A stretch of 43,148 nucleotides of DNA from a virus, in the IMG/VR virus record IMGVR_UViG_3300023223_000182, positions 1 to 43,148 of that record; one strand, 5' to 3'. Under the pieces are notes generated by a model. It worked only from the letters and a program-made list of their open reading frames with translations. It made no database searches and had not been told where the DNA came from. The translations under genes and the position numbers were made by a program. Of this stretch, positions 1 through 43,148 are shown piece after piece (positions within the stretch are counted from its first letter, which is position 1; each line of letters begins with the position of its first letter).

Positions 1-473
1 GTTTTTACTTCACCTAGGGGTTCAACATCAAGAAAAACACCTATAGAAGTATGAATAGGTCGAGGATTATCATTAATTTCTAATTCATTGATACGATCAA
101 GTAATCGCTTGCCCCGATCTGTCTTTAACGCTTCTTGTACGTTAATAACTTTATCGATCTTAATTCTATTACCAACCTTTTCAACATTTGTGTTAAACGC
201 ACCCGCATGAAAATTATGAATAGATATTGGATCTCTAGCTGAAACAAAATTACCATCAGCGTCTTGAGGATGTTCAATAGGGGCTAAAGTACGTTCTAAT
301 GTATGATAGGATTTATCAATTTCAGAAGCGGGATATAACCCTCTATTCATGACAATACCCCCCGGCAATGTCATGGATGTAATAATAATATGTTCCACGC
401 CATCAATATTCTCTCGTTTAATGGCTGTTTTATTAACAACCACTGCACACTGAATCATGATCTTTTTTGGCAT
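1..473 (-). CDS. Prohead protease, N-terminal part (gene continues at 43148)
   Basis: This is the first 157 codons of a gene that runs off base 1 and continues in frame from base 43148, giving 446 residues in total. It starts at ATG 473 with AGGTGAGG a few bases upstream. The protein resembles DUF2213-type phage prohead proteases, which cut scaffold and capsid proteins during head maturation. Likely catalytic residues are the His in the IEHPQ segment and the Ser in HTSIGV, which is the order expected for this serine protease fold. It follows portal and MuF-like genes and precedes decoration and capsid genes, the usual place for a maturation protease. The split is made only by where the sequence was opened. 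The family name is from motif memory, not a search. Confidence 0.8.
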   Translation of the reverse strand, partial: MPKKIMIQCAVVVNKTAIKRENIDGVEHIIITSMTLPGGIVMNRGLYPASEIDKSYHTLERTLAPIEHPQDADGNFVSARDPISIHNFHAGAFNTNVEKVGNRIKIDKVINVQEALKTDRGKRLLDRINELEINDNPRPIHTSIGVFLDVEPLGEVK

Positions 474-534
474 TTTAGTCCTCACCTTTCCCGCAGTCTA
501 GCAAAATCCTACTAAAATACAACAATTTACTAGG

Positions 535-1470
535 TTAATCTTGCTCAAAGAAGCTTTTTTCAGCCTTAATTTCCTCTTGCGTCTCTGATTGCACTACTTT
601 ACCTTGTTTATCAATCAAAACAGAGATAACAGAACACTTGCAATTTATTCGATTAGCCCCAGTATCCCACCATTGCTCTTGATCTGCTGTAGTGTAAGCA
701 TTGCCATGCCTGGCCGCATGAGCTGATCGAGTCGTTGGTAATAATGCCGAGATGTGGATCACTCCAGCGCGTAGCCCTGTCCGCTCTGCCATGATATCAA
801 CAGCGTCCATTTTAGCGTTATTGTATGCTTTATTAATTTCCGTTTCGGCGATTCGTTTAGCATCAGATGCTGCACTAGCAAAACGTTGACCAATGGCCTC
901 TGATATTTTATTAGGCGTCATCCCCGATGTGATACCAGCATTAATCTGCTGGATCACTTGAGCAGCGGTACGCTCACTTAATGTTTCAATATTATTGAAA
1001 TTAGATATGAAAACAGATTGCAATGCTTGCCGATATTGGCGAGACGTTAAAACTTGCTCTGGAGTAACTTCAGTTATAAAAAGATCCGTAATAGCCCCCG
1101 CAATAATACCAGCAGCGATAAGCTGATTTGTCCGGTTCGTTTCCTCTAACGTACCTTGACGATAAGGAGGCTCAATATTATCTTTCCAATACCAATCAGG
1201 AGGTAACTCATTTTGAGATTCCAAAAGCTCATCATTCAATATAACTTTAATCTGATTATTTAAAATCTCTTGCTCTCGTGGGTTTAATTGGTATTTATAA
1301 ACAGGTGTTGATACGTTAACAATTCTAGTTTTCTGTGTTCGCCGTCTTGGAATATCACGGAATAACTTTTTTATTTGTCGCTCAGCACTTCGCAATCGAC
1401 TAATAAGCGTCCTTGCTCCTCTATTGCGTCGCCGTGCTTGACCTGTTGGATCTGTCTTAGTCTTAGCCAT
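535..1470 (-). CDS. MuF-like head morphogenesis protein (SPP1 gp7 family)
   Basis: A 311-residue minor head protein, probably bound to the portal inside the capsid and possibly ejected with DNA. The C-terminal 90 residues carry the family signature: ISALLPTTRSAHAARHG, then the WWDTG segment and the NCKCSV motif, matching the conserved T-R-xx-H, W-D and N-C-x-C positions of the SPP1 gp7/Mu F family (PF04233). The N-terminal 50 residues are strongly basic and arginine-rich, which could contact DNA or scaffold. It lies directly after the portal cluster and before the prohead protease, the normal order for this module. No extra toxin or enzyme domain is visible at the C-terminus, unlike some MuF polymorphic toxins. 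Confidence 0.88.
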   Translation of the reverse strand: MAKTKTDPTGQARRRNRGARTLISRLRSAERQIKKLFRDIPRRRTQKTRIVNVSTPVYKYQLNPREQEILNNQIKVILNDELLESQNELPPDWYWKDNIEPPYRQGTLEETNRTNQLIAAGIIAGAITDLFITEVTPEQVLTSRQYRQALQSVFISNFNNIETLSERTAAQVIQQINAGITSGMTPNKISEAIGQRFASAASDAKRIAETEINKAYNNAKMDAVDIMAERTGLRAGVIHISALLPTTRSAHAARHGNAYTTADQEQWWDTGANRINCKCSVISVLIDKQGKVVQSETQEEIKAEKSFFEQD

Positions 1471-1478
1471 TAAGACTA

Positions 1479-1664
1479 CTAAACCTCATAATTTTCTTTC
1501 AAGTAACTTAGAAAACTTTCCATCCTCTTAGGGGTAAGATCTCCTATACGCTCCAAAATCTCATCAGCAACATGTAGTATTAACTCCGTAGGTAATTTAA
1601 TGATGTTACCATCGTGTTCAATTTCAACTTCACCAAGATCTATACGTTTAATAATACTATTCAT
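1479..1664 (-). CDS. Small hypothetical protein of the head gene cluster
   Basis: A 61-residue protein of unknown function. The frame is open upstream, but the best start is the ATG at 1664 (MNSIIKRID), preceded by a GATGAGGATGATGAGG stretch that serves as ribosome binding site; the earlier in-frame ATGs lie within that repeat. The sequence is soluble and mixed alpha/beta, with an acidic first half and a C-terminal helix ending LKENYEV. It sits between a zinc-finger-like protein and the MuF-like gene, 8 bases from the latter, so it is co-transcribed with head genes. No family was recognised. Confidence 0.65.
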   Translation of the reverse strand: MNSIIKRIDLGEVEIEHDGNIIKLPTELILHVADEILERIGDLTPKRMESFLSYLKENYEV

Positions 1665-1722
1665 CCTCATCATCCTCATCATCTAAATCTTTTAACAACT
1701 CCATAAGCTCTCGTTTAGTCAT
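1657..1722 (-). CDS. Possible 21-residue acidic microprotein
   Basis: A very short frame starting at ATG 1722 with GAGGATAACGAAG upstream (good Shine-Dalgarno and spacing) and ending at TAG 1657, overlapping the start of the next gene by 8 bases. The product is half Asp/Glu, ending in DLDDEDDEDE, encoded by a run of GATGAT/GAG triplets. Function is unknown. It may serve mainly to couple translation of the next gene, because its stop lies just past that gene's ATG. The size makes coding status uncertain. Confidence 0.4.
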   Translation of the reverse strand: MTKRELMELLKDLDDEDDEDE

Positions 1723-1752
1723 CTTCGTTATCCTCATCTAAATGGCCACTCC

Positions 1753-2103
1753 CTATATTCTCTTCTGACTCTTGGATGGCCTACTGAAACCATGTCCCCC
1801 TCCAGCTATCTTCCTGGCTACATGTTCCTTACGTTCCTTATGCGCCCGCCTATCTCTAAGTGTTAACTGATGTGAGTCGCAGCTATCGCAACACATTTCA
1901 TCAACAAATTCCTCAGAGATATCATATCCTGGTCTGCTTTTTCTATGCGGTACTAACTTAAATACTTCCCCCGATTTTATCTCTCTTTCACATGCGTGGC
2001 ACGTTGTCGGACTACACCCCACCGACTTAAATATGCGGATCAATTCGTCCGTCATCAGCGTATCTTCACTAGGTTTTATTTCGTCAATCGGATTCATCTT
2101 CAT
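1753..2103 (-). CDS. Hypothetical protein with two CxxC pairs
   Basis: A 116-residue protein overlapping the 3' end of the portal gene by 20 bases. It contains CHAC at about residue 35 and CCDSC at about residue 71, spaced like a zinc-binding treble-clef or HNH-type core, and a very basic C-terminal third (RRAHKERKEH, SRPSKSQKRI). The second pair is followed by DSHQLTLRDRR, which lacks the clear N and H of a canonical HNH motif, so nuclease activity is not claimed. Its position among packaging genes is consistent with a DNA-binding or capsid-assembly accessory role, which is inference. Confidence 0.6.
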   Translation of the reverse strand: MKMNPIDEIKPSEDTLMTDELIRIFKSVGCSPTTCHACEREIKSGEVFKLVPHRKSRPGYDISEEFVDEMCCDSCDSHQLTLRDRRAHKERKEHVARKIAGGGHGFSRPSKSQKRI

Positions 2104-3496
2104 TCTCCTGGTCTAAATGTTCACTACCAACATCACCTTCTAGCTCAGGTTCAAACCCAGCAGCCTCACGTATCTCTTCACTACTAAATACTGTATCCCC
2201 ACCTGATCTAAATTGTCTTTCGTTAACCTCTGACATAGTGCCCGCGTTTTTCAACTTCTCATCATCAGAGCGTGCAAGTAAATCATCCCATTCAACTTCA
2301 TAATCGGATGCCGGTAAAATACCAAATAGAATTAACCAATCTATATTATTCCTTACCATTTCTGTCATGAAGTTTTCACGGCGTGATTGATTAATCGATA
2401 AGAAATTTCTTGAATCCTCAGTACTAGCAAGCCTTCCAGTTTGTTGTCCAATCAATATCGTACCTGCAATCTTAGACGCTGCTGATACATCGTGTAGCGC
2501 GTTCATAAAATGTTCTTTTGGATTTGCTAATGATGAATCTAATGTTTTAGCCTCCATCCCTGGTGTCCAAATCGCGCGACGTGAACGGTTCTTGGAAAAC
2601 TCATCATAGTTTTGATTGAATTTATCAAGTAAGTCTTTATTTTGTGTAGCACTCGCCGCATCCTTTAAATCAAAGACAACAGATTGAGCCGCGTTCTTAT
2701 AGAACCCTTCCCCCCCAGCCCCAATAATCTTTCTTAAATCCATCAGTGAATTATAAGGTGCTTCTAAAGAAGAGATGCCATAAATCCAACCATTATCAGC
2801 ACCTTCAGCCGCAATCACAATACGAGAAGCGTGTATATTAATAACACTCCTTGCATCAGGGTTACGACTACCCACGACCCCACCTGAATATTGATACATG
2901 ATAGGTTGACCGAAGTTATCCGATTTAGCATCGGTATTTGCTTCAACAACATCAAGTTGACTTTCATAAAGTGGCATAACCTCAACAAGAGATCCTAGCC
3001 CATTAATCTTTCCTTCAATAGGTTGATCCGATCTTTTATTGTCCCTCACTCGCATGAACATACCAGCATAACGCCCCACACGTTGACGAACATCTAAACC
3101 TTTCAACCTAACCCAAAATTTAACTTGTTTAACAAGCAACTCAAATTCCCTATTAAATTGATCACTCCCATTAATAACAGGAGGTGTCATCCACCCAACA
3201 TCTGGCGGTAACTCTACTATACTTTTGGCAACGCCAAAACGTCGATACATATTCCAATAGTTAAAAAACTCAAGTTTAGCGGGGTAGCCGTAGTCTATAT
3301 AGATGTTGTGTAGCGTATCCGCAAAATCATACCCCCCTGACATAAGAGAAGCTATTCGAGATCGTATACCTTCATTCATAGATCCACTATTTGTTTGTAA
3401 ATTTGCATCCCTAAGAACTTGAGCGACCTCCTCCTTAAATTTCTTGTAGTTAACATCACTGTTTGATTTAATATTATTTCTTTTCGACCAAAACAT
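2084..3496 (-). CDS. Portal protein (DUF1073 family)
   Basis: A 470-residue protein that should form the dodecameric portal ring at the packaging vertex. It resembles the DUF1073/HI1409 family of phage portals: an N-terminal segment with GYPAKLEFFNYWNMYRRFG, the conserved ELPPDVGWMTPPV segment, and a central part with GMFMRVRDNK and NIHASRIVIAAEG. The acidic C-terminus (DQENEDESD) is usual. It starts one base after the terminase large subunit stop, so the two are translated in sequence. Some proteins of this family carry a fused C-terminal anti-CBASS (Acb1) phosphodiesterase domain; none is seen here, since the length and C-terminal helices fit a plain portal. Confidence 0.85.
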   Translation of the reverse strand: MFWSKRNNIKSNSDVNYKKFKEEVAQVLRDANLQTNSGSMNEGIRSRIASLMSGGYDFADTLHNIYIDYGYPAKLEFFNYWNMYRRFGVAKSIVELPPDVGWMTPPVINGSDQFNREFELLVKQVKFWVRLKGLDVRQRVGRYAGMFMRVRDNKRSDQPIEGKINGLGSLVEVMPLYESQLDVVEANTDAKSDNFGQPIMYQYSGGVVGSRNPDARSVINIHASRIVIAAEGADNGWIYGISSLEAPYNSLMDLRKIIGAGGEGFYKNAAQSVVFDLKDAASATQNKDLLDKFNQNYDEFSKNRSRRAIWTPGMEAKTLDSSLANPKEHFMNALHDVSAASKIAGTILIGQQTGRLASTEDSRNFLSINQSRRENFMTEMVRNNIDWLILFGILPASDYEVEWDDLLARSDDEKLKNAGTMSEVNERQFRSGGDTVFSSEEIREAAGFEPELEGDVGSEHLDQENEDESD

Positions 3497-3497
3497 C

Positions 3498-4982
3498 TTA
3501 TCCTCCTATCGCCATTTTTAACAACTCTTCCAAATTAGAAAAAGCACCTGACAACTCACTAAGGACATAGACACCCGCATCAACTCTATTAGGAGACTTC
3601 CCATTAGATTTTTGCGTCACTGGATCAAAGTCCATCATCTCCTCTTCAAATTTTGAAAGACCTGCCCTATGTGAAACTAAACCAAGTTCGTACAACGCTA
3701 CAACAGGTTCAGCTCTTAACGCTTTTCCTTTTTTAGCATGTATTCTAATCACTCTACCCTCATACCCTGCATTACGTAAAGTATCTTCACACATATCCCC
3801 ACCTTGATTAGTCTCTATCACGACAGCATCAGCGTCATGAAAATCATACGCATGAATAACCGCTTTTGCCCAAGTCTTTGGCGATCCTTTACGGGAATAA
3901 TCCGCATCTATACTATATAGTTTATTGGGATGTTCACTACCTACCATTATTCCATGCTCATCCGATTTTTCTGTATTCGTAGTTGCTGGATCAACTGCAA
4001 CCAATGTTCTAATAGACTTTGCCCCTATGCGCTTATTCTTAGCCGCTATAATAGTACTCTCCATCCATAAAACAGTATCCTCATCACGTTTAAGCGGTTT
4101 CTGTTTATATTGTGCATTGTATTTTCTTCTATGACTTTCTAAAGCAACTTTATGGAGATCGTTATGCTTGAACAACCATAGCCAACCATTTTTTAATCCA
4201 TGCTTGATTTGTATGCCGTGGGTGTACTCTTTTGGATACTCTTCTGAATTGTCAACCATCACTGGCAGTTTCAAATGGTGCCAGTATTCGCCAGAACCCC
4301 CCGTTAACAAATAACCACTCAAATCATTAAAATGAATACGTTGCATGATAACAATAATAGGCGTTGTTTCAATAGCGATACGAGAAGCAACGGTTTCATT
4401 GTAACTATTATTAACTCCTTCTCGTATTATTTCAGAGTAAGCATCATCAGGTTTAACAGGATCATCAATCACTAATGCACCTGTAAATTGTTTATTATCC
4501 ATATGCCCCGCTCTAAACCCTGTTACCTGTCCTCCTGCTGCTGTTGCTGTAACACCTCCATTAACATTTGTATGCCAAATCTTTTTACTGTCCGTATCAG
4601 CTTTGACGCTAATAGGCCACATCTTTTGAAAATTTGAACTTTTAACAATCTCACGTATCGTACCTGAGTTTTGCATTACTAATTTATCAGAATAAGATAA
4701 ATGTAAAAATCGAGACATTGAATTTATAGCGAGTCCTCTAGCCATGTAACCAATACTAGCTAACTCTGTCTTAGTATAGCCTGGGGGGACGTTAATAATT
4801 AAACGTGAAATAAATTGTTCATCATCGGGGGGTAACATTGTTCTATCGAGAGCGTTTTGAATAATAGAATGATGTCGGCCTAAAATCATTTTGGAACCAA
4901 AACGATGCTTCATAAAATAACGATTGAAGTACAACCCATCAAGCTCACACTCTAATCGTCTTGCTTCAGATTCAACAGTCAT
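3498..4982 (-). CDS. terL: Terminase large subunit
   Basis: A 494-residue packaging motor with ATPase and nuclease halves. The ATPase half has the Walker A-like PPGYTKTE near residue 67 and the Walker B ALVIDDPVK near residue 170. The nuclease half has an RNase H-like fold with acidic motifs VAVDPATT, VIETNQGGD and SPNRVDAGVYVL. The frame is open three codons further upstream to a TTG, but ATG 4982 (MTVESEARR) is preferred; it overlaps the small subunit gene by 11 bases, so translation is probably coupled. Walker A has Tyr-Thr where many terminases have basic residues, which is common in this subgroup. It belongs to the Terminase_6-type large subunits by motif. Confidence 0.93.
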   Translation of the reverse strand: MTVESEARRLECELDGLYFNRYFMKHRFGSKMILGRHHSIIQNALDRTMLPPDDEQFISRLIINVPPGYTKTELASIGYMARGLAINSMSRFLHLSYSDKLVMQNSGTIREIVKSSNFQKMWPISVKADTDSKKIWHTNVNGGVTATAAGGQVTGFRAGHMDNKQFTGALVIDDPVKPDDAYSEIIREGVNNSYNETVASRIAIETTPIIVIMQRIHFNDLSGYLLTGGSGEYWHHLKLPVMVDNSEEYPKEYTHGIQIKHGLKNGWLWLFKHNDLHKVALESHRRKYNAQYKQKPLKRDEDTVLWMESTIIAAKNKRIGAKSIRTLVAVDPATTNTEKSDEHGIMVGSEHPNKLYSIDADYSRKGSPKTWAKAVIHAYDFHDADAVVIETNQGGDMCEDTLRNAGYEGRVIRIHAKKGKALRAEPVVALYELGLVSHRAGLSKFEEEMMDFDPVTQKSNGKSPNRVDAGVYVLSELSGAFSNLEELLKMAIGG

Positions 4983-5574
4983 CTTTATCAAGCATCTGTT
5001 GTCTTATTTCTTTATAATCTTCTTTGCTTAGTATAACGTGTTCTTGTGGCCCCCCACCTTGGCCGGTAACTTCAACTTTAGTGGGGAAAGCTTGAACATC
5101 AACATGCCGACCAATCAATTCTAAACGTTTAACACGATCTGAAACTTTTATTTTAAAAATGTAGCCGTTAGGGACTTTCTTCTTACCCTCACAAACAAAC
5201 TGTTGTTCGATCTCAAACCCTGAAACTAAACCCTTACGCCAAATCTCAGGCCAATCATGAATAGGTTTAAGCCCGCCTTCAGCATTATATAAATCCGATA
5301 CGTCCGCTTCTGCTTCTTGCGCTAATCTTTTTAATAGCCAATCAGCATCAATCTGTGTACGTTCGCTGCGTTCTTGCTTTGCTTTATTTACTGCATCCCA
5401 TATATGACGTTTATGAGCAGGGCATTTACTCCTACTTTTACAGACCCACAATGGACACTTCGCATTTGCTGTAGATACGGCATACCCTGCACGTACTCCT
5501 GCACGTACTGCATTTAGATCTTTTAAGTATTCGTCAACAAACGCTTTTTCTTTTGCATTGAGTTTCTTGGCCAT
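4972..5574 (-). CDS. terS: Terminase small subunit with Cys-His insertion
   Basis: A 200-residue DNA-recognition subunit of the packaging terminase. The N-terminus matches Terminase_2-type proteins: LNAKEKAFVDEYLKDLN, then AVRAGVRAGY, a helix-turn-helix. Directly after that, residues 40-57 form a C-x4-C-x5-C-x2-H-x2-H segment where relatives usually run straight into the next helix, so a small zinc-binding insertion is likely. The middle (DWLLKRLAQEAEADVSDLYN) is the typical oligomerisation region. Start ATG 5574 has AGGGG five bases upstream. It is the first late gene after a 116-base spacer and overlaps the large subunit. Confidence 0.85.
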   Translation of the reverse strand: MAKKLNAKEKAFVDEYLKDLNAVRAGVRAGYAVSTANAKCPLWVCKSRSKCPAHKRHIWDAVNKAKQERSERTQIDADWLLKRLAQEAEADVSDLYNAEGGLKPIHDWPEIWRKGLVSGFEIEQQFVCEGKKKVPNGYIFKIKVSDRVKRLELIGRHVDVQAFPTKVEVTGQGGGPQEHVILSKEDYKEIRQQMLDKDDC

Positions 5575-5652
5575 GCCCCTATCATAGCCAATCTTTGCTT
5601 AATCCGCTAATAAAACCAGTATTAAGGGGGGTATTTCTAAAGATAAAGAGGA

Positions 5653-5680
5653 TTAAAGAAGAAAATCTAGTCTTCTTAAA
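5653..5680 (-). terminator. Weak hairpin between early small genes and terminase
   Basis: TTAAAGAAGA at 5653-5662 and TCTTCTTAAA at 5671-5680 form a 10-bp stem with one mismatch and an 8-base loop. It lies between the two leftward early genes and the terminase small subunit. For leftward transcripts the stem is followed by a pyrimidine-rich but interrupted T run, so it could act as a weak terminator or attenuator separating early from late expression. There is no GC-rich stem, so this is tentative. Confidence 0.3.
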
Positions 5681-5690
5681 GGTATTTTTA

Positions 5691-5873
5691 TTAGAACGAT
5701 ATCGAAATTGTGATATAAAACACAACTAATATAGGTGTTACGATATACAAAATAACTAGTGCTTGAGTCAGGGGATCTGCATGTCTAAACATCTCTTTCC
5801 ACGCCTCCCACTCCATATCATCCGCTTTTTTCCACTTTTTGAAGCGGATGATGAAGCCACGTAGGTTAACCAT
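5691..5873 (-). CDS. Small membrane protein
   Basis: A 60-residue protein with a basic, tryptophan-rich N-terminal half and a C-terminal transmembrane segment at about residues 37-58 (LTQALVILYIVTPILVVFYI). Its ATG overlaps the 3' end of the preceding gene by 8 bases, so the two are translationally coupled and form a two-gene leftward early unit behind the strong promoter at 6106-6133. No family was recognised. Proteins of this kind made early by phages are often host-takeover or exclusion factors, but nothing in the sequence shows that here. Confidence 0.6.
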   Translation of the reverse strand: MVNLRGFIIRFKKWKKADDMEWEAWKEMFRHADPLTQALVILYIVTPILVVFYITISISF

Positions 5874-6069
5874 TTAAGACTCGATCTCTATACTCATCTC
5901 TTAGACTACCAGGACAACCCCAACCGTGGTGGCTATATTTATAGCCTGCGTTAGTTACAATGTAGTAATGGTTTAGCGTCCTGCCTCTTGCATTAGTTAC
6001 GCTAATAGTAATAGCCTCACCACTCTCGAGCGTCTTTGCTATTTTACTCATCATCGTATATCTGTCCAT
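5866..6069 (-). CDS. Small hypothetical protein, first leftward gene
   Basis: A 67-residue soluble protein with a C-terminal GYKYSHHGWGCPGS segment; no family recognised. It is the first gene after the leftward promoter. The leader carries AGAGGGCTAAAA before the ATG at 6069, the same leader found before the genes at 12793 and 23249. A second in-frame ATG (MMSKIAKTLE) lies five codons later, but spacing to AGAGGG favours the first. The shared leader suggests co-regulated expression with the other two genes. Confidence 0.65.
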   Translation of the reverse strand: MDRYTMMSKIAKTLESGEAITISVTNARGRTLNHYYIVTNAGYKYSHHGWGCPGSLRDEYRDRVLNG

Positions 6070-6105
6070 CGTTTTAGCCCTCTGTTTGTGTGTCTGTTAT
6101 ATACA

Positions 6106-6133
6106 ATTATAGACCATTAATAATAGATATCAA
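6106..6133 (-). promoter_or_regulatory. Leftward sigma70-type promoter
   Basis: Read on the minus strand: TTGATA (6133-6128), 16 bases, then TATAAT (6111-6106), a near-consensus promoter. It would start transcription near 6099, about 30 bases before the first leftward ATG. A second possible -35, TTGACA, lies further upstream at 6152-6147 but pairs with a poor -10. The spacer contains ATTATTAAT exactly four bases before the -10, an arrangement repeated at two rightward promoters. Confidence 0.75.
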
Positions 6134-6147
6134 GTTTTATTATTAAT
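6116..6147. repeat. Inverted repeat over the leftward promoter (operator candidate)
   Basis: ATTAATAATA at 6116-6125 and its exact reverse complement TATTATTAAT at 6138-6147 flank the -35 hexamer of the leftward promoter. One arm lies in the promoter spacer, the other just upstream of the -35. A dimeric regulator bound here would cover the promoter. Related TTAATTATTAA sequences occur at 12739, 23197 and in the inverted repeat at 13684-13716. Confidence 0.6.
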
Positions 6148-6152
6148 GTCAA

Positions 6153-6484
6153 CCTACGCCTAAAAAAGTTACAAATCCCTCAACAGGAGCAAAATCAAGG
6201 TGTTACGGGTTGTAGTGGGTGTTTCATTTAAGTTGAAACTGAATTTTCCTTTATTTTTCAAGGGCTTATATAGTTGTTTTAGGTGTTACACCTTTTTTAA
6301 TTAAATATATATATATATACCTATACACTATACTATCTCTCTTATATACTTTTTAAGTCGAAAAACAAAGAAAACCTGTAACAGATAATAACTATAAGTT
6401 TTCTTTTAGTTTCAATAAGTTAGCTAAGGCTGGGAAAGTTATGCGTTTATTTTTATAAGAGAATGGTTGAAAATATAAAAAGAG
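6153..6484. other. AT-rich gene-free control region, replication origin candidate
   Basis: No convincing gene lies here. The stretch contains AGGTGTTAC at 6198 and 6281, the latter as AGGTGTTACACCT, a perfect 6-bp arm palindrome; an inverted repeat GTTTCA/TGAAAC at 6221-6239; a run of alternating AT at 6305-6319; and a very AT-rich flank to about 6350. Between divergent early transcription units such a region could hold the replication origin. This is inferred from composition and position only. A 41-codon frame at 6463 was considered and not accepted. Confidence 0.4.
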
Positions 6485-6512
6485 TTGCAAACGAATTTGT
6501 GTATGCTATAGT
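6485..6512 (+). promoter_or_regulatory. Main rightward promoter
   Basis: TTGCAA (6485-6490), 16 bases, TATAGT (6507-6512). This matches four and five of six consensus positions and lies about 135 bases before the first rightward gene. Transcription would begin near 6519, within the first of two TCCATGGC copies. The resulting leader contains the large hairpin at 6548-6618. Confidence 0.65.
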
Positions 6513-6515
6513 TAC

Positions 6516-6548
6516 TCCATGGCTAATTTCTAACAAAACATCCATGGC
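6516..6548. repeat. TCCATGGC direct repeats at the rightward start site
   Basis: TCCATGGC occurs at 6516-6523 and 6541-6548, 25 bases apart, the first copy overlapping the predicted transcription start. Each contains the palindrome CCATGG. Placement and spacing suit a repressor binding site, but no binding protein can be named. Confidence 0.4.
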
Positions 6549-6618
6549 AACTCACCCCAGATCCCAAGCGATTCCCTCCAGAAGTTAGCCCCTCTGATAT
6601 CGCTTGTGGGGTGAGTTG
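6548..6618 (+). promoter_or_regulatory. Structured 5' leader, possible RNA switch
   Basis: Outer stem: CAACTCACCCCA (6548-6559) pairs perfectly with TGGGGTGAGTTG (6607-6618). Inner stem: CAAGCGAT (6565-6572) pairs perfectly with ATCGCTTG (6599-6606), separated from the outer stem by a 5-base bulge on one side; the loop is 26 bases. There is no T run, so it is not an ordinary terminator. The left-arm segment CTCACC (6551-6556) is also complementary to GGTGAG at 6631-6636, the ribosome binding site of the gene at 6648, so stem formation and ribosome-site masking would exclude each other. Confidence 0.6.
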
Positions 6619-6647
6619 TCTCCCTTATTAGGTGAGATATAGTAGCT

Positions 6648-7040
6648 ATGCGAAAGTCTTACTCTATTAACTTAGATCCTATTATTATTGAAGCATTGGA
6701 CGCTTATATCTTGAGAGAAAAAAAACGTGTCTTTAAAAAAGAAGGGGACTATGCTTACGCGTTACGTTGTTGGAGCAGGTATTTTTTTATTGAAGAAGCT
6801 ATTAAGAAATTAGACGACACTATTTTTAAATTTACGCCTACATTGCGAAAATCTTACTTGATTAAACTAGATACAAAAGTGGTTATTGCATTAGATTTAA
6901 AAATCCTAGAAGAGAAATGCTGTGTACTTAAGAAAGAAAAGCTTGATGTGTATCTTCTCCGTTGTTGTCGTAGAAATCTTTTTATAGAGCAAGCTATTAA
7001 ACAATTAATAGAACGCAAGAAGGAGAAAGTTAATGCTTAA
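6648..7040 (+). CDS. Duplicated ribbon-helix-helix-like protein
   Basis: A 130-residue protein made of two gapless 57-residue copies (residues 1-57 and 66-122) that agree at roughly half of their positions. Each copy starts RKSY-x-I-x-LD (a possible beta strand), then a helix (IEALDAYIL or VIALDLKIL), a basic linker, a conserved LRC-xx-R, and a final helix FIE-x-AIK-x-L. Strand-helix-helix with such a start resembles ribbon-helix-helix regulators, with an unusually long link between helices; two copies in one chain would make a single-chain pseudo-dimer. It is the first gene after the structured leader, so an early transcription regulator is plausible. This is inference from pattern only. Confidence 0.65.
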   Translation: MRKSYSINLDPIIIEALDAYILREKKRVFKKEGDYAYALRCWSRYFFIEEAIKKLDDTIFKFTPTLRKSYLIKLDTKVVIALDLKILEEKCCVLKKEKLDVYLLRCCRRNLFIEQAIKQLIERKKEKVNA

Positions 7041-7233
7041 ACGTGAGATACCTAGGATGAAGGTTTTACTATCAATAGTATTGTCAACACTTGGGGGGGG
7101 CTTGTTGGCATTTATAAGTATTATAGTATTTGAGTTTAAAGTTACGATATATCTTCCTCCGTTTGATTCAATTAGAGGTGAATGGTTAATCTTTTATTTT
7201 ATGGTTTTAGGATTGATTAGTAGATATGAATAA
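7033..7233 (+). CDS. Small membrane protein
   Basis: A 66-residue protein with two hydrophobic segments, about residues 10-31 (VLLSIVLSTLGGGLLAFISI) and 48-62 (GEWLIFYFMVLGLIS), joined by a short loop. Its start overlaps the preceding gene by 8 bases and its end overlaps the primase-helicase by 8 bases, with AAGGAG upstream, so it is translated as part of a tight early operon. No family recognised; function unknown. Confidence 0.6.
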   Translation: MLKREIPRMKVLLSIVLSTLGGGLLAFISIIVFEFKVTIYLPPFDSIRGEWLIFYFMVLGLISRYE

Positions 7234-9220
7234 CAAGGAGCTAAAACAAGTGGTACTAGATGATTTAGCGCGTAGTGGGTTAACAACTATGGATTTTAAA
7301 AAAATGCGATTGACGCCATGTGACGCCGATAGAGCTGAAGCGGTATTAAACAGTTCTTTTGCCACTCATGGCTATGTTCTCCCTTATTTTGATATTCATG
7401 GTAAGCTTATAGATGTGTTTAGATTTAGATTTACTAGTGAAATAAAAAACAAAGAAAAAAAAGTAGTTAAGTATTCCCAACTGAAAGGAACTGATCCTCA
7501 TCTTTACTTTTCTCCTTGCATTAAATGGAAAAAGATATTAACCGATCCAAGTATTACCGTTACGTTTACTGAGGGGGAGAAGAAAGCGTATAAGGCATGT
7601 AAAGAGGATATTCCTACTATTGGGCTAGGAGGGGTCTGGGCTTTTCGATCAAAGAAATTACGTAAAATGTTAATTGACGATTTTAAACATATTACGCTAC
7701 AAGATAGGAAAGTATTGTTGTGTTTTGATAACGATAGTCAAAGCAACCCGGATGTTATGAATGCATTACGGGCTTTTTCTAAAGTTCTAAGCGATAAAGG
7801 TGCTGTTGTTTTTAACAAAAAGTTGCCGTTTAACTCTTACCAAAAAATAGGGTTAGATGATTACTTATTAGACCATAGTAAACGGGATTATAATAATATC
7901 CAAGAAGATCAGTTTGATGAGTTGACGGAAATAGATGAACTCAGCAGTGAAGTTGCTTATATTCGAGAAGTAGGTAAGTTTTATCTTTTTAAAGATAATT
8001 TATTTATAAACCGTACCGCGTTGATCGATACTAAATACGCTAATCGAACAACTATAGGGGAGGATGGTAAGTCTGTTAGTGTTGCAGAACTGTGGGTGAG
8101 GTCTCTTAAACGTAGAGAGCATATTCGTTTAGCTTATAGCCCTGGACAACCAGAAGTAACGGAAAACAATGAGTATAATTTGTGGAAAGGTTGGGGATGC
8201 GTACCTAAGAAAGGGAGTATTAAAATATTTTTAGATGCGGTTAAGATTATTTTTAATAATGATAAAATATTGATTGCTTGGTTTTTAGACTGGGTAGCAT
8301 ATCCTATTCAAAATCCAGGTGCAAAGATGTTAACTGGCGTATTGCTCCAGTCTATTGAGCATGGCACTGGTAAAAGTTCTATTGGAATGACTATAGGCGC
8401 GATGTACGGCCACAATTATCGACTTGTTGACGATTCTCAAATGAACAGGGCTTTTAATGAGTGGGCAGTGAATAAACAATTTATTTTAGGAGATGAGATA
8501 TCAGGTAAGGATAATAAGCGTGGGGAAGCGGATAAGATTAAGAATTTAATTACACGACCAGAGGTGACGCTTGAGAAGAAATGGCAACCGTCTTATACCG
8601 TAAAAGACTGCATCCAATACTTATTCACCTCAAATCATGTAGACGCTTTAAGCATCGATCCAGGGGATCGACGTTGGTTTGTCTATAGAGTTTTAGCAGG
8701 GTTGGGGTTTTCTTTAAAGATGGGGGTGGCACTTGAAAATTTTAGAAATGGGGGTGGTACAGCTCATTTACTTCATTATTTTATTAATGAACATAGGATA
8801 ACAAAGGGGTTTGATCATAGAGCAGATGCACCTATGACACAAGCCAAGCAAGATCTAATCGACCACTCATTAACAGATATTGAACGGTTCCTCGTCAATA
8901 TAAGAACTAACCCAGACTTTGCATTATCCATTGATGGCGTGAACATTGACAGAGACTTATACACAACTGGGCAAGTTATTAGTCTTTATCAAATTAAGAA
9001 CCCAAGAGCGAACGTAACAGAAACGGCAATGGGCAAAGCATTAACTAAGATATTCGATAACGTCTATGTCGTACGAACCCGTTCATCAGGTACACAGAGA
9101 TTACGTGCGTTAAGGAATTTAGATAAATGGAAGTCGGCTAATCATAAACAGATACAAGAGCATTATGATAGGTCAAAAATCGCATTATTTGAAGCTAAGA
9201 AACGGAAACATAAAACTTAG
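7226..9220 (+). CDS. Primase-helicase (DUF3854 and DUF5906-like)
   Basis: A 664-residue replication protein. The N-terminal third resembles DUF3854 TOPRIM-like primase regions: VTFTEGEKKAYKACK (acidic Glu motif), IGLGGVW, and LLCFDNDSQSNPDV (the DxD-like motif). The C-terminal half is a phage/plasmid superfamily 3-type helicase: Walker A EHGTGKSS near residue 380, Walker B FILGDEIS near residue 420, and the LFTSNHVDALSIDPGDRRWF sensor region with its arginine finger-like DRRW. It should unwind DNA and prime synthesis for the family A polymerase encoded at 16717. It starts with an 8-base overlap of the membrane protein gene. The N-terminal assignment is less certain than the helicase. Confidence 0.85.
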   Translation: MNNKELKQVVLDDLARSGLTTMDFKKMRLTPCDADRAEAVLNSSFATHGYVLPYFDIHGKLIDVFRFRFTSEIKNKEKKVVKYSQLKGTDPHLYFSPCIKWKKILTDPSITVTFTEGEKKAYKACKEDIPTIGLGGVWAFRSKKLRKMLIDDFKHITLQDRKVLLCFDNDSQSNPDVMNALRAFSKVLSDKGAVVFNKKLPFNSYQKIGLDDYLLDHSKRDYNNIQEDQFDELTEIDELSSEVAYIREVGKFYLFKDNLFINRTALIDTKYANRTTIGEDGKSVSVAELWVRSLKRREHIRLAYSPGQPEVTENNEYNLWKGWGCVPKKGSIKIFLDAVKIIFNNDKILIAWFLDWVAYPIQNPGAKMLTGVLLQSIEHGTGKSSIGMTIGAMYGHNYRLVDDSQMNRAFNEWAVNKQFILGDEISGKDNKRGEADKIKNLITRPEVTLEKKWQPSYTVKDCIQYLFTSNHVDALSIDPGDRRWFVYRVLAGLGFSLKMGVALENFRNGGGTAHLLHYFINEHRITKGFDHRADAPMTQAKQDLIDHSLTDIERFLVNIRTNPDFALSIDGVNIDRDLYTTGQVISLYQIKNPRANVTETAMGKALTKIFDNVYVVRTRSSGTQRLRALRNLDKWKSANHKQIQEHYDRSKIALFEAKKRKHKT

Positions 9221-9229
9221 GAGTGGGCT

Positions 9230-9559
9230 ATGAATATAAAAGATGAATTTGAAATCGTAGAAGGCATGCATCTTGATATGCAAAACGAACCAGGTATTAA
9301 ATCTGATTATTTTTACTGGGGCAAAGTTGAAAAGTCAGATATAATACGATTACGTAGGGAAATACGAAAAGGAAACTGTCTTTGGAGAAATAAAAAGGAA
9401 ACACGGTTTTTACTATGTGAAAAATATAGTGAGAAAGCTACAGGCTTTTTTTGTGGGTATGCGTTAGGGACTATTAAAAAATGGACTTTTTGCTATCCAG
9501 ATGGTACAGAAGAAGTTTTAACCATGGAAGTATCACGTATTCAACAAGAAAAGAGATAG
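9230..9559 (+). CDS. Hypothetical protein
   Basis: A 109-residue soluble protein with AGGAG before its ATG. It is rich in charged and aromatic residues; the C-terminal part (FFCGYALGTIKKWTFCYPDGTEE cut into strands) looks like a small beta sheet. No family was recognised. It is 9 bases after the primase-helicase and immediately before the half-length methyltransferase gene, so it belongs to the same operon. It does not look like the missing N-terminal half of that methyltransferase: no SAM-binding motif is visible. Confidence 0.6.
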   Translation: MNIKDEFEIVEGMHLDMQNEPGIKSDYFYWGKVEKSDIIRLRREIRKGNCLWRNKKETRFLLCEKYSEKATGFFCGYALGTIKKWTFCYPDGTEEVLTMEVSRIQQEKR

Positions 9560-9560
9560 A

Positions 9561-9860
9561 GTGGTGGACGCATACTCACACAGTAAAACGCCGCCAGGTG
9601 AAGGAGACAAACGCGCTGGACCGTGGTGCAGGAAAGCATACGAGGAATCACAGAAAGGTTTGATCGTTGTCGGTTGCCTCCCTGATGATCGTAGCGTTGG
9701 TTGGTATCAAGATTGGATCGAGGATAAAGCGCCGCTTGTGTATGTGCCGGATAAGCGGATCTCTTTTGATGGACAAAATGGCAACCCAAAAGGATCGGTC
9801 TTCTCTGTGTGGATGCCAATGCGAGTTGACAAAACAAGTTACATTAGATTTAAACTATAA
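9561..9860 (+). CDS. C-terminal half of a Dam-like N6-adenine methyltransferase
   Basis: A 99-residue frame starting at one of two tandem GTG codons. It matches the C-terminal half of phage-type DNA N6-adenine methyltransferases (PF05869): a degenerate catalytic loop TPPGEG where relatives have NPPY, then GPWCRKAYEESQKGLIVVGC, LPDDRSVGWYQDWI, and the terminal GRI-F-like PDKRISFDGQNGNPKGS. The N-terminal half that normally binds S-adenosylmethionine is absent, and no second fragment is found next to it. It is either a decayed gene, or a shortened protein with a new role. The downstream gene has its own strong ribosome binding site. Confidence 0.6.
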   Translation: MVDAYSHSKTPPGEGDKRAGPWCRKAYEESQKGLIVVGCLPDDRSVGWYQDWIEDKAPLVYVPDKRISFDGQNGNPKGSVFSVWMPMRVDKTSYIRFKL

Positions 9861-9879
9861 AAGACAGGAGGAAATACAA

Positions 9880-10587
9880 ATGAGAACTAAATGCTTAATA
9901 CTTATAAACACAGCACTTTTATTGATAGTCCTTGTGCTAGTGTCGGCAGTGGGGGCAGAGTGCGAAGCCGGAGAACTGGAGGCGGTAGTATTATCGTCCA
10001 CTAAATTTACAGAACGATATGACCACGGTACTGGAACGTGGGTAGGACTACAGATTAACTATAATTTTGATAACGATTTGTATATATTTGGTTCTCAGGA
10101 AGACATAGACGTTTTATTGTTAGGTGGTAAAGCGTGGACGTATGATATTAAAGGTGTAGGCGTAGGCACTAAGTACCGAGTTAATAAACGCCTTAGATTA
10201 TTTAGTCAAGTAGGGTACTATATGATTAAGGATTCTATCGGTCAACGGCATAAAAACGAGGATGAGACGTTTGGGTACTATCTTGGAAATAGATATTCAT
10301 CAGATGCGTTTGTAATATTTGATGAAGTAGGACTTAAACATAGCGAGTACACCTTTGGGATCGCTGTTGGTGCTGAGTTTATCTATCCTATTACTAAGAA
10401 TTGGACGACGGGTTTTGTGGTGTCGTACCGGCGTATGAAAATTAAGGAAGATATCAGCGGTTATAATGATGATTGGGTTTGTCCTTATGGTAGTGAGCAT
10501 AGCGGTGGGTGTGATAAATTACATAGCGCACAAAACGAAGATTATAGCTCGATTAATATAGGGCTTAATTTGGTGTGTAAATTTTAA
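9880..10587 (+). CDS. Secreted outer-membrane beta-barrel-like protein
   Basis: A 235-residue protein with a clear signal peptide: basic start, hydrophobic core LLLIVLVLV, and a probable signal peptidase I site after AVGA near residue 26. The mature part alternates amphipathic strands with short turns and loops, and ends LNLVCKF, with the C-terminal Phe typical of outer-membrane barrels. The start is ATG 9880, chosen for AGGAGG eight bases upstream; the frame is open further upstream but overlaps the preceding gene. Length and strands suit an 8-stranded barrel like OmpX/Lom. Such phage proteins may mask receptors or alter adhesion of the infected host; this role is inference. Confidence 0.7.
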   Translation: MRTKCLILINTALLLIVLVLVSAVGAECEAGELEAVVLSSTKFTERYDHGTGTWVGLQINYNFDNDLYIFGSQEDIDVLLLGGKAWTYDIKGVGVGTKYRVNKRLRLFSQVGYYMIKDSIGQRHKNEDETFGYYLGNRYSSDAFVIFDEVGLKHSEYTFGIAVGAEFIYPITKNWTTGFVVSYRRMKIKEDISGYNDDWVCPYGSEHSGGCDKLHSAQNEDYSSINIGLNLVCKF

Positions 10588-10604
10588 AGAAAAGGAGAGC
10601 AACG

Positions 10605-10715
10605 ATGATCGTATGTTTGTTAACTTTAATTGCACTATTAATTATTAGTGTAGGGGTTGTTAAAGGTTTTAAGGGTTATCTCTTACGAGTAAAAGGTAAA
10701 CGTGATGATCGATAA
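10605..10715 (+). CDS. Small single-span membrane protein
   Basis: A 36-residue frame starting at ATG 10605 with AAGGAG seven bases upstream. Residues 3-20 are hydrophobic (CLLTLIALLIISVGVVKG) and the tail is basic (RVKGKRDDR), predicting a single membrane span with the basic end in the cytoplasm. It follows the barrel gene by 17 bases. Function is unknown; the strong ribosome binding site supports expression. Confidence 0.5.
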   Translation: MIVCLLTLIALLIISVGVVKGFKGYLLRVKGKRDDR

Positions 10716-10791
10716 AGAACAAATAGTATTATCAAATAGAATAAGGATTGGGACTGCCATCAGTATACTAGAAGATGATGGAGTTATATAG
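10705..10791 (+). CDS. Possible 28-residue protein
   Basis: A short frame whose ATG overlaps the end of the preceding small membrane gene by 11 bases, suggesting coupled translation. The product is soluble, starts MIDKEQIV and ends EDDGVI. There is no recognisable family, and coding status is doubtful given its size. Confidence 0.3.
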   Translation: MIDKEQIVLSNRIRIGTAISILEDDGVI

Positions 10792-10840
10792 TCCTGATTT
10801 TAAGCGATAAAAATCACTACAGATATAAGATGTGGTTAAA

Positions 10841-11077
10841 ATGAATGATCTAATCAAGTTACTCGCTAAATCTTGCTTGATGATGTTAGAAGCTATGTGC
10901 TATCTATCGTCTATACTATGGGGGGTTATGCATTATCCACACCGGGTACAATTTAGTAATGATATTTTTTATTGGCAATCCTTAGCGTTGGTTATAATTT
11001 GTTTTGTACTTGGTGGGGTCTTCACAGTTAGTCGATGGCTTATTTTTGATACGTTGGAGGATTTAAAGAATGGGTAA
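10841..11077 (+). CDS. Small two-span membrane protein
   Basis: A 78-residue protein starting at ATG 10841 (a GTG lies three codons earlier). Hydrophobic segments lie at about residues 10-32 (rich in Cys, Met, Leu) and 47-65 (SLALVIICFVLGGVFTV), giving two spans with a short periplasmic loop. Its last 8 bases overlap the next start. No family recognised. Confidence 0.5.
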   Translation: MNDLIKLLAKSCLMMLEAMCYLSSILWGVMHYPHRVQFSNDIFYWQSLALVIICFVLGGVFTVSRWLIFDTLEDLKNG

Positions 11078-11255
11078 CATTGAGGATATTAGAAACGTAA
11101 AAGTTAGTCTTAATAAGAAGACACGTAAAATGACTGTTGAATTTGAAGCTGTTTTAGCAGTTATGTTAAAAGTACCGGCTACTCAAATAAAAGCTGAGAC
11201 GATGCAAAGGATTAATGATGGCTTGCAAATAGCTTTGTTAAAGGGGGAACTATGA
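11070..11255 (+). CDS. Small hypothetical protein
   Basis: A 61-residue soluble protein: a beta-rich first half (VKVSLNKKTRKMTVEFEA) followed by a helix. It has GGAGG upstream inside the preceding gene, overlaps that gene by 8 bases and the next by 4 (ATGA), so it is one link of a coupled chain. No family recognised. Confidence 0.55.
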   Translation: MGNIEDIRNVKVSLNKKTRKMTVEFEAVLAVMLKVPATQIKAETMQRINDGLQIALLKGEL

Positions 11256-11776
11256 AACTAAAGTCTATTAAAAATGAGATAAAGAGAACTGTTCACGGTG
11301 CTAAAATATCTGACTGTGGTTTGTATAGGTATGTACTTTGGCGGGTATGGAAACGTGAAAAGCCTACAGTCATGTTTATTATGTTAAACCCAAGCACCGC
11401 TGATGCAAGTAAAGATGATCCTACTATTAGACGCTGCATTAATTTTGCTGTGGATCAAGGTTATGGGGGTATGTGTGTCTGTAATTTATTCGCCTATCGG
11501 GCAACAAAGTTCAAAGTACTTAAAAGTACGCCTTATAACCCTATCTCTACTATCGGGCCAGAAAACGATAATTATATTTTTCTATACTCTCGTGCTGTTG
11601 ATACAATAGTTTGTGCATGGGGGAATCACGGTCATTATTTGGATCGTGCTAAGGATGTAGTAGAACAATTAGAGCTATTAAATACCACGCCTTATTGTTT
11701 AGGTGTAACGAATAGTAACGAACCCAAGCATCCGCTTTATTTAAGGAAAGATACTCGATTCATGAAGTACTGTTAA
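11252..11776 (+). CDS. DUF1643 family protein
   Basis: A 174-residue protein matching DUF1643 by its signature: YRYVLWRVW, FIMLNPSTADASKDDPT, IRRCINFA, GGMCVCNLFAYRAT and the later VCAWGNHG. The biochemical role of DUF1643 is unknown; it occurs widely in phages and bacteria, and the conserved NPSTAD-DPT-R segment suggests an active site. It overlaps the upstream gene by 4 bases and has GGGGG ahead of the ATG. Full length for the family. Confidence 0.8.
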   Translation: MKLKSIKNEIKRTVHGAKISDCGLYRYVLWRVWKREKPTVMFIMLNPSTADASKDDPTIRRCINFAVDQGYGGMCVCNLFAYRATKFKVLKSTPYNPISTIGPENDNYIFLYSRAVDTIVCAWGNHGHYLDRAKDVVEQLELLNTTPYCLGVTNSNEPKHPLYLRKDTRFMKYC

Positions 11777-12006
11777 GTGATACGCAGCTTAGAAACTTAT
11801 CAAATGAAGAGTTAATCCGATATGTTGATCGCTCTCATGCAGAAGTAAATGAGCTTATTAAAAGGTTCTACCATAACCAAGGAACAGAAAGCGATCTCAA
11901 TGAGGCTAATTGTAAGATAGAACATTTACTACGCAAGGTATCTACTTTAGCATCACATATTTATGATGTAGAGTTATCAGTAAAAGAATGCAAAAAGTTA
12001 TTATAA
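11758..12006 (+). CDS. Small helical protein with non-canonical start
   Basis: An open frame of about 82 codons ending at TAA 12006. It has no ATG, GTG or TTG near its beginning. The best candidates are ATT 11758, seven bases after AAGGAAAG, or CTG 11770. The protein content is convincing: LSNEELIRYVDRSHAEVNELIKR and a second helix, with charged coiled-coil character and no strand-breaking bias. It overlaps the end of the DUF1643 gene and fills an otherwise empty 240-base gap in a densely packed operon. Function is unknown. Confidence 0.5.
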   Translation: MHEVLLSDTQLRNLSNEELIRYVDRSHAEVNELIKRFYHNQGTESDLNEANCKIEHLLRKVSTLASHIYDVELSVKECKKLL

Positions 12007-12019
12007 ATAATGGTGATTT

Positions 12020-12418
12020 ATGAAAGTATACATTGCAGCGCGATTTAGTAGACGATCAGAAGCTAACAAGCTTGCTAATATGTTAATGGCCAAAGGCTAT
12101 GAAATTACTAGTCGATGGGTTCTCCCTGAGTGTGATCATGTTATGCCTACCGGCCTATCTAGCCAAGCAGAGGATAGCGAACGTCGAAGGTACGCCAGGG
12201 AAGGCCTAGAAGATATAGGGGCTTGTGATTGGATGATCTCTTTAACGGATGAACCGCGCAACAATGGGCGTGGGGGTAAGCACGTTGAGTTTGGTTATGC
12301 TTTAGGGTTAGGTAAATCACTAACTATTATAGGCCCACGAGAAACAGTATCTCATACCCTTTATACCGTCGATCACTTTAGCACTATGGAAAATTTCATG
12401 GAGTCGTTAGAGTCGTGA
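12020..12418 (+). CDS. Nucleoside 2-deoxyribosyltransferase-like protein
   Basis: A 132-residue protein with the fold signature of nucleoside 2-deoxyribosyltransferases: KVYIAARFSRR at the start (substrate-binding loop), ITSRWV, a central acidic DIGACDWMISL segment, and GGKHVEFGYALGLGK, which contains the catalytic-type Glu in HVEFGYAL. These enzymes exchange or hydrolyse bases on deoxynucleosides or nucleotides. In this phage it may tune dNTP pools together with thymidylate synthase and the dNTP hydrolase-like protein. Its stop overlaps the GTG of the HNH gene. Confidence 0.78.
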   Translation: MKVYIAARFSRRSEANKLANMLMAKGYEITSRWVLPECDHVMPTGLSSQAEDSERRRYAREGLEDIGACDWMISLTDEPRNNGRGGKHVEFGYALGLGKSLTIIGPRETVSHTLYTVDHFSTMENFMESLES

Positions 12419-12741
12419 TAACTAGGGTGCATACATACTATTTAAATAAATTGCCTGTTGCATTTCAAGCTAAAATTTTAGTTACTAGTAACGGTTGTTG
12501 GGAATGGCAAGGTGAAATAAATCGAAATGGATATGGGCGTTACTCTATTAATGGTTGGCGTTTTATGACGCATAGGTTTACTTATGAATTCTTAATAGCG
12601 CCTATTAAAAACGGGCTTATTTTAGATCATATTTGTCGTAATCGCCCATGTTGTAACCCCACTCACACTAGTCCGGTAACGCATCGACAAAACACACATA
12701 GGGGCCATGCTAAGCTATTTAATAATAAAACTTGCATTTAA
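12415..12741 (+). CDS. HNH homing-type endonuclease
   Basis: A 108-residue HNH_3-type nuclease: GCWEWQGEINRNGYGRYSING at the N-terminal side is split by a glycine-rich loop, then the MTHRFTYE helix, and the core ILDHICRNRPCCNPTH with the catalytic His, metal ligand Asn and second His. Cysteines in the core probably bind zinc. It starts at a GTG overlapping the upstream stop. Free-standing HNH genes are common mobile elements in phages. Its last seven codons form the beginning of the 70-bp direct repeat that reappears at 23180, after the helicase gene. Confidence 0.88.
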   Translation: MITRVHTYYLNKLPVAFQAKILVTSNGCWEWQGEINRNGYGRYSINGWRFMTHRFTYEFLIAPIKNGLILDHICRNRPCCNPTHTSPVTHRQNTHRGHAKLFNNKTCI

Positions 12742-12792
12742 TTATTAATCCATTATACTTAGATTAAGTAAACAAATCAGAGGGCTAAAATC
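12722..12792 (+). repeat. Direct repeat copy 1 (promoter cassette)
   Basis: This 71-base segment recurs at 23180-23248 with one substitution and a few small length differences near its end. It includes the end of the HNH gene, the promoter elements and the ribosome binding leader of the gene at 12793. The high identity between copies more than 10 kb apart shows recent duplication or strong selection on a control element. Confidence 0.9.
12732..12770 (+). promoter_or_regulatory. Rightward promoter with operator-like palindrome
   Basis: TTGCAT (12732-12737, weak -35), 16 bases, TATACT (12754-12759). ATTATTAAT (12741-12749) sits four bases before the -10, as at the other two related promoters. 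TACTTA-gat-TAAGTA (12756-12770) is a perfect 6-bp arm palindrome covering the -10 end and the expected start site. The leader then carries AGAGGGCTAAAA before ATG 12793. Confidence 0.65.
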
Positions 12793-13236
12793 ATGAAAAT
12801 CAATGAGTTAACAACAGCAGCGATAAATGTACGGTATACGTTACTCCACAAGATATTAGTGGAAAATAAATCAAAAGCTAAAGCTATTCGTGAAACTCTT
12901 ATATATTTAGATGTTTGTGTACCTGTATTGGCAATAGCACTAAAAGAAGTTGATACCTATATTTGTAACAAATACGGTGATGATGCATACCACATGGTGT
13001 GTTTGAATCAAAAGCAATGGTTAGTGAATAAAGTAACCCTGCCCTCTTTAATAGATGAGGGGTTTAAGATTAGGAAAGATCTCAATGATGATACTGTCTA
13101 TAATATATACGTTGATGGTTGTGTAACGGCTAAATTGTTTAAATCTGAAACAAATGCGATTGCGTTCTTATACAAATCAGCTTTTGTGCCTCCACTCCCC
13201 GTGAATTTTGAAGGAGTTGAAAAACTCCATGGGTAA
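12793..13236 (+). CDS. Hypothetical protein behind the repeated promoter
   Basis: A 147-residue soluble protein with a helical N-terminal half (INELTTAAINVRYTLLHKIL, then KAKAIRETLIYL) and a C-terminal beta-rich half. No family recognised. It is the first gene after promoter cassette copy 1. Its last codons run through the hairpin that covers the ribosome binding site of the next gene, so its translation probably controls that gene. Confidence 0.6.
   Translation: MKINELTTAAINVRYTLLHKILVENKSKAKAIRETLIYLDVCVPVLAIALKEVDTYICNKYGDDAYHMVCLNQKQWLVNKVTLPSLIDEGFKIRKDLNDDTVYNIYVDGCVTAKLFKSETNAIAFLYKSAFVPPLPVNFEGVEKLHG
13213..13228 (+). promoter_or_regulatory. Ribosome-site hairpin with GAAA tetraloop
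   Basis: GGAGTT (13213-13218), loop GAAA, AACTCC (13223-13228), directly followed by ATG 13229. The hairpin buries the Shine-Dalgarno GGAG in a 6-bp stem closed by a GNRA-type tetraloop. The upstream gene is translated through it and stops at 13236, so ribosomes would open the stem: a translational coupling device. Confidence 0.65.
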
Positions 13237-13465
13237 TACCCTAAACATCAGTACAATTTTTGAATCGTTGGATCATTGTAGAGAGGACGCATGCGAAGAC
13301 TGCCAATATCTTCATCACTTTGTGGACCGCGTCCCTTATGGTGGGACGACTGTGTCAATAACAGAAGTTGAGTGCCGCTGTACAGACGCTAATCAGTGTG
13401 AACAAGCAAGTATTTATTTTGAAGATTCTTTGATTGATTTTGAGGAGACTAATAATGGGAACTAG
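13229..13465 (+). CDS. Cysteine-rich small protein
   Basis: A 78-residue acidic protein with six cysteines: C-x4-C-x2-C in HCREDACEDCQ and ECRCTDANQC further on, spaced like a zinc-binding site. The frame is open to a TTG at 13208, but ATG 13229 immediately after the hairpin is preferred. It overlaps both neighbours, and is probably translated only when the upstream gene is. No family recognised. Confidence 0.6.
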   Translation: MGNTLNISTIFESLDHCREDACEDCQYLHHFVDRVPYGGTTVSITEVECRCTDANQCEQASIYFEDSLIDFEETNNGN

Positions 13466-13688
13466 AGACTTAATACATGTTTATAAAGATGGTAATCAAT
13501 GGTGCGCAATCTATCCGATGGGAAGTAACTTGATGGATTGTCAAGCAGTAGCATTTAACAATAAGAACGTACAATTTAGCACATATATTAATAGAGAACG
13601 GGACTATGGTAGATATCAGGCTTTGGACAAATTGAGGAAAGAAAATCCTGAGATAACACGTAGCTACTATTGCGAATACCACGATTAA
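13455..13688 (+). CDS. Small hypothetical protein
   Basis: A 77-residue protein starting at ATG 13455 with GAGGA eight bases upstream; a longer frame to 13434 lacks a good start. It begins GTRDLIHVYKDGNQWCAIYP, a beta-hairpin-like segment, and ends in a charged helix and SYYCEYHD. It overlaps the cysteine-rich gene by 11 bases. No family recognised. Confidence 0.55.
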   Translation: MGTRDLIHVYKDGNQWCAIYPMGSNLMDCQAVAFNNKNVQFSTYINRERDYGRYQALDKLRKENPEITRSYYCEYHD

Positions 13689-13716
13689 TTATTAAAACTT
13701 TATTTTAATAATTAAT
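13684..13716. repeat. Perfect AT-only inverted repeat
   Basis: ATTAATTATTAAAA (13684-13697), a 5-base spacer, and TTTTAATAATTAAT (13703-13716) form a perfect 14-bp arm inverted repeat. It starts inside the stop codon of the upstream gene and ends about 40 bases before the next start. Each arm contains TTAATTATTAA, also present at the promoter cassettes, so it may be a regulator binding site; as an RNA hairpin it lacks G-C pairs and a T run and is a poor terminator. Confidence 0.7.
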
Positions 13717-13758
13717 GACTCGTACTTGTACATAAGAGACAAACATAGAGGATTGATG

Positions 13759-14142
13759 ATGCTAGATAAAAAATTAGGTACAGTTGTCACATCGTTTTTA
13801 AAATTGAAGCAAAAAATAAAAAAGAAGAACGCAGAAATAGATGATCTGAAAGAGAAGGCATCGGGGCTTGAAAAGCAAATCATCAAGGCACAAGAGCGTG
13901 AAGGAATTGAGCGTTCAGACGTTGCACTAGGGTCGGCGACAATTAAGGAAACTACTGTACACAGTGTCAAAGACTGGAAGAAAGTCTATAAGTATATCTT
14001 CTCCAACAAAGATCAATCTATTCTACAAAAGCGTTTATCTCAAGCGACACTTAACGAATACTTAGAAGATGGCGCAAGAGTACCCGGTACAGAGAAGATG
14101 ATCAAAAAATCGTTAATGGTTGGTTTCAAAAGAAGGGTTTAG
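13759..14142 (+). CDS. Coiled-coil protein, possible DNA-metabolism accessory
   Basis: A 127-residue protein starting at ATG 13759 (another ATG is at 13756), with AGAGGA upstream. Residues 10-55 are a strongly charged coiled coil (KKKNAEIDDLKEKASGLEKQ). The C-terminal part has VKDWKKVYKYIF, ILQKRLS and a VPGTEK motif, a pattern I associate with small phage proteins next to single-strand-binding genes, without a named function. The coiled coil suggests dimerisation. It is the first of a new group after the inverted repeat. Confidence 0.55.
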   Translation: MLDKKLGTVVTSFLKLKQKIKKKNAEIDDLKEKASGLEKQIIKAQEREGIERSDVALGSATIKETTVHSVKDWKKVYKYIFSNKDQSILQKRLSQATLNEYLEDGARVPGTEKMIKKSLMVGFKRRV

Positions 14143-14145
14143 AGT

Positions 14146-14364
14146 ATGAAATTAATAATAAACGATGAGGTCATAGAGGATGTATATTGCTTGAAAGCGG
14201 ACAAGATCACATTTGATCTTAATAATAATGAACGTAATCAAGGGCTAGTCCAGATGTGGGAGAAACATACGCCTCATAATATCGTATCACTCCATAAAGG
14301 TATAAGATTTGTAAGAAGTTATACCTTTAGTTATCGTTTAACAAGAGATAACGAAACTATCTAA
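14146..14364 (+). CDS. Small hypothetical protein
   Basis: A 72-residue soluble protein, three bases after the coiled-coil gene. The N-terminus (MKLIINDEVIEDVYCLKADK) looks like a beta-hairpin; the C-terminus is basic and aromatic. The ribosome binding site is weak, so translation is probably coupled to the upstream gene. No family recognised. Confidence 0.5.
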   Translation: MKLIINDEVIEDVYCLKADKITFDLNNNERNQGLVQMWEKHTPHNIVSLHKGIRFVRSYTFSYRLTRDNETI

Positions 14365-14421
14365 GTCACTTTTAGATAAGCAATCAATTTTTTTAACCAA
14401 AGAAAGAAGAGGAGTAACACA

Positions 14422-14655
14422 ATGCCACGTAAACTAGATAAGAAAGTAATCCAAGGCCGTATCAAAGAAAATAAGGCGTTGATGCGCAGTCATAAAGTAG
14501 CTTTAATGAGTGCTATTCAATTCGTTGCGCAAGGTATCGACGTTAGCCAAAAACAAGCTCGATCTGACTTAACTTCGTATATGAGAGCTGCGCTTGCTGT
14601 GACAAAAGATAGCGCAAAACTTGATCAACTCAAGCAGGAGAAAGACAATGCCTAA
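14422..14655 (+). CDS. Small basic helical protein
   Basis: A 77-residue protein with GAGGAG seven bases before ATG 14422. Mostly helical, with a very basic start (MPRKLDKKVIQGRIKENKAL). It overlaps the next gene, the probable single-strand-binding protein, by 8 bases. A role in DNA replication is suggested only by this neighbourhood. Confidence 0.55.
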   Translation: MPRKLDKKVIQGRIKENKALMRSHKVALMSAIQFVAQGIDVSQKQARSDLTSYMRAALAVTKDSAKLDQLKQEKDNA

Positions 14656-15415
14656 AAAGAAAAAATCAGCAAAGAAGAGTTTAGTTCTCCCTTGGCAACA
14701 ACAACTTGCAAAGCATGCTAAGCAAGGTAAAGCACCAAAGGAGTCGCCTGCAATTGGTGATATCATCAGTACGAAAGGTGCAAAGTTTAGCCTTGGCGAT
14801 CATTCTCTTGGTCGTGAATTGGATTGTGTGGTGCTAGGCTGGTGCTTTGAACGTACTTACTATGACACTACCTACAAAGATGGTGATTCTCAAAGCCCCG
14901 CATGCTTTACCATAACGTATGATGAGGAAGGTATGACACCTCATAATGACAGTCCTAACATGCAAAATGAGAATTGTGATGTGTGCGCAATGAATGAGTG
15001 GGGTAGTGGTGTAGGTGACGGCAAAGCATGCGCAGAGCGCCGCCGTTTAATCTTAGCGGTAGAAGGGCCTAATGGTAAGCTTGAAATTAAACGGCTCAAT
15101 ATCTCCCCTACTTCATTAAAAAGCTGGAAAGGGTTTATGAGTAAAATTGAAACCATGGGGCTGCATATAATGCAATGTGCCACTAACATTCATTTTGATG
15201 AAGACTCTACGGCTTCTTACCCCCCACTATGTTTTGATTTTGTGAATGAGATCACATCAGAGAAAACATTGCAAGCAATGGCGGATATGCTGGAGGAAAC
15301 AAACAAGTTACTTGAACAACCTTATGACGCAAGTAACTACACAGCACCTAGTCAAAGTAAAAAGAAAGTTAGTAAAAAGAAAGTTAGTAAGAAAAAACGT
15401 AGCAAGTTTAGTTAG
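14648..15415 (+). CDS. Probable phage single-stranded DNA-binding protein
   Basis: A 255-residue protein starting at ATG 14648, with CAGGAG eight bases upstream. The centre has a cysteine-bearing motif NCDVCAMNEWGSG followed by GKACAERRRLILA, a pattern shared with phage proteins annotated as single-strand-binding or replication accessory factors with an OB-like fold. Both ends are lysine-rich; the C-terminus repeats KKKVS twice and ends KKKRSKFS, unlike the acidic tails of bacterial SSB. Its location before thymidylate synthase and DNA polymerase supports a replication role. The assignment rests on remembered pattern and context, so it is moderate. Confidence 0.5.
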   Translation: MPKKKKSAKKSLVLPWQQQLAKHAKQGKAPKESPAIGDIISTKGAKFSLGDHSLGRELDCVVLGWCFERTYYDTTYKDGDSQSPACFTITYDEEGMTPHNDSPNMQNENCDVCAMNEWGSGVGDGKACAERRRLILAVEGPNGKLEIKRLNISPTSLKSWKGFMSKIETMGLHIMQCATNIHFDEDSTASYPPLCFDFVNEITSEKTLQAMADMLEETNKLLEQPYDASNYTAPSQSKKKVSKKKVSKKKRSKFS

Positions 15416-15530
15416 GCTGAAATAAGGCATTCTTAACTTAACGATGCTTAGGTTAATCGTATTGCTCTTAGCCCAGTGAGAGTACGCCGAATAAACTGGT
15501 CCTCAGAGTTAGTTAACAAGGAGAAGAGTA

Positions 15531-16391
15531 GTGAGGCAATACTTAGAGCTGTGCGAAAAAGCATTGAGTGGATCGATTAAATCTAATCGTACAGGTGTTG
15601 ATACGATAGGTTATATCGGAGACTATGCAAGGTATAACCTATTAGAGGGTTTTCCTGTTGTTACCACAAAGAAATTACCTTTCAAAAAAGTTGTTGGTGA
15701 AATGCTTGGGTTTTTACGTGGGTATGACAACGCTTCTGATTTTAGAGCCTTGGGCTGTGATGTATGGGACGCGAATGCTAATGAGAATAAACAGTGGTTA
15801 GAGAGTCCTCAACGTCGTGGTACGGATGATCTAGGACGTATTTACGGTGTACAGGCTAGGGATTGGCGATATACGATCATTGATAAAGGAAATATCATCA
15901 GCCGTGGGGCTGACCAACTTGCTAATGTCGTCAATGATTTGGGCAAAGGTATTGATAATCGACGTGAGATAGTCACACACTGGAACCCTGGGCAACTCTC
16001 AGAGATGGCGCTCCCCCCATGTCATGTGCTCTATCAGTTTGGCATCTTAGAAGGAAAATTACACCTGTCTATGTATCAGCGTAGCTGTGATTTGCCTCTA
16101 GGCGTACCGTTCAATATTGCGGGGTATGCGTGGCTCTTATCAGTTATAGCGCACATTACAAAATTAGAGGTTGGTGGGTTTAATCATTTCATGCACGATA
16201 TCCATATCTATACTAACCAAGTTTACCTTATGCATGTACAACTAGGTAGGACACCTAAGCCACTGCCTAGGTTATGGATCGATCCTAGGATAGAAACACT
16301 TAAAGATTTAGAAACGTGGGTAACATCTGAACATTTTGAATTGCAAGGATATGAGCATGATGATGCTATTAACTATCCTTTTGCTGTTTAA
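15531..16391 (+). CDS. thyA: Thymidylate synthase
   Basis: A 286-residue ThyA-type enzyme that methylates dUMP to dTMP using methylene-tetrahydrofolate. It shows the catalytic Cys motif LPPCHVLYQF, the phosphate-binding QRSCDLPLGVPFNIA including the Asn that selects dUMP over dCMP, and HDIHIYTNQ near the C-terminus. RTGV near the start is the folate/phosphate loop. The start is GTG 15531 after AAGGAG. The C-terminus (YPFAV) resembles the usual hydrophobic end that closes over substrate. The Asn argues against dCMP hydroxymethylase. A 115-base leader precedes it, in which I see no clear promoter. Confidence 0.94.
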   Translation: MRQYLELCEKALSGSIKSNRTGVDTIGYIGDYARYNLLEGFPVVTTKKLPFKKVVGEMLGFLRGYDNASDFRALGCDVWDANANENKQWLESPQRRGTDDLGRIYGVQARDWRYTIIDKGNIISRGADQLANVVNDLGKGIDNRREIVTHWNPGQLSEMALPPCHVLYQFGILEGKLHLSMYQRSCDLPLGVPFNIAGYAWLLSVIAHITKLEVGGFNHFMHDIHIYTNQVYLMHVQLGRTPKPLPRLWIDPRIETLKDLETWVTSEHFELQGYEHDDAINYPFAV

Positions 16392-16421
16392 TAATTTCTC
16401 AACCCAAATAGGAGTGTAGTG

Positions 16422-16583
16422 ATGAGTAAAAAATCAACGAAGGTAGGCGCAAGTATGTTAATAACAGGGTTAGTAATGACCTTTGTGCTCCCTCTTGTGG
16501 TAATAATTTTAGTAGGTATAGTGATATTGGCAATGGACGAGAAAGAGGCTAAAAAGATCCTTGAATTGGTGGATAGAAAATAA
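16422..16583 (+). CDS. Small single-span membrane protein
   Basis: A 53-residue frame at ATG 16422 with AGGAG upstream. Residues 10-37 are strongly hydrophobic (MLITGLVMTFVLPLVVIILV), followed by a charged helical tail (DEKEAKKILELVDRK), so it is probably anchored with its tail in the cytoplasm. It is too short for standard gene finders but has a good ribosome binding site. Function unknown. Confidence 0.5.
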   Translation: MSKKSTKVGASMLITGLVMTFVLPLVVIILVGIVILAMDEKEAKKILELVDRK

Positions 16584-16600
16584 GCTAAGGTATAAACAAG

Positions 16601-16720
16601 ATGATTAAAATTGATGAAGAGTTTTTCACTATCGACGACGGTATACATGCGCATCTGTGTGCATTATTAGTTAGTGTAGTTGTGATTGTAGTAATTGTTC
16701 TTTATGAGATATTAAAGTGA
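16601..16720 (+). CDS. Small single-span membrane protein
   Basis: A 39-residue frame with an acidic N-terminus (MIKIDEEFFTIDD) and a hydrophobic segment at residues 19-36 (HLCALLVSVVVIVVIVLY). Its stop overlaps the GTG start of the DNA polymerase (GTGA), which supports translation and coupling. Function unknown. Confidence 0.45.
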   Translation: MIKIDEEFFTIDDGIHAHLCALLVSVVVIVVIVLYEILK

Positions 16721-18504
16721 CTAACATCGTAACGATAGATTTTGAAACTTACCCTATCGAAAAGAGGCCGGATTACCCACCTAGACCTTGCGGTGTAGCG
16801 ATTAACGAACCGGGCAGATCAGATTACTACATGTCTTGGGGGCATCCAACAGAAAACAATTGTACGAAAGGAGAAGCTAAACGTAAGGTAAAAGACCTCT
16901 ACAAGAACCATCAAATACTTTGTCATAATGGAAAATTCGATTTAGAAGTTGCAGAAGTGCATTTTGGTTTGCCACTTGTCCCTCCTAAAGGTTGGCATGA
17001 TTCTATGCTACTAGCATTTCTCCACAACCCCCGTGAACCAAGCTTAAAACTTAAAGCTTTAGCAGACAAATACTTAGGCATGCCTCCTGATGAGCAACAA
17101 AGATTAAAAGATTGGCTTTTTCAACATGTGCCAGAGGCCAAGCGTGCCAAGACTGAATGGGGTAGATACATTTATTTAGCACCGGGTAAGCTCGTAGGCC
17201 GTTACGCTAAGGGAGATGTGAGCCGAACAAAAAAACTTTATAAGTTATTCTATAAGGATATTGTTGAGAAAGGAATGGTTAAACAGTACGAAATTGAAAA
17301 GCGTGTGATTCTCCAAGTTATCGAGATGGAACGTATAGGCGTTCCCATTGACTACAAATCCCTGGAACCTGACTTAATCAAAGCAAAGAAAGTCATGAAA
17401 CGTGCAGAGAATGCGATCCGTAAAACGCTAGGAGACATTAACCTGGACAGCCCTAAACAAAAGATTGAGGTGTTTGAAAGACTAGGTCTTGTCGATGAAT
17501 GGGAATATGGGGAACCGTCCAAAAAAACAGGTCAAATAAATCCAAAAACAGGGATTGAATCATTGTTAAATGTCTGTACAGACAAAAAGCTAGTCCATCA
17601 ACTAGACACATTCAGTAAGTACACAAAGCTCCTCGGTACGTACATGCAGCCTTGGTTAGACTCGGCGCTTGCGAATGACGGTAGGTTCTACCCTTGGTTT
17701 AATACGATTAAAGGTGACAACGACAAAGGCACGTATACGGGACGATTTAGTTCCAACTTCCAACAAGTACCACGGCAGCCCAAAGACAAAAAAATGCCCG
17801 TCCTTCGCAACTACATTATCGCAGATAAGAAGTCACATACACTATTCAACCGTGACTTTTCCCAACAAGAACTTCGCATCCTTGCGCATTTTGAGGATGG
17901 GCAATTACTATCAGCGTTTTTAGCTAATCCGAAAATGGACGCCCACAACTTTATCAAAGAGATAATGGAAGATTTAACGGGGCAAATATATGACAGGGAT
18001 GATCATGTGAAGCCGTGCAATTTTTTGATGGTGTATGGCGGGGGGATACCGGCCCTGTCCGAAACTATCCATGTCCCATTAACGGAAGCGAAAGATATTC
18101 TACGTGCCCACGGTAAAGCCTTGCCGGGTGTTAAAGAATTAAAAAATGACCTCGCTGTCATGGCACGACGCGACGAGCAGTTCAGAACAGCCGGTGGACG
18201 TTGGTATGAATTCGAGGAAGGCCGTGAGTTTGTCGGTCTTAACACATTGATGCAAGGCAGTGCAGCGGATCATACAAAGCGTGCGCTGTTAAATATTGAC
18301 GACGTTTTGAAAGCTAAGGATTACGATGCGCGGTTAGTGCTTACGGTTCATGACGAGTTTATGATATCAGGCTCTAGGCGTCAAAAGAAAAAGTTAATGG
18401 CTGATTTTAAAGAGGCCATGGAGTATGACGAGTTGTTTGATTTACCCATGCTGTCAGACGGCAAGATAGGTGATAGGTGGGGACAGATGGAGAAAGTAGA
18501 ATGA
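16717..18504 (+). CDS. Family A DNA polymerase with 3'-5' exonuclease
   Basis: A 595-residue replicative polymerase. The N-terminal exonuclease domain has ExoI IDFETYP, ExoII HNGKFDLEV and ExoIII RYAKGDVSRT. The polymerase domain has motif A NRDFSQQELRILAHFE, motif B around VKPCNFLMVYGGG, and motif C LTVHDEFMI at residues 542-550 with the catalytic HDE. There is no 5'-3' exonuclease domain, as in T7-like polymerases. It begins at GTG 16717 overlapping the previous stop, and its stop overlaps the next start. It should copy the genome with the primase-helicase at 7226. Confidence 0.95.
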   Translation: MTNIVTIDFETYPIEKRPDYPPRPCGVAINEPGRSDYYMSWGHPTENNCTKGEAKRKVKDLYKNHQILCHNGKFDLEVAEVHFGLPLVPPKGWHDSMLLAFLHNPREPSLKLKALADKYLGMPPDEQQRLKDWLFQHVPEAKRAKTEWGRYIYLAPGKLVGRYAKGDVSRTKKLYKLFYKDIVEKGMVKQYEIEKRVILQVIEMERIGVPIDYKSLEPDLIKAKKVMKRAENAIRKTLGDINLDSPKQKIEVFERLGLVDEWEYGEPSKKTGQINPKTGIESLLNVCTDKKLVHQLDTFSKYTKLLGTYMQPWLDSALANDGRFYPWFNTIKGDNDKGTYTGRFSSNFQQVPRQPKDKKMPVLRNYIIADKKSHTLFNRDFSQQELRILAHFEDGQLLSAFLANPKMDAHNFIKEIMEDLTGQIYDRDDHVKPCNFLMVYGGGIPALSETIHVPLTEAKDILRAHGKALPGVKELKNDLAVMARRDEQFRTAGGRWYEFEEGREFVGLNTLMQGSAADHTKRALLNIDDVLKAKDYDARLVLTVHDEFMISGSRRQKKKLMADFKEAMEYDELFDLPMLSDGKIGDRWGQMEKVE

Positions 18505-18959
18505 TTGGTAAGAATGAAAAGAAAGACATTATGAGAAGGTGTGAACAAGAATTAGCTTGCGAGTGCAACTTATACGTATTCACAACAAGGCCAAAACGTG
18601 TCATGGGACACCAGACTCAATGCAGGGTGTATAGACGATACCAATGTATTATATCAAAAAAGCGTAAAGCAACAGGAGACGAAACAATGAGCAAGGTTAA
18701 AAAAACATATGATGTGGAGGGTGTTGAAATCCTTATCACGGCGTGGAGAACCTCCGACTTTAATGTATTTAGTAATAGGGAGAGGGCAAACTTGCATCAA
18801 ATAGAATTAAATTTCGACGCTCACTACCTACAGGATACAGTGCTTAGCAGCGGCAACTCTGCTGATTTAGAATCTCTAAAAGAATGGCTACAACGCAACA
18901 GCAAATTAGTGATTGAATATTGTGAACAGTATGGAGATGATCAAAACAATGAAAACTGA
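18501..18959 (+). CDS. Hypothetical protein with two possible starts
   Basis: A 152-residue frame whose ATG overlaps the polymerase stop (ATGA). The first 60 residues are basic and contain four cysteines (RRCEQELACECN and further QC, QC), possibly metal-binding. An internal in-frame ATG at 18687, preceded by CAGGAG and eight bases, could start a separate 90-residue protein (MSKVKKTYDVEG) with an acidic C-terminus; that start has the better ribosome binding site. Both forms may be made from one gene. No family recognised. Confidence 0.55.
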   Translation: MIGKNEKKDIMRRCEQELACECNLYVFTTRPKRVMGHQTQCRVYRRYQCIISKKRKATGDETMSKVKKTYDVEGVEILITAWRTSDFNVFSNRERANLHQIELNFDAHYLQDTVLSSGNSADLESLKEWLQRNSKLVIEYCEQYGDDQNNEN

Positions 18960-19500
18960 AAAACGAGTAGATTACTGTCTCGATCTGGAAACACTCAGCA
19001 CTCGATACGACGCTTACATATTAGTGATTGCCTGTGTGAAGTTCGATATATCAACAGGGGAGATTTTAGATAGCTGGTCTGAAAATGTGCGTTGCCCCGA
19101 GGATGGTACGTTCCACATCAGTGTTGAAACGGTAATGTGGTGGATGAAACAAAGTGAAGAGGCACGCCATCGCTTAACAAAGCAGGACTTGCACATGACT
19201 ATTGACGATGCGCTATCTAATCTAACTGAGTTTCTTCATGAGGACGGTTATATATGGGGGAATGGTGCAACGTTTGATATTACAATTTTAGAGCATGCTT
19301 ATCAAAAAGCACATGCTCAAAAACCCCCATGGGATTTTTGGGACGTAAGAGACATGCGCACGATTATTGATGTAGCAGAGTGTGCGGGCTTCAACCGTAA
19401 GACAATTGTTTTTGAAGGCACCGCGCATATCGCCTTACACGACGCTAAGCATCAAGCACGTGTTATCTCAGCAGCTTATCAACACTTAATTCCTTTTTAA
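18949..19500 (+). CDS. 3'-5' exonuclease, DEDD type (DUF5051-like)
   Basis: A 183-residue nuclease of the DEDDh superfamily related to phage exonuclease-VIII/Rv2179c-like proteins. Motifs: YCLDLETLS (first Asp and Glu), ETVMWWMKQSEEARHRL (the conserved WW segment of this subfamily), IWGNGATFDITILEHAY (third acidic residue) and HIALHDAKHQA (final His and Asp). ATG 18949 is preferred; in-frame ATGs upstream lie inside the preceding gene. It probably degrades host or processed DNA ends during recombination and replication. Confidence 0.85.
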   Translation: MKTEKRVDYCLDLETLSTRYDAYILVIACVKFDISTGEILDSWSENVRCPEDGTFHISVETVMWWMKQSEEARHRLTKQDLHMTIDDALSNLTEFLHEDGYIWGNGATFDITILEHAYQKAHAQKPPWDFWDVRDMRTIIDVAECAGFNRKTIVFEGTAHIALHDAKHQARVISAAYQHLIPF

Positions 19501-19512
19501 AGAGAGGATAAA

Positions 19513-19689
19513 ATGATAATAGGGAACACAGAAGCTGCTTTTGTAATAGATGAGTTAGAAAAGATTAGTTATAAACTCAACGATTGGGAGACTAATTTTG
19601 TTGATAGTATTAGTAACCAACTAGGTAAGGGTAAAAAGTTGTCTTACAAACAACGAGAAACTATTAACAACATATGGGAGAAATATTAA
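19513..19689 (+). CDS. Small helical protein
   Basis: A 58-residue frame with AGAGGATAAA before ATG 19513. The C-terminus [17 protein letters not shown] matches a recurring short motif in phage and bacterial DNA-associated proteins (Leu-Ser-x-Lys-Gln then a helix), but no function can be assigned. It lies between the exonuclease and the dNTP hydrolase-like gene with only a few bases on each side. Confidence 0.6.
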
Positions 19690-19690
19690 C

Positions 19691-20071
19691 ATGACACTCA
19701 CAGGAGACCCACCACGAATGATTAAAGCACCAGGCAAGCTACAAGCAGAGCGGCACAATCACGGTAAAGTGAAATTGTCTTATCTTCTCAGTGCGCCTAA
19801 AGCGTGTGAAGGAGTGAGTCGTGTTATGATGTTTGGGGCCTCTAAGTATGCCCGTGATAATTGGAAGAAAGGGCTACCTTGGCGATCTATCTCTGACTCA
19901 GCTTTACGACATTTAGTTGCATTTTTAGATGGAGAAGATTTAGATAGGGAAACTGGCCTACCACATGTCGATCACTTTCTTTGTAACGCACTTTTTCTCT
20001 CTGAGCACTTCCATACATTGAAAGACTATGATGATAGGCATGGTGTATGTGAAGCTCATAGCGTACCTTAA
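19691..20071 (+). CDS. dATP/dGTP diphosphohydrolase-like protein (DUF5664)
   Basis: A 126-residue all-helical protein resembling the N-terminal-type dATP/dGTP diphosphohydrolase domain found in phages. Motifs: [61 protein letters not shown] and the HFLCNALFL helix; the acidic and His residues would bind metal. Such MazG-like enzymes hydrolyse dNTPs, and in some phages serve to remove a nucleotide from the pool. Start ATG 19691 is two bases after the upstream stop; a second ATG follows AGGAG at about 19729. Confidence 0.75.
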
Positions 20072-20440
20072 ATGAAACAAGCTAAACTTGAATCTTTTAT
20101 AGAAGCTTCGATTAATGTCTTATCAGGATGGGTAATTGCATTATTTTTATGGAGGTATGCTATTACACCATGGTGGGGACTTGAGACTACTATAACAGAT
20201 AGCTTTTTAATTACAGGTTTATTTACTATAGTTTCTATTATCCGATCATATTTTTGGAGACGATTTTTTAACGCTAGATTGCATAGACAAGTAAGACTAT
20301 GGGTTCGCAAATTAATTTATAGGAGCATAAGAATATGGAGAAGTGTAGTCAAGTTGGATGTGGTAACGTATCAAGTTTTAGGTACACTTGGCCTGGTGAA
20401 GATGAGGCACTTATTTGTGAAGATTGCGCGATCCAAGTAA
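20072..20440 (+). CDS. DUF7220-like membrane protein with extended C-terminus
   Basis: A 122-residue protein. The first 70 residues match small phage membrane proteins of the DUF7220 type: SFIEASINVLSGWVIALFLW, TPWWGLE, then FLITGLFTIVSIIRSYFWRR, giving two spans. Relatives usually end soon after the RRFFN segment; here 50 further basic residues follow, and the last 35 codons overlap the next gene in another frame. The ATG touches the preceding TAA. Function of the family is unknown. Confidence 0.65.
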   Translation: MKQAKLESFIEASINVLSGWVIALFLWRYAITPWWGLETTITDSFLITGLFTIVSIIRSYFWRRFFNARLHRQVRLWVRKLIYRSIRIWRSVVKLDVVTYQVLGTLGLVKMRHLFVKIARSK

Positions 20441-20508
20441 AAAGAATTTCTAATGCTATAGGGATGCATTTACAACTGATACCAATAGAAAATGAAGAAG
20501 AAAAATAA
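20335..20508 (+). CDS. Small zinc-finger-like protein
   Basis: A 57-residue frame starting at ATG 20335 with AGGAG eight bases upstream. It has C-x4-C near the start (KCSQVGCGN) and CEDC at residues 28-31, the spacing of a small zinc ribbon, and ends in an acidic tail. It overlaps the 3' third of the membrane protein gene by 106 bases in a different frame and the next gene by 17 bases. The zinc pattern and ribosome binding site support it as a real gene. Confidence 0.65.
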   Translation: MEKCSQVGCGNVSSFRYTWPGEDEALICEDCAIQVKRISNAIGMHLQLIPIENEEEK

Positions 20509-21154
20509 ACGATGGTCGTATAGTCGATGGTCGATGTATCGCAAATGCCCTGCTCAGTATGAATGGCATTACTTATTAGGCCATAAACGCGGATCAAGCT
20601 ATGCACTAGAACGTGGGGTGGCTATTCATAAAAAAGCAGAGAACTATGTTAACGGTAAGATAAACGGACTGCCAAAGGAGTTGAAGAAATACACTAAGGA
20701 ATTTAAAGCGTTGCGTCTCATTTTTAAAAAGAAAAGCGGACATACTGAGCCTGATATTAGTATGAACAAAAACAGAACCGTCGCAACGAGAAAAACCACA
20801 GATTATTTTGTAGGGTTTGCAGACTTCGCACACCTTGGTTATGACTTAACTGTGATTGATTATAAAACGGGTCGCAAGTACCCTGAGCATAGGGAACAAG
20901 GTTGTATCTATGCACTTGTGTTGTTGTGCCTTTACCCAGAATATGACACGGCAACAGTAGAATTTTGGTACTTAGACAGTGGGGAACTAACGGAATTTAC
21001 TTATTATAGAAAAGATTTAGAACGATTATTAGCGGTATGGGATCGGCGTATTAATAAAATGTACAATGATAAAGTGTTTAAAAAGACTCCATATAAATAC
21101 TGTAAATCTTGCAATCGAAACAAATTAAATGGTGGGGATTGTGATGCACGGTGA
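20492..21154 (+). CDS. Cas4/RecB-like PD-(D/E)XK nuclease with Fe-S cysteines
   Basis: A 220-residue nuclease of the PDDEXK_1 type. It starts with a basic segment and WSMYRKCPAQYEWHY, then GVAIHKKAE (the conserved His), FVGFADFAH (Asp) and LTVIDYKTGRK (the D-x-K motif). One cysteine at position 19 and three at 204, 207 and 217 have the distribution that holds a 4Fe-4S cluster in Cas4 and AddB. It would cut single-stranded or end-resected DNA in recombination. It overlaps the zinc-finger gene and lies before VRR-NUC and helicase genes, forming a recombination cluster. Confidence 0.85.
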   Translation: MKKKNKRWSYSRWSMYRKCPAQYEWHYLLGHKRGSSYALERGVAIHKKAENYVNGKINGLPKELKKYTKEFKALRLIFKKKSGHTEPDISMNKNRTVATRKTTDYFVGFADFAHLGYDLTVIDYKTGRKYPEHREQGCIYALVLLCLYPEYDTATVEFWYLDSGELTEFTYYRKDLERLLAVWDRRINKMYNDKVFKKTPYKYCKSCNRNKLNGGDCDAR

Positions 21155-21230
21155 TATACGCGCTGATGTCGAAACCTGTCCTGAAAGAATCGAACAGCTC
21201 GAACAAAAAAATAGGGGAAGAGAATTGTGA
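21144..21230 (+). CDS. Possible 28-residue protein
   Basis: A short frame beginning at ATG 21144 inside the end of the nuclease gene, with GGGGA six bases upstream, and ending in a TGA that overlaps the next GTG. The product is charged and probably helical (CPERIEQLEQKNRG). Overlaps on both sides suggest it at least couples translation. No family recognised. Confidence 0.4.
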   Translation: MHGDIRADVETCPERIEQLEQKNRGREL

Positions 21231-21436
21231 CGGGTGAGATGACAGACATGAAATTAAACGGTATACTTTGCGAAAGTTGCGGTATCTATATTGGCGAATC
21301 AGTGAGGTTCCCCCGATACTGTAGTGGTTGTGGTAGAAAACAGTATAATAAAAGTATGGCTTGCAAAACTTGCAAAGGAGACGGGTTAAGGTACGGAGAC
21401 ACTTGCCCTAAGTGCAGGGGGACTGGTGAAGTTTAA
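21227..21436 (+). CDS. Zinc-ribbon and DnaJ-type cysteine repeat protein
   Basis: A 69-residue protein with two metal sites: CESCG...YCSGCG, a zinc ribbon, and CKTCKGDG...CPKCRGTG, two repeats of the DnaJ C-x2-C-x-G-x-G type. The start is GTG 21227, nine bases after GGGGAAGAG and overlapping the upstream TGA; ATGs at 21239 and 21248 are alternatives. Such small proteins may act as zinc-dependent adaptors. It overlaps the VRR-NUC gene by 11 bases. Confidence 0.7.
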   Translation: MTGEMTDMKLNGILCESCGIYIGESVRFPRYCSGCGRKQYNKSMACKTCKGDGLRYGDTCPKCRGTGEV

Positions 21437-21800
21437 AGTGAGTTACAATTTTACAACATTAGAATCAACTAGACAGGGAAAGTTTGTTAAGTATATTGAT
21501 AAGAAAGGTTGTGATGCTCTAAAGCTTTTTAAGCGTTCCTACCCGGATCTACTAATACTATTAGATGATGGATATTCTTTCATGATCGAATTCAAACGAG
21601 ACGTTAATAAATTCACAAAACGGAAAGGTGAGAAACTACAGAGATATACTCACGATAAACTAAGAGAACGTGGTATACATGTCTATGTATGTGACACAGT
21701 CGCACAAGCAAAAGTTATCTTCCTCTATGAATACAAGATGTACAAAATAGGTGGCAGGGGGTTTATTCCATATAACCATGTGCTTTTGCATGAAGTATAG
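21426..21800 (+). CDS. VRR-NUC nuclease
   Basis: A 124-residue VRR-NUC domain protein (PD-(D/E)XK superfamily). Core motifs: SYPDLLILLDDGYSFMIEFKRD, with the Asp and the E-x-K, then GEKLQRYTHDKLRERGIHVYVCD, a conserved helix-strand. Phage VRR-NUC proteins act as structure-specific nucleases, possibly Holliday junction resolvases. The start is GTG 21426 after AGGGGG. The gene overlaps the SNF2-type helicase by 11 bases, a pairing common in phages, which suggests that the two act together. Confidence 0.85.
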   Translation: MKFKVSYNFTTLESTRQGKFVKYIDKKGCDALKLFKRSYPDLLILLDDGYSFMIEFKRDVNKFTKRKGEKLQRYTHDKLRERGIHVYVCDTVAQAKVIFLYEYKMYKIGGRGFIPYNHVLLHEV

Positions 21801-23157
21801 ACCTCTCCCTCAACAAAAAGGTGCGATCAAATACGGGCTTAAAAATCCTGGTTGTGGCCTCTTCCTTGACCCCGGTGACGGGAAAACATCGGCTACACTT
21901 TCAATCATTGAAATTTTAAAAAAGAAAAAAATGATTAAGAATGTACTTGTATGCGTTACTATGAACATACTCGATCTAGAAACATGGCAAAATGAGATTA
22001 AAAAATGGGAATTCAAGTTTACCTATACTACGCTACATGGGAAGAGAAAGGACAAAGAACTTGTTAAAGATTATGACATCTATTTTATAAACTATGAAGG
22101 TCTGTATTGGCTATACCAGAATAAAAAGAAGTGGGAGAAAAAAATTGATGTACTAGTGTTAGATGAGTCAACAAGAGTTAAAAGTTTTAAGTCTCAGCGT
22201 TTTAAAATACTCAAAAAATTAAGGCATTGCTTTACGCGTGTGATTGCTCTCACTGGTACGCCTAGTCCACAGAGTTTAATGGATCTATTTAGTCAGATAT
22301 ACCTACTCGATGAGGGCGAACGCTTAGGAGCGTTTATCGGGCGATACCGCAATGAGTACTTTGATCCATGTGGCTATAAAGGCTATGACTACCAATTACA
22401 AGAAGGTGCAGAAAAACGTATCTACAAAAAAATTAAAGATATTGTTTATAGACCAAGTAAAGATTATTTAAAAATCCCAAAAGAAAAATACAACGATATT
22501 ATTATTACGCTCCCTAATAAGCTAATGAAGCAGTATGAGGAGTTAGAAAATGAGTTCATCGCTGAATTAGAAAATGGTACGATAACAGCCGCTACAGCCG
22601 GTATAGCGTCGCAAAAGTTAAGGCAATTCTCAAATGGACGCGTATATGATGAAACAAGAAAGATTATCCATGTTCATAATTACAAACTAAACGTGGCCAT
22701 CGACATCGTAGAAGAGTTACAGGGCAATCCTGTACTAATCGGTTACGAGTTTAAGCATGACTTACAAGCATTACAAGAAGCGTTCCCTAACGCTCCATTT
22801 TTTGGCACAACCTTAGAGGGTAAGAAACCGAATAAAAACCGTAAGCTTGAGATCCAAACAGCTTGGAATGCAGGAAAGATTCCTGTATTACTTGGCCAAA
22901 TTTCATCAGTAGCGCATGGGCTGAACATACAAGAATCTGGGCACAATCTTTTTGTGTATAGTCATATCTATAAACTTGAAGACGTGATCCAATTTGTCCG
23001 GCGACTGCGTAGACAAGGACAGAAAAAGCGTGTCATGGTCCATAGACCAATATGCAAAGATACGATTGACCAAGACATTATCAATATACAAGCAAAGAAA
23101 AATAAAACACAAAATGCTTTATTAAACGCAATGAGAAAACGAATAGCAAATAAATAG
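21790..23157 (+). CDS. SNF2/DEAD-like helicase
   Basis: A 455-residue superfamily 2 helicase. Motif I is DPGDGKT at residues 27-33 (Asp where most relatives have Leu), motif II VLVLDEST, motif III ALTGTPSPQS, and the C-terminal lobe has SSVAHGLNIQ (motif V) and QFVRRLRRQGQ (motif VI). This matches phage SNF2-type helicases, which remodel or unwind DNA in replication and recombination. ATG 21790 is chosen because the aligned start KYRPLPQQK follows; frames further upstream lie within the nuclease gene. Translation is coupled to VRR-NUC. Confidence 0.88.
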   Translation: MKYRPLPQQKGAIKYGLKNPGCGLFLDPGDGKTSATLSIIEILKKKKMIKNVLVCVTMNILDLETWQNEIKKWEFKFTYTTLHGKRKDKELVKDYDIYFINYEGLYWLYQNKKKWEKKIDVLVLDESTRVKSFKSQRFKILKKLRHCFTRVIALTGTPSPQSLMDLFSQIYLLDEGERLGAFIGRYRNEYFDPCGYKGYDYQLQEGAEKRIYKKIKDIVYRPSKDYLKIPKEKYNDIIITLPNKLMKQYEELENEFIAELENGTITAATAGIASQKLRQFSNGRVYDETRKIIHVHNYKLNVAIDIVEELQGNPVLIGYEFKHDLQALQEAFPNAPFFGTTLEGKKPNKNRKLEIQTAWNAGKIPVLLGQISSVAHGLNIQESGHNLFVYSHIYKLEDVIQFVRRLRRQGQKKRVMVHRPICKDTIDQDIINIQAKKNKTQNALLNAMRKRIANK

Positions 23158-23179
23158 CTAAATTATCTCATGCCTATTG

Positions 23180-23248
23180 ATAATAAAACTCGCATTTAAT
23201 TATTAATCCATTATACTTAGATTAAGTAAACAAATAGAGGGCTAAATA
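23180..23248 (+). repeat. Direct repeat copy 2 (promoter cassette)
   Basis: Second copy of the 12722-12792 segment. Its first bases could encode NKTRI-stop, echoing the NKTCI-stop end of the HNH gene in copy 1, although no HNH gene is present here. This suggests the duplication included, or was driven by, the end of the HNH gene. Confidence 0.88.
23199..23228 (+). promoter_or_regulatory. Rightward promoter with operator-like palindrome
   Basis: ATTATTAAT (23199-23207), four bases, TATACT (23212-23217), then the perfect palindrome TACTTA-gat-TAAGTA (23214-23228) and AGAGGGCT (23236-23243). Identical in these parts to the cassette at 12741. The -35 position is TCGCAT, worse than in copy 1, so ATTATTAAT may replace the -35 as an activator site. 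Confidence 0.6.
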
Positions 23249-23419
23249 ATGTGGAAATTTATAAGAAAATGTATCGCGGTTGCTAAATCAGATACATGGA
23301 TAGGGGTTATAATTCAAGTATCCCTATGGTTTTGTGGTATTCACATACTGTTCCAAATTATAAGGTATATTATAATTTATATAGGCTTGTATAACTGGCT
23401 TATTGGCCAATCAATTTAA
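23249..23419 (+). CDS. Small membrane protein behind repeated promoter
   Basis: A 56-residue frame at ATG 23249 directly after promoter cassette copy 2 and its AGAGGGCTAAAT leader. It has two hydrophobic segments, about residues 17-31 and 31-50 (FQIIRYIIIYIGLYNW), and a basic start (MWKFIRKCIAVAK). It is the last rightward gene before the terminator. Having a dedicated promoter suggests a specific early role, unknown. Confidence 0.6.
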   Translation: MWKFIRKCIAVAKSDTWIGVIIQVSLWFCGIHILFQIIRYIIIYIGLYNWLIGQSI

Positions 23420-23561
23420 AACATAGCTTGACTTTAAGAAATCATGTAACTAGTATTAATATTGCTTAGAGATAAATATGTAGTTTATGTTCCTTATAGA
23501 GATTAATTGTCATTGGTTAAGAGGATAGGATCATGCTTGAAATTCTTATTTGAATATCTTA

Positions 23562-23596
23562 GCCTACCGTTACCCCAGAACGGTAGGCATTTTTTT
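23562..23596 (+). terminator. Strong intrinsic terminator of the rightward arm
   Basis: GCCTACCGTT (23562-23571), a 7-base loop, AACGGTAGGC (23579-23588), then a T run (23590-23596). A perfect 10-bp GC-containing stem with T tract, placed where the two arms converge. On the minus strand the stem is not followed by a T run, so it should stop mainly rightward transcripts. Confidence 0.92.
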
Positions 23597-23879
23597 AATC
23601 TTTAACCGCTTTATAAATTTCCAGCATTAATTCTCTCTGTTCACGTTGATCAACTTCACGTTGGTCACGTTGTCTTCCTTGTTCAGTTTTAATTTCCTCA
23701 AGAGTCTCCTTCACATGTTCAAGTGATTTATTTGTCACTGCAATTTTCTTATCAAGTTTTAAACTTTTAAGATCTGCAATCTCCTTTGAATTTGCAGATA
23801 TAGAATACATTTGGCCTCCTGTAGCAACCAATACCGTGACTGCGAATATAACAATAGGCCAAGCTGTAAAATTTTTCAT
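23595..23879 (-). CDS. Spanin-like coiled-coil membrane protein
   Basis: A 94-residue protein with an N-terminal transmembrane segment (WPIVIFAVTVLVATGG) and a long charged coiled coil ending in a DQRE-rich stretch, as expected for an inner-membrane spanin that helps disrupt the outer membrane at lysis. The frame is open 24 codons further, but ATG 23879 has AAAGGAAGG seven bases upstream and is taken as start. It follows the holin gene in the lysis cassette. No nested Rz1-like lipoprotein was found, so the pairing is incomplete and the name tentative. Confidence 0.6.
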   Translation of the reverse strand: MKNFTAWPIVIFAVTVLVATGGQMYSISANSKEIADLKSLKLDKKIAVTNKSLEHVKETLEEIKTEQGRQRDQREVDQREQRELMLEIYKAVKD

Positions 23880-23947
23880 AACACGCCTTCCTTTCGCGTT
23901 GACATCGAAAATCGTCTGCTTTACCCCCTTTATATCAATAGCACTTC

Positions 23948-24529
23948 TCATCTTTTAATTGCGCTAACAATTGAAGAGATCGCACCAGCAAGCCCTCCGG
24001 GCTTAGCATTCCCACCTACAGCGTCCATACGTGTCTTGTGCTCGTTCCTTAAGACACCAAAATAAGCCCATAAAAGCGTCACAAGTGGGCCTGTTATGGA
24101 AGCTATGAACGGCCAACCCTCCATAACAGCTTTGATCATTGTAACATTTCCAGTCGTCACCGCATAAGACCAAATTGCAATAATAACAATGGTGACAAAA
24201 GCAATGATATGAAACGATCCTAACGCTATCTTAGGCCGTGTGGTATGTGTAGATCGTGCGTCGGCTTCTAACATCGCCCTTAACGTTTCATTGGACTGTT
24301 TGATATTTTCTATATTAACTTCAAATTCTTTTAATTTTATTTCAGCTTGTTTTTCAGGGGGTAAGCCTTTGACCGCGCTCCGTACATCGTCGCCGGTTGC
24401 ATTCATTGGTAACTTCTCATCATCGGGCAACATCTCATTTACGATACGCACGATAGCAGCGCCGCCAGGAACAACGGTAGAGACTACCGCGCCCCCTACC
24501 GTTTTAATAATATCCCATAGATTACTCAT
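23948..24529 (-). CDS. Holin-like membrane protein (3TM type)
   Basis: A 193-residue protein with an amphipathic N-terminus (VGGAVVSTVVPGGAAIV), a charged helical middle, and two hydrophobic spans at about residues 103-122 and 138-160. This order, with the LKEFE-IENIKQ helix and RPKIALGSFHI before the first span, resembles holins of the gene-transfer-release/3TM family. It overlaps the amidase gene by 4 bases, and the neighbouring endolysin and spanin-like genes support a lysis function: it would form membrane holes that release the amidase. Confidence 0.75.
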   Translation of the reverse strand: MSNLWDIIKTVGGAVVSTVVPGGAAIVRIVNEMLPDDEKLPMNATGDDVRSAVKGLPPEKQAEIKLKEFEVNIENIKQSNETLRAMLEADARSTHTTRPKIALGSFHIIAFVTIVIIAIWSYAVTTGNVTMIKAVMEGWPFIASITGPLVTLLWAYFGVLRNEHKTRMDAVGGNAKPGGLAGAISSIVSAIKR

Positions 24530-25002
24530 ACCCCTAACCTTTTTTTGAAATCACTCCAGGGGAAACCATTACCGGGGTCTACTTTACGCTCAGGTGATAG
24601 GTCACTGTGCCGATCTACTTTCTGAATCTCGTATAACTCCCGCCATTCCATAACAACGTCAACACCGGCGGCGTACTGTTTATCCGTTAAATACGGTTCC
24701 TTTATTTTGTTGCTAAACGTCGGATAGTTGTGCTCACCTTCAACAAGAAACTCGATCCCTAAGCTACCTGTATTGTGGCCTTTTGCATGCCATCCTATTT
24801 TATCATCGTGTCTACAACGAAGTAGATCACCATTAGGTGTTACTAAAATATGCGCTGATAATTTATAGTCAGTAAGAAAAGTAGAAGCATGAACGAACAT
24901 GCCATTTTCATTCATAATATATTCACCCATCGCATGCACTACAATGCTGTCCGGGTTTTGATCGCCACCACCATACGGAATAAACAAATCTATAGTTTTC
25001 AT
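24526..25002 (-). CDS. N-acetylmuramoyl-L-alanine amidase (endolysin)
   Basis: A 158-residue Amidase_2-type endolysin that cleaves the bond between N-acetylmuramate and L-alanine in peptidoglycan. Zinc ligands are expected at His23 (SIVVHAMG), His132 (DRHSDLSPER) and Asp142 (KVDPG), with GIEFLVEG in the core. It has no signal peptide or cell-wall-binding domain, so export depends on the holin. The ATG follows AAGGAG within the tail fibre assembly gene end, and the holin gene follows with a 4-base overlap. Confidence 0.9.
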   Translation of the reverse strand: MKTIDLFIPYGGGDQNPDSIVVHAMGEYIMNENGMFVHASTFLTDYKLSAHILVTPNGDLLRCRHDDKIGWHAKGHNTGSLGIEFLVEGEHNYPTFSNKIKEPYLTDKQYAAGVDVVMEWRELYEIQKVDRHSDLSPERKVDPGNGFPWSDFKKRLGV

Positions 25003-25005
25003 GGC

Positions 25006-25521
25006 CTACTCCTTAACTCGTAAATCATCAGGCGCGGGGTTTTTAGGCATTGTTACTTTACTAGGATTAGCGTCAATAGCTGCGCCTAGATCTTGTAGTT
25101 CTTTAGCATATTTGACAATATTGTTAGCTAAAGTTGTTTTTCCTTTTTTGATGGCTACAAGCCAATCAAAATCAGATGCTATTAGTAAATTATTCCGTTC
25201 TTGTTTAAGCATTTGTTTTTGATGGACATTACTATAAACGAGTTGTTTACCATCCAACTTTAAATCATTAATATAACCTCCAACAGGCACAAGCGGTATT
25301 GCGCTTTTATCTAAAACACCAAGTGTGACAACTCCTTGTTGAATTAAAGACGCTTCTGATTCTTTTAAGTATTCGTCCTCGGTATAGAACACATCTTCTG
25401 TTGAGGTTCCATCTTCTTGTAAAACGCTTTTTGCTCTAATTTTTAATGTGTATTCCTCAACAGGCGGATCAAAAAACCCAATACTACCGTCATCATTTTC
25501 TACAACAATAACTTTGCTCAT
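25006..25521 (-). CDS. Tail fibre assembly protein
   Basis: A 171-residue protein whose C-terminal third resembles phage tail fibre assembly chaperones: RNNLLIASDFDWLVAIKKG with the conserved R-xx-LL-xx-SDW-like pattern, followed by a helix VKYAKELQDL and a proline-rich end (NPAPDDL). The N-terminal part is beta-rich. It directly follows and overlaps the tail fibre gene, the expected place for a chaperone that folds or trimerises the fibre. Confidence 0.75.
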   Translation of the reverse strand: MSKVIVVENDDGSIGFFDPPVEEYTLKIRAKSVLQEDGTSTEDVFYTEDEYLKESEASLIQQGVVTLGVLDKSAIPLVPVGGYINDLKLDGKQLVYSNVHQKQMLKQERNNLLIASDFDWLVAIKKGKTTLANNIVKYAKELQDLGAAIDANPSKVTMPKNPAPDDLRVKE

Positions 25522-26471
25522 TGTACTACCTCCGTTACTTCCATAAATGTTGCCAATGTCGCACCACCTCTGGCACTGCCATTATCACCATTAACCGTTG
25601 AATTTGATCCATTAGCAGTCCCATGTCTGACTTTAAAAGTTCGTGCCGCTGTACTACCCGCAACCACTTCAAATTCCATATACATATAAAATTGTTCGTC
25701 GGCTACTGTAAACGTAAACGCACTAGATTTTATGGCGTTCGCCACCGCATCTTGAAATAAAGCTATTGATAATATGCTAACCGCAGTTCTACCAGACATT
25801 TGCATACCTACTCTAACCTTTAAAAGATTTGATGCATCTTTTGGTGTTATCGTTGTTGCAATAGGCGTAAACTCTTGCCCCTCTGTTTGTTGTGGGATGC
25901 TATTATCAAACGGCATAGTGGCTGTACCCGCTGCTACTGTAGCATCTTCGTTTCTTACTATTTGAACAATCGGGTTTAATTCAGATGTATCAATTTCTGA
26001 TTGCCCGATAGATCCAGCACCTACACCAGTTGTTTTTAGTATAAAATCATCTGATCCCGATCTAAAAACAATATTATTATCCTCAGTCGTTGAAAGAGAG
26101 CCTACCGCTAAATTAACTAAGTTCTTTACGCCTTTACCTGCATAATTAACTGTCGCAGTAGTTAAAGTATTTGTATTGCCAGCGATAAACCTAAGCCGCA
26201 TACCATCTTTATAATTTGGTGCGGCATCGTTATTACCTTCAGGTGTTAAAACATAAACATCAGGTGTACCACTGTCTATGGTAAAGTCCCCGTTAGTCGC
26301 ATGAGAGGCGACTCCCTGACCAATTTGCGTTAAGATACCTCCATTTAGTGATTGGTCTGTACTAATAATGAAGTTTTGTAATTCAAGTGAAAACTGATTC
26401 CATTCATTAGCAGAAGCTTGTCCAGCAGCAGTTGCACCACCATCGTTAACTTTACTATTTATATCTTGCAT
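25518..26471 (-). CDS. Tail fibre / receptor-binding protein
   Basis: A 317-residue protein at the usual position after the baseplate genes. The N-terminal 60 residues, helical and rich in Asn/Gln, would attach to the baseplate; the middle is Thr/Asn-rich beta structure; the C-terminal 130 residues (from about 190) look like a compact beta-sandwich tip with QMSGRTAVSILSIALFQD and a Gly/Ser-rich loop before the end. The ATG has GGAGCG upstream. It is short for a tail fibre, so a small receptor-binding tip is likely. Receptor unknown. Confidence 0.75.
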   Translation of the reverse strand: MQDINSKVNDGGATAAGQASANEWNQFSLELQNFIISTDQSLNGGILTQIGQGVASHATNGDFTIDSGTPDVYVLTPEGNNDAAPNYKDGMRLRFIAGNTNTLTTATVNYAGKGVKNLVNLAVGSLSTTEDNNIVFRSGSDDFILKTTGVGAGSIGQSEIDTSELNPIVQIVRNEDATVAAGTATMPFDNSIPQQTEGQEFTPIATTITPKDASNLLKVRVGMQMSGRTAVSILSIALFQDAVANAIKSSAFTFTVADEQFYMYMEFEVVAGSTAARTFKVRHGTANGSNSTVNGDNGSARGGATLATFMEVTEVVQ

Positions 26472-26472
26472 A

Positions 26473-27066
26473 TTATGCGCTCCTAAATATTACCTGACAA
26501 TTTGCAGGTTTTAAACGTGTAAACAAACATGTCAATATTGATTGAGCAGCATCTCCAAATACAATGGGGAAATTATAAATGAAAAACCCACCCGTTGGTA
26601 AAGGGAAATTAACGATGATAGTGTACCGTGAATCAGCAGGGGTGTTAAAAAATATCAAAGGAAAAGACATAGGAAAACTAGCTGCTTCATCACCTGTCAC
26701 GATTGTGATAGTAACACCAAATATATCCGCTAATACTACAAAGTCTTCAGCAGTTTGCACACCTAATGCTGATAATTTTACTAAGATATCCCTTCGTTTT
26801 TCATCATTCGTGCCTGTTCCTAATAAACACCCGTCAGGTATTTTAAGCGCTCTTAACCATTCATTGATAAATAAATTCGTTTGATCGGGGAAATACTCTT
26901 TTTCCAATGTCACTAAATACCCTTGCGCTGTGAATAACTCACCTGATATCCCTTTCAACAATTGACGAAAATTAGAATCTTGTATATTCTTAGCTTCAAA
27001 AAATGGCCCATTCGGCATGTAATCCGCTAACGCTCGTGTATGGAACTCTAAACTAGGATTGATCAT
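26473..27066 (-). CDS. Baseplate protein, Mu gp48 / DUF2313 family
   Basis: A 197-residue protein resembling Mu gp48 (P2 gpI-like): LADYMPNGPFFEAKNIQDS near the start, then LFTAQGYLVTLEKEYFPDQT and LNEWLRALKIPDGCLL-like features (here NEWLRALKIPDGC), the conserved pattern of the family, which links baseplate wedges to tail fibres. It overlaps the gp47-like gene by 4 bases. Full length for the family. Confidence 0.88.
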   Translation of the reverse strand: MINPSLEFHTRALADYMPNGPFFEAKNIQDSNFRQLLKGISGELFTAQGYLVTLEKEYFPDQTNLFINEWLRALKIPDGCLLGTGTNDEKRRDILVKLSALGVQTAEDFVVLADIFGVTITIVTGDEAASFPMSFPLIFFNTPADSRYTIIVNFPLPTGGFFIYNFPIVFGDAAQSILTCLFTRLKPANCQVIFRSA

Positions 27067-28619
27067 GGGATTGTTACTGATCCTTTCGTCGCTATCTCAC
27101 CAGAACCCACCACAATATCTCCAATCGGAGCAGATAAATCAAAACTTAAAACGATCTCTCCCGTTACAGGATCTACTGTATTCCTAATAGCAGCGCGGTA
27201 AGCATCTTCATCTACATCGATTGCAATAAAGGTTTGCTCTGCGTAGAACTGATCTAAATTTTCATTAACGGCATCTTTCATTGTCGCCGTGTTAGGCACT
27301 AATTCAGTAAATATGTAATCAGTTACAACAGCTAAAGGCGCTTTTACAATGTTATTAATAACAGAGGTATTAGCCGGTCTTATTTCATCATCTATCTTAT
27401 CCTTAACGGTCTGTACTTCAGAAGCGGTAGGAATAGGGTTATCGTCGTTATCTCTCATAAAGAAAGTCCTAGATTGCCCAAGTGGAACAGAAACATCAGC
27501 CGTAATTGTTCCTGTTGCCGGTGTCGTAGGAGAACCAAAAACAATATAATGAAATATATCTGTACCCTCAACAATAATACGCGCATTGACCACATTATAT
27601 TCTGTTTGATCTGCGCCTAATATAGATGTATTTTGGCCATCGTCAAAACCATGATCGGTAACTGTCGTTGCTGTTGCAACATTACCAACCCGTGTTAACG
27701 TACTAATATCAATAGTCCCTATTACGTCTCCAGCTTCCTCCACAAAAACACGTGTTACCCCCGGCACTTCTTTTGCTTTTGCAATGATATCAGAAGCATT
27801 GTAATGCGCTACAGGATTACGTATTTTATCCAAATAACGATCTTGATAGTCTGTTAATGACTCCGTATTAGTACCCCCACCTATCGCACCAAAATCAACA
27901 GACAGCGTATCATCAACATCCACAATAGGCGTTTCAAGTTGTAGGGGGGTATCTGCGTCTAAGTTTGTAGTATCCCCAAAACCTACCGCTTCAATAGTCA
28001 CATTAGCGGAAGTAAACGCCGCTGTAATAGTTCCTGTTGCCGGTGATGTAGGCGATCCCACAACAGAATACGTAAAAGAATCTAACCCAGTAACAACAAT
28101 TCCTATATCCGTTACGTTGTATTCTGTTTGATCGGCTCCAGCAATCGTAACAGGGACAAGAGAAGATAAATTATGATTACTAATTGTTGTAACGGTTGCA
28201 GTTTGCCCAGTTCGCGTAATTGACAATACACTAATAACTTGATCTGCTATGGTCGCGCTACTTGTGGTTATATACTCTACGCCATTCGCTGTTAATGTTG
28301 CAACGGGAGTACCTACAATACCCCCCGCTACGCCAGTTGCCACAACACCACCAGAAGATTGAGTAGAGACATTTTCAGGGCCAACGTAGATATTACCCCA
28401 ACGCGCCGCCGTATCTTCATCAGTCGTGTCGGGAAATAATCTCTCCTCTGTCCGTTCTAAATCGCCATAAAAATCAAAAATACGACGTGCGATAGCCGTA
28501 AGAACAGAGCGCAACCAATGGACGCGTAAATAAGGATTAGAATCAGGAGCCTCACGTGCAACATCGGCTTTGAGTCTATCCTCAACTTGACTAGCGGTAT
28601 CTGGTGTGCCAACGCCCAT
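27063..28619 (-). CDS. Baseplate J-like protein (Mu gp47) with two inserted beta domains
   Basis: A 518-residue baseplate wedge protein. Family features: the N-terminal RVHWLRSVLTAIARRIFDFY region, the ARWGNIY segment, the central SLTDYQDRYLDKIRNP-AHYNASDIIAKAKEVPGV, and the C-terminal RPANTSV. Two near-copies of a 75-residue domain (residues 129-202 and 302-376) are inserted; both contain GADQTEYNV and GSPT-PATGTITA. These look like small Ig-like folds. The usual gp47 protein is about 360 residues, so they account for the extra length. Confidence 0.88.
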   Translation of the reverse strand: MGVGTPDTASQVEDRLKADVAREAPDSNPYLRVHWLRSVLTAIARRIFDFYGDLERTEERLFPDTTDEDTAARWGNIYVGPENVSTQSSGGVVATGVAGGIVGTPVATLTANGVEYITTSSATIADQVISVLSITRTGQTATVTTISNHNLSSLVPVTIAGADQTEYNVTDIGIVVTGLDSFTYSVVGSPTSPATGTITAAFTSANVTIEAVGFGDTTNLDADTPLQLETPIVDVDDTLSVDFGAIGGGTNTESLTDYQDRYLDKIRNPVAHYNASDIIAKAKEVPGVTRVFVEEAGDVIGTIDISTLTRVGNVATATTVTDHGFDDGQNTSILGADQTEYNVVNARIIVEGTDIFHYIVFGSPTTPATGTITADVSVPLGQSRTFFMRDNDDNPIPTASEVQTVKDKIDDEIRPANTSVINNIVKAPLAVVTDYIFTELVPNTATMKDAVNENLDQFYAEQTFIAIDVDEDAYRAAIRNTVDPVTGEIVLSFDLSAPIGDIVVGSGEIATKGSVTIP

Positions 28620-29066
28620 TTAAAAACTCCCGGTGTTTTCCCACAGTTCAAAAAATCTACGCTCGACTTTTGAGCCATCACGGCCAAAATCAATGGGGAC
28701 AACCACTTGATTATTCAGTAAAAACGGCGTCCCAACTTCCACGCTTTTCACAATATCATCCTCTATGAGCCATTGTTGGCCATTGTTTACAACCACGCCT
28801 AATTCCTCTAACATCGTTTGAGTAGTACGCTCTTGCTCAAATAACCAAGTCTTAGATCCCTGCTCAAAACCTGGCGTGGATTCGTTACCATGCCATCCTC
28901 GACGCCTGCGTGACTCTGGGATCTCTTCAGCCGATGCTCGGACCTCTGCAAATATTGACAGTAGTATAGCCGTATCAAACGATTCCGTGGTTGATATATC
29001 ACCGGACTCCGTCCAATCGAAATCATAATAGCCTTTAGTTTTGTTTAATAGTACGTCAGTTGTCAT
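28620..29066 (-). CDS. Baseplate protein, Mu gp46 family
   Basis: A 148-residue protein with gp46 hallmarks: YYDFDWTESGDISTTESFDTAILLSI near the start, then SRRRRGWHG, GSKTWLFEQER and the C-terminal strand. Mu gp46 is a gp25-like wedge component at the sheath-baseplate junction. It sits between spike and baseplate J genes in standard Mu order and shares its stop/start with its neighbours. Confidence 0.88.
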   Translation of the reverse strand: MTTDVLLNKTKGYYDFDWTESGDISTTESFDTAILLSIFAEVRASAEEIPESRRRRGWHGNESTPGFEQGSKTWLFEQERTTQTMLEELGVVVNNGQQWLIEDDIVKSVEVGTPFLLNNQVVVPIDFGRDGSKVERRFFELWENTGSF

Positions 29067-29710
29067 TATGTCGCCGTATGTGACCCGCTACCCGTGGTAA
29101 TAACACCCGCAACGACACTATCCCCTACCCTGGCAATAGCAGGGCCACCCCCTCCTAATGTCGCTGCACCTGTAGTACTGAGGGTACCATTAATCTGAAC
29201 ACCGCCAAAGGTAGCAAGCCCTGTGCCATTAGAAATACCATTGACTTGTAAGCTCCCCACAGTGGCGCTACCTATCACAATAGCATTACCGTCCACAGTC
29301 AGATTACCATTAATTTGTACGTTTTCTGTACACGTGGCTAATGGGGTATCAAATGTAACGCTCTCAGTGGCCGTTACATTCGCTTGAGTGCATAGTATAT
29401 TAACCTTGGCAACCCCACCATCCCCCGTCTCTATGTCTAAATCTCCGTTGTTACGAGCGATAATACGTGTGTTGGTCTCAGGATGGAAAAAGACCGGCTC
29501 GCCTTGTTCGCTATCTTCCGGGCGCTTAACAGTCACAGAAATGACTCTACCAGGCTCAAGCTCTTGTGTTAACGTTTCACTGGGTAAGTCAGCATATAAC
29601 CCATAAGGTGAGATGATTGTATAATCCCCCTTACGTTTCAATACTGATCCTTGTTGCTCAGGAAATTGCTTTCGTTTGTCCTTACCTGTAATCCTACCCC
29701 ACAAAAGCAT
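29066..29710 (-). CDS. Baseplate spike, Mu gp45 family, with PAAR-like tip
   Basis: A 214-residue protein of the gpV/gp45 spike family. The N-terminal part is an OB-like domain (RKQFPEQQGSVLKRKGDYT, SPYGLYADLP), followed by a repetitive beta-helix of about 80 residues with short repeats (VNGISNGTGLATFGGVQING) and a C-terminus GPAIARVGDSVVAGVITTGS that resembles a shortened PAAR motif. In the virion the trimer forms the membrane-piercing needle tip. A PAAR-like segment is usually a separate protein capping the spike; here it is fused. Confidence 0.82.
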   Translation of the reverse strand: MLLWGRITGKDKRKQFPEQQGSVLKRKGDYTIISPYGLYADLPSETLTQELEPGRVISVTVKRPEDSEQGEPVFFHPETNTRIIARNNGDLDIETGDGGVAKVNILCTQANVTATESVTFDTPLATCTENVQINGNLTVDGNAIVIGSATVGSLQVNGISNGTGLATFGGVQINGTLSTTGAATLGGGGPAIARVGDSVVAGVITTGSGSHTAT

Positions 29711-30791
29711 CGTTCAAATCTCCTGCTGGTTTTTGCGCTAACTTACTCGCATCAATGGTGTATACATCTTTCTCAACAAATTCTAAGTTAGTGATGGTGG
29801 CTTGTCCTTCACCTTGTGAAAATGTAATCATATTAAGTAGCATCTTACGTGATATATCCGCAACCTCAGAGTTAATCTGTACCAATGTATTCTCTTGCCA
29901 TAACTGACCTGCTGTATTTCGATGACCTTGAGCAACACAATTAAAACGTGTAGCGCGTGCTTTCGCTAGTTGGCTTGCCCATAAAGCGCGATCTTTAAGT
30001 TGCTTATTACTGTAACTGCCTGTCTCAAGTATAACTTTTTGCCTACCGACTCGTGGGCCTGTTATCGTAACGATAGCGCCTTGATCTTCAATAGAACTAG
30101 CATTTGTTTCTCCAGCAGAGTTAAGCGCCCTTGGATCTAATTGCCCACGATGAATGTATACATTAAACTCTTGTGTATCATCTAACTCCCAAGATTGAGA
30201 AATGATATTATTTGTGTCTGATCTTAATAATCTTTGTAAGACTGCACCGGAATCAATAGGCTGAGATTGAGAAATAACAATATTACCATCACTATTGGAT
30301 GGTAATAAAACTTGTCTTTTTCGTGCTAATGGTAAAAGAAAATCTAATGTTGATTGACCAACTTGTGTGTTAATTCTATCTTCTACTACATCGAATGCAG
30401 CAGGATTAACATCATCGATCACAACTAAATCTGATCCTAAATGAGATATAACAGCTTCTATAATACGTTTTAGTGTTAATGCTCCACTAGGGCGTAACTC
30501 ATCTATTACATTTATTTGTGAGTCAACAAAATCACCTGTTTTATCTCTTCCTGAATAAGACACTGTATGGCTGCCTTCCTGATCAACACCTGATATCTCA
30601 TCAATGAAACCTGTTAGTTTTTTCTCACCTTCAACACTAACAATAATAGGATCTCTTTTTTTAAAAGTAGGGATATCATCTACAGAGCTTGCAGTGAAGT
30701 TAAAATCCCCTGCCATAGTCGCTATAGAAGTCGTGACAGATGCACTAATGAACTCAGTAAAAGGATTGCCATTAACAATTAATTCAATCAT
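29694..30791 (-). CDS. Baseplate hub, Mu gp44 (gpP) family
   Basis: A 365-residue protein with gp44/gpD-like features: an N-terminal NGNPFTEFISASVTTSIATM, the GRDKTGDFVDS motif of late-control D-type hubs, and the FLLPLARKRQVLL segment, ending in LWQENTLVQINSEVA. The trimer would form the hub between tube and spike. It overlaps its neighbours at both ends. Confidence 0.86.
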   Translation of the reverse strand: MIELIVNGNPFTEFISASVTTSIATMAGDFNFTASSVDDIPTFKKRDPIIVSVEGEKKLTGFIDEISGVDQEGSHTVSYSGRDKTGDFVDSQINVIDELRPSGALTLKRIIEAVISHLGSDLVVIDDVNPAAFDVVEDRINTQVGQSTLDFLLPLARKRQVLLPSNSDGNIVISQSQPIDSGAVLQRLLRSDTNNIISQSWELDDTQEFNVYIHRGQLDPRALNSAGETNASSIEDQGAIVTITGPRVGRQKVILETGSYSNKQLKDRALWASQLAKARATRFNCVAQGHRNTAGQLWQENTLVQINSEVADISRKMLLNMITFSQGEGQATITNLEFVEKDVYTIDASKLAQKPAGDLNDAFVG

Positions 30792-31978
30792 GCTGTTAAT
30801 ATCCTTATATCACCTTCAACAAATGCATTCATCTTTATATTATTAAGTTCTGCAATAGTATCAAACAAATCCGTATTGCCATAATAATCATAGAGTAAGA
30901 CAGACAATGGCCTAAGCGCAGTTTGTATAGTAATAATAGCAGGCGTTACTACTCTTGCATCATTCAAGGTGTTTTGTGCTTGTACCCTAACCCTATCCAA
31001 CTCCTCCAACGCTTCATTTGTTATTAATTGATTCTCCCTAATATCTAAGTATTGCGTCTCTAAATTTACTTGTGCTTCATCAAGCGCTTCTGATGATTCA
31101 TAATCATCTAAAGCCGCATTGGTATAAGAAAAACTCAATGCTTCAGTTTTAATGTGAACTCGGATCAAGTCACGATTACGTTTTCTTTCTACACGCCCTA
31201 CCGTATTTTGATTAACAATAGGATCATCATCACCAAAATTAAATAAACTACGCAATGCTCCAAATGTCTCCCCCGGAGTTTCAAATAAATTATCTATAGA
31301 TTCAAACAAAGATGCAATACTTAACACCATATCTACAGGAGATCGAATAAAATCATTAATCTTACCTGAAAAAGAGTCTACCTCAGCTTGGAACGAAGCG
31401 GCTTTCTCTGCAACAGCATTAGTAAATTCTGACACACTATTAAAAGCGTCAACAAGATTTGATAAGTTATCACTTGCATCACTAAAATTCCCAGAAGCAT
31501 TAAGCGATACATCATAAGCGTCTTCCAAATCTGTCCCTAGTTGAGAATTCAATAAATCACTTGCTGATTGAACTTGAGATGCTAAGTTTCCAGATTCTAC
31601 AGGAATACCGATTGCATCATTAATTTCAAACGGTATGACTATCTCAGCACGGCCTAACTGTGTAATATTCTCCGTTAACGTGTATTCACCATTAATAACA
31701 TTTTCTACATCACCAAAGGTAGGATGAACGAGTACACCCGATTCACCATTATCTAAAACACGTAGTAAATTATCTTTTTCTATATAATAGTTCTCATGAG
31801 ATATAACTGCTGTTAAAGTAAATGTTCTTGGAACTTTCCCTTGTACTTCTATAGATTGTTTATTAGATCCAGGGAAACGAATTTTAATGATACGATTCCC
31901 ACCTGTGGAAGGCATAGCAACAAACGAAAACTCAACACCTTGATACTTTGCTGTTTTAAGTTGGATTAGATCAGCCAT
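30788..31978 (-). CDS. DNA circularisation N-domain protein, Mu gp43 (gpN) family
   Basis: A 396-residue protein whose N-terminal 120 residues match the DNA_circ_N domain: YQGVEFSFVAMPSTGGNRI, ISHENYYIEKDNLLRVLDNG and LVHPTFGDV. Despite the family name, Mu gpN is a tail/baseplate protein near the tube end. The middle is helical, the C-terminus ends LYDYYGNTDLFDTIAELNNI, a feature common to this family. It lies between the tape measure and hub genes. Confidence 0.88.
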   Translation of the reverse strand: MADLIQLKTAKYQGVEFSFVAMPSTGGNRIIKIRFPGSNKQSIEVQGKVPRTFTLTAVISHENYYIEKDNLLRVLDNGESGVLVHPTFGDVENVINGEYTLTENITQLGRAEIVIPFEINDAIGIPVESGNLASQVQSASDLLNSQLGTDLEDAYDVSLNASGNFSDASDNLSNLVDAFNSVSEFTNAVAEKAASFQAEVDSFSGKINDFIRSPVDMVLSIASLFESIDNLFETPGETFGALRSLFNFGDDDPIVNQNTVGRVERKRNRDLIRVHIKTEALSFSYTNAALDDYESSEALDEAQVNLETQYLDIRENQLITNEALEELDRVRVQAQNTLNDARVVTPAIITIQTALRPLSVLLYDYYGNTDLFDTIAELNNIKMNAFVEGDIRILTA

Positions 31979-33647
31979 TCGTCACAGTTCCTACATCTGC
32001 ACGCCTAACATTTTGTCTATTAACTGAGGTAGGTGTAGTTTGTTTTAAACCACTGTCAAGCCCTACACTAACACCAACATCGACACGTGAAGGAGCGGTA
32101 GCGATTGATTCTATAATAGGAGGGGTTGTGCCTGCTGGCGGTTGTACCTGTTCCCCAATAAACCTAGCTTTAATCCTATCAGTATCAAAGTGGCTGAAAT
32201 CAAACGTAACTAAAGCACCTATTACTTGACCTATGATCTCACCAATACCGGATAACCCATTAATAAGAAGCCTTATAAATTCTCCTATAATTGTACCGAC
32301 AAGCTTGCCTATGTTAGCAAACTCTTTTAAATTCGTAGCCGCTTCAGAATCGGACGCAAACAATTCAGCAATGATAGCAGCAGCTTCTCTAAACTGTGCT
32401 ATAAGATTTGTTATCGTAGGCCCTAACGCTTCTTGTAAGCCTTCTCCAAATCCTTTAAAAAATGCTTTAACCTCTTCCCAGTTTTTGATAATTAAGAAAG
32501 CTGCCCCCGCTAATAATAACGCTGGAATAAGAAGAGGCCCCATAATAGCAGTAAATGCAGCAAACCCCGCTATCAATGCAGGAAAGAATAATATTAATGC
32601 CCCAATGATAACTAGTAAAGGACCAAGAACAGCAATAGCACCAGCAACAATTAGGATTATTTTTTTCACACGTGGGCTTAGTGCTAAAAATCTCTCTGTT
32701 AAGTTTTGTACTACCTTATTGAGCTTTAGCGCTATTGGTAGCAAAAACTTGCCCATCTCAACTCTAAGATCACGTAGTCTACCAATTGTGATACGTTCTT
32801 GGTTAGCTAAATCCTGTTGTGTCCTAGCAAAGTCACCGATAGCATTTTTAGATTGCGTTGAAGCTATTCTTAGGATCTCTATTGCTTTAGCTTGTAGTAG
32901 TGATACCTTTTGTGTCCTTTGTATCATCGCCACATTCTTTTTAAACGTCGGTGTCCCTTGTCGTATGACTATACCTAACGCCTTAGCGCTTTCTGTCTCT
33001 CCTAACAAGGCTTTTGTTAAAGCGATACTCGCTCCCTCCGCACCCCCTTCAAAATTAGAAAACGATGCTAAATCAGCACCTAGTTTAACAATGTCATTCG
33101 ACATACGAAGAGTCGCTTCTTGAGTGAAACCAAACCCACCTAAAAGGTCGCCTGTATTAGCAAGAAGACCTTTCGCCTCATCTCTCGCGAGACCAAAGTT
33201 TTTTGAAAGGTTAAGCGCCATTGCATTAGCTTTGCTTTGAATAGAACTAAAAACCGTTCCAAATTTAGAGTCGGTTTCCTCTGCATCTCTAGCAGCATTC
33301 TTTAGAGAATTTGCTAAAAACAAAATAGGTAAAGTAGCAAAGAGTATTAGTTTTTTACCGGCTGCCTTAGACTTTTCTCCTATTGCAGTCATAGATCGCC
33401 CAGCTTTTTTTAATGAGGCTTTTATTTTATTCATCGCAGCCGCTGTCTTTCTTGCCATAGAACTCACTGCTTTTTTAACAATAGCACTTGTTTTACGAAC
33501 TGTTGCGGTAAGTCCTTTAAAAGCTGTGCTAGACTTCTTTACCTGATTACGCATTTTAAGAGTTGATGCAGCAACTTTTTTAGCAACAGCTACGTACTGC
33601 TCCCGTGCCTTTATCAGGTATTGGACAACGAATGTTTTATTTGCCAT
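31971..33647 (-). CDS. Tail tape measure protein
   Basis: A 558-residue tape measure. The N-terminal 100 residues are basic and helical; residues 110-240 match the TP901-type core (FGTVFSSIQSKANAM, SKNFGLARDEAKGLL, FGFTQEATLRM), and several hydrophobic spans follow at about residues 330-400. The gene is short, which predicts a short tail for a contractile phage. It starts at ATG 33647, overlapping by 11 bases the end of the frameshifted chaperone frame. Positioned directly after the chaperone, as expected. Confidence 0.9.
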   Translation of the reverse strand: MANKTFVVQYLIKAREQYVAVAKKVAASTLKMRNQVKKSSTAFKGLTATVRKTSAIVKKAVSSMARKTAAAMNKIKASLKKAGRSMTAIGEKSKAAGKKLILFATLPILFLANSLKNAARDAEETDSKFGTVFSSIQSKANAMALNLSKNFGLARDEAKGLLANTGDLLGGFGFTQEATLRMSNDIVKLGADLASFSNFEGGAEGASIALTKALLGETESAKALGIVIRQGTPTFKKNVAMIQRTQKVSLLQAKAIEILRIASTQSKNAIGDFARTQQDLANQERITIGRLRDLRVEMGKFLLPIALKLNKVVQNLTERFLALSPRVKKIILIVAGAIAVLGPLLVIIGALILFFPALIAGFAAFTAIMGPLLIPALLLAGAAFLIIKNWEEVKAFFKGFGEGLQEALGPTITNLIAQFREAAAIIAELFASDSEAATNLKEFANIGKLVGTIIGEFIRLLINGLSGIGEIIGQVIGALVTFDFSHFDTDRIKARFIGEQVQPPAGTTPPIIESIATAPSRVDVGVSVGLDSGLKQTTPTSVNRQNVRRADVGTVTNG

Positions 33648-34259
33648 CTTTCAACTCGCTTGCAATAATCTTAACATGACCGTTTAACTCTGCTACCCTA
33701 TGACATGATACATCCTCTAAATAACTCATCGACACGGCACCGTTAAAGTTATAGGCTAACTTACTTAAGCCTAATAGATAGCTTTTGTCCCCTACTATTG
33801 CAAGTTCAGGATAAAATTTGCAGCGTATACTCCCATCATCCGTCTAAAATCTGGGTGAGGCATTTCATTCATTCTAGGTATCGTTATTTGTTTTTCACCT
33901 CCCATAAAAGCAACATCTTTAAAAAGCTCTCGAAAACTAATAACGACTTTTTTCATATCAACGCCACCACTTGCCATTATATTTAATACAGAAGCAGAGT
34001 CCATAGTTTGATCACTCTCGTCTCCATCTTCTTTATTCTGCGCTTTGTTTCTCGCTTCTTCTTTCGCTTCTTCCATAATACTTTCATCTAAAGCCCCGGC
34101 CATCTTGAGGATACCTGATTGTATAGCTGATTCTATTTCACAGCATATATAGGATACTTTCCCTGTCGGCTCTCTTAACTCTATAAATTCAGTTTCCTTT
34201 TCTGCATTATTATGAGCATACTTAAGAGGATTACTAAGATTAAATGTAATCATTTTCAT
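33637..34259 (-). CDS. Tail assembly chaperone, -1 frameshifted long form
   Basis: The predicted long form reads the first 149 codons of the chaperone, slips -1 at A_AAT_TTT, and continues for 58 codons to TAA 33637, total 207 residues. The extension starts YPELAIVGDKSYLLGLSK and ends ASELKDGK, inside the first codons of the tape measure gene. This is the gpG/gpGT arrangement of lambda and the gp41 region of Mu-like phages, where the two chaperones bind the tape measure before tube assembly. Inferred from the slippery site, the open -1 frame and gene order. Confidence 0.82.
33795..34259 (-). CDS. Tail assembly chaperone, short form
   Basis: A 154-residue protein with GGAG upstream of ATG 34259. 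It occupies the Mu gp41 slot between tube and tape measure. The sequence has an acidic linker (EEAKEEARNKAQNKEDGDES) and ends YAANFILNLQ. It is the unshifted product, made in excess over the long form. Family recognition is by position and size. Confidence 0.78.
   Translation of the reverse strand: MKMITFNLSNPLKYAHNNAEKETEFIELREPTGKVSYICCEIESAIQSGILKMAGALDESIMEEAKEEARNKAQNKEDGDESDQTMDSASVLNIMASGGVDMKKVVISFRELFKDVAFMGGEKQITIPRMNEMPHPDFRRMMGVYAANFILNLQ
33813..33819 (-). promoter_or_regulatory. -1 ribosomal frameshift site A_AAT_TTT
   Basis: On the minus strand the heptamer AAATTTT lies in the phase A_AAT_TTT, a canonical X_XXY_YYZ slippery sequence, six codons before the stop of the chaperone short form. 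The -1 frame is open from here to 33637. No strong downstream pseudoknot was obvious by eye. Confidence 0.82.
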
Positions 34260-34280
34260 AACGTACTCCGAAATATCTTA

Positions 34281-34688
34281 TTAACTTGCAACTAACGGCG
34301 CACCTGAAAACTCAACAGCTACTTTACCTTCACTCTGTACTGCCTTTTCAGGATCATTTGTCATAATAGCTTGAGCACATACACGCCCTAAACGATTACC
34401 TTGTGGGTCAATACCCGAAACGCGAACAATACGACCCGCACCACGGGCTTTGATATCCCGTGTTGAATTCAACGTATTAACGGAGCTAGGCATTTCAAAC
34501 TTTATCATACCCACTTTGGTTGTGATGTCCTCAGACGTAACTATAACCGTGCGACCTCCTCGACTCGCGCCCTTCGTTGTAGACTCTCCTTGTCCTTCAA
34601 CAAATACAATAGTGTTCCCTTCAATTGTTAACGGTTCGTCGTCTACTTCAACAGACGCATCTACAAGTATTACTTCTAAATCAGCCAT
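34281..34688 (-). CDS. Tail tube protein, Mu gpM-like
   Basis: A 135-residue beta-rich protein directly after the sheath gene, the place of the tail tube in Mu-like phages. Features: LTIEGNTIVFVEGQGESTTK, VIVTSEDITTKVGMIKFEMPS, and DPEKAVQSEGKVAVEFSGAP near the end. It would polymerise as hexameric rings inside the sheath. Size matches Mu tube (about 120-140 residues). Confidence 0.82.
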   Translation of the reverse strand: MADLEVILVDASVEVDDEPLTIEGNTIVFVEGQGESTTKGASRGGRTVIVTSEDITTKVGMIKFEMPSSVNTLNSTRDIKARGAGRIVRVSGIDPQGNRLGRVCAQAIMTNDPEKAVQSEGKVAVEFSGAPLVAS

Positions 34689-34699
34689 AACTAGTCTCC

Positions 34700-36256
34700 T
34701 TAAACCTCAAATGCAATTGCGATGTCATATAGAGCGTCACGAAATTGAGTGACAATAAACATTTTCGCAGCTATGAAAAATTGACCTGTAACAGGATTCA
34801 ACGTTACTGAAAGATTCTCACGATGCAACTTATCAAAATCAATAGCCTCACCACCAATCGTTCCAACACCGCTATTCAATAAAGCTAAATCAGCTAGATT
34901 ACCAAATTGTTCGATTACAAATGCAGCTACACTAGCTTCATTTGCAGAATCTACGCCGTTAATTAATGCCCCGCTTGTTGCTCTAAATTGTGGAAACCTC
35001 GCACGGGTATTATTAACTACAAATTCCCTAGCAGCCGTAGCAGTGTCACGGAAATTTAAAAATCCAAATGTAGGATCAGGGTTTCCCGCTGGATCAGTTT
35101 TATAAGTTGTTACCACTGGCCCTGTAATCACTTCTGTGAATGGACGATTAGAATCAATAACCCATCCACCAGCATCCTCTAATTGGCCAATTTCAACATC
35201 TGTGAATGAATCCCCAACATCAGGCGTTTCCAAATCAGGTAAAGGCGTATTAAAATAGGGTTTAGAATTTTGATGGGGACCACCAAAAGAATCTCTTGGT
35301 GATCTTGCAATAACCAAACTACCAAGGACCGCATCATCGGTACGACGCAAAGCACGAATAGCCGCAAACTCAGCCACCTTTGTGAAAGGTATTTCCAATA
35401 CAGCAGGTCCTTGATGATCAGCTCGACTAATCAAATTACCTGTATTAACAGTAAGCTCATGGCTATTTAACATACCAAGAGCCGTTAAATGATTAGAAAA
35501 AGTATCTGTACTCCCAGCAAACGCAACACCATCTAATACATTATTCGTTACGTTGAAACGTGGATCGAGAAAATCTGTCACTTCACTTAAGTCTTGATCA
35601 AACTGCCAAACAATACCTTGATATCGCTGATTGCCAACAATATCAAAAATACCCGTTAAAACAGGGTCCGTCGCACCACTTGACATAGCGGTGATAGCAA
35701 CAGTGACACCGGCAACAGTGCCTTCTACTTTGATCCCTATCGTATTACCATAAGTGCCGTCATTTTTAGCCGTTAACGCAACAGACCCTGCCGTATTAAC
35801 AGGAACGACAAGACTTCTTGCATCTGCAATAATAGCAGCTTCAACCGCATCACCAATCACAGTGGCCGTGTCTGTATCAGAAACAGCTATCTTGTAATCG
35901 TTAAATTTCTTTGAACCCACGTAAACAATGAGTTCCCCATCTTCTGTTGCTGTTCCAGTAAATAAAGTAACACCTGTTGCAGCAACACCCGATCCATTAT
36001 CATCTAAACCAATGGCATCAAAAATAGATTCACCATTACGACGACGTGCGCGGCGTATAGCAGTAGCAAGCGCGGAATCTTCACCATAGAATCCATCCCA
36101 AGAATTATCATTTAAAATATTCTCAGTCAATGCGCCACTAACAGCCGAACCACTGGACCTTTGTTGGCCGACAAATAATAAGCGCTCGGGTTCAAGACCT
36201 ACGGTAACACCATCAGCGCGTAATGATGCTGTGACTTTAGGATTAGCAAGGGACAT
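34700..36256 (-). CDS. Contractile tail sheath protein, Mu gpL-like
   Basis: A 518-residue protein with sheath features: the N-terminal PKVTASLRADGVTVGLEPERLL region, an inserted domain around residues 100-210 (SDTDTATVIGDAVEAAI), and the C-terminal core with NNTRARFPQFRATSG and LSVTLNPVTGQFFIAAKM, ending FRDALYDIAIAFEV. The sheath surrounds the tube and contracts to drive it through the envelope. Start ATG 36256 has GGAGG upstream. Size is typical for Mu-like sheaths. Confidence 0.93.
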   Translation of the reverse strand: MSLANPKVTASLRADGVTVGLEPERLLFVGQQRSSGSAVSGALTENILNDNSWDGFYGEDSALATAIRRARRRNGESIFDAIGLDDNGSGVAATGVTLFTGTATEDGELIVYVGSKKFNDYKIAVSDTDTATVIGDAVEAAIIADARSLVVPVNTAGSVALTAKNDGTYGNTIGIKVEGTVAGVTVAITAMSSGATDPVLTGIFDIVGNQRYQGIVWQFDQDLSEVTDFLDPRFNVTNNVLDGVAFAGSTDTFSNHLTALGMLNSHELTVNTGNLISRADHQGPAVLEIPFTKVAEFAAIRALRRTDDAVLGSLVIARSPRDSFGGPHQNSKPYFNTPLPDLETPDVGDSFTDVEIGQLEDAGGWVIDSNRPFTEVITGPVVTTYKTDPAGNPDPTFGFLNFRDTATAAREFVVNNTRARFPQFRATSGALINGVDSANEASVAAFVIEQFGNLADLALLNSGVGTIGGEAIDFDKLHRENLSVTLNPVTGQFFIAAKMFIVTQFRDALYDIAIAFEV

Positions 36257-36258
36257 AA

Positions 36259-36468
36259 CTATTTACCTCCTTTCTTAGGCTTCTGATCAGGTGCATCTTT
36301 TAGTATAGTGATGCAATTATCTATTTCCGCATCCTTAAATCTATTTCTCCATTCTCGATTAACAGGAATACCGTTTTTACATATAACATGTACAACACCA
36401 CCTTGTACAACATTTAAAACACTGGCTAATGCTGCGTTATTTACTTTCACCATCACTCTTATACTCAT
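36259..36468 (-). CDS. DUF2635 family protein (Mu gp38 position)
   Basis: A 69-residue basic protein directly before the sheath gene, where Mu-like phages carry DUF2635. It has VPVNREWRNRFKDAEI-like content (here GIPVNREWRNRFKDAEI) and a lysine-rich end. The role of this family is not established; a small tail component or chaperone is likely. Its start overlaps the tail terminator stop by 4 bases. Confidence 0.8.
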   Translation of the reverse strand: MSIRVMVKVNNAALASVLNVVQGGVVHVICKNGIPVNREWRNRFKDAEIDNCITILKDAPDQKPKKGGK

Positions 36469-37595
36469 ACTATTGGTTCCTCATCTAAATCAATATCAGC
36501 AGTTAATACACCAGTTCCTAAATCAGTTGTCAATGTGTACATAACGTCACGCATTGCCACATCTTGATCAGGCCCTACCATATCAGTTTTTGTTAGCTGT
36601 GTCAGTTGCTCAAAAGTCACTTCATGGGCGTATATCGCCTTATTCTTACCGTTTGCTGTATCGGAGTATGCAAAAACACCATGCCCGGTAAACGTTGAAC
36701 GATACGGGCTATAGGTAAACCCTGTATCAAAATTTGCCCGTAAAACAGATCTAAAGATAGCAGGAATATACTCTTCTTCTACTCTATCCCTAGATGATGC
36801 ACCCGTTAAATCATCCGTCACATTCTGAACAATGTAAATAGCAAAGGGTTGTACTAATATAGGAGTATATGAATCTTCCCCCGCTGTAGAACTGGCGGCA
36901 TCTGTTTCTTCATTACGCTTTTTGCTTTGTGATACGTCTCCTAATTGCACAACCAATTGATCATCATCTATAGCTTGTTTAGTGTAGATATCTTGTAAGT
37001 ATTGCTCAATATCTAAAACAGAAGTGATCCTAATAGTTACTTGGACCTTTCCTTTATCAACAACAGCAGGTAATGAATAGGTACGCGATAATTTATAATC
37101 AAACGTAGTAGGCGCAACATTCACCGCCACAAACAATCCATTAAATAATTGACCGTTCGCATTCTCAACAATAGGCGATCCTGTCATTGTTGTAGGGCCT
37201 GCATCTGTCACCGCGATCATTAACGCACGGCGATTAATTACTCTAATTAATGTAAACGTACCATTAAACTCTGATTCTGTCGCCCCAGAAATAGTAATAG
37301 TTTTTCCACCTGCTGCGATGTCACGTTGTGACAACGTAAAATCATGATCTTGTAATGTTTCAAATGTCGCTTGAGAAAGAATACGTAAGAATGTACCAGT
37401 ATCGATCTCTACAGGGGCATCTACATCTATAATAGCAACATTCTGATTTTCAACTAAACCATGCCCCGCTGAAGTTACAACAGAGGCAATATCAGCTAAA
37501 GGTACAATGGAAGTTATACCAACAGAATTACTAAACCCCGTTGTATGACGTGGAATAATCGCTGATAACTGATCAACGATATCTTGAGCTTTCAC
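36465..37595 (-). CDS. Tail terminator-like protein with inserted beta domain
   Basis: A 376-residue protein in the Mu gp37 (DUF1834) slot between the HK97 gp10-like gene and DUF2635. The N-terminal helix (AQDIVDQLSAIIP) and C-terminal half could form the terminator fold that caps the tail tube. Residues 27-147 hold an inserted beta-rich domain with TSAGHGLVENQNVAI and ITISGATESEFNGTFTLIRV, resembling the inserted domains of the baseplate J-like protein. It is much longer than Mu gp37, mainly because of this insert. Confidence 0.65.
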   Translation of the reverse strand: MKAQDIVDQLSAIIPRHTTGFSNSVGITSIVPLADIASVVTSAGHGLVENQNVAIIDVDAPVEIDTGTFLRILSQATFETLQDHDFTLSQRDIAAGGKTITISGATESEFNGTFTLIRVINRRALMIAVTDAGPTTMTGSPIVENANGQLFNGLFVAVNVAPTTFDYKLSRTYSLPAVVDKGKVQVTIRITSVLDIEQYLQDIYTKQAIDDDQLVVQLGDVSQSKKRNEETDAASSTAGEDSYTPILVQPFAIYIVQNVTDDLTGASSRDRVEEEYIPAIFRSVLRANFDTGFTYSPYRSTFTGHGVFAYSDTANGKNKAIYAHEVTFEQLTQLTKTDMVGPDQDVAMRDVMYTLTTDLGTGVLTADIDLDEEPIV

Positions 37596-38062
37596 AATTG
37601 ATCCTCAATCTCATCAGCTAAATTACGGATAATACTACGCTCACTTGCCACAATAGCATTACTTAATCCTGGGCGTGCACCCATACGACTTGTACCAATT
37701 TCAAGAAAACCCGCATATTCTACCTCGTTACCGAAAACAAGTTGCTTTGATCCTTGTACTCTAAAACCGATACCTCTACGATAATTTCCTGTCCTATTGG
37801 CCGGTGTTTCTCCTGGCGCAGATGCACGGTGCCTTCTCTTAGCACCCGAACGAGTACGACGAATATAGATTCTACCTGTTTTATCTTTCGCTAAAACTTG
37901 ACGATTAAATTCTGAAACTAAAGTTTTACCTACAAAATAAAACGCTTTCTCTATGCCGAATGCTGTACGCGCTGCAAGATTCTCAGTCGATTCAAATGAT
38001 CGCCTATTCCCACCTGGAGAAATTATATCAACCTTGATTGACAACTTTGGAATCCTCGCCAC
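37592..38062 (-). CDS. HK97 gp10-like tail completion protein
   Basis: A 156-residue protein with the HK97 gp10-like signature YAGFLEIGTSRMGARPGL near its C-terminus and a basic middle (YIRRTRSGAKRRHRAS). It belongs to the neck and helps join tail to head. The start is uncertain: GTG 38062 overlaps the previous gene by 35 bases without a clear ribosome site, whereas TTG 38044 has GAGGA eight bases upstream. Confidence 0.82.
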   Translation of the reverse strand: MARIPKLSIKVDIISPGGNRRSFESTENLAARTAFGIEKAFYFVGKTLVSEFNRQVLAKDKTGRIYIRRTRSGAKRRHRASAPGETPANRTGNYRRGIGFRVQGSKQLVFGNEVEYAGFLEIGTSRMGARPGLSNAIVASERSIIRNLADEIEDQL

Positions 38063-38384
38063 GTTCAGTACACATTAAAATTAACCCCGTGTCATTTTCT
38101 GCACAATTTTCAACGGGTAGTATCTTCAATCTCTTTGTCCCTAGCTTAATCCACTGCTCTGACCCTATCCCTGACTCAAACGGCATTGTTATCCTATGTG
38201 TAGCCACGCGCTCTGTATTTGTCTCATCAAAAACAGAAACACCGTTTAGAGTTTTTACAATAACTTTCCTAACCCTTGGGTTATCAAACACTTCTTTGGA
38301 TACGCCATTAATAATCTCCATGTTACGATCTTCAAACGTCACATTTTTACCACATTTATTTATACTGTATTGCAGTAAACTCAT
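38028..38384 (-). CDS. Head closure / stopper-like protein
   Basis: A 118-residue beta-rich protein between the adaptor and gp10-like genes, where head closure (stopper) proteins are encoded. Features: FDNPRVRKVIVKTLNGVSV, ITMPFESGIGSEQWIKLGTKRLKIL, resembling the beta-barrel stopper fold with the binding loop at the GTKRLKI segment. Its assignment relies on position and size. The start overlaps the upstream gene by 4 bases. Confidence 0.65.
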   Translation of the reverse strand: MSLLQYSINKCGKNVTFEDRNMEIINGVSKEVFDNPRVRKVIVKTLNGVSVFDETNTERVATHRITMPFESGIGSEQWIKLGTKRLKILPVENCAENDTGLILMCTERGEDSKVVNQG

Positions 38385-38794
38385 ATAAAAAGATCGTTCC
38401 CATGTACGCCAATACTAAATATATTTACAGGTTGTTTATCTTGTTCTTTTAAACAACCGCTAGATAATGTATTCGCCATTTGCCCAAACGGGGTACCCTC
38501 TACCCCTTTACCAAATTTAAAACCGTATACCGCGCTACTATCTGTACAAGCATCTTTTTCAGATACCAAACTTAATGTATTCTCAGTTACAGCAGCAAAA
38601 TGCGCCGCTAAATACGTTTCAACTTGAACCAAACAAGCAGCCGTTAAATGAGATGCACAACCAAGCTCTATTTGATCAACGACGCAAGTGGCTGCATTAA
38701 TCGCCGCTGTTATTTGAGGATCAGTTAATGTTGTTGCTGTTGGAAGTATCGCTCTTACTGTTGCTATATCAGTTCTCACCGCACTACCTCGCAA
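38381..38794 (-). CDS. Head-tail adaptor (DUF4054-like)
   Basis: A 137-residue helical protein: TVRAILPTATTLTDPQITAAINAA, then HLTAACLVQVETYLAAHFAA, and a C-terminal loop with FGQMANTLSSGCL. The four-helix layout and the ITAAINAA/YLAAHFA pattern resemble phage adaptor proteins that bind the portal. It follows the decoration genes and precedes the stopper, in correct neck order. Confidence 0.75.
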   Translation of the reverse strand: MRGSAVRTDIATVRAILPTATTLTDPQITAAINAATCVVDQIELGCASHLTAACLVQVETYLAAHFAAVTENTLSLVSEKDACTDSSAVYGFKFGKGVEGTPFGQMANTLSSGCLKEQDKQPVNIFSIGVHGNDLFI

Positions 38795-39080
38795 TGATAA
38801 TCACAGTAACACTAGATACCTTGCCTTCAGCCTCAGATACATAAGGTTTAACGGCTACCGCATTACAAGGCACTGAAAGATGCCCATTTTCTTTAATTGT
38901 CCCACCAACTCGAATCCAATCTACTCCATTAGGTGTTACCTCTATTCCAATCCGTCTATTGGTATGATCTCCAGATTTACTCAAAACGTAAAAACTAATC
39001 ACCATCTCAACCGTTAAAGGAAGAAATTCTGTAGTAGGCTTAATATCATTCGCGTCTACTGTAAATGTTTTTGTAACCAC
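38784..39080 (-). CDS. Small beta-rich virion protein
   Basis: A 98-residue protein, mostly beta strands (FTVDANDIKPTTEFLPLTVEM, RIGIEVTPNGVDWIRVGG). One of four adjacent small beta proteins between capsid and neck genes, likely head decoration or neck components. The pattern SGDHTNRRIGIEVTPNGVDW suggests a binding-type beta sandwich. No family named. Confidence 0.55.
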   Translation of the reverse strand: MVTKTFTVDANDIKPTTEFLPLTVEMVISFYVLSKSGDHTNRRIGIEVTPNGVDWIRVGGTIKENGHLSVPCNAVAVKPYVSEAEGKVSSVTVIIIAR

Positions 39081-39081
39081 T

Positions 39082-39411
39082 TCAATACTCCGTTACATAT
39101 ATTGTAGGGTTTCCCTCTTCAGCAATAGCAGATATTTCCCCTGTATACATAGCACCAGCAGGCATACTCCATTCTGTACGCCCTTGCTCTTTACCATTGA
39201 TAAAAATACCTTGTTTAATATTGTCTTGTGCCGCTGGATATAGTCTAATCCAAACCGCTTTATCAGAAAAATTATTATCAAAATGAATAAAAATTCTACG
39301 CTCATTAGCAACAGAAACTAATCCAGCAGTTAAACTATTCAACGTATATGAAGTTACCTGTACCGATGTATCGTTTCTACTGGAATTAGTACCTATAATA
39401 TCTGTCATCAC
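39082..39411 (-). CDS. Small beta-rich virion protein
   Basis: A 109-residue beta-rich protein: RRIFIHFDNNFSDKAVWIRLYPA and a final IYVTEY. Its content, strands around the sequence FIHFDNN and GAMYTGEISAIA, is reminiscent of small phage decoration proteins. It shares its start base region with the preceding gene (stop/start overlap). Function inferred from position only. Confidence 0.55.
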   Translation of the reverse strand: MMTDIIGTNSSRNDTSVQVTSYTLNSLTAGLVSVANERRIFIHFDNNFSDKAVWIRLYPAAQDNIKQGIFINGKEQGRTEWSMPAGAMYTGEISAIAEEGNPTIYVTEY

Positions 39412-40178
39412 TAATTATCCACTACTAATAGTTGATAGAACGCATCAGCAGAAGCATCGTTATTAATCGCATCAGCTACCACTTTAATATCACTTCTTTC
39501 TATAAAAGGACCAAGCATAGCTGTGGGGTTAACCGATGCGATAGATTGATATACGTTAAAGGTTAATGATGGAATAAAAATACCGGAATCACCATCTGTT
39601 ATAAAAAGATTATGAAAGATACCCTCATCTTTTCCGGTCGTTGCCAACCAAAAAATCAACCAAGCTGTTTTACCATTCGGTACGGTACGATGAGAATTAA
39701 GTGATCTATTATCTCCTACATCTATTTGATGTCTTAAATTACCACCACCAGCTACTTGCACTGTAATAACACCTATTGCTCCACCTAGATTACCAACCGT
39801 ATTACCAGCATCGGTAACAATTGCTTTAATCGTCCTAAAAGAATTAATAGCCGTTAATAATACAGGCGTTGTACCGTTCAATGCTATAACCTCTGTTTGT
39901 TCATCATAGTTACTATCCAAATAATCTATAGTGACCTCTCTCGCTCCTGTCCCAACAGCAGTATCATTACTGTCATCGGATAATATTTCCCACTGTTCTC
40001 CTGCTGTTGGATAAAGAAAAGTGCCGCCAGCTTGCCATAAATCCTCTGGGGTACCTTGAGCAATAAAAGGATTAAAGCCAGGGGCATCAATAATAGCATG
40101 CCCTGATACATTACCCTTTTGGACCTCTACTAAAAAATTACTTAAGCCACTATCGCCAGGATAAAAACCAGTGGTCAT
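39411..40178 (-). CDS. Virion structural protein, probable head decoration
   Basis: A 255-residue beta-rich protein lying after the capsid gene cluster. It includes a segment EQWEILSDDSNDTAVGTGAREVTIDYLDSNYDEQTE (broken by turns) and HRTVPNGKTAWLIFWLATTG, resembling phage proteins annotated as capsid or fibre decoration. The 5' end overlaps the previous gene by 4 bases. No enzyme motif is present. Confidence 0.55.
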   Translation of the reverse strand: MTTGFYPGDSGLSNFLVEVQKGNVSGHAIIDAPGFNPFIAQGTPEDLWQAGGTFLYPTAGEQWEILSDDSNDTAVGTGAREVTIDYLDSNYDEQTEVIALNGTTPVLLTAINSFRTIKAIVTDAGNTVGNLGGAIGVITVQVAGGGNLRHQIDVGDNRSLNSHRTVPNGKTAWLIFWLATTGKDEGIFHNLFITDGDSGIFIPSLTFNVYQSIASVNPTAMLGPFIERSDIKVVADAINNDASADAFYQLLVVDN

Positions 40179-40453
40179 ACTACTGGCCTTACATTAACTT
40201 TCGCTGATGAACCCCGACTAAACGCCCAAGCACCAGAATCACCATTACTATTCCTAAGTGCTCCACCTTTACGCTTAATAATGTTGTAAGCATCGTGATC
40301 TGGCGAAGGTTGCGCCGCTTGAACAGCAAGATAAACATCAAAGAAACCTACGTTCTCAACGGAGATCGCAACTCCTACAGAAATTCCACTTAATGAGTAC
40401 AAATCTACCCATTCATTAAGTGGAATTTCTATATTTGGTGATGTATCTGCCAT
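40175..40453 (-). CDS. Small virion protein behind a ribosome-site hairpin
   Basis: A 92-residue protein, beta-rich (NEWVDLYSLSGISVGVAISVENVGF cut by turns), ending VNVRPVV. It may be a decoration or neck protein. The leader carries GGAGGAGG followed directly by a perfect 8-bp hairpin and then the ATG, an unusual arrangement for translation start. It overlaps the next gene by 4 bases. Confidence 0.6.
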   Translation of the reverse strand: MADTSPNIEIPLNEWVDLYSLSGISVGVAISVENVGFFDVYLAVQAAQPSPDHDAYNIIKRKGGALRNSNGDSGAWAFSRGSSAKVNVRPVV

Positions 40454-40460
40454 ATGTGAA

Positions 40461-40480
40461 GGGGGCTACTATTAGCCCCC
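40461..40480 (-). promoter_or_regulatory. Hairpin between Shine-Dalgarno and start codon
   Basis: On the minus strand: GGAGGAGGA (40489-40481), then GGGGGCTA-ATAG-TAGCCCCC (40480-40461, perfect 8-bp stem, 4-base loop), then 7 bases and ATG 40453. Linear spacing from Shine-Dalgarno to ATG would be about 28 bases, too far; with the hairpin folded it is about 8, near optimal. The absence of a T run argues against a terminator. Confidence 0.65.
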
Positions 40481-40512
40481 TCCTCCTCCATCTTTCTTTA
40501 TAACCATCTTTA

Positions 40513-40755
40513 TTACTTCTTTGCTTTACCTTTATCAGGATCAGGCGTTAAGTCTATCTTTTCTTTTTCTTTATCAGGCGTTAAGTCTATCTTTTCTTTT
40601 TCTTTCAAAGATCTAACTTTATTACCTAGTGATTTAGCTTGTGCATCCGTTAAAACTAATTCAGTGCCCACAGCGATCCTTTGAAGCTTACGATTAACCC
40701 TCATATTAAGTTTAGGATGGATAACTTCATGCGTTGGTTTTTTAGAATCTAACAT
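40513..40755 (-). CDS. Small lysine-rich protein with tandem repeat
   Basis: An 80-residue protein next to the capsid gene. The first half is a small folded domain (VIHPKLNMRVNRKLQRIAVG, VLTDAQAKSLGNKV). The C-terminal third is KEKEKIDLTPD repeated twice in a row and a basic end. The repeat is encoded by two 33-bp units. Head accessory role inferred from position between major capsid and decoration genes. Confidence 0.6.
   Translation of the reverse strand: MLDSKKPTHEVIHPKLNMRVNRKLQRIAVGTELVLTDAQAKSLGNKVRSLKEKEKIDLTPDKEKEKIDLTPDPDKGKAKK
40541..40606. repeat. Tandem 33-bp repeat, two units
   Basis: Units 40541-40573 and 40574-40606 differ only in their final base. They encode two copies of KEKEKIDLTPD in the reading frame on the minus strand. 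Near-identity indicates a recent duplication that may vary in copy number. Confidence 0.9.
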
Positions 40756-40765
40756 AATTCACCTC

Positions 40766-41815
40766 TTAATCTGCATGGAATGCACAAGTGTTGCTTGCAA
40801 AGTCTTCACGGACCTCAAAGCCTATCGCACCCCAAACCACAAAATCATAGTTAGAGTTATAGACAGGTCTAGGCATCGCAACCGTATTAACACCCATCCC
40901 AACAATAGGACGTATTTTATTCATGTCCAATGGAAAACCCATCAATTCATTCCCTGATAACTTAGATGTGGATTTAATCGCAGAAACGCCCATTAAATCA
41001 GCTAACTCTTGCATGATGATCTTAGCATCGTATTGCGTTGAAAACTTACGCTCAAAGTTAGAAGCAATCTCACGACTAATGTAATAGACTAATTCCATTT
41101 CACACTTATTTGTGATCCACATAATATCGCGTATTTCGATGAAGTTAGATTTAATATCTTCACCCGTTTGAGCGCTGTCTGTAAAATCAAAGTTAACACC
41201 GCCGCCACCTAAATCAATTTGTTCTACGCGGCTATCATTTCGCATCCCTCCCCAGCTCAAACCATCAACAACAATAGTATTACCTTGAGTATCAGTATGG
41301 CCATCGAGAAAGTTATCTGCTAAATGACGACGAAGTGTCGCGACAGATTCACGCTGGTCATCTATTAGACCATCAAACCCTTCAGAAGTCTGAGCGTTCC
41401 ATTCACGCCAATTACGCGTAAACCCCGTGTCATGAACAGGAATAATGGAGCCGTCAAAAGTAAACTCGACTTGATCAAACTTTACACCAATTTGACCTGT
41501 CATGGATGTTTGAGCACGACCAGCATCAGAAGCTTGCCTAAATCTATGCACAAGTTTACCAATACTTACTGATCGAGACAGGGGTAACAAATCATTTAAA
41601 AAAGTATCACCATCATCCGAACGCATCCGCTCAACAGTTACATTATCAAACTCTTGGAACACATCTTGTGGTATAAGCCCTTCGTTAATTTTAAGCTGTC
41701 CTAAACCAACAAACATACGTTCTTGATTGTTCGCTCCATTACGAGCTTCAATCACTGCATCCCATTGCTCTGCGCCAGCTCTGCTATTGCCAATTAAATC
41801 TCTGTGAAAATACAT
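40766..41815 (-). CDS. Major capsid protein
   Basis: A 349-residue protein placed after protease and decoration genes. It has capsid-like features: QDVFQEFDNVTVERMRSDDG (the region that joins to the E-loop), SVSIGKLVHRFRQASDAG, HLADNFLDGHTD, and a C-terminal segment with GAIGFEVREDFASNTC. The start ATG 41815 has GGAGG upstream, one of the strongest ribosome sites in the window, as expected for the most abundant protein. No N-terminal scaffold domain is evident, and scaffold function may lie in the protease C-terminus. Confidence 0.85.
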   Translation of the reverse strand: MYFHRDLIGNSRAGAEQWDAVIEARNGANNQERMFVGLGQLKINEGLIPQDVFQEFDNVTVERMRSDDGDTFLNDLLPLSRSVSIGKLVHRFRQASDAGRAQTSMTGQIGVKFDQVEFTFDGSIIPVHDTGFTRNWREWNAQTSEGFDGLIDDQRESVATLRRHLADNFLDGHTDTQGNTIVVDGLSWGGMRNDSRVEQIDLGGGGVNFDFTDSAQTGEDIKSNFIEIRDIMWITNKCEMELVYYISREIASNFERKFSTQYDAKIIMQELADLMGVSAIKSTSKLSGNELMGFPLDMNKIRPIVGMGVNTVAMPRPVYNSNYDFVVWGAIGFEVREDFASNTCAFHAD

Positions 41816-41825
41816 AATAGCCTCC

Positions 41826-42281
41826 TTAAGCTACACGAACACAAACAAGCTGTGTTCCTGATGTGGTTACAATTTCGTCTGAATGACAAAGAATAGCTAC
41901 CGTGCCATCTGTCGCCGCAATCGTTAGCAACCCTGGAGCAACGCGGGTTAATGCAGTTCCTTTAACCAAAGCTTGCCCCGTAACAACAAGAACATTAATA
42001 AACTCACCTGAGCGCGGCTGAATTGCTACCATGTTTTCGTTGATAGTCCATAAATCATCAACACTCTTTGATCGTTGCTGATCTTTATCAGCGACCATGA
42101 ACAACTCACCAAAAACAGTAGCCGCCGCATCACTAAGCTCTAACCCAGCATTTGCAGCAGCAAAATCCACAACTGATCCAGGCGTGATCGCCTCAGTCGC
42201 AACAGCCTCAATATTTAATGGCTTGTGTACAGCGCCATCAGCAGGGCCAACGAATATTACTCTTTTACTGATAACAGACAT
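41826..42281 (-). CDS. Capsid decoration protein
   Basis: A 151-residue beta-rich protein just upstream of the major capsid, the common place for a lambda gpD-like cement protein. Features: AITPGSVVDF near the start, GELFMVADKDQ, the VLVVTGQALVKGTALTR strand pair and VAILCHSDEIVT, a pattern found in phage capsid-stabilising proteins with a beta-tulip. Its ATG overlaps the protease stop (TAATG). Confidence 0.72.
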   Translation of the reverse strand: MSVISKRVIFVGPADGAVHKPLNIEAVATEAITPGSVVDFAAANAGLELSDAAATVFGELFMVADKDQQRSKSVDDLWTINENMVAIQPRSGEFINVLVVTGQALVKGTALTRVAPGLLTIAATDGTVAILCHSDEIVTTSGTQLVCVRVA

Positions 42282-43148
42282 TATTTATCTCCTGGCATTT
42301 TAGATGATACAACGTAAGCATCATCAGCGTTATTGTTAGCATTAACAACAGGAGATACACCAAACGCTTGACCACAATTCCCAGCCATCGTTTTTAATTT
42401 CTCCAAACCAAGCAGCTTAGCGCTTTTCGCATCCAAACCGGGGTAATTACCGCTATTGGCTACAATGTCCGCATAGCGGCTTAGCTCAGTATCAGCCTGT
42501 GCATTCATTAACGTTTCGATGCTAGCTAGTCGATCCATTAATGGCTTCAATGCATTGTTAACGATATCAAAAGGAGTGTTGGTTTCTTCATTACCACCAG
42601 ACCCTTCTCTGTTACCAGCTTCTTCACTACCACCAGACTCTTCACCGTTGCCAGCTTCCTGACTGACCTTCAATTGCATTTCACTGTGCTTTGCATAAAG
42701 CTGATCATCATCGAGGCCATCGACTTCGATCCCAGCTTTTCTTAAAGCGTTGATAATCAACTCTTTCATGATTTCACCTTTTGTATTAACCTTTGGTTCA
42801 AAACTGACAATCCTATCCACTGGAACAGGAATGCCTACTATCGTTACAATATCATTATCAATTCGATACGGTACTGTAAACAATCCTTCTGTAGCGTTAA
42901 AAATAACTTCTTCAGGAAATAACTCTTCTATAAAATTAACATCTAAACCAACACCCCGCAATGCTTCAAAAACTTTAGTATGTAATGCATCCATAGATAT
43001 ATCATCAGTATTAAGTTTTAAAACATGAGTTTCCACTTCGTACTTGGTATTCTTATTAACAGCAATTCCTACCCCCTGTTCAGGTGTAGCGGCTCCTACG
43101 GAATCTAACAATATTGCATCATGATCAAAAGTCATGTTAACAGCTACC
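42281..43148 (-). CDS. Prohead protease, C-terminal part with scaffold-like region
   Basis: The remaining 289 codons of the protease started at 473. It enters the window in frame (codon split across the ends) and ends at TAA 42281. The first part continues the protease fold; after about residue 125 of this part comes a Glu/Gly-rich, unstructured stretch with GNGEESGGSEEAGN repeats and then a helix (ALKPLMDRLASIETLMNAQ), the layout of a scaffold fused to a maturation protease. An internal ATG at 43135 is not the true start. If the C-terminal part acts as scaffold, self-cleavage would release it during maturation; this is inference. Confidence 0.78.
   Translation of the reverse strand, partial: VAVNMTFDHDAILLDSVGAATPEQGVGIAVNKNTKYEVETHVLKLNTDDISMDALHTKVFEALRGVGLDVNFIEELFPEEVIFNATEGLFTVPYRIDNDIVTIVGIPVPVDRIVSFEPKVNTKGEIMKELIINALRKAGIEVDGLDDDQLYAKHSEMQLKVSQEAGNGEESGGSEEAGNREGSGGNEETNTPFDIVNNALKPLMDRLASIETLMNAQADTELSRYADIVANSGNYPGLDAKSAKLLGLEKLKTMAGNCGQAFGVSPVVNANNNADDAYVVSSKMPGDK

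Follow-up and report, generated by a model that had tools for sequence, protein, structure and literature searches.

The leader of a rightward early operon in an uncultivated phage contains a large inverted repeat close to the predicted promoter, which raises the question of whether the repeat folds into a regulatory RNA and, if so, which sequence this RNA pairs with. The window, that is the whole stretch of DNA analyzed here, is one virus record of 43,148 bases. Based on the predicted promoter, transcription is expected to start at about 6518-6519, with the hairpin beginning approximately 27 nt into the predicted transcript. The spacing and the -10 element of this promoter recur in the close relative L005, and promoter-like matches overall are not more common in the window than in shuffled sequences.

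The operon opens with gene 1, followed by an ORF of 66 aa and a primase-helicase gene. Genes located beyond the primase in the rightward direction are related to replication, including genes encoding DNA polymerase, helicase, thymidylate synthase, and exonucleases. Packaging genes are located to the left of the leader, and a tail sheath gene is among the virion genes. No integrase, repressor, or other lysogeny gene was seen among the window proteins scanned, and a scan of genome collections did not find a close prophage. A scan for relatives of gene 1 recovered L005 alone, and a sequence search against the PDB returned only chance-level matches. The two units of gene 1 share 77% DNA identity over 48 nt (6765-6812 and 6960-7007), and the pattern YSINLD...ALD...IEEAIK is reminiscent of ribbon-helix-helix DNA-binding proteins.

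The original prediction described a perfect 12-bp outer stem and a perfect 8-bp inner stem, and both are borne out. Positions 6548-6559 and 6607-6618 form a perfect inverted repeat, which is extended by G6547-U6619 and G6546-C6620 into an outer stem of 14 bp (helix P1, 6546-6559 with 6607-6620). The inner stem (helix P2) pairs 6565-6572 with 6599-6606. Together, the two helices form a near-continuous duplex of approximately 22 bp with a 5' bulge and a single large loop of 26 nt. The CTCACC at 6551-6556, the GGTGAG copies in the right arm and at 6631-6636, and the lack of a T run were also described correctly. The predicted fold of 6519-6660 has an energy of -46.6 kcal/mol, compared to -30.4 kcal/mol (sd 3.8) for shuffled sequences (z -4.3), and none of the 200 shuffles was as stable. 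The shorter segment 6519-6620 gives a z of -4.6. A total of 25 long stems (≥11 bp, spanning 58-111 nt) were found on both strands of the whole window. Among these, the leader hairpin is the only one with a loop-complementary 5' flank and the only one followed by NCC. These results support the claim that the leader of the early (primase) operon contains a structured RNA. Considered together with its relatives, the leader hairpin is a real, evolutionarily conserved RNA element.

Table 1. Features of the primase-operon leader in the window, and loci of the G+C-rich leader hairpins in other phages.
Feature	Position	Strand	Basis
Predicted rightward early promoter, TTGCAA-16-TATAGT, TG before the -10	6485..6512	+	Sigma-70-like consensus match only
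a1, GGCUAAUUUCU, 5'-end target of the hairpin loop, 11 pairs including one G-U	6521..6531	+	Shuffles and covariation
Predicted RNase P cut	6545/6546	+	End context shared with phage P1 C4
Hairpin RNA, 75 nt (P1, bulge, P2, apical loop)	6546..6620	+	z -4.6; P1 covariation
P1 5' arm, includes CTCACC 6551-6556	6546..6559	+	Fold, inverted repeat, covariation
5' bulge GATCC between P1 and P2	6560..6564	+	Fold; AGATCCC retained in L005
P2 5' arm	6565..6572	+	8/8 pairs retained in L005, two double changes
Apical loop	6573-6598	+	Fold
Antisense segment AGAAGUUAGCC in apical loop	6580..6590	+	Pairs with a1; duplex -15.4 kcal/mol
P2 3' arm	6599..6606	+	Fold; pair comparison with L005
P1 3' arm	6607..6620	+	Fold, inverted repeat, covariation
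UCC flush with P1, the NCC context common to L005, L006, and phage P1 C4	6621..6623	+	
Likely gene 1 ribosome site (AGGTGAG), 13 nt upstream of the start	6630..6636	+	Sequence
AGCTATG, gene 1 start region with degenerate a1 copy	6644..6650	+	Sequence; weak loop pairing
Gene 1 (130 aa), with two similar units in tandem; matches no family	6648..7040	+	
Primase-helicase (DUF3854, DUF5906, VapE-like), third ORF of the operon	7226..9220	+	
G+C-rich leader hairpins	L002:3697-3864; L004:752-919; L058:4762-4918; L071:1640-1791; L134:4545-4704; ~25 more		

The hairpin had been proposed to act as a switch, in which opening of helix P1 would free CTCACC to block the GGTGAG ribosome site, the two pairings being mutually exclusive. 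The 6-nt complementarity does exist, with a duplex energy of -10.1 kcal/mol. However, forcing 6551-6556 to pair with 6631-6636 yields a structure of -34.0 kcal/mol instead of -49.1 kcal/mol, a cost of about 15.1 kcal/mol, and the modelled probability of this pair is about 6e-11. Shuffled ribosome-site regions also match the arm over 6 nt by chance in 5.4% of cases. Moreover, the complementarity is lost in the relatives, in which the corresponding duplexes reach only -4.3 (L005) and -5.4 kcal/mol (L006). Energy, chance expectation, and relatives thus all speak against this switch, and we regard it as highly improbable.

While the stems of the original prediction stand and its switch does not, a stronger pairing had been overlooked. 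The sequence a1, near the 5' end of the predicted transcript, is complementary over 11 pairs to a segment of the apical loop (Table 1). Relatives were retrieved by primase-based searches of viral contigs, in which a single-sequence query found nothing and alignments were required. Two close relatives, L005 (primase 79% identical) and L006 (60%), share the same leader plan. The corresponding pairing is formed by GGCUUAGUUCUG and CAGAACUAAGCC in L005 and by GGCUAGGAAA and UUUCCUAGCC in L006. Among the 10 loop:a1 pairs comparable across the window, L005, and L006, six show double changes and four are invariant, with 0 of 30 cells broken. Helix P1 retains 14 of 14 pairs in the three phages (10 double changes, none broken), and helix P2 retains 8 of 8 pairs between the window and L005 (two double changes); all these covariation counts come from gap-free arms picked by hand in three clear sequences only. 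The related leaders thus show compensatory changes of the kind that the original prediction had named as a check. Shuffled 5' flanks equal the observed loop match in 5 of 20000 cases for the window, 0 of 20000 for L005, and 70 of 20000 for L006. A fourth, looser case of loop:a1 pairing is found in L008, where 28 of 20000 shuffles reach the match. In L008, an apparent strong intrinsic terminator (4899-4936; GCCCC...GGGGCTTTTTTT) also immediately follows the hairpin and closely precedes the primase gene, which suggests that attenuation may occur in that phage.

Two other close relatives, L007 and L009, show no such leader, and its distribution among relatives thus appears to be patchy. A DNA search with the conserved core AGATCCC-TTCCCYCCAGAA recovered only the contig of L005 itself and sequences that fold otherwise, and a search with a promoter-plus-a1 pattern recovered L005 and three unrelated sites only. 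Architecture scans lacking an NCC filter gave many chance matches.

The covariation bears on whether this locus acts as RNA at all. The inverted repeat adjoins the promoter, as a protein-binding site or an origin acting at the DNA level might, and an ATG (6544) lies at the base of the hairpin in all three phages, where it could start a leader peptide. Neither the G-U pairs nor the loop:a1 covariation has a DNA explanation. The leader peptide was rejected, since the ATG has no evident ribosome site and its codons are not conserved: most codon differences between the window and L005 change the amino acid, and the L006 frame ends after six codons. The AU|G sequence is also the cleavage context of C4 RNA. 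Explanations of this kind are very unlikely. Another reading takes the hairpin as a structure at the start of the early mRNA that is processed by RNase III or stabilizes the message, in which case the loop match would do no more than cap the 5' end. The near-continuous duplex of P1 and P2 would be a plausible RNase III substrate, but this reading has no need for the loop:a1 covariation or for the NCC that follows the stem, and we consider it unlikely.

The ends of the hairpin point to a known type of phage RNA. The hairpins are 75, 77, and 77 nt long in the window, L005, and L006, respectively. Each starts at AU|G and is followed by NCC (UCC, UCC, and GCC). The original prediction knew of no phage leader with this layout, yet the order of target, hairpin RNA, and target occurs in C4 of phages P1 and P7 and in CI of phage P4. 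The P1/P7 C4 leader (RF01695; targets c4-a1b1, RF03163) likewise consists of a promoter, an upstream target, a hairpin of about 77 nt, and the ribosome site of the first gene. Its loop is antisense to the upstream target, and its ends are AU|G...C|NCC. In the phage P1 record, C4 is annotated as 77 nt and ends AU|GG...CC|ACC. According to the summary in a paper on Acinetobacter C4-like RNAs (PMC5320573), RNase P cleaves C4 at the 5' end of helix P1, leaving approximately 77 nt, and the loops of C4 cover sequences located upstream as well as the ribosome site. P4 CI has two pairing partners, seqA upstream and seqC downstream, and brings transcription of the replication genes to a stop (PMC4825925). 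CI and the window element have in common that a hairpin RNA occupies the leader of an operon encoding a primase-helicase (replication) and that its loop is complementary to the flanking leader. A third comparable system is IsrK of Gifsy-1 (RF01394), a leader RNA of a prophage that changes access to the first ribosome site by pairing (PMC4825925).

Like C4, the window element has an antisense segment whose complement lies upstream in its own leader, but it differs in structure. C4 folds into a three-way junction (P1 closing P2 and P3) and carries a' and b' as separate antisense segments, with two target pairs that are 7-8 nt long. No such junction is present in the window, where P2 extends P1 linearly beyond a 5' bulge and ends in a single large loop, and no second antisense segment was found in addition to the 11-nt one. 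The upstream target lies at the extreme 5' end, and the downstream target is weak. The Rfam C4 model has no match in 6100-7100 at E values up to 10 and none in L005 or L006 at E values up to 2, while the control sequences score 68.8 bits (P1 C4) and 74.9 bits (P4 CI). P4 CI was missed by our own architecture script at its settings and was recovered by the Rfam model. Neither by sequence nor by its model does isrK have a match in the window, although the model does respond in P4 and P1. None of 4227 Rfam models, including riboswitches, reaches its gathering score in the window; the only weaker match in 6100-7100 is RT-2 (13.8 bits against a cut-off of 40), which lies outside the hairpin. Because of the mismatch to the C4 model and the absent three-way junction, the element is described as C4/CI-like in layout and is not filed as a family member. 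It is best read as a putative new structural variant of the C4/CI antisense kind. The systems also differ in their setting. Phage P1 is temperate and its C4 controls an antirepressor, whereas the window element lies on a primase operon. P4 CI has a C4 fold and terminates transcription during lysogeny, whereas no lysogeny module was found in the window. IsrK is a terminated sRNA that activates.

The position of the hairpin, its helices, the loop:a1 covariation, and the AU|G...C|NCC ends all follow from the leader sequences and their comparison. From them we infer cleavage by RNase P, action in trans, repression as the sign of regulation, and an effect on the primase. RNase P would cut at 6545/6546 and free the hairpin as a small RNA, whose loop would then pair with a1 of newly made leader transcripts. 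In L006, the loop would also pair with the ribosome site of the first gene, since it matches GGCUAGG (7 nt) at this site with -14.5 kcal/mol. The loop pairing would lower the expression of gene 1 and the primase by hindering translation and/or by promoting early termination, and early expression would fall as the phage copy number rises. The counterparts of the AGCTATG start region are GGCTATG in L005 and GGCTAGG in L006, and a C4-like downstream target at the ribosome site of the first gene is clear only in L006. In the window (-7.9 kcal/mol) and L005 (-6.3 kcal/mol), pairing of the loop with the start region of gene 1 is weak, which makes a downstream target doubtful. The mismatch to the Rfam C4 model, the small number of clear sequences (three), the missing leader in L007 and L009, and the lack of detected lysogeny genes, whereas C4 and CI serve lysogeny, also count against this reading. 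We give a probability of roughly 0.47 to the proposal that the window leader contains a C4/CI-like antisense module that is cut from the primase-operon leader, pairs with the 5' end of the transcript, and tunes early expression, which is about even odds against all rivals together.

The main rival is a pseudoknot acting in cis, in which the 5' end of the transcript folds onto the loop of its own hairpin, competes with pairing between a1 and the gene 1 start, and thereby sets gene 1 translation with no separate antisense RNA. The same loop:a1 covariation is expected here, as the pairing is equally possible within one molecule, and we estimate that the linker of 12-15 nt that separates a1 from P1 suffices to span P1 and P2. 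A further possible partner of a1 is the start region of gene 1, both in the window (-14.1 kcal/mol) and in L005 (-12.3 kcal/mol). Owing to this pairing, capture of a1 could even activate expression, as proposed for IsrK. However, L006 does not retain the a1:start pairing (-4.9 kcal/mol), and in L005 the transcript may start too far downstream to include all of it. Nor would a size of 75-77 nt or C4-like ends with AU|G and NCC be expected from a pseudoknot. We consider it possible but doubtful, and the C4/CI-like antisense module is preferred.

A second class of leader hairpins was found upstream of more distant primase genes, including those of Pseudoxanthomonas phage PW916 and Stenotrophomonas phage AXL3. 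These hairpins are G+C-rich and have a variable basal stem followed by NCC, with an invariant CCUCAGCAA inside. One or two copies of GCUGAG(G) are located downstream: a small second hairpin displays GCUGAG, and GCUGAGG precedes the gene. NCC follows 22 of 25 distinct basal stems, and it was not used for finding the stems. Since related sequences are counted and five of these stems had their ends manually trimmed or moved by a few bases beforehand, a binomial value can serve only as an indication. The consensus fold of this class is dominated by misaligned basal stems. No Rfam match was obtained in the loci scanned, no published name was found, and a search with the AXL3 leader among cultured phages recovered only AXL3 and PW916. 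Like the window element, these RNAs form a leader hairpin before a homologous primase gene with a basal stem and then NCC, and their internal antisense CCUCAGCAA is complementary to the flanking leader (GCUGAGG). They differ in that the targets are only downstream, the antisense sequence is invariant, the hairpin starts at the expected transcript start, and a second small hairpin displays GCUGAG. In L047, a long region of tandem and inverted repeats (160-326) scores against plant microRNA precursor models below the Rfam cut-offs, which the repeat presumably causes by chance.

In the temperate elements P1, P7, and P4, antisense RNAs released from a leader by cleavage are already known to control early genes. 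The leaders described here combine this layout with a different RNA fold, on the primase operon of uncultivated phages in which lysogeny genes were not detected. A similarly planned leader RNA is present in AXL3, for which the authors found neither lysogeny genes nor stable lysogens and which is reported as virulent (PMC7504290). We tentatively suggest that C4/CI-like antisense RNAs of a distinct class, released by RNase P from the primase-operon leader, may allow phages lacking a lysogeny module to meter their own replication genes and exclude superinfecting relatives, with the window form and the G+C-rich AXL3/PW916 form as two branches. If so, virulent phages would also carry RNA-based feedback or superinfection control, which is testable in a cultured phage.

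Two further features of the window were observed outside the leader. A leftward promoter at 6106-6148 (TTGATA-16-TATAAT, 11/12) is overlapped by a perfect 11-bp inverted repeat (CATTAATAATA/TATTATTAATG), and similar promoter-plus-repeat copies occur in L005 at 7711-7792 and 9996-10068. This arrangement looks like an operator used several times. A 99-aa ORF at 9561-9860 matches Dam-type adenine methyltransferase families in their C-terminal part alone and is probably a fragment or a minimal version of such an enzyme.
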